Source of the DNA: Ramlibacter sp.
GTDB lineage: Bacteria > Pseudomonadota > Gammaproteobacteria > Burkholderiales > Burkholderiaceae_C
Assembly (NCBI RefSeq): GCF_013697775.1
Contig: NZ_JACCWG010000003.1
Coordinates: forward strand, 1 to 38,449
Reading direction: 5' to 3'
DNA length: 38,449 bases
The notes below the pieces were generated by a model. That model was given only the letters and a program-made list of their open reading frames with translations, searched no databases and had not been told where the DNA came from. Position numbers and translations under genes: made by a program. Below, in pieces: positions 1 to 38,449 of this stretch. How positions within the stretch are numbered: position 1 is the first letter of the stretch; each line of letters starts with the position of its first letter.

Positions 1-168
1 GTTGGGCGCCGCCTGCGGCGCCGCGGCGGGCCCGCGGCCCGCTTCGCGCTGCGTCACGTTGGACGACTGCCGGCCGACCGAGCCGCCCCCACCCATGCGG
101 CGGGCGGCATCCGCATCCATGCTGCCGAAGGCCAGCAGGAGCACGAGGCACAAGGACCAGAATTTCAT
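1..168 (-). CDS. Tim44-like domain protein, N-terminal fragment (partial)
   Basis: The minus-strand frame opens with ATG at 168 and runs off the left edge of the window after 56 codons without a stop. The first 22 or so residues (MKFWSLCLVLLLAFGSMDADA) form a signal peptide or signal anchor, followed by a Gly/Ser- and Ala/Pro-rich low-complexity linker (RRMGGGGSVGRQ). This start plus linker, directly upstream of ubiE's neighbourhood, is what I recognise from the Tim44-like membrane proteins of Burkholderiales. The diagnostic C-terminal Tim44 domain lies outside the window, so the family call is inference. The gene lies downstream of ubiE in the same direction, 34 bp away, and may be co-transcribed. 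It is below the ORF-track threshold because it is cut. Confidence 0.6.
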   Translation of the reverse strand, partial: MKFWSLCLVLLLAFGSMDADAARRMGGGGSVGRQSSNVTQREAGRGPAAAPQAAPN

Positions 169-202
169 GACTTCAGCCTTCCCAAAACACCCAGATGGGG
201 AT

Positions 203-934
203 TCAGCATTTGATTCCAACATGCAGGGCCGCCACACCGCCCGTGAGGTTGTGATAGTCCACGTGGCCGAAGCCATTTTTAACCATCATCGCCTTGAGCT
301 CTTCCTGGCCGGGATGCATGCGGATCGACTCGGCCAGGTAGCGGTAACTGGCTTCGTCGCGCGCCACCCAGCGCCCCAACCGCGGCAGCACCTGGAACGA
401 ATACCATTCATACGCTTTTTCCAGCGGCGGCGCCACGCGGGAAAACTCCAGCACCAGCAGCTTGCCGCCCGGCTTGAGCACCCGACGCATCTCCGCCAGC
501 GCCTGCTCCTTGTGCGTCATGTTGCGCAGGCCGAACGCCACGGTGACGAGGTCGAAGCGGTCCGTGGCGAACGGCAGCTTCTCGGCGTCGCACACCAGGC
601 TGGGCACCACGACACCGCCATCGATCAGCCGGTCGCGGCCGGTGCGCAGCATGGCTTCGTTGATGTCGGTGTGCACCACCAGCCCGCCCGGGCCCACCTT
701 GCGGGCGAAGGCCATCGCCAGGTCGCCGGTGCCGCCCGCGATGTCCAGCACCTGCTGGCCGGGCCTGGCGTCGGCCACCAGCACCGTGTAGGCCTTCCAG
801 CCGCGGTGCAGGCCCATGGACATCAGGTCGTTCATGACGTCGTAGCGCGGCGCGACCGAGTCGAACACGCCGCGCACGCGCTGGGCCTTCTCGCCTTCGT
901 CGACCTGCTGGAAACCGAAATGGGTCTTGCTCAT
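203..934 (-). CDS. ubiE: UbiE, demethylmenaquinone/2-methoxy-6-polyprenyl-1,4-benzoquinol C-methyltransferase
   Basis: SAM-dependent C-methyltransferase of ubiquinone (and menaquinone) biosynthesis, acting on the membrane-bound quinol head group. The 243-residue protein has the usual UbiE length (E. coli about 251). Visible motifs are the N-terminal [22 protein letters not shown] block, SAM motif I ([10 protein letters not shown], about residue 66), an acidic residue after the second strand ([11 protein letters not shown]) and the family signature [25 protein letters not shown]. The ORF track extends to 1201, but the true start is the ATG at 934 ([10 protein letters not shown]), since everything upstream overlaps the DUF971 gene in another frame. 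DUF971 ends 10 bp upstream, so HIT-DUF971-ubiE probably form one transcript. Confidence 0.96.
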
Positions 935-944
935 GGTGTCTTCG

Positions 945-1355
945 TCAGTGCCCGCAGGCGTGGCCGCCTTTGCCCGCCATCGGCGCGTCGCGCCCGACGC
1001 CCGCCTCGGCCAGACGCTTGTCGTAATCGGCCCACAGCTGCTCCTGCTGCGACCCCAGGAAGTACAGGTAGTCCCAGGAGAAGATGCCGCTGTCATGCCC
1101 GTCGGAGAACACCGGCTTGACGCCATAGTTTCCGACCGGCTCCATCTCCACGATGCCGACCTCGCGCTTGCCGGTCTGCAGCACTTCCTGGCCGGGGCCA
1201 TGGCCCTGCACTTCGGCCGAGGGCGAATAGATGCGCATCAGCTCGAACGGAAGACGAAAGCGCGCGCCGCCGGCGAAGCCCACTTCCAGCACGCGCGACT
1301 GGCCGTGCAAGGTGAGCGATTCGCATGTGGGGGTGTCGGAACGAAGACCTGCCAT
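945..1355 (-). CDS. DUF971 family protein (gamma-butyrobetaine hydroxylase-like N-terminal domain)
   Basis: A 136-residue protein starting at ATG 1355 ([10 protein letters not shown]); the track's longer start at 1463 overlaps the HIT gene and is rejected. The body ([33 protein letters not shown], then [36 protein letters not shown]) is the small beta domain named DUF971, also found at the N-terminus of gamma-butyrobetaine hydroxylases. The conserved GHDSGIF segment is present. The last nine residues (GKGGHACGH) supply a Cys and two His that could bind metal. Standalone copies next to ubiE are common in Betaproteobacteria; a role in Fe-S or quinone metabolism has been suggested only by context, and the function is not known to me. 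Confidence 0.88.
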
Positions 1356-1380
1356 CCCCCGACTGTACCGGCTTGGCCGC

Positions 1381-1833
1381 TCAGGCTGTGTGCCGAAACC
1401 TTGCTGCCAGTCCGGCTTCCAGCGCCGGCAGCAGCGCCGCGATCTCGGCAACGCGCGCGGCATCGACCGGCCGCGCCTGCGGCGCCCACACCGGCGACGG
1501 GTAGCGGCTGTCCCAACCGAAGCGGGCGATCACGTGCCAGTGCAGGTGCGGCACCATGTTGCCGAGCGCGGCCAGGTTGACCTTGGCGGGTTGCAGCTGG
1601 CGAAGAAGCGCGCCCTCGACCTCGGCCACCGCTTCCATGCATTCGGCGCGTTCGGCCGCACCCAGCTGCGAGAACTCGGCTACGTGCGCGTTCCAGACGA
1701 CGCGGTAGAAGGCGGGGAAGCCCTCCTCGTCGGCGCGGATCAGCCGCCAGCGCGGCGTGCGCACGACCAGCGTTCCGCCGTCGGCATCGCACAGGGGACA
1801 GCCGGCAACGGCCACAGGAGCGGCGGCGGCCAT
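1381..1833 (-). CDS. HIT family protein (histidine-triad nucleotide hydrolase)
   Basis: A 150-residue cytoplasmic protein carrying the histidine triad HLHWHV (HxHxH) near residue 99, the nucleotidyl-binding and catalytic site of HIT hydrolases. An N-terminal CPLC pair (about residues 12-15) is typical of the single-domain bacterial HIT branch related to diadenosine tetraphosphate hydrolases. The segment NLAALGNMVPHLHWHVIARF is the family's core strand plus triad. The start is ATG 1833 (MAAAAPVAV); the track's 1878 start would overlap the upstream oxidase gene. It begins 4 bp after the stop of that oxidase and ends 25 bp before DUF971, suggesting a single transcription unit. The substrate cannot be told from sequence. 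Confidence 0.92.
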   Translation of the reverse strand: MAAAAPVAVAGCPLCDADGGTLVVRTPRWRLIRADEEGFPAFYRVVWNAHVAEFSQLGAAERAECMEAVAEVEGALLRQLQPAKVNLAALGNMVPHLHWHVIARFGWDSRYPSPVWAPQARPVDAARVAEIAALLPALEAGLAARFRHTA

Positions 1834-1837
1834 GCGC

Positions 1838-4800
1838 TCAGACCAGCACGCGCTCGATGCCGCCGTTGTTGGCCACACGCACGTACTCGGGCATCCAGTC
1901 CGGGCCCAGGATCTTGTTGGCCATCTCGACCACGATGTAGTCGGCTTCCAGCAAGCCGTTCTGCAGGTCGTGGCCGTAGCGCGTCAGGCCCTGCAGGCAG
2001 CTGGGGCAGCTGGTGAGGATCTTCACGTTGTCCTGCGGGCCCACGGTGCCGGCGGCGCGCAGCGCCGCCTCGTCCTTGCGCAGCTCTTCTTCCTTGCGAA
2101 AGCGGATTTGCGTGGAGATGTCCGGCCGCGTGACGCCCAGCGTGCCCGACTCGCCGCAGCAGCGCTCGGACTTGCGCACCTGGTCGCCCACCAGCGCCTT
2201 CACCGTCTTCATCGGGTCCTGCAGCTTCATCGGGCTGTGGCAGGGGTCGTGGTAAAGGTAGGCGCCGGCGCCTTCGAGCTTCACGCCCTTTTCCAGCAGG
2301 AACTCGTGGATGTCCACGATGCGGCAGCCGGGGAAGATCTTGTCGAATTCATAGCCCTGCAGCTGGTCATAGCAGGTGCCGCAGCTCACCACCACGGTTT
2401 TGATGTCCAGGTAGTTCAGCGTGTTGGCCACGCGGTGGAACAGCACCCGGTTGTCTGTGATGATCTTCTCGGCCTTGTCGAACTGGCCCGAGCCGCGTTG
2501 AGGATAGCCGCAGCACAGGTACCCGGGCGGCAGCACCGTCTGCACGCCGGCATGCCACAGCATGGCCTGCGTGGCCAGGCCGACCTGCGAGAACAGGCGC
2601 TCGGAGCCGCAACCGGGGAAATAGAACACCGCTTCCGACTCCGGCGTGGTCGCCCGCGGGTCGCGGATGATCGGCACGTAGTCCTTGTCCTCGATGTCCA
2701 GCAGCGCGCGCGCCGTCTTCTTCGGCAGGCCGCCGGGCAGCTTCTTGTTGATGAAGTGCACCACCTGCTCCTTCACCGGCGCCGTGCCGTGCGTGGACGG
2801 CGGCTGCGTCACCTGCCTGCGGGCCAGCCCGCGCAGCAGGTCGTTGGCCAGGCGCTGCGCCTTGAAGCCTACGCCCACCATCGCGGTGCGCACCAGCTTG
2901 ATGGTCTGCGGGTTGGTGGCGTTGAGCATCAGCATGGCCGCGGCGTTGCCCGGGCGGAAGCTCTTCTTGCCCATCTTGCGCAGCAGGTTGCGCATGTTCA
3001 TCGACACGTCGCCGAAGTCGATCTTCACCGGGCACGGGCTCTCGCACTTGTGGCACACCGTGCAGTGGTCGGCCACGTCCTCGAATTCCTCCCAGTGCTT
3101 GATCGACACGCCGCGGCGCGTCTGCTCCTCGTACAGAAAGGCCTCGACCAGCAGCGAGGTCGCCAGGATCTTGTTGCGCGGGCTGTACAGCAGGTTGGCG
3201 CGCGGCACGTGGGTGGCGCACACCGGCTTGCACTTGCCGCAGCGCAGGCAGTCCTTGATGCTGTCGGCGATGGCGCCGATGTCGGACTGCTGCATGATCA
3301 GCGACTCGTGACCCATCAGCCCGAAGCTGGGCGTGTAGGCGTTGGTCAGGTCGGCGTAGACGCTCTCCGTTCCATCCGTTCGGGCTGAGCCTGTCGAAGC
3401 CCCGGCAAGCCCTTCGACAAGCTCAGGGCGAACGGCGCTCGGCCGCAGCAGCTTGCCCTTGTTGAAGCGCCCTTCGGGGTCGACGCGCTGCTTGTAGTCG
3501 GAGAACGGCTGCAGCTCCTCGTCGGTGAGGAATTCCAGCTTGGTGATGCCGATGCCGTGTTCGCCGGAGATCACGCCGTCCAGCGAGCGCGCCAGCGCCA
3601 TGATGCGCTTCACGGCCCCGTGCGCGGCCTGCAGCATGGCGTAGTCGTCGCTGTTGACGGGGATGTTGGTGTGCACGTTGCCGTCGCCGGCGTGCATGTG
3701 CAGCGCCACCCACACGCGGCCCTTGAGCACGCGCTTGTGGATCGCCTCCACCTCCGCCAGGATCGGCAGGAAGGCGTTGCCGGCGAACACGCCGTGCAGC
3801 GGCGCGCGGATCTGCGTCTTCCAGCTGGCGCGCAAGGTGTGGTCCTGCAGCTTGTCGAACAGCTCGTCGGCATGGGTGAGCCAGTCCTGCCACTCGGCGC
3901 GCACGCTGCACACCAGGTCCACGGCCTGCCCCACCCGGTCTTCCAGCAGCTCGGCCGACGGGATCTCGCCGGCGTCGTCCTGCTTGCCCAGCGGCAGGTT
4001 GCCGCGCAGGAAGAAGGCTTCCAGCTCGTCGGCCAGGCTGATCTTGTTGCGCAGGCTCAGCTCGATGTTGATGCGCTCGATGCCGTCGGTGTACTCCGCC
4101 ATGCGCGGCAGCGGGATCACCACGTCCTCGTTGATCTTGAAGGCGTTGGTGTGCTTGCTGATGGCGGCCGTGCGCTTGCGGTCCAGCCAGAATTTCTTGC
4201 GCGCCTCGGGGCTGACGGCAACGAAGCCCTCGCCGCTGCGCGAATTGGCCAGCCGCACCACCTCGGAGGTGGCACGCGCCACCGCGTCGGCGTCGTCGCC
4301 GGCGATGTCGCCCACCAGCACCATCTTGGGCAGCCCGGCGCGCTTGGACTTGGTGGCGTAGCCCACCGCCCGCAGGTAGCGGTCGTCCAGGTGCTCCAGG
4401 CCGGCCAGCACGGTGCCGGTGCGGCCCTGCTCGGCAAACATGAAGTCCTTGATCTCGACGATGCTGGGCACCGCGTCGCGCGCGTTGCCGAAGAATTCGA
4501 GGCAAACGGTGCGGGTGTGCGCCGGCATGCGGTGCACCACCCAGCGTGCGCTGGTGATCAGGCCGTCGCAGCCCTCCTTCTGCACGCCGGGCAGGCCGGA
4601 CAGGAACTTGTCCGTCACGTCCTTGCCCAGGCCCACCTTGCGGAAGCTGGCGCCGGGGACTTCCAGCTGCTCGGTGCGCACCGGCGTCTTGCCGTCGGCC
4701 TCGAAATACTTCAGCTCGAAGGTCGCCACCGGGGCGTCGTGGATCTTGCCCAGGTTGTGGTCCAGGCGCGTGACTTCCAGCCACTGCGCGTCGGGCGTGA

Positions 4801-5767
4801 CCATGCGCCAGGACACCAGGTTGTCCAGCGCCGTGCCCCACAGCACGGCCTTCTTGCCGCCCGCGTTCATGGCCACGTTGCCGCCGATGCACGAGGCCTC
4901 GGCCGAGGTCGGGTCCACCGCGAACACGAAGCCGGCGCGCTCGGCGGCGTCGGACACGCGCTGCGTGACCACGCCGGCCTCGGTCCACACGGTGGGCACC
5001 GGCTCGGCACGGCCGGGAATGGAGACGTGCTCCACCTCCGTCATCGATTCGAGCTTCTCGGTGTTGATGACCGCGCTCTTCCAGGTGAGCGGCACGGCGC
5101 CGCCGGTGTAGCCGGTGCCGCCGCCGCGCGGAATGATGGTCAGGCCCAGCTCGATGCAACCCTTGACCAGCCCGGCCATCTCGGCCTCGGTGTCGGGCGT
5201 CAGCACCACGAACGGGTATTCAACCCGCCAGTCGGTCGCGTCGGTCACGTGCGAGACACGCGACAGGCCGTCGAACTTGATGTTGTCCTTGGCCGTGCAC
5301 CGGCGCAGCGTGCGGGTGGTGCGGCTGCGCAATGCGGCCATGTTGGTGAACGAGGCATCGAAGGCGCGCACGGCGGCCTGGGCCGCCACCAGCAGCTCGC
5401 CGACCAGCGCGTCGCGCTGCGCGTCGGAGTCGGGCGTGCGGCGTTTGCCGACCTCGTTCAGCCGGTGCTGCAGCGCCTCCACCAGCAGGCGGCGGCGCTT
5501 GGGGTTGTCCAACAGGTCGTCCTGCAGGTAGGGATTGCGCTGGACCACCCAGATGTCGCCCAGCACCTCGTACAGCATGCGCGCGGAGCGGCCGGTGCTG
5601 CGTTCGTCGCGCAGGCGGTCCAGCACGCTCCAGGCCTTGGCGCCCAGCAGCCGGATCACGATCTCGCGGTCGGAGAACGAGGTGTAGTTGTACGGAATTT
5701 CGCGCAGCCGGGGCGCGTGGTCGTCGACCGCGGCCGCGATTTCTTGCAGTGTCGTAGGAGCGTTCAT
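1838..5767 (-). CDS. Multidomain FAD/Fe-S oxidoreductase (DUF3683 + FAD-binding-4 + FAD-oxidase C + 2x4Fe-4S + CCG domains)
   Basis: A 1309-residue protein related to the glycolate/D-lactate oxidase flavoprotein and Fe-S subunits joined in one chain. In order: an N-terminal domain of about 160 residues (DUF3683 type); a PCMH FAD-binding domain with [10 protein letters not shown] (about 214-223); FAD-oxidase C-terminal domain with HAGDGNVH (about 689) and GEHGIG (about 735); two 4Fe-4S motifs, [11 protein letters not shown] (about 841) and [12 protein letters not shown] (about 902); then CCG-type cysteine-rich segments (FPGCG about 1049, CCGYP about 1085, CGTC, HDPCH, CCGESG about 1204, CPSC). 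The track's 1418-residue start at 6094 runs through the divergent ugpB gene; ATG 5767 ([10 protein letters not shown]) fits the family. It is expected to oxidise a 2-hydroxyacid and pass electrons through Fe-S to quinone; the substrate is unknown. A palindromic repeat encodes about 20 extra residues near 778-797. Confidence 0.9.
3376..3435. repeat. 60-bp imperfect palindrome inserted in frame within the FAD/Fe-S oxidoreductase gene
   Basis: Two arms face each other: one begins CCGTTCGGGCTGAGCCTGTC and the other ends GACAAGCTCAGGGCGAACGG. Read as reverse complements they match except at a few positions. On the coding strand the element is read without a stop as ...[22 protein letters not shown], placed exactly at the linker between the flavin domain and the first 4Fe-4S cluster. 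I recognise the CTTCGACA/GCTCAGG palindrome, and its PELVEG and STGSAR translation, as a dispersed repeat common in many proteobacterial genomes. Its mobility mechanism is not known to me. Confidence 0.85.
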
Positions 5768-5895
5768 CAGGCGGTGGTTGAGCCAGACGAGAGGGGCTGC
5801 TCGGCTGAAGAAGGATGTTACCGCACCGCAGCAAACGCATGGGCGCTCATGGGAAACCCGATTGCGGCGGGTGGTACGGTCCCGTTTACCATCCG

Positions 5896-5918
5896 CTGTC
5901 ACAAATGAACCGTAGAGT
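5896..5918 (+). promoter_or_regulatory. Candidate Pho-type half-site and -10 element of the ugp operon
   Basis: CTGTCAC at 5896-5902 equals one Pho-box heptamer, and TAGAGT at 5913-5918 follows after 10 bp, which is the spacing seen when a PhoB site replaces the -35 in E. coli Pho promoters. The first heptamer expected 11 bp upstream (TTTACCA) matches poorly, so only one half-site is convincing. Pho control is known for ugp in E. coli, which is why this was considered. Confidence 0.35.
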
Positions 5919-5957
5919 CGCGCCTCTTTCCAAGCGCAGCATGACCCAGGAGTCCTC

Positions 5958-7262
5958 ATGAAACAGAAACTTTGCGCCTTCGCGCTGGCCGCCGCCGCGG
6001 CATGCTCGGTCCAGGCCCAGACCGAGATCCAGTGGTGGCATTCGATGACCGCCGTGAACAACGAGTGGGTCAACGACCTGGCCAAGGATTTCAACTCGCG
6101 CCAGAAGGACTACAAGATCGTGCCCGTCTACAAGGGCAGCTACGACGAGTCCATGACGGCCGCCATCGCTGCCTTCCGCGCGGGTAACGCCCCGCACATC
6201 CTGCAGGTGTTCGAGGTCGGCACCGCCACCATGATGGCCAGCAAGGGCGCAGTGGTGCCGGTGACCAAGGTCATGAACGATGCCGGCAAGAAGTTCGACG
6301 CGTCCGCCTACATCCCCGCCGTGGCCGGTTACTACACGGCGCCCAACGGCCAGATGATGAGCTTCCCGTTCAACAGCTCGACGACGGTGTTCTACATCAA
6401 CAAGGATGCCTTCGAGAAGGCGGGGCTCGACACCAACAAACCTCCCGCGACCTGGCCGGAAGTGGCGCTGGCCGCCGCCAAGCTGAAGGCCAGCGGCCAC
6501 AAGTGCCCCATCACCCTCGCCTGGCAGGGCTGGACCCAGCTGGAGAGCTTCTCCACGTGGCACAACACGCTGCTCGCCACCAAGGACAACGGCCTGAAGG
6601 GCATGGACGCCCGGCTGGTCGCCAACTCGCCCCTGCACGTTCGCCACATCGAGAACCTGGGCAACATGGCCAAGCAGAGCCTGTTCGTCTACAAGGGCCG
6701 CAACAACACCGCCGAAGGCTCGTTCATTTCCGGCGAGTGCGCCATGGTGACCACGTCGTCGGGGTTCTACGGCAACGTGGCCAAGAACGCGAAGTTCAAG
6801 TACCTCGTTGCTCCCCTGCCCTATTACCCGGACGTGCCCGGCGCGCCGCAGAACACCGTGATCGGCGGCGCCAGCCTGTGGGTGATGTCGGGCAAGAAGC
6901 CGGAGGAGTACAAGGGCACGGCCGCGTTCTTCGAGTACCTGTCCAACCCCGAAGTGCAGTCGGCCAGCCACAAGCGCACCGGCTACCTGCCGATCACCAT
7001 GGCGGCGTACAAGCTCACCGAGCAGTCGGGCTTCTACCAGCAGAACCCGGGCACCGACACGGCGGTCAACCAGATGATCCGCAAGACCACCGACAAGTCG
7101 CGCGGCATCCGGCTGGGCAACTACGTGCAGATCCGCACGATCGAGGACGAGGAACTCGAACAGGTGTGGGCCGGCAAGAAGACGGCCAAGGAAGCGCTGG
7201 ACTCGATCGTCAAGCGCGGCAACGAGTTGCTTGAGCGCTTCGAGAAAGCCAACAAGTCCTGA
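5958..7262 (+). CDS. ugpB: UgpB, periplasmic sn-glycerol-3-phosphate-binding protein
   Basis: A 434-residue solute-binding protein (E. coli UgpB 438). The signal peptide [20 protein letters not shown] is followed by [20 protein letters not shown], the characteristic UgpB beginning with the WWHSM motif and a tryptophan pair near the ligand pocket. [21 protein letters not shown] and GASLWVM are conserved in family 1 extracellular binding proteins of the UgpB branch. The start is ATG 5958, with AGGAG 5-6 bp upstream. It leads an operon in the classical order ugpB-A-E-C-Q, which supports glycerol-3-phosphate or glycerophosphodiester as ligand. The intergenic region to the divergent oxidase is 190 bp and contains the candidate promoter. 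Confidence 0.95.
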
Positions 7263-7278
7263 CGGCATCCCGCCCCGG

Positions 7279-7304
7279 CCCTCCCCCGCCGCGAGAGGGG
7301 AGGG
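7279..7304. repeat. CCCTCCCC/GGGGAGGG hairpin in the ugpB-ugpA gap
   Basis: Perfect 8-bp inverted arms (7279-7286 and 7297-7304) separated by 10 nt, in the 70-bp gap after the ugpB stop. There is no T-run, so it is not a standard terminator. A stem-loop here could slow 3' decay and keep ugpB message more abundant than the permease genes, as seen for binding-protein genes in other ABC operons (inference). It resembles common GC-rich dispersed intergenic repeats. Confidence 0.5.
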
Positions 7305-7332
7305 TATCTTGCAGCTGGCGATAAAAGCTCCC

Positions 7333-8214
7333 ATGGAAAAACGGGTCACATTCAAGTCGGCATGGCTGCCGTGGGTGCTGCTGGCGCCGCAGGTCGCCAT
7401 CATTGCCGTGTTCTTCTTCTGGCCCGCGGCCCAGGCGCTGGTGCAGTCTTTCCAGCAGCAGGATCCGTTCGGCCTGTCGGTGCAGTGGGTGGGGCTGGAG
7501 AACTTCCGCAACCTGTTCAGCGACGGCAGCTACCTCGAGTCGTTCAAGACGACGGCGTATTTCTCGTTGCTGGTGGCGTCGCTGGGCATCGTGCTGTCGC
7601 TCGTGCTCGCGTACTTCGCCGACCGCGCGGTGCGCACGGCGCTCGTCTACCGCACGCTCCTGATCTGGCCCTACGCCGTGGCGCCCGCCGTGGCCGGCGT
7701 GGTGTGGCTGTTCCTCTTCTCGGGCAGCATCGGCGTCCTTGCCTACTGGATCCACAGCTGGGGCCTGCCATGGGACCCATTGCTCAACGGCAACCACGCC
7801 ATGGCACTGGTCGTCACGGCAGCTGTCTGGAAGCAGCTCTCCTACAACTTCCTGTTCTTCGTGGCCGGCCTGCAAAGCGTGCCCAAGTCGCTGGTCGAGG
7901 CGGCCGCCATCGATGGCGCCGGCGCCTGGCGGCGCTTCTGGAGCATCCAGTTCCCGCTGCTGTCGCCCACCACGTTCTTCTTGCTGGTGATCAACATCGT
8001 CTACGCGTTCTTCGACACCTTCGGCATCATCGACGCGGCCACGCACGGCGGCCCGGGCAAGGACACCGCGATCCTCGTCTACAAGGTGTACTTCGATGGC
8101 TTCAAGGCCCTGGACCTGGGCGGCTCGGCCGCGCAATCGGCGGTGCTGATGGTGATCGTGGTCGCACTCACCGTCGTGCAGTTCCGGTTCGTCGAGAAGA
8201 AGGTGAATTACTGA
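7333..8214 (+). CDS. ugpA: UgpA, glycerol-3-phosphate ABC transporter permease
   Basis: A 293-residue inner-membrane permease (E. coli UgpA 295) with six predicted membrane spans, beginning [22 protein letters not shown]. The EAA loop that contacts the ATPase reads [22 protein letters not shown]. The start chosen is ATG 7333 ([10 protein letters not shown]); the track's start at 7231 overlaps ugpB and is unlikely. Its TGA overlaps the ugpE ATG by one base (ATGA-type junction), indicating translational coupling. It pairs with UgpE to form the channel fed by UgpB and energised by UgpC. Confidence 0.95.
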
Positions 8215-9068
8215 TGGTCGAACGCAACCGCCTCCTCGGCGTCCTCACGCACGTGATCCTGATCCTCGGCGTGCTGGTGGTCGCCTTCCCCGTGTACCTG
8301 ACCTTCGTCGCGTCCACCCACACCACCCAGGAGGTGCTGCAGGTGCCGATGCCGCTCACGCCCGGCCCGCACCTCGTGGACAACTACAGGGCGGCCCTGT
8401 CCGGCGAGCGCGCCGGGGCCGGCTCGCACGCACCCGTCGCCCGCATGATGACGGTGAGTTTGGTGATGGCGCTGGCCATCGCCATCGGCAAGATCGCCAT
8501 CTCCCTGCTCTCGGCATTCGCCATCGTGTACTTTCGCTTCCCGATGCGGATGGCGTTCTTCTGGGCGATCTTCGTCACGCTGATGCTGCCCGTGGAGGTG
8601 CGCATCCTGCCCACCTACAAGGTCGTCTCCGACCTGGGGCTGCTCAACTCCTATGCAGGCCTTACCGTTCCGCTCATCGCGTCGGCGACGGCCACGTTCC
8701 TGTACCGGCAGTTCTTCCTGACCGTGCCCGACGAACTCGCGGAAGCGGCGCGGATGGACGGCGCCGGGCCCCTGCGCTTCTTCAAGGACGTGCTGCTGCC
8801 GCTGTCGGCCACCAGCACGGCGGCCCTGTTCGTCATCCAGTTCATCTACGGCTGGAACCAGTACTTGTGGCCGCTGCTGATCACCACCAACGAATTCATG
8901 TACCCGGTCGTGCTGGGCATCAAGCAGATGATGCCCACCGGCGGGGATGCGCAGGTGGAATGGAACGTCGTGATGGCGACCGCCATCCTGGCGATGCTGC
9001 CGCCGGCGCTGGTGGTCACGCTCATGCAGAAATGGTTCGTCAAGGGCCTCGTCGATACCGAAAAGTAA
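8214..9068 (+). CDS. ugpE: UgpE, glycerol-3-phosphate ABC transporter permease
   Basis: A 284-residue inner-membrane permease (E. coli UgpE 281). It opens [20 protein letters not shown], has about six hydrophobic spans, and carries the conserved EAA loop as ELAEAARMDGAGPLRFFKDVLLPL. GWNQYLWPLL near the C-terminus is typical of MalG-like permeases. Its ATG shares the A of the ugpA stop codon. The ORF track shows a longer frame from 7362 that reads through ugpA in the wrong frame. It is followed by 64 bp containing a long hairpin before ugpC. Confidence 0.95.
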   Translation: MVERNRLLGVLTHVILILGVLVVAFPVYLTFVASTHTTQEVLQVPMPLTPGPHLVDNYRAALSGERAGAGSHAPVARMMTVSLVMALAIAIGKIAISLLSAFAIVYFRFPMRMAFFWAIFVTLMLPVEVRILPTYKVVSDLGLLNSYAGLTVPLIASATATFLYRQFFLTVPDELAEAARMDGAGPLRFFKDVLLPLSATSTAALFVIQFIYGWNQYLWPLLITTNEFMYPVVLGIKQMMPTGGDAQVEWNVVMATAILAMLPPALVVTLMQKWFVKGLVDTEK

Positions 9069-9077
9069 AGGACTTGC

Positions 9078-9119
9078 GTGACAGACCAAGAAATTGCGCA
9101 GCATTTTTTGCTCTGTCAC
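9078..9119. repeat. Long stem-loop between ugpE and ugpC
   Basis: The left arm GTGACAGACCAAGAAATTGC and the right arm GCATTTTTTGCTCTGTCAC pair over almost their whole length with a GCA loop; there are only about two mismatches and one bulge. The outer 8 bp are perfect. It fills most of the ugpE-ugpC gap and ends 13 nt before the ugpC ATG, which lacks a recognisable Shine-Dalgarno sequence. It has a T-run inside the stem but not after it, so it is not a classical terminator. It could be a dispersed palindrome or an RNA-processing or translation-control element. Confidence 0.75.
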
Positions 9120-9132
9120 CAACTGACTAGAT

Positions 9133-10139
<1,007 letters not shown>

Positions 10140-10143
<4 letters not shown>

Positions 10144-10889
10144 GCGCCGCGGCAAACCAGCCCTGGCCCTACCCGCGCTGGGTGGCGCACCGGGGCGCGG
10201 GCAGGCTCGCGCCCGAGAACACGCTGGCGGCCTTCCGGCTGGGCGCCCAGCACGGTTACCGCATGTTCGAGTGCGACGCCAAGCTGTCGGCCGACGGCGT
10301 GGTGTTCCTGATGCACGACGCGACGCTGGAACGCACGACCAGCGGCCACGGTGTCGGCGGCGAGCACGACTGGCGCGCGCTGTCGCAGCTGGACGCCGGC
10401 GGCTGGCATTCGCGCGCCCATGCCGGCGAGCCGCTGCCCACGCTGGAGAACACGGCGCGCTTTTGCATCGCCAACGCCTGCTTCCTCAATATCGAGATCA
10501 AGCCCACGCCGGGCACCGACGCCGTCACCGGCGAAACCGTCGCCCGCCATGCCGCGCGCCTGTGGGCCGGCCAGCCGGTGCCGCCGTTTCTCACCTCGTT
10601 CCGCGAAGACGCATTGGCCGCCGCGCGCGCCGTCCAGCCCGAGCTGCCCCGCGGGCTGCTGCTGGACACGCTGCCGCGCAACTGGCTGGACCGCGCGCGC
10701 GCGCTGGACTGCGCGGCGGTGGTGTTCAACCACGCCTTGTGGAACGCGGACACGGTGGCGCAAGCCAAGGCCGCCGGCCTGCGCTGCCTGAGCTACACCA
10801 TCAACGACGAATGGGCCGCCGAGCGGGTGCTCGCGCTCGGCACCGACGCCGTCATCACCGACCGCGTCGACCTGTTCGCGCCAGACTGA
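10140..10889 (+). CDS. ugpQ: UgpQ, glycerophosphodiester phosphodiesterase
   Basis: A 249-residue cytoplasmic enzyme (E. coli UgpQ 247) that cleaves glycerophosphodiesters into glycerol-3-phosphate and an alcohol after uptake by the Ugp transporter. GDPD signatures are visible: [18 protein letters not shown] near the N-terminus (catalytic His and Glu), [24 protein letters not shown] (metal-binding Glu/Asp and the second His), and NIEIKPT. The ATG at 10140 overlaps the ugpC stop as ATGA. It completes the ugpBAECQ operon and ends 12 bp before the convergent DUF3501 stop. Confidence 0.95.
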
Positions 10890-10901
10890 CGCGGCAGCGC
10901 A

Positions 10902-11507
10902 CTACTTCAGATCACCAGCGAGGGACGCCAGCGTCTCCGCCGCGATGGTCACATGCGCCGGGTAGTTGGTGTGGTCGCAGCCCAGCTTCACCGCGGCGCC
11001 GGCCTTCATGGCGCTGCACATCGCCGGCGTGAACTCGAAGCGCAGGAAATGCACCGCCGAGGTCTTCTCGTCGTTCTCGCGGTCCAGGTCCTCGTCGGCG
11101 ATGGCGTACACGCGCGCAAGGCCTTCCACCTCGGCGAACATGCGGTCTTCCACGCCGATCAGCCGGGCCAGCTCGCGCTTGCGCTCGTTGCCGTCCGGGT
11201 ACTCGATCAGCATGGTGGCCTTCCAGTTGCTGCCGTCCGGCACCAGCGGCGCATAGGACTCGACCTCCTGCTGGATGCCCTCTTCCTCGAAGATCTTCTC
11301 CACGCGCAGCATTTCCTGGATCTGGTAGCGCATGGTCAGCTCGCTTTCGAACTGCACCGTGATGTGCTCGCCCAGATGCACGCTGCGCAGCTTGCGGTGG
11401 GCGATGATGTCGCCCTTGTGCGCCTTGCGCCACTTGCTGTACGCCTCCAGCGTCATCAGGTTGTCGGCGGTGATGTTGCCGGTCAGCTGCATGTCATTCG
11501 ATGCCAT
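10902..11507 (-). CDS. DUF3501 family protein
   Basis: A 201-residue soluble protein without signal peptide or membrane span. I recognise the DUF3501 family from the opening NLMTLEAYSKWRKAHKGDIIAHRKLRSVHLGEHITVQFESELTMRYQIQEMLRVEKIF and the C-terminal phrase KLGCDHTNYPA. Of its two Cys, the one in the GCDH context is a candidate functional residue. The start at 11507 overlaps the end of the upstream Fe-S gene by 14 bp, with AAGG just upstream; a downstream ATG at 11492 is also possible. Family function is unknown. The overlap implies translational coupling with the Fe-S protein and, with rubrerythrin, a shared role. Confidence 0.88.
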   Translation of the reverse strand: MASNDMQLTGNITADNLMTLEAYSKWRKAHKGDIIAHRKLRSVHLGEHITVQFESELTMRYQIQEMLRVEKIFEEEGIQQEVESYAPLVPDGSNWKATMLIEYPDGNERKRELARLIGVEDRMFAEVEGLARVYAIADEDLDRENDEKTSAVHFLRFEFTPAMCSAMKAGAAVKLGCDHTNYPAHVTIAAETLASLAGDLK

Positions 11508-12846
11508 AGGCCTTGCGCACCAGCGTCAGCGGGTGCTCCAGTTGCGGCGCACCCAGCGCGTTGCGCTCGAAACCCTGCGCGATGTGGTGGCCGGCCAGCG
11601 CGCAGTCGGAGCTGATGTAGTCGGGCTGGCCGCCCGCGGGATGGTCGGCCATCTTCTTGACCAGCGGCTTGCCGATCTTCATGGCGGTTTCGTGCGTGGC
11701 CTTCTTCACGCCGTAGGTGCCGGCATGGCCGGAGCAGCGCTCGTTGGTGTGCACCGTGGTGCCGGGAATCATCTTCAGCAGCTCCTCGGTCTTCCTGCCG
11801 ATGTTCTGCACGCGCGAGTGGCAGGGCACGTGGTAGCTGACCTTGCCCAGCGGCTGCGGAAATTCGGTCTTCAGCAGCCCGTCGCGCCGGCGCGAGGTGA
11901 GGTACTCGAACGGGTCCCACATCGCCTTCTTCACCGCCTGCACCTCGGCGTCGCCGGGGTACATCAGCGGGATTTCCTGCTTGAACATCAGCGTGCAGCT
12001 GGGCACCGGCGACAGGATCGCGTAGCCGTCCTTCGCGTAGCGCGCCAGCATCGGCACGTTGGCGCGCTTGCTCTCGTCCACGGAGTCCAGGTCGCCCAGT
12101 TCCAGCTTGGGCATGCCGCAGCACTTTTCCTTCCCGACCAGCACGTAGGGAATGGCGTTGTGATCCAGCACCTTCAGCAGGTCCAGGCCGATGCCGGGCT
12201 CGTTGTAGTTCACGTAGCAGGTGGCGAAGATGGCGACCTTGCCGGGCGTGCGCTCGCCGTCGCGCACCGGGTGCTCGGTGCTGGCGGGCGCTGCACCGCG
12301 GAAGCGCCGCGTGGCCAGCGCCGGCAGCCAGGCGTTGCGGTCCACGTGCAGGGTTTTCTCCAGCGCGGCACGCATCGGCTTGGTGCCGTTCACCGCGTTG
12401 ACGGCCTGCGACACGATCGGGATGCCGGCGAACTGCCCGTGCACGTCGGTGGACGACAGCAGCTTCGCGCCGAAGTCCACGCCGCCCTGCTTGAACTTGA
12501 TGGCCTTGGCGCGCAGCATGGTGTGCGGGAAGTCCAGGTTCCATTCGTGCGGCGGAACGTAGGGGCACTTGGTCATGTAGCACAGGTCGCACAGGTAGCA
12601 CTGGTCGACGATCTTCCAGTAGTCCTTCTTGTCGACGCCGTCGACCTCGCCGGTCTTGCTCTCGTCGACCAGGTCGAACAGCGTCGGGAACGACGCGCAC
12701 AGGCTCACGCAGCGGCGGCAGCCGTGGCAGATGTCGAAGATGCGCTCCAGCTCCTTGAAGGTCGCTGCTTCGTCGTAGTACTCGGGGTTCTTCCAGTCGA
12801 TGGGATGGCGCGTGGGCGCTTCCAGACTGCCTTCGCGGGCGGCCAT
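11494..12846 (-). CDS. Heterodisulfide-reductase/GlpC-like Fe-S protein (two 4Fe-4S motifs, two CCG-type domains)
   Basis: A 450-residue soluble Fe-S protein. The first cluster motif is C40-x2-C43-x2-C46-x3-C50 (CHGCRRCVSLC). The second is C83-x2-C86-x2-C89-x4-C94-P (CYLCDLCYMTKCP), with one residue more than the standard CX2CX2CX3CP. Then come cysteine-rich domains of the HdrB/GlpC kind: CYVNYNEPG...EKCCGMP and VPCHSR...ERCSGHAGTYG. No flavin domain is present, so it needs an electron partner; candidates are rubrerythrin and DUF3501 encoded beside it. It starts at ATG 12846, 96 bp after rubrerythrin. It resembles GlpC but sits with neither glpA nor glpB, and the electron donor and acceptor are unknown. 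Confidence 0.9.
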   Translation of the reverse strand: MAAREGSLEAPTRHPIDWKNPEYYDEAATFKELERIFDICHGCRRCVSLCASFPTLFDLVDESKTGEVDGVDKKDYWKIVDQCYLCDLCYMTKCPYVPPHEWNLDFPHTMLRAKAIKFKQGGVDFGAKLLSSTDVHGQFAGIPIVSQAVNAVNGTKPMRAALEKTLHVDRNAWLPALATRRFRGAAPASTEHPVRDGERTPGKVAIFATCYVNYNEPGIGLDLLKVLDHNAIPYVLVGKEKCCGMPKLELGDLDSVDESKRANVPMLARYAKDGYAILSPVPSCTLMFKQEIPLMYPGDAEVQAVKKAMWDPFEYLTSRRRDGLLKTEFPQPLGKVSYHVPCHSRVQNIGRKTEELLKMIPGTTVHTNERCSGHAGTYGVKKATHETAMKIGKPLVKKMADHPAGGQPDYISSDCALAGHHIAQGFERNALGAPQLEHPLTLVRKAYGIE

Positions 12847-12874
12847 GTGTATGTTTGTTCCGGAAAGAAGAAAA

Positions 12875-12930
12875 GGCTGGGGTGAGGACGCGATGCCCTC
12901 ACCTCAACCCTCGCCCGGAGGGAGAGGGAG
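12875..12930. repeat. GC-rich dispersed palindromic repeat between rubrerythrin and the Fe-S gene
   Basis: GGTGAGG (12881-12887) pairs with CCTCACC (12897-12903), followed directly by a second block with CCCTCGCCCGGAGGGAGAGGG self-complementarity. The overall GGGGTGAGG...CCCTCACC..AACCCTC.CCC-GGAGGGAGAGGGAG pattern is one I recognise as a very common intergenic repeat in proteobacteria. It lies inside the transcript, so it can form a stem-loop in the rubrerythrin-Fe-S mRNA. There is no T-run. Confidence 0.6.
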
Positions 12931-12942
12931 AAAACGGCGAGC

Positions 12943-13365
12943 TCAGTCGGTCAGCTCGTTCAGGGCCTTCTGGTAGCGGTTGGCGTGCGAGCGCTCGGCC
13001 TTGGCCAGCGTCTCGAACCAGTCGGCGATCTCGTCGTGGCCTTCTTCGCGCGCCGTCTTGGCCATGCCCGGGTACATGTCGGTGTACTCGTGGGTCTCGC
13101 CAGCCACGGCGGCCTTCAGGTTGTCGCGGGTCGGGCCGATCGGCAGGCCGGTGGCCGGGTCGCCGCACTGCTCCAGCCACTCCAGGTGGCCGTGGGCATG
13201 GCCGGTTTCGCCTTCGGCGGTGGAACGGAACAGCGCCGCCACGTCGTTCTGGCCTTCCACGTCGGCCTTGTTTGCGAAGTACAGGTAGCGCCGGTTGGCC
13301 TGGGATTCGCCGGCAAAAGCGGCCTTCAGGTTTTCTTCGGTCTTGGAGCCTTTGAGAGCAGCCAT
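12943..13365 (-). CDS. Rubrerythrin without rubredoxin domain
   Basis: A 140-residue ferritin-like di-iron protein. The ligands are readable: E20 ([11 protein letters not shown]), E53-x2-H56 (GETGH), E90 and E93 (AGETHEY, the extra Glu of rubrerythrins) and E124-x2-H127 (AERSH). A C-terminal rubredoxin CXXC domain is absent, making this the short type, so reducing electrons for peroxide turnover must come from another protein; the Fe-S protein encoded next is the obvious candidate. The start at 13365 has GGAG 6-7 bp upstream (AAGGAGAAACTCG). It leads the rubrerythrin-Fe-S-DUF3501 operon and is preceded by an OxyR-like dyad. Confidence 0.95.
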
Positions 13366-13417
13366 CGAGTTTCTCCTTGTGGGTGGATGAACGGGCGCGA
13401 GGCGCCCGGATTGGCCG

Positions 13418-13483
13418 AGCGTAGCCGCGAGCCGGGCACGCGTCTAATAGCGCGAGTCAATGCACCCCATTGTCATAGGCTAT
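13418..13483 (-). promoter_or_regulatory. Candidate OxyR/LysR-type box plus promoter of the rubrerythrin operon
   Basis: At 13447-13483 the sequence reads ATAG-N7-CAAT-N7-ATTG-N7-CTAT, four tetranucleotides with the exact 11-bp pitch and 37-bp length of OxyR boxes (consensus ATAG-N7-CTAT-N7-ATAG-N7-CTAT) and with dyad symmetry. On the minus strand the box abuts a -35 candidate TAGACG (13441-13446), then 17 bp, then -10 candidate TACGCT (13418-13423). Activation by a regulator contacting RNA polymerase at -35 is consistent with a peroxide-scavenging operon. The inner tetrads differ from the E. coli consensus, so the exact regulator is inference. Confidence 0.5.
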
Positions 13484-13545
13484 CAACATGGTCCAGTTGA
13501 TTGCCAAGCGGAAGCGCGCATTTTAGGCGCTGTTTGCGGGGCTGT

Positions 13546-13594
13546 TTGTGGCGCAGCAGAATTACGATACAGTAAACGCATTACGCATTGGTAA
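13546..13594 (+). promoter_or_regulatory. Promoter and tandem TTAC-N6-GTAA operators of the VOC/hydroxylase operon
   Basis: Two identical-format dyads, TTACGATACAGTAA (13562-13575) and TTACGCATTGGTAA (13581-13594), lie 19 bp apart centre to centre. A -35 candidate TTGTGG (13546-13551) and -10 candidate TACAGT (13569-13574) are separated by 17 bp, so the first dyad covers the -10 and the second the start of the transcript. This placement suits a dimeric repressor such as a MarR, TetR or GntR protein; none is encoded in the window. Confidence 0.5.
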
Positions 13595-13608
13595 ATCAGG
13601 AGATGCCC

Positions 13609-14226
13609 ATGGCCGCCGTTCTACAAGCAAGCAACGCCCTGCCCGCCCCGCCGCCCATCCACCAGCTGCACCACTTCGCCTACCGGGCCAAGGATGCGGA
13701 GGAGACCCGCCATTTCTACGAGGACATCCTGGGCCTGCCGCTCTACCACATCATCCAGAGCGACGTGGTGCCCAGCACCGGCGAATACTGCCCCTACACG
13801 CACTTCTTCTTCCGGCTGCAGGACGGCTCCTTCATCGCCTTCTTCGACCTGGGAGACGACCAGGCCAGCGAGCCTTCGCCCAACACGCCCAAGTGGGTCA
13901 ACCACATCTCGTTCCGTGTGGACTCCATCCAGGCGCTGCAGGACATGAAGGCCCGCCTGGAGGCCAACGGCGTCGAGGTGCTCGGCGTGACCGACCACCA
14001 CATCTTCCACAGCATCTATTTCTTCGACCCCAACGGCGTGCGGCTGGAGCTCACCGCGCAGCTGGCCGACGAGTTCCAGATGCTGCAGGAGAGCAAGACG
14101 GCGCATGCGCGGCTGAACGAATGGACGGCGCGCAAGGAGCAGTGGCGCCGCGAGCGCGCCGCCGGCAAGGCGAGCGAGGCGCTCAAGCCGCAGCGCAACG
14201 ACCGGCCCGAGTTCGCGGCCAAGTGA
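13609..14226 (+). CDS. VOC family protein (extradiol-dioxygenase/glyoxalase fold)
   Basis: A 205-residue vicinal-oxygen-chelate protein. The first beta-alpha module carries HQLHHFAYRAKDAEETRHFYEDILGLPL and the second WVNHISFRVDSIQALQDMKARLEANGV followed by HSIYFFDPNGVRLELTAQ. The candidate metal ligands are the His at LHHF, the His in NHISF and the Glu in RLELT, the usual VOC triad. A charged C-terminal tail of about 45 residues is added. The start at ATG 13609 has AGGAG 6 bp upstream; the earlier ATG 13603 overlaps the Shine-Dalgarno sequence. It precedes an FAD aromatic hydroxylase by 23 bp, so a ring-cleavage or related role is plausible but the substrate is unknown. Confidence 0.88.
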   Translation: MAAVLQASNALPAPPPIHQLHHFAYRAKDAEETRHFYEDILGLPLYHIIQSDVVPSTGEYCPYTHFFFRLQDGSFIAFFDLGDDQASEPSPNTPKWVNHISFRVDSIQALQDMKARLEANGVEVLGVTDHHIFHSIYFFDPNGVRLELTAQLADEFQMLQESKTAHARLNEWTARKEQWRRERAAGKASEALKPQRNDRPEFAAK

Positions 14227-14249
14227 CGGCAACCGAAAGGACAGCGCCC

Positions 14250-15977
14250 ATGACGGAGCGTTACGGCGGCACCGCCTTCACCAACGGCTACGAGTTCGCC
14301 CAGGGCGGCGGCTACACGCTGCCGGAGTACCCGTTCCGCGCACCGCCCGAGCTGGGCAGCGGCCACCCGGGCCATGCGCCGGTGGTGATCGTCGGCGGCG
14401 GCATCTCCGGGCTCACCCTGGCCTGCGCGCTGGCCGCCTACGGCGTGCCCGCCGTGCTGCTGGACGAGGACAACACGGTCGGCGTGAAAGGCGCGTCGTC
14501 GCGCGGCATCTGCTACACGCAGAAGTCGCTGGAAATTTTCCAGCGGCTGGGCATCTACGAAAAAATCGCCGCCAAGGGCACGCAGTGGAGCGTGGGCCGC
14601 ACCTTCGCCGGCGACGACGAGGTCTATTCCTTCGACCTGCGCGCGCAAAGCGGCTACAACCTGTCGGCCCAGCCGCCCTTCATCAACATCCAGCAGTTCT
14701 ATATCGAGGCCTTCCTGGTCGACCGCATCGGCGAACTCGGCCACGTGGACCTGCGCTGGTGCAGCCGCGTCACCGGCTTCCATCAGGACGATAGCGGTGC
14801 CATGTTGGACGTGAAGACGCCCGCCGGCGACTACCAGCTGCGCTGCGCGCACGTGATCGACGCCACCGGCTCGCACAGCCCGTTCCGCGAATGGGCCGGC
14901 GCGACGCTGACCTCCAAGCGCGGCGACGACCGCTGGTGCATCGCCGACGTGCGCTTCACCAAGCATCCGCCGGTGGAGCGCCACACCTGGGTGGAGGCGC
15001 CGTTCAACGAGAACCGCGCGGTCTGGCAGCACCTGATGGCCGACGACGTCTGGCGCATCGACTACCAGATGGCCCCCGACGCCGACCCGGCCTACGTGAG
15101 CCGCGAGGACGTGGTGCGCGAGCGCCTGGCGCGCCAGTTCGGCGACGACGTCGAGGTCGAGATCGTCTGGGTCGGGCCCTATGCCTACCGCAGCGAATGC
15201 ATCGACCGCATGCGCCATGGCCGCGTGTTCTTCATGGGCGACGCCGCCAAGATCGTCAGCCCGTTCGGCGCGCGCGGCGGCAACACCGGCATCGCCGACG
15301 CCGACAACCTGGCCTGGAAGCTGGCCGCCGCGCTGCAGGGCCGCGCGCCCGAGGCGCTGCTGGACAGCTACCACGACGAGCGCCACGAGGCGGCCCAGCA
15401 GAACGTGATGGTGACCAACCGCACCGCGCGCTTCCTGCGGCCCGCCACGCCGGCCGAGCAGCTGCTGCGCACCGCGGCGCTGAGCTTGGCGCGCCAGCAC
15501 GAATTCGCCCGCGGCCTGGTCAACACGGGCCGCATGGCGGTGGCCAATCCGTACACCCGCTCGCCGGTGTGCGAGAGCGCCACCGGCGGCCTGTCGGTGC
15601 AGAACGTGGAATTCCAGTGGGCCGACGGCTCCACCGGCGGCGTCACCGACCTGCTGCTCTGGGCCGGCGGCGACCTGCTGGTGCTGCTGTTCGGCGAGGC
15701 CGCGCCCGCGGACCTGCGGCGCCTGCGCGCCCTGGGCGAGACCGCGCCGGTGCGCTGCGTGCAGGTGCTGCGCCCGGGCGAACGGGCCGGCGCCACCGAG
15801 CACGTGCGCGATGCGCGCGGGCACCTCGAAGGCGCCTGCCACCTGGACGGCGGCGCCTGGGCACTGGTGCGCCCCGACGCCTACGTGGCGGCCACCGGCG
15901 CGCGCGTGGACGCGGCGCTGGTGCATGCCATCGGCCGCGCGCTGGGCGCCGCACTGCTGCAGGAGGAAGCCGCATGA
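14250..15977 (+). CDS. FAD-dependent aromatic monooxygenase (PheA/TfdB, 3-(3-hydroxyphenyl)propionate hydroxylase-like)
   Basis: A 575-residue flavoprotein hydroxylase. The dinucleotide-binding motif VVIVGGGISGLTLACALAAYG begins around residue 44, after an N-terminal extension of about 40 residues. The second FAD motif is FFMGDAAKIVSPFGARGGNTGIADADNLAWKLA (GD motif), and the middle has the ribose-binding and DG-type segment HVIDATGSHSPFREWAG. The C-terminal 150 residues resemble the thioredoxin-like domain of phenol hydroxylases. It starts at ATG 14250; the track's 809-residue frame is extended through the VOC gene. It overlaps the DUF2783 gene by four bases. Neighbours suggest hydroxylation followed by VOC chemistry on an aromatic compound. 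Confidence 0.88.
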   Translation: MTERYGGTAFTNGYEFAQGGGYTLPEYPFRAPPELGSGHPGHAPVVIVGGGISGLTLACALAAYGVPAVLLDEDNTVGVKGASSRGICYTQKSLEIFQRLGIYEKIAAKGTQWSVGRTFAGDDEVYSFDLRAQSGYNLSAQPPFINIQQFYIEAFLVDRIGELGHVDLRWCSRVTGFHQDDSGAMLDVKTPAGDYQLRCAHVIDATGSHSPFREWAGATLTSKRGDDRWCIADVRFTKHPPVERHTWVEAPFNENRAVWQHLMADDVWRIDYQMAPDADPAYVSREDVVRERLARQFGDDVEVEIVWVGPYAYRSECIDRMRHGRVFFMGDAAKIVSPFGARGGNTGIADADNLAWKLAAALQGRAPEALLDSYHDERHEAAQQNVMVTNRTARFLRPATPAEQLLRTAALSLARQHEFARGLVNTGRMAVANPYTRSPVCESATGGLSVQNVEFQWADGSTGGVTDLLLWAGGDLLVLLFGEAAPADLRRLRALGETAPVRCVQVLRPGERAGATEHVRDARGHLEGACHLDGGAWALVRPDAYVAATGARVDAALVHAIGRALGAALLQEEAA

Positions 15978-16168
15978 GCATGAACACATCCAACAACTTC
16001 GAGGACGGCGACGCCTTCTACGAGCAGCTGCTGGACGCGCACCGGGGCCTGGACGCCGACCAGTCGGCCCTGCTGAACGCCCGCCTGGTTCTGCTGCTGG
16101 CCAACCAGGTGGGCGATGCGCGCGTGCTGCGCGACTGCGTAGAGGCCGCGCGCAACCTGCCGGCCTGA
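15974..16168 (+). CDS. Small DUF2783 family protein
   Basis: A 64-residue acidic, helical protein (DGDAFYEQLLDAHRGLDADQ; LLANQVGDARVLRDCVEAAR). Its ATG overlaps the hydroxylase stop codon as ATGA, with AGGAGGAAGC just upstream as a strong Shine-Dalgarno sequence. It is below the size of the separate ORF-track entries and appears there only as the tail of a shadow ORF. I associate this family with small proteins encoded after FAD hydroxylases in Burkholderiales. Function is unknown; an accessory or stabilising subunit of the hydroxylase is the simplest idea. Confidence 0.82.
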   Translation: MSMNTSNNFEDGDAFYEQLLDAHRGLDADQSALLNARLVLLLANQVGDARVLRDCVEAARNLPA

Positions 16169-16169
16169 G

Positions 16170-16190
16170 GCAGCCGGTAGAATCGGCTGC
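16170..16190 (+). promoter_or_regulatory. valS promoter -10 inside a 7-bp dyad
   Basis: TAGAAT at 16178-16183 is a good -10 element, placed 3' of the DUF2783 stop. It is flanked by GCAGCCG (16170-16176) and CGGCTGC (16184-16190), perfect inverted arms around the 7-nt GTAGAAT centre. No convincing -35 is visible 16-18 bp upstream. The arrangement would start the transcript near 16190 and leave a leader of about 78 nt. Confidence 0.45.
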
Positions 16191-16225
16191 TTCCCGACCG
16201 GCCCTCTTCCCTCGATTTCCCCCTC

Positions 16226-16246
16226 GACGGCACCCACGGGTGCCGT
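16226..16246 (+). promoter_or_regulatory. Stable hairpin in the valS leader
   Basis: GACGGCACCC (16226-16235) and GGGTGCCGTC (16238-16247 region, ending at 16246-16247) are perfect inverted arms with almost no loop; in RNA this gives about nine pairs and a CACG-type loop. It is followed by TTGCATTT and a second small dyad TTGCA/TGCAA that reaches the start codon region, where no Shine-Dalgarno sequence is evident. This could attenuate or control valS, or be an incidental repeat. Confidence 0.5.
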
Positions 16247-16267
16247 CTTGCATTTCAGCTGCAAACC

Positions 16268-19102
16268 ATGAGCGACGCACCCCAGCAACCCGGCCTGAAC
16301 AGCCTGTCCAAATCCTTCGAGCCCGAGGCGATCGAGGCGAAATGGGGAGCCGCCTGGGAGCAGCGCGGCTATGCCCATGCCGGCTGGCGCGGCACCGGCG
16401 CGCCGCAGGACGGCCAGCCCTCCTTCGCCATCCAGCTGCCGCCGCCCAACGTGACCGGCACGCTGCACATGGGCCACGCGTTCAACCAGACCATCATGGA
16501 CAGCCTGGCGCGCTACCACCGGATGCGCGGCTTCAACACGCTGTGGGTGCCGGGCACCGACCACGCGGGCATCGCCACCCAGATCGTGGTGGAACGCCAG
16601 CTGCAGGAGCAGGGCCTGAGCCGCCACGACCTGGGGCGCCCCGAGTTCGTGCGCAGGGTGTGGGACTGGAAGCACAAGTCCGGCAACACCATCACCACGC
16701 AGATGCGCCGCATGGGCGACAGCGTGGACTGGTCGCACGAGTATTTCACGATGGACGAGAACCTCTCGGCCATCGTCACGCAGACCTTCGTGCAGCTGTA
16801 CGAGCAGGGCCTGATCTACCGCGGCAAGCGCCTGGTCAACTGGGACCCGGAGCTCAAGACCGCGGTGAGCGACCTGGAAGTGGAGAGCGAGGAGGAAGAC
16901 GGCTTCCTCTGGCACATCCGCTATCCGCTGGTGGAAGGCGGCGGCCACCTGACGGTTGCTACCACGCGCCCCGAAACCATGCTGGGCGACGTGGCGCTGA
17001 TGGTGCACCCCGAGGACGAGCGCTATACGCAGCTGGTCGGCAAGCTGGTGAAGCTGCCGCTGGGCGACCGCGAGATCCCGGTGATCGCCGACGCCTACGT
17101 CGACCGCGCCTTCGGCACCGGGGTGGTGAAGGTCACCCCCGCGCACGACGCCAACGACTACGCCGTGGGCCAGCGGCACGGCCTGCCGATGATCGGCGTG
17201 CTGACGCTGGACGCCAAGCTCAACGACAACGCGCCGGCCAAATACCGCGGGCTAGACCGCTTCGTCGCGCGCAAGCAGGTGGTGGCCGACCTCGATGCGC
17301 AGGGCCTGCTGGAGGACACCAAGAAGCACAAGCTCATGGTGCCGCGCTGCGCGCGCACGGGCCAGGTGATCGAGCCCATGCTCACCGACCAGTGGTTCGT
17401 GGCCCTGAGCAAAGTCAGCGACAAGGACCCGGTGGGCAAGTCGATCGCGCAGAAGGCCATCGACGCGGTGCAGACCGGTGAGATCCGCTTTTATCCGGAG
17501 AACTGGGTCAACACCTACAACCAGTGGATGAACAACATCCAGGACTGGTGCATCTCGCGCCAGCTCTGGTGGGGCCACCAGATCCCCGCCTGGTACGACG
17601 AGGACGGCAAGGTCTACGTGGCCGAAAGCGAAGCCGCGGCGCAGGCCCAGGCGCCCGGCAAGACGCTCACGCGCGACCCCGACGTGCTGGACACCTGGTA
17701 CTCCTCCGCGCTGGTGCCGTTCTCCACGCTCGGCTGGCCGGAGAAGACCAAGGACCTGGAGCTGTACCTGCCATCTTCCGTGCTGGTGACGGGCTACGAC
17801 ATCATCTTCTTCTGGGTCGCCCGGATGATCATGATGACCACCCACTTCACCGGCCAGGTGCCGTTCCGCCACGTCTACATCCACGGCCTGGTGCGCGACG
17901 CACAGGGCAAAAAGATGAGCAAGTCGGAAGGCAACGTGCTCGACCCGGTGGACCTGATCGACGGCATCGCGCTGGCGCCGCTGCTGGACAAGCGCACCAC
18001 CGGCCTGCGCAAGCCGGAGACCGCGCCTGCGGTGCGCAAGAACACCGAAAAGGAATTTCCGGAAGGCATTCCGGCGTTCGGCGCCGATGCCCTGCGCTTC
18101 ACCTTCGCCTCGCTGGCCTCGCTGGGCCGCAACATCAACTTCGACGCCAAGCGCTGCGAGGGCTACCGCAACTTCTGCAACAAGCTCTGGAACGCCACGA
18201 AATTCGTGCTGATGAACTGCGAGGGCCACGACCTCGCCGAACAGGGCGCGGCGCCGACGCAGGCGGACCGCTGGATCGTCTCGCTGCTGCAGCGCGTGGA
18301 AGCCGACGTGGCGAAGGGCTTTGCCGAGTACCGGCTGGACAACGTCGCCAACGCGATCTACCAGTTCGTCTGGGACGAGTACTGCGACTGGTACCTGGAA
18401 ATCGCCAAGGTGCAGATCCAGACAGGTGACGCCGCCCAGCAGCGCGGCACGCGCCGCACGCTGATCCGCGTGCTGGAAGGCATCCTGCGCCTGGCGCACC
18501 CGGTGATTCCGTTCATCACCGAGGAGCTGTGGCAGAAGGTGGCGCCGGTCGCCGGCAAGACAGGCGACTCCATCAGCGTCGCGCCGTATCCCGAATCGCA
18601 GCCGGCCAACATGAGCCTGGAGGCCGAAGCCTATGTGGCCCGCATCAAGCTGCTGGTGGAAAAATGCCGCAGCCTGCGCGGCGAACTGAACGTCTCACCC
18701 GCCGCGCGCCTGCCGCTGTACGTGCATGGGGAGACGGCCTTCATGAAGGAAGCCGCCCCGGTGCTGCAGGCGCTCGCCAAGCTCAGCGAAGTGCGCGTGT
18801 TCGAGGACGAACCCGAGTGGTCCCGCGCGATCACCTCTGCCACCGGCGCCGCGCCGGTGGCAGAGGCCGGCCCGATCCGCCTGTGCCTGTACATGGAAAT
18901 CGACGTCGCCGCCGAAAAGACGCGCCTGGGCAAGGAAGCCACGCGGCTGGAAACGGAGATTGCCAAGGCCAACGGCAAGCTGTCGAACCAAGCCTTCGTC
19001 GGCAAGGCGCCGCCGGCCGTGATCGAGCAGGAGCGCAAGCGCGTGGCGGAGTTCGGTGCGGCGCTGGAGAAAATCCGCGGGCAGCTGCAACGGCTCGGTT
19101 GA
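16268..19102 (+). CDS. valS: ValS, valyl-tRNA synthetase
   Basis: A 944-residue class I aminoacyl-tRNA synthetase that charges tRNA-Val (E. coli 951). The HIGH-type motif is in [15 protein letters not shown] (about residue 59), the KMSKS motif in [14 protein letters not shown] (about 548), and the WWGHQIPAW and [17 protein letters not shown] segments of the catalytic core are intact. The CP1 editing domain lies between ([12 protein letters not shown]). The C-terminal 60 or so residues form the tRNA-binding coiled coil ([36 protein letters not shown]). Start is ATG 16268 with no clear Shine-Dalgarno sequence. It converges on the hydroxyacid-dehydrogenase-like gene with 16 bp between stops. Confidence 0.97.
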
Positions 19103-19118
19103 AGGCGGGCCGCCGGGC

Positions 19119-20159
19119 CTATCGAATGATGAATTGGGCGCCGTTGGAGACACCGACGCTGGCGCCGACCGTGTCGAACTCCATCGGTGCGCTGGCCAGT
19201 TGGTCGAACCCCGTGGCACGCGGGTTGGCTAGCGTGTCGTGGATGCGGTGGGCCACGTACCAGCTCGCGCGCAGGCGCGCTTCGCGCGTGTGCGAGCCCA
19301 GCCGGGGCGTGAGGTGCAGGTTGGTCAGCTCGTGCAGCGGCGTGCCGCGCGAAGCGAAGCCGGCCTCGGCGCCGTCGAGCATGGCGGCAGCAATGCGCCC
19401 GTCCGTCAGCGCCTGCGCCAGCGCGGCCGGCTCGAACACGTGCGAGCGGCTGATGCCCACCCACACCTGCGCCGGCTTGCAGTACGCCAGCACCTTGTCG
19501 TTGACGAAGCCGCGGTAGCGCGACGCATACATCATCTGCACCGACACCGCATCCGACTGCGCCATCAGCTCGGGCAGGCTGACCGGTTGGATGCGCAGGC
19601 GGCTCCACAGCGGGGCCGTGTAATGCACCGCCGGGTCGTAGCCGATCAGCTTGGCACCCAGCGCATGCAGCATCACGGCCAGCGTGTGGGCGGTGGGGCC
19701 TAGCCCGAAGATGCCTACCACGCTGCCATTGAGCTCGCGACCGATGCGGATGTCCGCATGGCGGTCGCCGTTCAGGGAAGCGCTCATGCCTCGGCGAAAC
19801 AGCATCAGCAGGGCGGCCAGCAGGTATTCGGCGTTGGAGCGCACGTTGGCCGTGGTGGCCTGGATCACGCGGACCTTGCGGTCGCGGCAGGCTTCCAGGT
19901 CGGTGTTGTCGGTGCTTACGTGCAGCCGCGCGACGGCTTTCAGCAGCGGGGCGAAATCGAGGAACTCCTGCGTGACCACCACCTTGCGCGGCAGCACCAC
20001 GGCCTGGGCGTTGTAGACGGCTCGGCGCAGCGCAATGGGGTCGGTGGCGAGTTCAGGGCGGCACTCCACCGAATGCCGCGACTCGAGCCAGGCAAGGGCT
20101 TCGGGTACCAGACGTTCGAGAAGTAAGATGTCCACCCTGCTTGCGTCCTTGTCCGACAT
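19119..20159 (-). CDS. D-2-hydroxyacid dehydrogenase-like protein with altered catalytic residues
   Basis: A 346-residue protein with the D-isomer 2-hydroxyacid dehydrogenase architecture: N-terminal substrate half (VVLPRKVVVTQEFLDFAPLLKAVARLHVSTDNTD) and NAD-binding half with VGIFGLGPTAHTLAVML (GxGxxA type). The NASRG-like segment survives as GISRSHVFEPAALAQAL, keeping the Arg. The LTPHIG motif that supplies the catalytic His reads LTPRLGSHT, with Arg286 encoded by CGG at 19304-19302, and the LDVFxxEP segment is LDGAEAGF, without Glu in its usual place. It is therefore probably not a conventional dehydrogenase. The gene diverges from galU with 83 bp between the starts. Confidence 0.85.
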   Translation of the reverse strand: MSDKDASRVDILLLERLVPEALAWLESRHSVECRPELATDPIALRRAVYNAQAVVLPRKVVVTQEFLDFAPLLKAVARLHVSTDNTDLEACRDRKVRVIQATTANVRSNAEYLLAALLMLFRRGMSASLNGDRHADIRIGRELNGSVVGIFGLGPTAHTLAVMLHALGAKLIGYDPAVHYTAPLWSRLRIQPVSLPELMAQSDAVSVQMMYASRYRGFVNDKVLAYCKPAQVWVGISRSHVFEPAALAQALTDGRIAAAMLDGAEAGFASRGTPLHELTNLHLTPRLGSHTREARLRASWYVAHRIHDTLANPRATGFDQLASAPMEFDTVGASVGVSNGAQFIIR

Positions 20160-20242
20160 CGCGTCCCCGCAAAATTGATGACATTGCGGGTCTGGGTTGT
20201 TTGAAACTGCCCGGACTTTAATGAAAAAGGGTTGCGGCGTCG

Positions 20243-21130
20243 ATGGAAAAAGTCACAAAAATTCACAAGGCAGTCTTTCCAGTTGCAGGTTTGGGTACCC
20301 GTTTCCTGCCCGCCACCAAGGCGCAACCCAAGGAAATGTTGCCCGTTGTCGACAAACCGCTGATCCAATACGCAGTCGAAGAAGCTTATGAGGCCGGTGT
20401 CCGCCACATGATTTTTGTGACGGGACGCAACAAACGTGCCATCGAAGACCACTTCGACACCGCCTACGAACTCGAGAGCGAGCTGGAGGCCACGGGCAAG
20501 ATGGAGCTGCTGGAACTGGTGCGTTCGCTCCAGCCTTCCGACATGGCCTGCACCTTCGTACGCCAGCCGCGGTCGCTGGGACTGGGCCATGCGGTGCTGT
20601 GCGCGCAGCCGCTGGTCGGCGACGATCCGTTCGCCGTGCTGCTGGCCGACGACCTGATGTGCGGCGCCGAGCAGGGCAACGGTGTCCTCAAGCAGATGGT
20701 GGAGGTGTTCCTGCAGGTGCAGACGTCGCTGCTGGCCGTGCAGGAAGTCCCGCTGGAGCACGTGAAGCGCTACGGCATCGTGGCCGGCCAGCCCGCCGGC
20801 AACCGCCTCACCAAGGTCGAGCGCATGGTGGAAAAGCCCTCAGCCGAGGAAGCGCCTTCGCGCATGGGCGTGGCCGGCCGCTACATCCTCACGCCCGGAG
20901 TGTTTGAGCAGATCCGCAACCAGCCGCGCGGCGCGGGCGGCGAAATCCAGCTGACCGACGGCATCGCGGGCCTGCTCGGCATCGAAGGCGTGCATGCCTA
21001 CCTCTACGAAGGCAAGCGCTACGACTGCGGCAGCAAGGAGGGCTTCCTGCAGGCGACGGTGGAGTTCGCGCTGAAGCACCCGGAAGTCGGCCCCGGCTTC
21101 CAGGAATACCTGCGCCACCTGCGCCACTGA
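20243..21130 (+). CDS. galU: GalU, UTP-glucose-1-phosphate uridylyltransferase
   Basis: A 295-residue nucleotidyltransferase that makes UDP-glucose for lipopolysaccharide, exopolysaccharide and glycolipid precursors. The N-terminal signature [39 protein letters not shown] is complete; VLLADDLM supplies the metal-binding Asp pair; [21 protein letters not shown] and GEIQLTDGI are further family blocks. Length matches E. coli GalU (302). The start at ATG 20243 has only a weak AAAGGG about 10 bp upstream. A TTTAAT at 20217-20222 is a possible -10. It converges with tusA, 21 bp apart. Confidence 0.96.
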
Positions 21131-21151
21131 ACGCGCCAGTGCGCCGGGCGC

Positions 21152-21379
21152 TCAGCGCCGGCGCAGCACGTGCACGAACTCCTGGCCCACCGTCTGCTGC
21201 TCCACCAGCGCATTGCCGGTCTGCTTGGCGAAGGCCTGGAAGTCGCGCACCGACCCGGCGTCGGTGGACACCACCTTGAGCAACTGCCCGCTTTGCATCT
21301 CCGTCAGCGCCTTCTTGGCCTTCAGGATGGGCAGCGGGCAGTTCAGCCCGCGCGTGTCGATTTCCTTGTCGATGTTCAT
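21152..21379 (-). CDS. tusA: TusA/SirA-family sulfur carrier protein
   Basis: A 75-residue protein of the TusA fold. The CPxP motif is at residues 14-17 (GLNCPLPILKAKKAL), whose Cys carries the persulfide in sulfur-relay proteins. Start is ATG 21379, overlapping the nudix stop as ATGA, so the gene is translationally coupled to nudix. It is present in the ORF track only as the tail of a 315-residue shadow. Candidate roles are sulfur delivery for tRNA thiolation or cofactor synthesis; paralogues of TusA do other sulfur transfers, so the symbol is by family only. Confidence 0.85.
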   Translation of the reverse strand: MNIDKEIDTRGLNCPLPILKAKKALTEMQSGQLLKVVSTDAGSVRDFQAFAKQTGNALVEQQTVGQEFVHVLRRR

Positions 21380-21924
21380 GGTGTCCTGTCTGCATCGGGC
21401 CGGGGCGCGTCCAGCATCTCGGGTTCGTAGCCGCGGCCGCGCAGCCATTTGGCCAGTGCCTGGCCGGTGCCCGCGGACCAGCACTTGACCTCGTCGTACG
21501 GCAGCAGCTTGTAGTCGACCAGCTCCGGCGAAAGCATCACCTCGCCGCGCGCCAGCGCATGGTAGGCAATGATGACCTGGTTCATGCGCTGGAAGTCCCA
21601 CACGCCGATCAGGTTGAGCTCCACCGTGTCGAGGTTGGTTTCTTCCTTGATCTCGCGCCGGATGCCGTCCTCGGGCGTCTCGCCGGCTTCCATGAAGCCG
21701 GTGACGAGCGCGTACATCTTGTGCTTCCAGGCGGCGTTGCGCGCGAGCAGGATGCGGTCGCGGTACTGGATCACCGCAGCGAGCACCGGCGTCGGGTTGT
21801 TCCAGTGGGTCCAGCCGCAGGCCGGGCAGCGCAATCGTTCCTTCGGGCCACCGTCCTCCACCTGCGCGATCCTGCGCAGCGCCGTGGCGCACGCGGGGCA
21901 GTAGGTGAAGGCAGTGTCGGTCAC
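21376..21924 (-). CDS. NUDIX hydrolase with zinc ribbon (NudC-like)
   Basis: A 182-residue protein. The N-terminus has two Cys pairs (YCPACATAL and RCPACGWTHW) forming a zinc ribbon as in NADH pyrophosphatases. The Nudix box is GFMEAGETPEDGIRREIKEE, fitting GX5EX7REUXEEXGU. Residues beyond are short compared with full NudC. The start is GTG at 21924 overlapping the cysM stop (GTGA); the track's longer frame begins inside cysM. It sits between cysM and tusA with four-base overlaps at both ends. Substrate is likely a nucleotide diphosphate derivative; NADH or a decapping role cannot be decided here. Confidence 0.88.
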   Translation of the reverse strand: MTDTAFTYCPACATALRRIAQVEDGGPKERLRCPACGWTHWNNPTPVLAAVIQYRDRILLARNAAWKHKMYALVTGFMEAGETPEDGIRREIKEETNLDTVELNLIGVWDFQRMNQVIIAYHALARGEVMLSPELVDYKLLPYDEVKCWSAGTGQALAKWLRGRGYEPEMLDAPRPDADRTP

Positions 21925-22835
21925 GCCGGAAAGACGCCGGTGGACAGATAGCGGTCCCCGCGGTCGCACACCACGAACACGATGGTCGCGTTCTCCACCG
22001 TCTTGGCGACTTCCAGCGCGACCCACAGCGCGCCCGCGGCGGAGATGCCGGCGAAGATGCCCTCCTCGCGCGCGAGCCGGCGGCACATGTCCTCGGCATC
22101 CTCCTGGCCCACGTAGACCATGTCGTCCACGCGGCTCGGGTCGTAGATCTTGGGCAGGTATTCCTGCGGCCACTTGCGGATGCCGGGAATGCGCGAGCCT
22201 TCGTTCGGTTGCGCGCCGACGATGCGCACCGCGGGATTCTTTTCCTTCAGGAACTTCGACACGCCGGTGATGGTGCCGGTGGTGCCCATGGCGCTCACGA
22301 AGTGCGTGATGCGGCCCCGCGTCTGCTCCCACAGCTCGGGGCCGGTGGTCTCGTAGTGGATGCGCGGGTTGTCGGCGTTCGCGAACTGGTCGAGCACGCG
22401 GCCCTTGCCTTCGCGCTGCATGTTCTCGGCCAGGTCGCGCGCGTATTCCATGCCGCCGCTCTTGGGCGTGAGCACCAGCTCGGCGCCGAACGCCTTCATG
22501 GTCTGTGCCCGCTCGATCGACAGGTCCTCCGGCATGATCAGCAGCATGCGGTAGCCCTTGATGGCCGCAGCCATGGCCAGCGCGATGCCGGTGTTGCCGG
22601 AGGTCGCCTCGATCAGCGTGTCGCCCGGCTTGATGTCGCCGCGCTCCTCGGCGCGCTGGATCATCGACAGCGCAGGCCGGTCCTTCACCGAGCCGGCCGG
22701 GTTGTTGCCCTCCAGCTTGCCGAGGATCACGTTGTTGCGCTGCCTGTTCTCGGCCGCGCCGATGCGTTGCAGTGCCACCAGCGGCGTCTTGCCGATGGCG
22801 TCTTCGATGGTCGGGTAGCTGTCAGGGGAGTGCAT
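21921..22835 (-). CDS. cysM: CysM, O-acetylserine sulfhydrylase B (cysteine synthase)
   Basis: A 304-residue PLP enzyme (E. coli CysM 303). The PLP Lys is in GNNPAGSVKDRPALSMI; the substrate loop EATSGNTGIALAMAAA and the phosphate-binding loop HFVSAMGTTGTITGVSKFLKE are conserved. The tight NPAGSVKDR context and 304-residue length favour CysM over CysK. Start is ATG 22835 (MHSPDSYPT), since the track's extension would run through the tRNA gene. It makes cysteine from acetylserine with sulfide or thiosulfate and leads cysM-nudix-tusA. Confidence 0.95.
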   Translation of the reverse strand: MHSPDSYPTIEDAIGKTPLVALQRIGAAENRQRNNVILGKLEGNNPAGSVKDRPALSMIQRAEERGDIKPGDTLIEATSGNTGIALAMAAAIKGYRMLLIMPEDLSIERAQTMKAFGAELVLTPKSGGMEYARDLAENMQREGKGRVLDQFANADNPRIHYETTGPELWEQTRGRITHFVSAMGTTGTITGVSKFLKEKNPAVRIVGAQPNEGSRIPGIRKWPQEYLPKIYDPSRVDDMVYVGQEDAEDMCRRLAREEGIFAGISAAGALWVALEVAKTVENATIVFVVCDRGDRYLSTGVFPA

Positions 22836-22848
22836 GGTGGCACTGTGC

Positions 22849-22854
22849 CATAAT
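22849..22854 (+). promoter_or_regulatory. -10 element of tRNA-Leu
   Basis: CATAAT lies 22 bp before the tRNA 5' end, a normal distance for a stable-RNA promoter with processing of a short leader. No good -35 is visible. It lies in the 41 bp between the cysM start codon and the tRNA, so the two divergent transcripts share this small region. Confidence 0.4.
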
Positions 22855-22876
22855 TTCCGGCTTCGCTCTTTCCCCT

Positions 22877-22963
22877 GCCGGAGTGGCGAAATCGGTAGAC
22901 GCAGCAGACTCAAAATCTGCCGTTGGCAACAACGTGCCGGTTCGATTCCGGCCTCCGGCACCA
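22877..22963 (+). tRNA. leuX-type: tRNA-Leu (anticodon CAA)
   Basis: An 87-nt class II tRNA including the encoded CCA. The acceptor stem is GCCGGAG/CTCCGGC with discriminator A; the D-arm contains GGTAGACGC; the anticodon stem GCAGA/TCTGC encloses loop CTCAAAA with anticodon CAA, reading UUG; a long variable arm (GTTGGCAACAAC) and the TTCGATTC T-loop follow. It ends 6 bp before the convergent SDR stop. Confidence 0.97.
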
Positions 22964-22968
22964 GGGAC

Positions 22969-23907
22969 TCAAGCGTTTGGAATGGCTTTCAACCCCTCAA
23001 GCACAGTGGGGTAACGCAAGGCGACGCGAAGCTCGCGCTTGAGCCGCGCGTTGTCCAGGCGCCTCGACTCTCCCATGAAACTCAGCAGTATCAGCGGCAG
23101 CTGTTCCTGCGCGGCGTCGCGCGCCACGCGCGGCGGACGCGGCATGCCGTAGAGGTCGGCCGCGAGGTCGAAGTAGTCGCCCATCTTCAGCTCGCTGTCG
23201 TCGCTCGCGTTGTAGATCCGCTGCGCCCGCCCGCGCCACACCGCCGCGACCACGGCGCGCGCCAGGTCGTCGGCATGGATGTGGTTGGTGTACACGTCGT
23301 CGCTCGCATGCAGCACCGGGGTTCCCTTCTGCAGCCGCGCAAGCGGCGTGCCGCCTTCGCGGTCGGCGGCATAGATGCCCGGCACGCGCAGGATGCTGGC
23401 GCGCCCGCCGGTAGCGCGGCCCCAGTGCCGCACCACGCGCTCGGCATCGGCGCGGCGCTGCGCGCGCGGCGTGCTCGGCGCCGCGATGCGCGATTCGTTG
23501 ACCTTCTCGCCCGCGCAGTCGCCATACACGCCGCTGGTGGAAACGTAGACCAGCGATGCTGGCGGCGAACGCCGGCGCAGCGTGCGGGTGAGCGCCAGGG
23601 TGCGTGCATCGCACCACCACTGCGGCTGCGGATCGGCCGGCGGCGGCGCGAGATGGACCACCCGGGTGGCGAGGCCGGCGATGCGCGCCAGCGACGCGGG
23701 CGCATCCAGGTTGCCCACGATCGGCACGATGCCTTGCGCGCGCAGCTCTGCCGTGCGCGCCGGCGTGGAGGTCAGGGCCAGCAGCCGCACGCGGCCGCGC
23801 AACGCGCGCGCGGTCCGCAGGCCCACATCGCCGCAGCCCACGATGAGCACACGCTGCTGACGGAAGCGGCTGGGCAGGGCGCCGAGGGGGTTTTGGTTTG
23901 AAGGCAC
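22969..23907 (-). CDS. NAD(P)-binding SDR/epimerase-like protein (YeeZ-like)
   Basis: A 312-residue Rossmann protein. The N-terminal motif is VLIVGCGDVGLRTARAL (GxGxxG type). STSGVYGD marks the extended-SDR active-site strand, and RVPGIYAADREG and YTNHIHADDLARAV match sugar-nucleotide epimerase-like folds. The usual catalytic YxxxK is replaced: the block after PSTP reads RAQRRADAE, giving RxxxR, which I associate with the YeeZ-like branch. An enzyme activity is therefore uncertain. It is convergent with tRNA-Leu and divergent from the flavin reductase, with 38 bp between start codons. The start at 23907 (MPSNQNPLG) is the only reasonable choice. Confidence 0.82.
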   Translation of the reverse strand: MPSNQNPLGALPSRFRQQRVLIVGCGDVGLRTARALRGRVRLLALTSTPARTAELRAQGIVPIVGNLDAPASLARIAGLATRVVHLAPPPADPQPQWWCDARTLALTRTLRRRSPPASLVYVSTSGVYGDCAGEKVNESRIAAPSTPRAQRRADAERVVRHWGRATGGRASILRVPGIYAADREGGTPLARLQKGTPVLHASDDVYTNHIHADDLARAVVAAVWRGRAQRIYNASDDSELKMGDYFDLAADLYGMPRPPRVARDAAQEQLPLILLSFMGESRRLDNARLKRELRVALRYPTVLEGLKAIPNA

Positions 23908-23945
23908 AATCGCATCGAGCAGCTAGAGCCCGAGGATACCCAAAC

Positions 23946-24998
23946 ATGACCTCCGCCACCCCGACGGGTAATGCCTTCACCGTCACGGCGCAACCCAGCG
24001 GCCGGTCTTTCGGCGTGCAGGACGGCGAAGCCATCCTGGCCGCAGCCATCCGCCAGGGCATCGGCCTTCCGTACGGCTGCAAGGACGGCGCCTGCGGTTC
24101 GTGCAAATGCAAGATGCTCGACGGCCGCGTGGTCCACGGCCCGCATCAGGCCAAGGCCTTGTCGGAAGAGGAAGAGGCCGCCGGCTTCATCCTGCCCTGC
24201 TGCGCCGTGCCGCAGGCCGACGTCGTGGTCGAATCGCGCAACGTCACCGACGAGAGCGCCTTCCCCGTTCGAAAGATGCCCTCGCGCGTGAGCAGCCTGG
24301 AGAAGGTCTCGCACGACGTGATGCTGGTCAAGCTGCAGCTGCCGGCCAACGACACGCTGCGCTACCACGCCGGGCAATACGTCGAGTTCATTCTGCGCGA
24401 TGGCGCGCGGCGCAGCTATTCCATGGCCAACGCGCCGCACAACGGCCCGGGCGTGGAGCTGCACATCCGCCACATGCCGGGCGGCAAGTTCACCGACCAT
24501 GTCTTCACCGCGATGAAGGAAAAGGAAATCCTGCGCGTGGAAGGCCCGTTCGGCAGCTTTTACCTGCGGGAAGATTCGGCCAAGCCGATGGTGCTGCTGG
24601 CGTCGGGCACCGGCTTCGCGCCGATCAAGGCGCTGATCGAGCGCATGCAGCACAAGGGCATCACGCGGCCGGCAACGCTCTACTGGGGCGGCCGCCGCCC
24701 GAGCGACCTGTACATGGACGCATGGGTGCACGAGCGCGCGGCGGAGATGCCCAACCTGACCTACGTGCCGGTGGTCTCCAATGCGCTGCCCGAGGACAAC
24801 TGGACCGGGCGCACCGGCTTCGTCCACCAGGCGGTGCTGGAGGACTTCCCCGACCTCTCGGGCCATCAGGTGTATGCCTGCGGCGCACCCATCGTGGTCG
24901 ATTCTGCACGGGATGCGTACAGCGCGGCCTGCAAGCTGCCGCCCGACGAGTTCTACGCCGACTCGTTCACCACCGAAGCGGACAAGCACCGCACCTAG
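23946..24998 (+). CDS. 2Fe-2S/FAD/NAD(P)H reductase (CDP-6-deoxy-Delta-3,4-glucoseen reductase-like)
   Basis: A 350-residue electron-transfer flavoprotein. The plant-type 2Fe-2S domain is N-terminal: GCKDGACGSCKCKMLDG plus a later Cys pair (LPCCAVP). The FAD domain has RRSYSMANAP (RxYS) and the NAD domain has LASGTGFAPIKALIERM, with the YACGAP C-terminal block. The order Fe-S, FAD, NAD is that of CDP-6-deoxyglucoseen reductase (AscD) and of phenol or toluene oxygenase reductases. No partner oxygenase is nearby. Start chosen is ATG 23946 (MTSATPTGNA); the track begins 16 codons earlier. The real physiological acceptor is unknown; the AscD name in databases is probably a homology label only. 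Confidence 0.88.
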   Translation: MTSATPTGNAFTVTAQPSGRSFGVQDGEAILAAAIRQGIGLPYGCKDGACGSCKCKMLDGRVVHGPHQAKALSEEEEAAGFILPCCAVPQADVVVESRNVTDESAFPVRKMPSRVSSLEKVSHDVMLVKLQLPANDTLRYHAGQYVEFILRDGARRSYSMANAPHNGPGVELHIRHMPGGKFTDHVFTAMKEKEILRVEGPFGSFYLREDSAKPMVLLASGTGFAPIKALIERMQHKGITRPATLYWGGRRPSDLYMDAWVHERAAEMPNLTYVPVVSNALPEDNWTGRTGFVHQAVLEDFPDLSGHQVYACGAPIVVDSARDAYSAACKLPPDEFYADSFTTEADKHRT

Positions 24999-25020
24999 CG
25001 GTGCCAGCCGCGGGCGGCGT

Positions 25021-25437
25021 TCAGCTGCCCGACTTGGTCTTCCAGTTCCCGTAGGCCTGGTCGACGCGCGTCTGGCGCGACGAGTTGTCCATGTCGGTCG
25101 TCTGCGAGCCCGGTGCGGATGCGCCCATCGCGTGCGTCGCGTGGTGCGCATGCGTACGCGTGTGCGCATGGTGCATGCCGTGCCTGGCCTTCATGTTCGC
25201 ATGGTGCGCGGCGTGCCGGGTCTTGGCAGCCATCCGCTTGGCGGCCCGCTTGGTCTTGTAGGCGCCGGCGTCCATCTTCTCGCCCAGCGTGCTGCCATGG
25301 GACGCCGTGGTCGTGGTCCGCGTAGTCGAGGTGGTGTTGGGATAGTCGGGCGCCGTGCCCGTGCTGTTGGTGGTGGCGGCGAAGGCGGCGCCGCTGGCGG
25401 CGAGCGCCACGGCGAGCATCAGGGACTGGATCTTCAT
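25021..25437 (-). CDS. His-rich, Thr-rich secreted protein of unknown function
   Basis: A 138-residue predicted periplasmic protein. The signal peptide MKIQSLMLAVALAASGAAFA precedes a Thr/Ser-rich stretch (TTNSTG, TTSTTRTTTT), then a basic Ala/Lys/Arg block (KTKRAAKRMAAKTR) and a segment with 11 His within about 34 residues (HAAHHANMKARHGMHHAH). The C-terminus is polar (QAYGNWKTKSGS). AAAGGAG lies about 12 bp upstream of ATG 25437. No domain is recognised. His clusters could bind metal; the basic region could bind nucleic acid or acidic polymers. It converges with the flavin reductase gene (22 bp between stops) and diverges from the Bug gene. Confidence 0.75.
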   Translation of the reverse strand: MKIQSLMLAVALAASGAAFAATTNSTGTAPDYPNTTSTTRTTTTASHGSTLGEKMDAGAYKTKRAAKRMAAKTRHAAHHANMKARHGMHHAHTRTHAHHATHAMGASAPGSQTTDMDNSSRQTRVDQAYGNWKTKSGS

Positions 25438-25581
25438 TTTCGAATTCTCCTTTTGGACTGAATCGGTCTACACACCTCATCAAAACGCGCCGGAGGGACG
25501 CGGTGCTGTCGGACTGGAGGCAAGCTCGACGTCAGGGATAACGGAGGGCACTCCCCCGCCCCGGTTGACGACAATAGGCGC

Positions 25582-26541
25582 ATGAAGCGCAGATCCATCC
25601 TCCTGTCCACCGCGGCCGCCTGGTCCGCTGGTGCCTGGGCCCAGGCCAAACCCATCCGGCTGATCGTCCCCTATGCGGCGGGCGGGCCGATCGACGTCAC
25701 CGCGCGTTCGCTGGCCGAGCGCGTCAAGGACACGCTGGGGCCGGTGATCATCGAGAACCGGCCGGGCGGCGGCGGCAACATCGGCGCGGATGCCATCGCC
25801 AAGGCCGCGCCCGACGGCCTGACCATTGGCATCTCGGCGGTGGCCACGCACGCCATCAACCCGTGGCTGTTCTCGAAGATGCCGTACGACGCGGCGAAGG
25901 ACTTTTCGCCCATCACGCAGATGGTGCGCGTGCCCAACGTGCTGGTGATGAACGCGGAGGCAGCCGCACGCCTGAAGATCGGCGGCGTGTCCGACCTGAT
26001 CGCCTACGCGAAGCGCAATCCGGGGCGGCTCAACTACGGCAGCGGCGGCAACGGCAGCGCCGGCCACCTGGCCGGCGAGATGTTCAAGCGCGATGCCGGC
26101 ATCTTCGCCGTGCACATTCCCTACAACGGCGGCAATCCGGCGCAGCTCGCTCTGCTCTCCGGCCAGGTCGACTTCAACTTCGACAACCTCGCCACCGCCG
26201 CGCCCAACATCCGCTCGGGCAAGCTCAAGGCATTGGGCGTCACCACCCTGCAGCGTTCGCCCAGCCTGCCGGAGGTGCCGCCGGTGGCGGAGGTGCTCAA
26301 GGGGTTCGCCATCGATACGTGGTGGGGCCTGGTCGGGCCGGCAGGCATGCCGCGCGACACCGTGCAGAAACTCAACCAGGCTTTCGTCGCGGCGCTGCAA
26401 TCGCCCGAATCGCGCACGCGTTTCACGGCGCTGATGGCGGAGCCGGTCGCCACCACGCCGGAGGAGTTCGGGCAGTTCATGCGCGCCGAACTCGCGAAAT
26501 ACGAAAAGGTGGTGAAGGCGTCCGGCGCCAAGGTCGACTGA
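25582..26541 (+). CDS. Bug-family tripartite tricarboxylate transporter substrate-binding protein
   Basis: A 319-residue periplasmic binding protein with signal peptide MKRRSILLSTAAAWSAGAWA and the hallmark start KPIRLIVPYAAGGPIDVTARSLAERV. The segments IIENRPGGGGNIGADAIAKAAPDG and LNYGSGGNGSAGHLAGEMFK are conserved Bug blocks. Bug genes are very numerous in Burkholderiales and most stand alone, as this does: no tctA or tctB is nearby, so the ligand cannot be guessed. It ends 13 bp from the convergent livF stop. Confidence 0.93.
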   Translation: MKRRSILLSTAAAWSAGAWAQAKPIRLIVPYAAGGPIDVTARSLAERVKDTLGPVIIENRPGGGGNIGADAIAKAAPDGLTIGISAVATHAINPWLFSKMPYDAAKDFSPITQMVRVPNVLVMNAEAAARLKIGGVSDLIAYAKRNPGRLNYGSGGNGSAGHLAGEMFKRDAGIFAVHIPYNGGNPAQLALLSGQVDFNFDNLATAAPNIRSGKLKALGVTTLQRSPSLPEVPPVAEVLKGFAIDTWWGLVGPAGMPRDTVQKLNQAFVAALQSPESRTRFTALMAEPVATTPEEFGQFMRAELAKYEKVVKASGAKVD

Positions 26542-26554
26542 CCGGACGCGGGGC

Positions 26555-27271
26555 TTACTCGCCCAGGTAGGCGGCGCGCACCTTCGGGTCGTTGAGCATC
26601 GCCTTGGCTTCACCGTTCATGGTGATCAGGCCCGACTCCATCACGTAGCCGCGGTCGGCGATCTCCAGCGCGCGGCTGGCGTTCTGCTCGACCAGCAGCA
26701 CCGTCACGCCCCGCGCGTGCACCTCGCGCACCACTTCGAAGATCTTGTCGACCATGATCGGCGACAGGCCCATGGACGGCTCGTCCATCAGCAGCACCTT
26801 CGGACGGCTCATGAGCGCGCGGCCCATGGCCAGCATCTGCTGCTCGCCGCCCGACAGCGTGCCGGCCAGCTGGTCCTTGCGTTCCTTCAGGCGCGGGAAG
26901 ATGCCGAAGATCTTCTCCATGTCCTCGGCGATGGCCGGCTTGTCGGAGCGGATGTGCGCTCCCATCTGCAGGTTCTCGGTGATGGACATGCGCGTGAAGA
27001 TACCGCGGCCTTCCGGCACCATGGCCAGGCCCTGCTTCACCAGGTTCCAGGGACCCTGGCCGCGGATGCTGCGGCCCATGTACTGGATGTCGCCGTCGTT
27101 GAGGGCAAGAAGCCCCGTGATGGCCTTCATGGTGGTGGTCTTGCCGGCGCCGTTGGAGCCGATCAGGCTGACCAATTCACCTTCGCGCACTTCGAAGTCC
27201 ACGCCCTTGACGGCCTGGATGCCGCCGTAGGCGACCTTCAGGCCCGTGACTTTCAGCAGGGTTTCGCTCAT
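26555..27271 (-). CDS. livF: LivF, branched-chain amino-acid ABC transporter ATPase
   Basis: A 238-residue ATPase. Walker A is GSNGAGKTT, the signature is LSGGEQQMLAMGRAL, Walker B is VLLMDEPSMGLSPIM and the H-loop lies in VLLVEQNASRALEI (Gln replaces His, as is normal in LivF). Start ATG 27271 overlaps the livG stop by four bases. Length matches E. coli LivF (237). Last gene of a livHMGF operon that imports leucine, isoleucine, valine or related amides; the substrate depends on the missing binding protein. Confidence 0.95.
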   Translation of the reverse strand: MSETLLKVTGLKVAYGGIQAVKGVDFEVREGELVSLIGSNGAGKTTTMKAITGLLALNDGDIQYMGRSIRGQGPWNLVKQGLAMVPEGRGIFTRMSITENLQMGAHIRSDKPAIAEDMEKIFGIFPRLKERKDQLAGTLSGGEQQMLAMGRALMSRPKVLLMDEPSMGLSPIMVDKIFEVVREVHARGVTVLLVEQNASRALEIADRGYVMESGLITMNGEAKAMLNDPKVRAAYLGE

Positions 27272-28080
27272 TGATCCGCTCCGCTTGCCACGTCCGCGGC
27301 CGTTTTCACCGTGGTGTGGCTATGGCCCAGGTAGGCCTCGATCACCTTCTCGTTGCGCTGCACGTCGGCCGGCGTGCCCTGGGCAATCGCCTTGCCGTAG
27401 TCCAGCACCGTCACGCGGTCGCACAAACCCATCACCAGCTTCACGTCGTGCTCGATCAGCAGGATGGTGCGGCCGTCCTTGCGGATGCGGTCGATCAGCT
27501 CGCGCAGCACCACCTTCTCGGTGGAATTCATGCCCGCCGCGGGCTCGTCCAGCGCGATCAGCTTCGGGTCGGTGGCCAGCGCGCGCGCGATTTCAAGCCG
27601 GCGCTGGTCGCCGTACGACAGCGTGCGCGCACGGTAGTCCGCGTAGCGGCCGATGCCGACGTAGTCGAGCAGCTCCTGGGCCCGGTTGGCAATGTCCGCC
27701 TCCTCGCGCTTGAAGCCCCTGGTGCGGAACATCGCACCCAGCAGGCCCGAATGCGTGCGCACGTGGCGACCCACCATCACGTTTTCCAGCGCCGTCATTT
27801 CGGGGAACAGCCGGATGTTCTGGAAGGTGCGGGCGATGCCGGCCTTGGCCACTTCGTGCACGGCCGAGGGCACGTAGGGCGCGCCGGCCAGTTCGAAGCT
27901 GCCGCTGTCGGCCGTGTACAGGCCGGTGATCACGTTGAAGAACGTGGTCTTGCCGGCGCCGTTCGGGCCGATGAGGCCGTACACCTGGCCGCGCTCGATG
28001 GTCAAGCCGACTTCGGACAGCGCCTGCAGGCCGCCAAAACGCTTGGACACCCCGCTGACGCGAAGGACTGTTTCTGCCAT
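27268..28080 (-). CDS. livG: LivG, branched-chain amino-acid ABC transporter ATPase
   Basis: A 270-residue ATPase (E. coli LivG 255). Walker A is GPNGAGKTT, the signature is LSYGDQRRLEIARAL, Walker B is LIALDEPAAGMNSTE and the switch His is in ILLIEHDVKLVMGLCDRV. The C-terminal tail carries the BCA_ABC_TP_C type end (IEAYLGHSHT). GGGAGCGACC precedes the ATG as Shine-Dalgarno. It overlaps livF by four bases and follows livM by 10 bp. Confidence 0.95.
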   Translation of the reverse strand: MAETVLRVSGVSKRFGGLQALSEVGLTIERGQVYGLIGPNGAGKTTFFNVITGLYTADSGSFELAGAPYVPSAVHEVAKAGIARTFQNIRLFPEMTALENVMVGRHVRTHSGLLGAMFRTRGFKREEADIANRAQELLDYVGIGRYADYRARTLSYGDQRRLEIARALATDPKLIALDEPAAGMNSTEKVVLRELIDRIRKDGRTILLIEHDVKLVMGLCDRVTVLDYGKAIAQGTPADVQRNEKVIEAYLGHSHTTVKTAADVASGADQ

Positions 28081-28090
28081 GGTCGCTCCC

Positions 28091-29209
28091 TTACTTCGTC
28101 GCCAGCGACTTGCCGTGCTCTGGCGTCGGCCACAAGCCGCGCGGTCGCAGCAGCATCACGATGATCATGGCCAGCGCGATCAGCAGCTGGCGCAGGATGG
28201 ACGCGTCGAGGCGTCCGCCGGTGACCTGCTGCAGGTCCATCACGCCGGACACCCAGCGCAGCACCTCGGGCAGCGCCGACAGCAGCACGGCGCCCAGCAC
28301 GACACCAGGCAGGTGGCCGATGCCGCCCAGCACCACCATGGCGACGATCATGATCGACTCCATCAGGCTGAACGACTCGGGCGAGACGAACTGCTGGAAT
28401 GCGGCGAACATGGAACCCGACACGCCGCCGAAGGTGGCGCCCATGCCGAACGCCAGCAGCTTCATGTTGCGGGTGTTGATGCCCATCGCCTTGGCGGCGA
28501 TCTCGTCCTCGCGGATCGCCATCCAGGCGCGGCCGATGCGCGACAGCTCCAGGCGGTGGCAGATCATCAGGCTGAACAGCACCAGCGCCAGGAACAGGTA
28601 GTAGTAGTTGGTGACGCTGCTGATCGTGAAGCCGAAGATGTCGTGCGGCTTGCCCAGGTTGATGCCCGGGATTCCCAGGAACTCGAACCGGAAGAACGTG
28701 ATCGGGTCGATCTGGCTCAGTCCCTTGGGACCGTTGGTGATGTTCACCGGGTGGTCCAGGTTGTTCATGAACACCCGGATGATCTCGCCGAAGCCGAGCG
28801 TCACGATGGCCAGGTAGTCGCCGCGCAGCTTCAGCGTGGGCGCGCCCAGCAGGATGCCGAAGGTGCCCGCCAATGCCGCGCCCGCCGGGATGCAGACCCA
28901 CAGGGGCATGTGCAGCCCCTCCGGGAACATCTGGTGGAACCAGGCGAAGTTCTCGGCCAGGTGCGGCGAGGCAAGCAGGCCGTACATGTAGGCGCCGATG
29001 GCGAAGAAGGCGACGAAGCCCAGGTCCAGCAGTCCGGCATAGCCGACCACGATGTTCAGGCCGAGCGCCAGCAGCACGTACAGCAGCGCCATGTCGGCGA
29101 TGCGGACCCAGAAGTTGCCGGCGCTTTGCAGCAGCAGCGGCAGCAGCACAAGCGCCAGGCCCCAGATCAGGTAGGTGGCGAATTTCTTTTCTTTGGTGAT
29201 CGACGTCAT
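28091..29209 (-). CDS. livM: LivM, branched-chain amino-acid ABC transporter permease
   Basis: A 372-residue inner-membrane permease with about ten hydrophobic spans (YLIWGLALVLLPLLLQ; LLYVLLALGLNIVVGYAGLLDLGFVAFFAIGAY). The LNIVVGYAGLLDLG block is the family signature, and IGRAWMAIREDEIAAKAMGINTRNMKLLAFG is the loop contacting the ATPase. GGGAG precedes ATG 29209; the track's 29230 start is longer by seven codons. It is 13 bp downstream of livH. Confidence 0.95.
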   Translation of the reverse strand: MTSITKEKKFATYLIWGLALVLLPLLLQSAGNFWVRIADMALLYVLLALGLNIVVGYAGLLDLGFVAFFAIGAYMYGLLASPHLAENFAWFHQMFPEGLHMPLWVCIPAGAALAGTFGILLGAPTLKLRGDYLAIVTLGFGEIIRVFMNNLDHPVNITNGPKGLSQIDPITFFRFEFLGIPGINLGKPHDIFGFTISSVTNYYYLFLALVLFSLMICHRLELSRIGRAWMAIREDEIAAKAMGINTRNMKLLAFGMGATFGGVSGSMFAAFQQFVSPESFSLMESIMIVAMVVLGGIGHLPGVVLGAVLLSALPEVLRWVSGVMDLQQVTGGRLDASILRQLLIALAMIIVMLLRPRGLWPTPEHGKSLATK

Positions 29210-29222
29210 GGTGTTGCTCCCT

Positions 29223-30152
29223 TCACGCACGGTCCGCCACGCGCTCGCCCAGCAGGCCGGAGGGCCGCAGCGTCAGCATGATGATCAGCACGATGAAGGC
29301 GAAGATGTCGGCGTAGTGGCTGCCCAGCACGCCGCCGGTGACGGCGCCGATGTAGCCCGAGCCGATCGCCTCGATCAGGCCCAGCAGGATGCCGCCGACC
29401 ACGGCGCCCGGCAGGTTGCCGATGCCGCCGAACACCGCCGCCGTGAAGGCCTTCAGGCCGGGCAGGAAGCCCATGGTGTGCTGCACCGTGCCGTAGTTGG
29501 AGGCGTACATGATGCCGGCCACCGACGCCAGCACGGCGCCGATGATGAAGGTGGCGGAGATCACCGTGTCGGGCTTCACGCCCATCAGCGAGGCCACCTT
29601 CGGGTTCTCGGCGGTGGCGCGCATGGCGCGGCCCAGGCGGGTGTAGTTCACCATGTAGGTCAGGATCGCCAGCGAGATGGCCGTGAGGCCCAGGATCATG
29701 ATCTGCGTGCTGGTGATCACGGCGCCGCCGAATTCGAACGGCTTGGGCGGCAGCAGCGTGGGGTATGGCTTGTAGTTCGGCTTCCAGATGATCATGGCCA
29801 GCGTCTGCAGCAATAGCGACATTCCGATGGCGGTGATCAGCGGCGCCAGCTTCGGGCTGTTGCGCAGCGGCCGGTACGCCACCTTCTCGATGACGAAGTT
29901 CAGGATCGAGGCGACCACGCACGAGAGGATCAGCGCGATAACCAGCAGCAGCCAGCCGGGGGCCCAAGGCATGCCCTCCTGCATGATACTGATCAATGAC
30001 CAGCTGGTCAGCGCGCCGACCATGAGCACTTCGCCGTGGGCGAAATTGATCAGGTTGATGATGCCGTACACCATGGTGTAGCCGAGGGCTATCAAGGCGT
30101 ACATGCTGCCGAGGACCAGACCGTTGATGATCTGTTGCAGCAGAATTTCCAT
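29223..30152 (-). CDS. livH: LivH, branched-chain amino-acid ABC transporter permease
   Basis: A 309-residue inner-membrane permease (E. coli LivH 308). The opening MEILLQQIINGLVLGSMYAL and the block IINLINFAHGEVLMVGA are diagnostic, and LGRAMRATAENPKVASLMGV is the ATPase-contact loop. Start is ATG 30152 with GGAG 9 bp upstream; the track's 366-residue frame extends through the leader. It is first in livHMGF. No livK gene is in the window, so a binding protein must be supplied from elsewhere. Confidence 0.95.
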   Translation of the reverse strand: MEILLQQIINGLVLGSMYALIALGYTMVYGIINLINFAHGEVLMVGALTSWSLISIMQEGMPWAPGWLLLVIALILSCVVASILNFVIEKVAYRPLRNSPKLAPLITAIGMSLLLQTLAMIIWKPNYKPYPTLLPPKPFEFGGAVITSTQIMILGLTAISLAILTYMVNYTRLGRAMRATAENPKVASLMGVKPDTVISATFIIGAVLASVAGIMYASNYGTVQHTMGFLPGLKAFTAAVFGGIGNLPGAVVGGILLGLIEAIGSGYIGAVTGGVLGSHYADIFAFIVLIIMLTLRPSGLLGERVADRA

Positions 30153-30245
30153 ACTGATTTTCTCCGTTGTCTTGGCCGGCCGGCCGGCCGCGATCCTGCT
30201 TTTGTGTCGACGTTCACGCCCTCGTGAGGCATTTCGCCATCTAGC

Positions 30246-30295
30246 AAAAAACCCGCCGAGCTGCTTCGTGGGCGGGTTTGTGGCACGGGATTGTA
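30246..30295 (-). terminator. Intrinsic-terminator hairpin at the start of the liv transcript, with -10 candidate
   Basis: On the minus strand AAACCCGCC (30279-30271) and GGCGGGTTT (30257-30249) form a 9-bp stem with a 13-nt loop, followed by a run of six T (30251-30246 overlap). TACAAT at 30295-30290 is a strong -10, and its start point would lie near 30283, only a few bases before the hairpin. So either rarA transcription ends here, or the liv leader begins with an attenuator. Distance to the livH ATG is 94 nt. Confidence 0.65.
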
Positions 30296-30458
30296 GCGGT
30301 GCCTCCTGACAGCTCCACCGCAATGACGCCCGGGTTTTCCCCGAGCAAATGAGTGCTTTCAGCTTGCGTCGATATGCATTAGTAATTCTGATAGTTTTGG
30401 CATCTGAATCGCTTCACCTGATTCAAATCGAAACGGCGAAGCTCCAGGCTAGCAAGAC
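30296..30458. other. Gene-free, locally AT-rich region between liv leader and rarA
   Basis: Together with the leader this gap is 306 bp. Positions about 30360-30430 are clearly AT-rich against the GC-rich background (GATATGCATTAGTAATTCTG). A dyad TGAATC-N9-GATTCA (30405-30425) sits in it. No convincing ORF is present; the 79-residue track ORF at 30349 crosses into rarA antisense. It is a plausible regulator-binding or promoter region for liv, but I see no clear -35/-10 pair. Confidence 0.5.
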
Positions 30459-31757
30459 TCATTCCTTGTCCGCGTCGCGTTGCGCATCATGCGCGCGCAG
30501 CGCCGCGAGCTTCTCCGCGATCTTGATCTCCAGCCCGCGCGGCACCGGCCGGTACCAGTTCTGCCGCCCCATGCCCTCGGGCAGGTAGGCCTCGCCGGCG
30601 GCGTAGCCACCGGGCTCGTCGTGCGCGTAGCGGTAGCCCTTGCCGTACTCCAGGTCCTTCATCAGCCGCGTGGGCGCATTGCGAAGGTGCATGGGCACCG
30701 GGCGGGTGCCGTCCTTGCGCACGAAGGCGCGCACCTCGTTGTAGGCGGCGTAGACGGCATTGGACTTCGGCGCAATGGCCAGGTAGACCACGCATTCGGC
30801 CAGCGCCAGCTCGCCCTCGGGCGTGCCCAGGCGCTCGTAGGTTTCGGCCGCGTCCAGTGCCAGGCGCAGCGCGCGCGGGTCCGCCAGGCCGATGTCTTCG
30901 GACGCCATGCGCACCATGCGGCGCGCCATGTAGCGCGGATCGGCGCCGCCGTCGAGCATGCGCACCAGCCAGTACAGCGCGGCGTCCGGGTCGGAGCCGC
31001 GCACCGATTTGTGCAGCGCGCTGATGGTGTCGTAGAACTGCTCGCCGCCCTTGTCGTAGCGGCGCATGCGCTCGCCCAGCACCTTGAGCAGCCAGTCGTC
31101 GGTGATCTGCGCGCGCTGCTCCTTGGTGGCGGCGACCGCCAGCGTCTCCAGCGTGTTGAGCAGCCGGCGCGCATCGCCGTCGGCATAGGCGATCAGGCGG
31201 TCGAGCGCGGACTTCTCCAGCGGCGGCACGGCATCGATCGCCTGCGCCCGCGCCACGATCTGCTGCAGGTCGGCTTCGCCCAGCGGCTGCAGCACATACA
31301 CCGCGGCACGCGACAGCAGCGCCGAATTGACTTCGAACGAGGGGTTCTCGGTGGTCGCGCCGATGAAGGTGAACAGGCCCGACTCCACGTGCGCCAGGAA
31401 GGCGTCCTGCTGCCCCTTGTTAAAGCGGTGCACCTCGTCGACGAAGACGATGGTGCGCCGGCCGTGCGCCTGCGCGATCAACGCCTGCTCCACCGCCTCG
31501 CGGATGTCCTTCACGCCGCCCAGGACGGCGCTGATGGCGATGAACTGCGCGTCGAAGGCATTGGCCATCAACCGCGCGATGGTGGTCTTGCCGGTACCGG
31601 GCGGGCCCCACAAGATGCAGCTGTGCGGCTGGCCGGACTCGAAGGCGATGCGCAGCGGCATGCCCTCGCCCAGCAGCTGCTGCTGGCCTGTCACCTCGCC
31701 GAGGGTCTTGGGCCGCAGGCGCTCGGCCAGCGGGGGAAGGACCGCCGTCTTGCTCAT
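30459..31757 (-). CDS. rarA: RarA/MgsA, replication-associated recombination AAA+ ATPase
   Basis: A 432-residue AAA+ protein of the RarA/WRNIP1 family (E. coli 447). LAERLRPKTLGEVTGQQQLLGEGMPL opens the protein, Walker A is GPPGTGKTT (about residues 49-57), Walker B is TIVFVDEVHRF, sensor 1 is FIGATTENPSFEVNSALLSR, and the C-terminal tetramerisation part contains SALHKSVRGSDPDAALYWL. It acts at stalled replication forks with SSB and RecA. Start is ATG 31757 (MSKTAVLPPL), not the track's 31787. It is 46 bp downstream of lolA, a common lolA-rarA arrangement. Confidence 0.95.
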   Translation of the reverse strand: MSKTAVLPPLAERLRPKTLGEVTGQQQLLGEGMPLRIAFESGQPHSCILWGPPGTGKTTIARLMANAFDAQFIAISAVLGGVKDIREAVEQALIAQAHGRRTIVFVDEVHRFNKGQQDAFLAHVESGLFTFIGATTENPSFEVNSALLSRAAVYVLQPLGEADLQQIVARAQAIDAVPPLEKSALDRLIAYADGDARRLLNTLETLAVAATKEQRAQITDDWLLKVLGERMRRYDKGGEQFYDTISALHKSVRGSDPDAALYWLVRMLDGGADPRYMARRMVRMASEDIGLADPRALRLALDAAETYERLGTPEGELALAECVVYLAIAPKSNAVYAAYNEVRAFVRKDGTRPVPMHLRNAPTRLMKDLEYGKGYRYAHDEPGGYAAGEAYLPEGMGRQNWYRPVPRGLEIKIAEKLAALRAHDAQRDADKE

Positions 31758-31803
31758 CGCCGCAGTGTAGCGGCGGCGGGCGCGCAACCTGGGCGCAGCG
31801 TGC

Positions 31804-32436
31804 CTATTGCTTCACCAGGTCGGCGCTGCTGGGTGCCTTGAAGCTGAAGGTTTCGGCCGGGATCTGCGCATTGAGCTGCATGGACGTGAAGGTCAGCACC
31901 GAGCGCTGGCCGAAGCCGTCGAGGATCTCCAGCGCCGCGAGGTCGTTGCCGCGGAATCCCGCCTTCATGCTGCGCAGCTGGCCTTCCTTGGCCTTGGGCG
32001 TGGCCTGCACCCATTGCAGGCCGTCCTTCTCGGGCAGCGACTGCAGCTCGAAGTCGCGCCGCAGCGTCTCGAGATCGGGCGAGGACGCCAGCAGCGCCGC
32101 CGGCGTGGAACCCAGCACCTTGGACTGCGTGCGCTGGGTGACCTGGTTCAGATCGACGTCGTGCAGCCAGAGGTTCTTGCCGTCGGCCACGATGGTCTGC
32201 TCGAACGGCTTCTTGTAGGCGAAGCGAAAGCGGTCCGGCCGCGCGAACTCGAACGTGCCCGACGATGTCTTGGTGCGCACCTGCCCATCCTTGGCCGGCC
32301 CGGTCACCACCTGGGTGAAGTCGGCGCGGCCGCTCTTGGCGGTGCGGATGAAGTTTTCCAGGCTGGACAGGCCGTCGGCCCAGGCGCCGGACACGCCCAT
32401 GGCGGCCAGGGCCACCGCTGCAATCGTCTTTTTCAT
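31804..32436 (-). CDS. lolA: LolA, outer-membrane lipoprotein carrier protein
   Basis: A 210-residue periplasmic chaperone that moves lipoproteins from LolCDE to LolB. The signal peptide MKKTIAAVALAAMGVSGAWA is followed by DGLSSLENFIRTAKSGRADFTQVV, typical of mature LolA; SSGTFEFARPDRFRFAYKKPFEQTIVADGKNLWLHDVDLNQV is the conserved core. Start is ATG 32436 with GAGG 4 bp upstream; the in-frame ATG at 32445 is possible but less convincing. The track's 304-residue frame extends through the palindromic region. ftsK-lolA-rarA is a conserved order. Confidence 0.94.
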   Translation of the reverse strand: MKKTIAAVALAAMGVSGAWADGLSSLENFIRTAKSGRADFTQVVTGPAKDGQVRTKTSSGTFEFARPDRFRFAYKKPFEQTIVADGKNLWLHDVDLNQVTQRTQSKVLGSTPAALLASSPDLETLRRDFELQSLPEKDGLQWVQATPKAKEGQLRSMKAGFRGNDLAALEILDGFGQRSVLTFTSMQLNAQIPAETFSFKAPSSADLVKQ

Positions 32437-32498
32437 GAGCCTCATTGTCCGTTCGGTCGCGCTCGCGCGGCGAAGTTCGTTACCGAACGTTATCGGAT

Positions 32499-32529
32499 CA
32501 CTGGAAAAAAGCTTCGCTTTTTTCCAGTG
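32499..32529. repeat. Perfect 14-bp hairpin upstream of lolA
   Basis: CACTGGAAAAAAGC and GCTTTTTTCCAGTG are perfect inverted arms with a 3-nt loop TTC. The stem has a T-tract on either strand, so it could end transcripts coming from ftsK. It lies 63 bp before the lolA start. It shares the form RRAAAAxGC-N3-GCxTTTTYY with the hairpins at 32721 and 9078. Confidence 0.8.
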
Positions 32530-32543
32530 GCTGATCAGTGCGG

Positions 32544-32704
32544 GAGGCCCGGCAAAGCCGGCTCCTCTCGCAAGAGGGACCGCGCTACGCGTTGCTTCAC
32601 GCGATCCATAAAGGAACGACGCGGCGACCACAGCCTCATGAACCAGGCGGAATGAAATGCAGCATGGTTCCACTTGGGGCGAGGAGCCGGCTTTGCCGGG
32701 CCTC
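32544..32704. repeat. REP-like pair: two 24-bp identical inverted copies (REPIN-like)
   Basis: A 24-bp sequence at 32544-32567 recurs as its exact reverse complement at 32681-32704. Each copy is itself an imperfect palindrome around CCGGCAAAGCCGG. The pair is separated by 113 bp that contains no credible ORF. Two inverted REPs spaced in this way match the layout of REPIN elements mobilised by RAYT transposases elsewhere in a genome. Together with the flanking hairpins this occupies the 315-bp lolA-ftsK gap (32437-32751), which holds no gene. Confidence 0.65.
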
Positions 32705-32720
32705 GTCCCACATTTCACAC

Positions 32721-32753
32721 AACTTGGAAAATCGCGCAGCGATTTTCCAAGTT
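32721..32753 (-). terminator. Perfect 15-bp hairpin overlapping the ftsK stop codon
   Basis: AACTTGGAAAATCGC and GCGATTTTCCAAGTT are perfect arms with loop GCA (32736-32738). On the minus strand the stem starts inside the ftsK TAA. It has a GC core next to the loop and an A/T outer part, so it can act as a weak terminator or 3'-end protector; there is no long T-run after the stem. Confidence 0.6.
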
Positions 32754-35076
32754 ACTCGCTGCGGCCGGGAGCGAGGATTTCCCGCTGTCCGCGCGCGTTC
32801 ATGGCGCTGACCATTCCGGCCTTCTCCATCGCTTCGAGCAGGTTGGCCGCCTTGTTGTAGCCGATCGACAGGTGCCGCTGCACCAGCGAGATGCTGGCCT
32901 TGTTGTTCTTCAGCACGATTTCCACGGCGCGGTCGTACATCGGGTCGCCTTCGCCGCCGCCCTCCCCTGCGCCGCCACCAGGCGCGCCATCGTCGCCATC
33001 GACGGTGCCGCCTTCCAGCACGCCCTCGATGTAGTTGGGCGCGCCGCCCTGCTGCTTGAGGTAGCCCACGACACGGTGCACTTCCTCGTCGCTGACGAAC
33101 GCGCCGTGCACGCGCACCGGATAACCGGTGCCGCTGGGCATGTAGAGCATGTCGCCCATGCCGAGCAGTGCTTCGGCGCCCATCTGGTCGAGGATGGTGC
33201 GGCTGTCGATCTTGCTGGACACCTGGAACGCAATGCGCGTGGGAATGTTCGCCTTGATCAGGCCGGTGATCACGTCCACGCTGGGCCGCTGCGTCGCCAG
33301 CACCAGGTGGATGCCGGCGGCGCGTGCCTTCTGCGCCAGCCGCGCGATCAGCTCCTCGATCTTCTTTCCGACCACCATCATCAGGTCGGCCAGCTCGTCG
33401 ATGACCACCACGATGTAGGGCAGCTTCTCCAGCGGCTCGGGCGCGTCGGGCGTGAGCGAGAACGGGTTGTAGAGGAACTCGCCCCGCCCCTTGGCCTCGT
33501 CGATCTTGACGTTGTAGCCGGCCAGGTTGCGCACGCCCAGCTTGCTCATCAGCTTGTAGCGCCGCTCCATCTCCATCACGCACCAGTTCAGGCCGTTGGC
33601 CGCCTGGCGCATGTCGGTCACCACCGGCGCCAGCAGGTGCGGAATGCCCTCGTAGACCGACATCTCCAGCATCTTCGGATCGATCATCAGCAGGCGCACG
33701 TCGCGCGCCTCGGCCTTGTACAGCAGGCTCAGGATCATCGCGTTGATGCCGACCGACTTGCCCGAGCCGGTGGTGCCGGCCACCAGCACGTGCGGCATCT
33801 TTGCCAGGTCCGCCACCACGGGGTTGCCGACGATGTCCTTGCCCAGGCCGATGGTCAGCAGCGACTTGGCCTCGTTGTAGGCCTGCGAACCGAGGATCTC
33901 CGACAGGCGGATCGACTGCCGCTTGGCGTTGGGCAGTTCCAGCGCCATGAAGTTCTTGCCCGGAATGGTTTCGATCACGCGGATCGACACCAGGCTCAGG
34001 CTGCGCGCCAGGTCCCTGGCCAGGTTGACGACCTGCGAGCCCTTCACGCCCGTGGCCGGCTCGATCTCGTAGCGGGTGATCACAGGCCCCGGCGCGGCGG
34101 CGACCACGCGCACCTCCACGCCGAAATCCTTGAGCTTCTTCTCGATCAGCCGCGAGGTCATCTCCAGCGTCTCGGACGACACGGTTTCCTGCCGACCCAT
34201 GGAACCGTCCAGCAGGTCCACCTGCGGCAGCTTGCTGTCGGGCAGCTCCACGAAGAGCGGCTTTTGCCGCTCCTTGGCCACGCGGGGGCTCTTGGGGACG
34301 TCCATCACCTCGGGCTCGATCATCACCGGCAGCGGCGGCATCTCCTCGGCTTCCTCGCGCTCTTCCAGCACGGTCTCCTCGCGCTCGCGCGCCGCCTGCT
34401 GGCCCAGGGCCACGTCTTCGGCGATCTCGCGCTTCTCGCGCCGCGCGACGACGAAGCCTTCGAGGGCGCCGCCCAGGCGTTCGGCCACATGGCTCCAGGA
34501 AAATCGGAACACCACCGCGGCAGCGAGCACCAGCAAGGTGATGGCAACCAAGCCGGAGCCGGTGAAGCCCAGCCACTTCACCGCGGCCGGCCCGACGAAC
34601 TCGCCCAAGGCGCCGCCGGCATGGTCGGGCAGGCGCGCCTCCAGGCGGTACAGGCGCGACCACTCCAGTGCGGTGCTCGCCGCCAGCAGCACGGCCAGCG
34701 CCGCCCAGAACGCAAGGCGGCCACGCAGCAGGCCACCCACCGCCCGCGGCTCGCCGCGCAGCCAGCGCGCCAGCACTTCCATCCAGGAACGCAGCCCCGC
34801 CGCGAAGCACCACCACACCGAGTAGCCCAGCAGGAAATAGCTGCCGTCGGAAATCCAGGCGCCCAGGCGGCCGCCCCAGTTGCGCAACGGTGCGCCGATA
34901 CCGGAGGTCGAGAACGCGGGGTCCTGCGGCGAATAGCTCAGCATGGCGAGCAGCCAGAACACCATGGCGGCCAGGCCGGCCACCAAGGCGAGTTCGTGCA
35001 GGAAACGGACCGTGCCGGCGCGGGGGCCTGGCAAAGCGGGAGCGGGTTGTGTGAGCGTGTGCAGCAAATACGTCAT
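32752..35076 (-). CDS. ftsK: FtsK/SpoIIIE-type DNA translocase
   Basis: A 774-residue inner-membrane ATPase that pumps chromosomal DNA at the division septum. Four hydrophobic N-terminal spans (e.g. [66 protein letters not shown]) precede a short acidic linker ([16 protein letters not shown]) and the motor: Walker [12 protein letters not shown], Walker B region [24 protein letters not shown], and [14 protein letters not shown] winged-helix gamma domain ends the protein ([28 protein letters not shown]), which reads KOPS-type sequences in the family. The linker is far shorter than in E. coli FtsK. Start at 35076 ([10 protein letters not shown]). Confidence 0.96.
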
Positions 35077-35134
35077 TGCGCCGGCAAGCTTAGCGCAAGG
35101 GCCGCGAGCAGCGCAGCAGTTACACGGCGCCGGC

Positions 35135-35809
35135 TCAACCCAGCGTGGTCAGCCGGTCCTTCACCAGCATCGAGCCGTCCTCGCGGGTCTCGATGAAGCC
35201 GCGGTCTTCCAGGTCTTTCATGACGCGGCTGACCATCTCGCGCGACGCACCCACCATCTTGGCGATGTCCTGGCGCGAGATGCGGTCGCGGATCGTCAAC
35301 TGGCCTTCGCGGTCGGGCTGCGCGAACTCCAGCAGCGCACGCGCAACGCGGCCGTAGACGTCCATCAGCGCCAGCGATTCGATCTTGCGGTCTGCCTGGC
35401 GCAGGCGCTGCACCAGGCCCTTCATGATGGCGTAGGCCATCGAGCTGTTCTCGGGCAGGCAGCGCGCGAACTCGGCGCGGCCCAAGGTCAGCATGTCGGT
35501 CTGCACCTCGGCGCGGCAGGTGGCCGAGTGCGGCTCGTTGTCGATCAGGCTCATCTCGCCGATGTAATCGCCCGGCTGCAGCGTTGCCAGGATCACTTCA
35601 CGGCCGCGCTTGTCGGAGGTGACGACACGCACCCGGCCGGTGAGGATGATGAACAGGGTGTTGGACTTTTCGCCCTGCTCGACGATGACCTCGCCCCGTT
35701 TGCAGCGGCGCTTGATCACCGCATCGGCCACCGCTTCCGCCTGTGCCGCGGTCAGCAGCGCGAACAGCGGCACGCGGCGGATCAGTTCGAGGTTTGACAG
35801 CATCGACAT
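35135..35809 (-). CDS. Crp/Fnr-family transcriptional regulator
   Basis: A 224-residue regulator. The cyclic-nucleotide-binding-like domain spans about residues 15-125 ([49 protein letters not shown]), with a PHSAT variant of the E. coli PRSAT nucleotide pocket, so cAMP binding is possible but not assured. The C-terminal winged helix-turn-helix reads [27 protein letters not shown]. It lacks the Fnr N-terminal Cys cluster. Start at 35809. It lies between ftsK and the divergent trxB; the target genes are unknown. Confidence 0.93.
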
Positions 35810-35875
35810 CGTCTTTGGATCCCTTCAACAACGGGGCTCATTCGAAGCAGCCCGGCCGCCTTTGCAATGCGTTCT

Positions 35876-35881
35876 TACAAT
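35876..35881 (+). promoter_or_regulatory. -10 candidate for trxB
   Basis: TACAAT in the Crp-trxB intergenic region, with a predicted start near 35888 and a leader of about 107 nt. No -35 match is evident 17 bp upstream. TTGACA at 35890-35895 is a perfect -35 hexamer, but no -10 follows at the right distance. Confidence 0.35.
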
Positions 35882-35928
35882 CGCCTCGATTGACAGGCCG
35901 CAATGGACCGGGCGCTCGGTGCGATTGA

Positions 35929-36948
<1,020 letters not shown>

Positions 36949-36955
36949 AGCAGCC

Positions 36956-37060
36956 TATAATCCAGGGCTTTGCTGAATTCCTGCTTCGGACATTCAGCCG
37001 GATTACCGCCCCCGTCAGGGCGAGGTGAGCCCAGCATTCGGAGCAAACACAAGCGTTTGC
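36956..37060 (+). promoter_or_regulatory. rpmB-rpmG promoter (TATAAT) and structured leader
   Basis: A perfect -10 TATAAT at 36956-36961 starts 8 bp after the trxB stop. The -35 position is poor (AACAGG-like). The predicted leader is about 125 nt, unusually long for the short ribosomal operon, and contains CCCCCGTCAGGG-type pairing and the small hairpin GCAAAC/GTTTGC (37043-37060). Autoregulatory leader function is inference. Confidence 0.55.
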
Positions 37061-37091
37061 GGTGAGTGCCGGGCGTTTAGGAGAGTGCTGA

Positions 37092-37325
37092 ATGGCACGC
37101 GTCTGCGAAGTCACGGGCAAGGGCCCGATGGTCGGGAACAACGTTTCCCACGCCAACAACAAAACCAAGCGCCGGTTCCTGCCGAACCTGCAATACCGCC
37201 GCTTCTGGGTCGAGACCGAAAACCGCTGGGTGCGCCTGCGTGTTTCAAGCGCCGCGCTGCGGCTGATCGACAAGAAGGGCATCGACACCGTGCTGGCCGA
37301 CATGCGCGCCCGCGGCCAAGCCTAA
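37092..37325 (+). CDS. rpmB: Ribosomal protein bL28
   Basis: A 77-residue 50S subunit protein. [34 protein letters not shown] is the family start, and [25 protein letters not shown] the end. It has the single Cys of the zinc-free form. AGGAGAG lies 6-7 bp before the ATG. It is followed by rpmG after 21 bp, the standard rpmBG operon. Confidence 0.97.
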
Positions 37326-37346
37326 CCCCCCTGAAGGAACACGATC

Positions 37347-37517
37347 ATGGCAAGCAAAGGCGGACGCGAGAAGATCAAGCTGGAGTCCACGGCGGGCACC
37401 GGGCACTTCTACACCACGAGCAAGAACAAGAAGACGATGCCTGAAAAGATGTCGATCATGAAGTTCGACCCCAAGGCACGCAAGCACGTGGAATACAAGG
37501 AAATGAAGCTGAAGTAA
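37347..37517 (+). CDS. rpmG: Ribosomal protein bL33
   Basis: A 56-residue 50S protein ([20 protein letters not shown]...) that is too short for the ORF track. It contains the [16 protein letters not shown] and [19 protein letters not shown] blocks of bL33 and no Cys, so it is the zinc-independent form. GAAGGAAC precedes the ATG as ribosome-binding site. It ends just before a strong terminator. Confidence 0.97.
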
Positions 37518-37530
37518 TCAGCTGCATTCA

Positions 37531-37569
37531 CCAAAGAAAAAGCCCCGCAATGCGGGGCTTTTTCTTTGG
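37531..37569. terminator. Bidirectional intrinsic terminator after rpmG
   Basis: CCAAAGAAAAAGCCCCGCA and TGCGGGGCTTTTTCTTTGG are perfect 19-bp arms with a one-base centre; the effective loop is CGCAATGCG. A-tract and T-tract flank a GC core on both strands, so it can stop rpmBG from the left and the desaturase gene from the right. Confidence 0.95.
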
Positions 37570-37580
37570 TCCGACCAGGC

Positions 37581-38449
37581 TTAGGCGTGCGCGGACCTGA
37601 GCTTCAGCGAGAACTGCCGCAGGGCCTCGATCCCGCTTTCTTCGGCGCGGCGGCACCAGGCCTGCAGGTCGGCGGCGAGCTGCTCGCGCGACTGCGAGGT
37701 GTTGAGCCACATCTGGCGCAGCTCTTCGCGCATGGTGACCATCTTGTCGAGCGCCGGATGGGCAGCGCGCGCCTGGGCAAGCTGCGTGCGCGCAGCGGCG
37801 GGCACGCGGTCCTCGTCGCGGTGCAGCCAACGCTTGGCCGACTTGAGCATCGAGAGATCCTGGCCATGCGCCTTGAGCGCCGCGATTTCGGCCGTGCAGG
37901 CACGGCGCATCTCGCGGCCGTAGCCCGCCATCACCTCGTAGCGGTTGGCGATCAGCGCCTCCAGCGTCTTCTCGTCGGCCACCGGCTTGATGGCCCCCAG
38001 GCGCAGCTTGGGCGGCACCTTCTTGACCGTGGCCCAGCCCAGCGTCTCGAACACGCGGATGTAGAACCAGCCGATGTCGAACTCGTAGCGCTTCACCGAG
38101 AACTTGGCAGCGGTCGGGTAGGTGTGGTGGTTGTTGTGCAGCTCTTCGCCGCCGATGATGATGCCCCAGGGCGAGATGTTGGTGCTGGCATCCGGCGCCT
38201 CGAAGTTGCGGTAGCCCCAGTAGTGGCCGATGCCGTTGATGATGCCCGTGGCCATCACCGGAATCCATGCCATCTGCACGGCCCAGACAGCCAGGCCGAT
38301 CGCGCCGAACAGGCTCACGTTCAGGATCAGCATCAGGCCCACGCCCTGCCACGAAAAACGTGTGTAAAGGTTGCGCTCGATCCAGTCGTCGGGCGTGCCT
38401 GCACCGTACTTGACCATGGTTTCCGCGTTGCGCGACTCGGCGCGGTACA
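37581..38449 (-). CDS. Fatty acid (acyl-CoA/acyl-lipid) desaturase, C-terminal part (5' end outside window)
   Basis: The minus-strand frame has no start in the window: it continues past the ATG at 38417 (VKYGAGTPDD) through YRAESRNAET to the window edge, so 289 codons are visible. The third histidine box is EELHNNHHTYPTAAKF, and NGIGHYWGYRNFEAPDAS supplies the preceding conserved His. Hydrophobic spans GLMLILNVSLFGAIGLAVWAV and WIPVMATGIINGIGH fit an inner-membrane di-iron desaturase. The first histidine boxes lie beyond the edge. After the catalytic domain there is a C-terminal helical tail of about 130 residues with charged repeats (RREELRQMWLNTSQSREQLAADL). Likely introduces a Delta9-type double bond. 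Confidence 0.9.
   Translation of the reverse strand, partial: YRAESRNAETMVKYGAGTPDDWIERNLYTRFSWQGVGLMLILNVSLFGAIGLAVWAVQMAWIPVMATGIINGIGHYWGYRNFEAPDASTNISPWGIIIGGEELHNNHHTYPTAAKFSVKRYEFDIGWFYIRVFETLGWATVKKVPPKLRLGAIKPVADEKTLEALIANRYEVMAGYGREMRRACTAEIAALKAHGQDLSMLKSAKRWLHRDEDRVPAAARTQLAQARAAHPALDKMVTMREELRQMWLNTSQSREQLAADLQAWCRRAEESGIEALRQFSLKLRSAHA

Follow-up and report, generated by a model that had tools for sequence, protein, structure and literature searches.

A predicted OxyR box upstream of the rubrerythrin operon of Ramlibacter sp. and an Irr-type palindrome at related loci

Which regulator controls the rubrerythrin operon of Ramlibacter sp., and is it named by the box in front of its promoter? 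The stretch of DNA that we analysed (38,449 nucleotides, hereafter the window) carries the box ATAGCCTATGACAATGGGGTGCATTGACTCGCGCTAT on its minus strand (13483-13447), between rbr, whose ATG lies at 13365, and a divergent glyoxalase gene that runs from 13609 onward. Its four tetranucleotides, ATAG, CAAT, ATTG and CTAT, are separated by seven bases each and thus follow one another at an exact 11-bp pitch. The first-pass annotation had described this box of 37 bp, and both the box and its coordinates proved exact. It had also reported a -35 hexamer that abuts the box and a -10 hexamer 17 bp further on, and both can be read in the sequence as claimed (Table 1). Based on sequence comparisons, we consider the box very probably to be an operator of the peroxide sensor OxyR. 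This makes it a known kind of regulatory site and a sound prediction, not a new type of system.

Table 1. Coordinates of the predicted promoter elements and operon genes in the window.
Feature	Coordinates	Strand	Evidence
OxyR box (predicted), ATAG-N7-CAAT-N7-ATTG-N7-CTAT	13447..13483	-	Exact match; conserved at rbr; motif also upstream of ahpC
-35 hexamer TAGACG	13441..13446	-	First base directly after the box; T-n-GACG conserved in 79 loci
-10 hexamer TACGCT	13418..13423	-	17 bp past the -35; T, A and final T conserved
Ribosome-binding site AAGGAG of rbr	13373..13378	-	Read directly from the sequence
rbr, rubrerythrin of the aerobic type (140 aa), without rubredoxin domain	12943..13365	-	Pfam PF02915, 2.9e-30
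RFO gene, CCG-domain Fe-S protein	11494..12846	-	Pfam PF02754, 1.7e-14; GlpC models below cut-off
DUF3501 protein, third operon gene	10902..11507	-	Pfam PF12007, 2.2e-73

The operon itself is the known aerobic-type rubrerythrin cluster rbr-RFO-DUF3501. It has the same three genes together and the same kind of rubrerythrin, lacking a rubredoxin domain, as the cluster described by Cardenas et al. 2016 (PMC5114695). RFO follows rbr in 110/110 orthologous loci, and DUF3501 is present in all 80 loci that are long enough to show it. Neither OxyR or PerR nor promoters or the regulation of the cluster came up in a text search of PMC5114695, and the point that we add to this earlier description is predicted OxyR control. 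Our search of titles and abstract openings, which took in few subscription journals, found no paper naming OxyR control of rbr-RFO-DUF3501; this is weak evidence of novelty.

Expression data are available from B. pseudomallei, where bpss1839, bpss1838 and bpss1837 are annotated as rubrerythrin, ferredoxin and hypothetical protein (PMC4175613). From its place in the gene order, we infer that bpss1837 is the DUF3501 gene. On an array, these three genes were up by 3.3-3.4 log2 units 10 min after addition of 100 uM peroxide, with ahpC up by 4.54 and katG by 3.64 log2 units (PMC4175613). This induction counts in favour of OxyR control. The same genes were reported to be partly sigma-E dependent (PMC4175613), which counts against it.

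Conservation and rarity of the box

We determined how widely the box is conserved in the upstream regions of 110 orthologous rbr genes, consisting of 80 loci from named genomes and 30 from the set of the window's genus, the window included. Within this sample, L018 and L110 are one and the same site. The loci were scored against ATAG-N7-CWAT-N7-ATWG-N7-CWAT with a threshold of at least 13/16 positions, which was reached by 79 of the 110, compared to 0.5% of trials with shuffled upstream regions. All 16 positions matched in 29 loci. The box-bearing loci span Burkholderiales, other betaproteobacteria and some gammaproteobacteria, so the box is conserved upstream of rubrerythrin orthologues, as the first-pass annotation had asked to be checked. 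Among relatives, CAAT and CTAT both occur as the second and as the fourth tetranucleotide, with CAAT prevailing in the fourth. The dyad symmetry noted in the first pass is perfect in the window's box; symmetry itself is not the property that is conserved among relatives.

Not all close relatives share the box. It is absent from the rbr upstream regions of L100 and L119, which counts against OxyR control. Some low-scoring genus members keep the elements with altered spacing, an example being the site listed as L018 and L110, which is 1 bp longer. In the Burkholderia relatives L066, L075, L090 and L091, the box is present and its first element is degenerate.

The promoter is conserved together with the box. 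Among the 79 box loci, alignment columns 38 and 40-43 are conserved (T-n-GACG), beginning right after the box, and the -10 columns 61, 62 and 66 hold T, A and T, respectively, in 72-84% of the loci, at a fixed distance from it. An OxyR site is expected to adjoin or overlap the -35 of its target, and the box does adjoin the predicted -35 of rbr, with a spacing that is kept across these 79 loci. The combination of a full four-element site and a weak -35 is consistent with activation of the promoter.

The box is rare both in the window and in the genome. Allowing up to three mismatches, it is the sole match in the window, and 100 dinucleotide shuffles gave none. No other place in the 4.88-Mb genome matches the pattern exactly, and a simple composition estimate leads one to expect approximately 3e-5 exact matches. 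Only three other places match at 3 mismatches, and the reversed pattern used as a control has zero matches even at this level. A chance resemblance, to which only the short length of each tetranucleotide lends itself, can hardly be credited in view of this expectation and of the excess of conserved loci over shuffles.

At 2 mismatches, the only sites of native composition in the genome are those at rbr and ahpC. Two matches with 2-3 mismatches on contig C189 were discarded for their composition, approximately 30% GC versus 60-70% GC in other sampled stretches. Matches with 3 mismatches on C259, C314, C456 and C461 were discarded as well, as a reversed-pattern control likewise yields 3. Separately, we observed that contig C189 of this genome (G000; L002, L004) has stretches of approximately 30% GC while the rest of the genome is near 66% GC; these stretches probably represent foreign DNA or a contaminant introduced by binning.

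A second site at ahpC and the candidate regulator

The geometry of the box had been likened to that of E. coli OxyR sites, and this likeness holds: the rbr box agrees with the E. coli consensus at 14 of 16 positions, and the spacing is exact. Like the box, the E. coli and P. aeruginosa sites (ATAG-N7-CTAT-N7-ATAG-N7-CTAT) consist of four tetranucleotides at 11-bp pitch. Unlike this consensus, the inner pair of the rbr box is CAAT/ATTG, and the fourth element is mostly CAAT in the relatives. Such CAAT/ATTG variants also occur in documented OxyR targets (PMC5720770, PMC5002191), those of P. aeruginosa among them (PMC5720770). OxyR contacts four adjacent major grooves when oxidised and two separated pairs when reduced, and transcription is activated by the oxidised form alone (PMC2881104, PMC3953959, PMC5002191).

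A resemblance to other OxyR targets of the same genome was a further check proposed in the first pass. The ahpC gene of the window's genome starts at C123:31419, and a near-match to the box is located at C123:31312-31348, i.e. 107 to 71 bp before the ahpC start, with approximately the same spacing to its promoter as at rbr. We trained a scoring matrix on 53 rbr boxes, all from outside the genus set, and ran it on the 300 bp upstream of 28 ahpC genes of the genus. In 28/28 members, the window's genome included, the top-ranking site lay between -104 and -116 of ahpC and scored above the 99th percentile of shuffles as well as above the top score of the random genomic stretches tried. A motif learned at one peroxide-defence operon thus locates another, in the same place every time, and this is the strongest argument for OxyR.

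Two results at ahpC count against this reading. The ahpC site of the window's genome scores 16.4 bits, lower than the 30.8 bits of the rbr box, and it was missed when the genome was scanned with a sequence-only model (R1, E<=10), which returned the rbr site alone and no further regulon members. The gene katG could not be used as a second target because none was found in the window's genome and the katG upstream regions of relatives match poorly (10-14/16), which likewise counts against.

Contig C8 encodes the best OxyR candidate of the genome, directly behind recG in the order recG-oxyR. It carries GHCFRDHVLEVC, which matches the redox pair Cys199/Cys208 of known OxyRs, and the solved structure nearest to it is that of P. 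aeruginosa OxyR (4x6g, 1.1e-88). Its score against the NCBIfam OxyR model is under the cut-off, like those of the OxyR candidates in all 15 beta- and gammaproteobacterial genomes checked. Directly after oxyR, at 477-1400 on the minus strand of L005, we noticed a gene whose protein by eye resembles a DyP-type peroxidase, in a genome where we found no katG.

Could the box instead be bound by another LysR-type regulator, with the operon answering a different signal? With 55 matches to the OxyR model in the genome, mostly other LysR-family proteins, candidates are at hand. We nevertheless regard this as improbable, since the matrix trained on rbr boxes marks ahpC throughout the genus, the layout of four tetranucleotides is the published OxyR signature and no LysR gene is among the ORFs listed around the operon.

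It is less probable still that OxyR binds the box but mainly serves the divergent glyoxalase/FAD-monooxygenase operon. The box does lie in the shared intergenic region, approximately 125 bp before the start of that operon. However, its distance to the rbr promoter is fixed, the divergent side has a conserved element of its own and 49 box-bearing rbr loci have no glyoxalase neighbour. Because of these 49 loci, we assign the box to rbr. The element on the divergent side, approximately TGCGTAAYGCRTTTACTATACCGTAAT when read towards rbr, is located at window positions 13561-13592 before the divergent operon and occurs in most of the genus members that have this operon.

With OxyR as the preferred regulator of rbr, OxyR binding, activation in response to peroxide and the enzymatic function of the operon can be inferred to proceed as follows. 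Hydrogen peroxide would oxidise the two sensing cysteines of OxyR, and the oxidised tetramer would settle on the four adjacent sites of the box. Bound there, it would recruit RNA polymerase for transcription of rbr-RFO-DUF3501, the products of which would remove the peroxide. Such control would add a widespread, little-studied peroxide-defence operon to the OxyR regulon predicted for a large bacterial group. The rbr promoter also offers a ready handle on what RFO and DUF3501 do.

An Irr-type palindrome at rbr loci lacking the box

Twelve rbr loci without the OxyR box carry the palindrome TTTAGA-N5-TCTAAA or a near copy of it in the rbr upstream region (L033, L044, L062, L064, L065, L071, L074, L077, L086, L092 and L094, plus L085). 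The palindrome of L085 is the weakest of the twelve and its spacing is different. We take the palindrome to resemble the Irr box (ICE) consensus of alphaproteobacteria. In that group, an Irr box lies upstream of the ferritin-like gene mbfA/blr7895 (PMC3413700), and it is this ICE that the palindrome of the rbr relatives resembles. The mbfA/blr7895 product is a different, membrane-bound protein, unlike rbr (PMC3413700), and the window's site, unlike that of the Irr-controlled mbfA/blr7895, is of the OxyR type. Only one Fur-family gene is present in the window's genome, and it encodes a full-length Fur.

A whole-genome family search of 40 genomes found an Irr-like protein in 11 of the 13 genomes scored with the palindrome versus 3 of the 27 scored without it (Fisher p ~1e-5, an association that is inflated by relatedness). 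Four of the Irr-like Fur-family proteins were scored against models and fit Irr/IrrA best, under the cut-offs. PerR had been considered as the regulator of the palindrome and was dropped, as Fur-family proteins score best against Irr/IrrA, though below cut-off. Fur-like metal motifs were also sought in the vicinity of the rbr loci with regular expressions, which gave nothing useful.

These purely comparative results suggest that OxyR and Irr-type control replaced each other at the rbr operon. It seems more likely than not that the operon has repeatedly swapped its controller in beta- and gammaproteobacteria: OxyR, a peroxide-sensing activator, would control it in the majority of Burkholderiales; in others, the controller would be an Irr-like repressor of the Fur family that acts on TTTAGA-N5-TCTAAA, and a few lineages would have both sites on one promoter. 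The split between box and palindrome would then offer a natural example of a single operon passing from a peroxide sensor to an Irr-type (iron/haem) regulator or back, and we consider this exchange a more interesting lead than the box itself. The RFO protein tree requires three or more changes of the palindrome, even when only well-supported branches are considered. Both sites are found at L034 (-133) and L037 (-82), from gammaproteobacterial symbionts of Ctena, where the OxyR box is accompanied by a palindrome over the likely -10.
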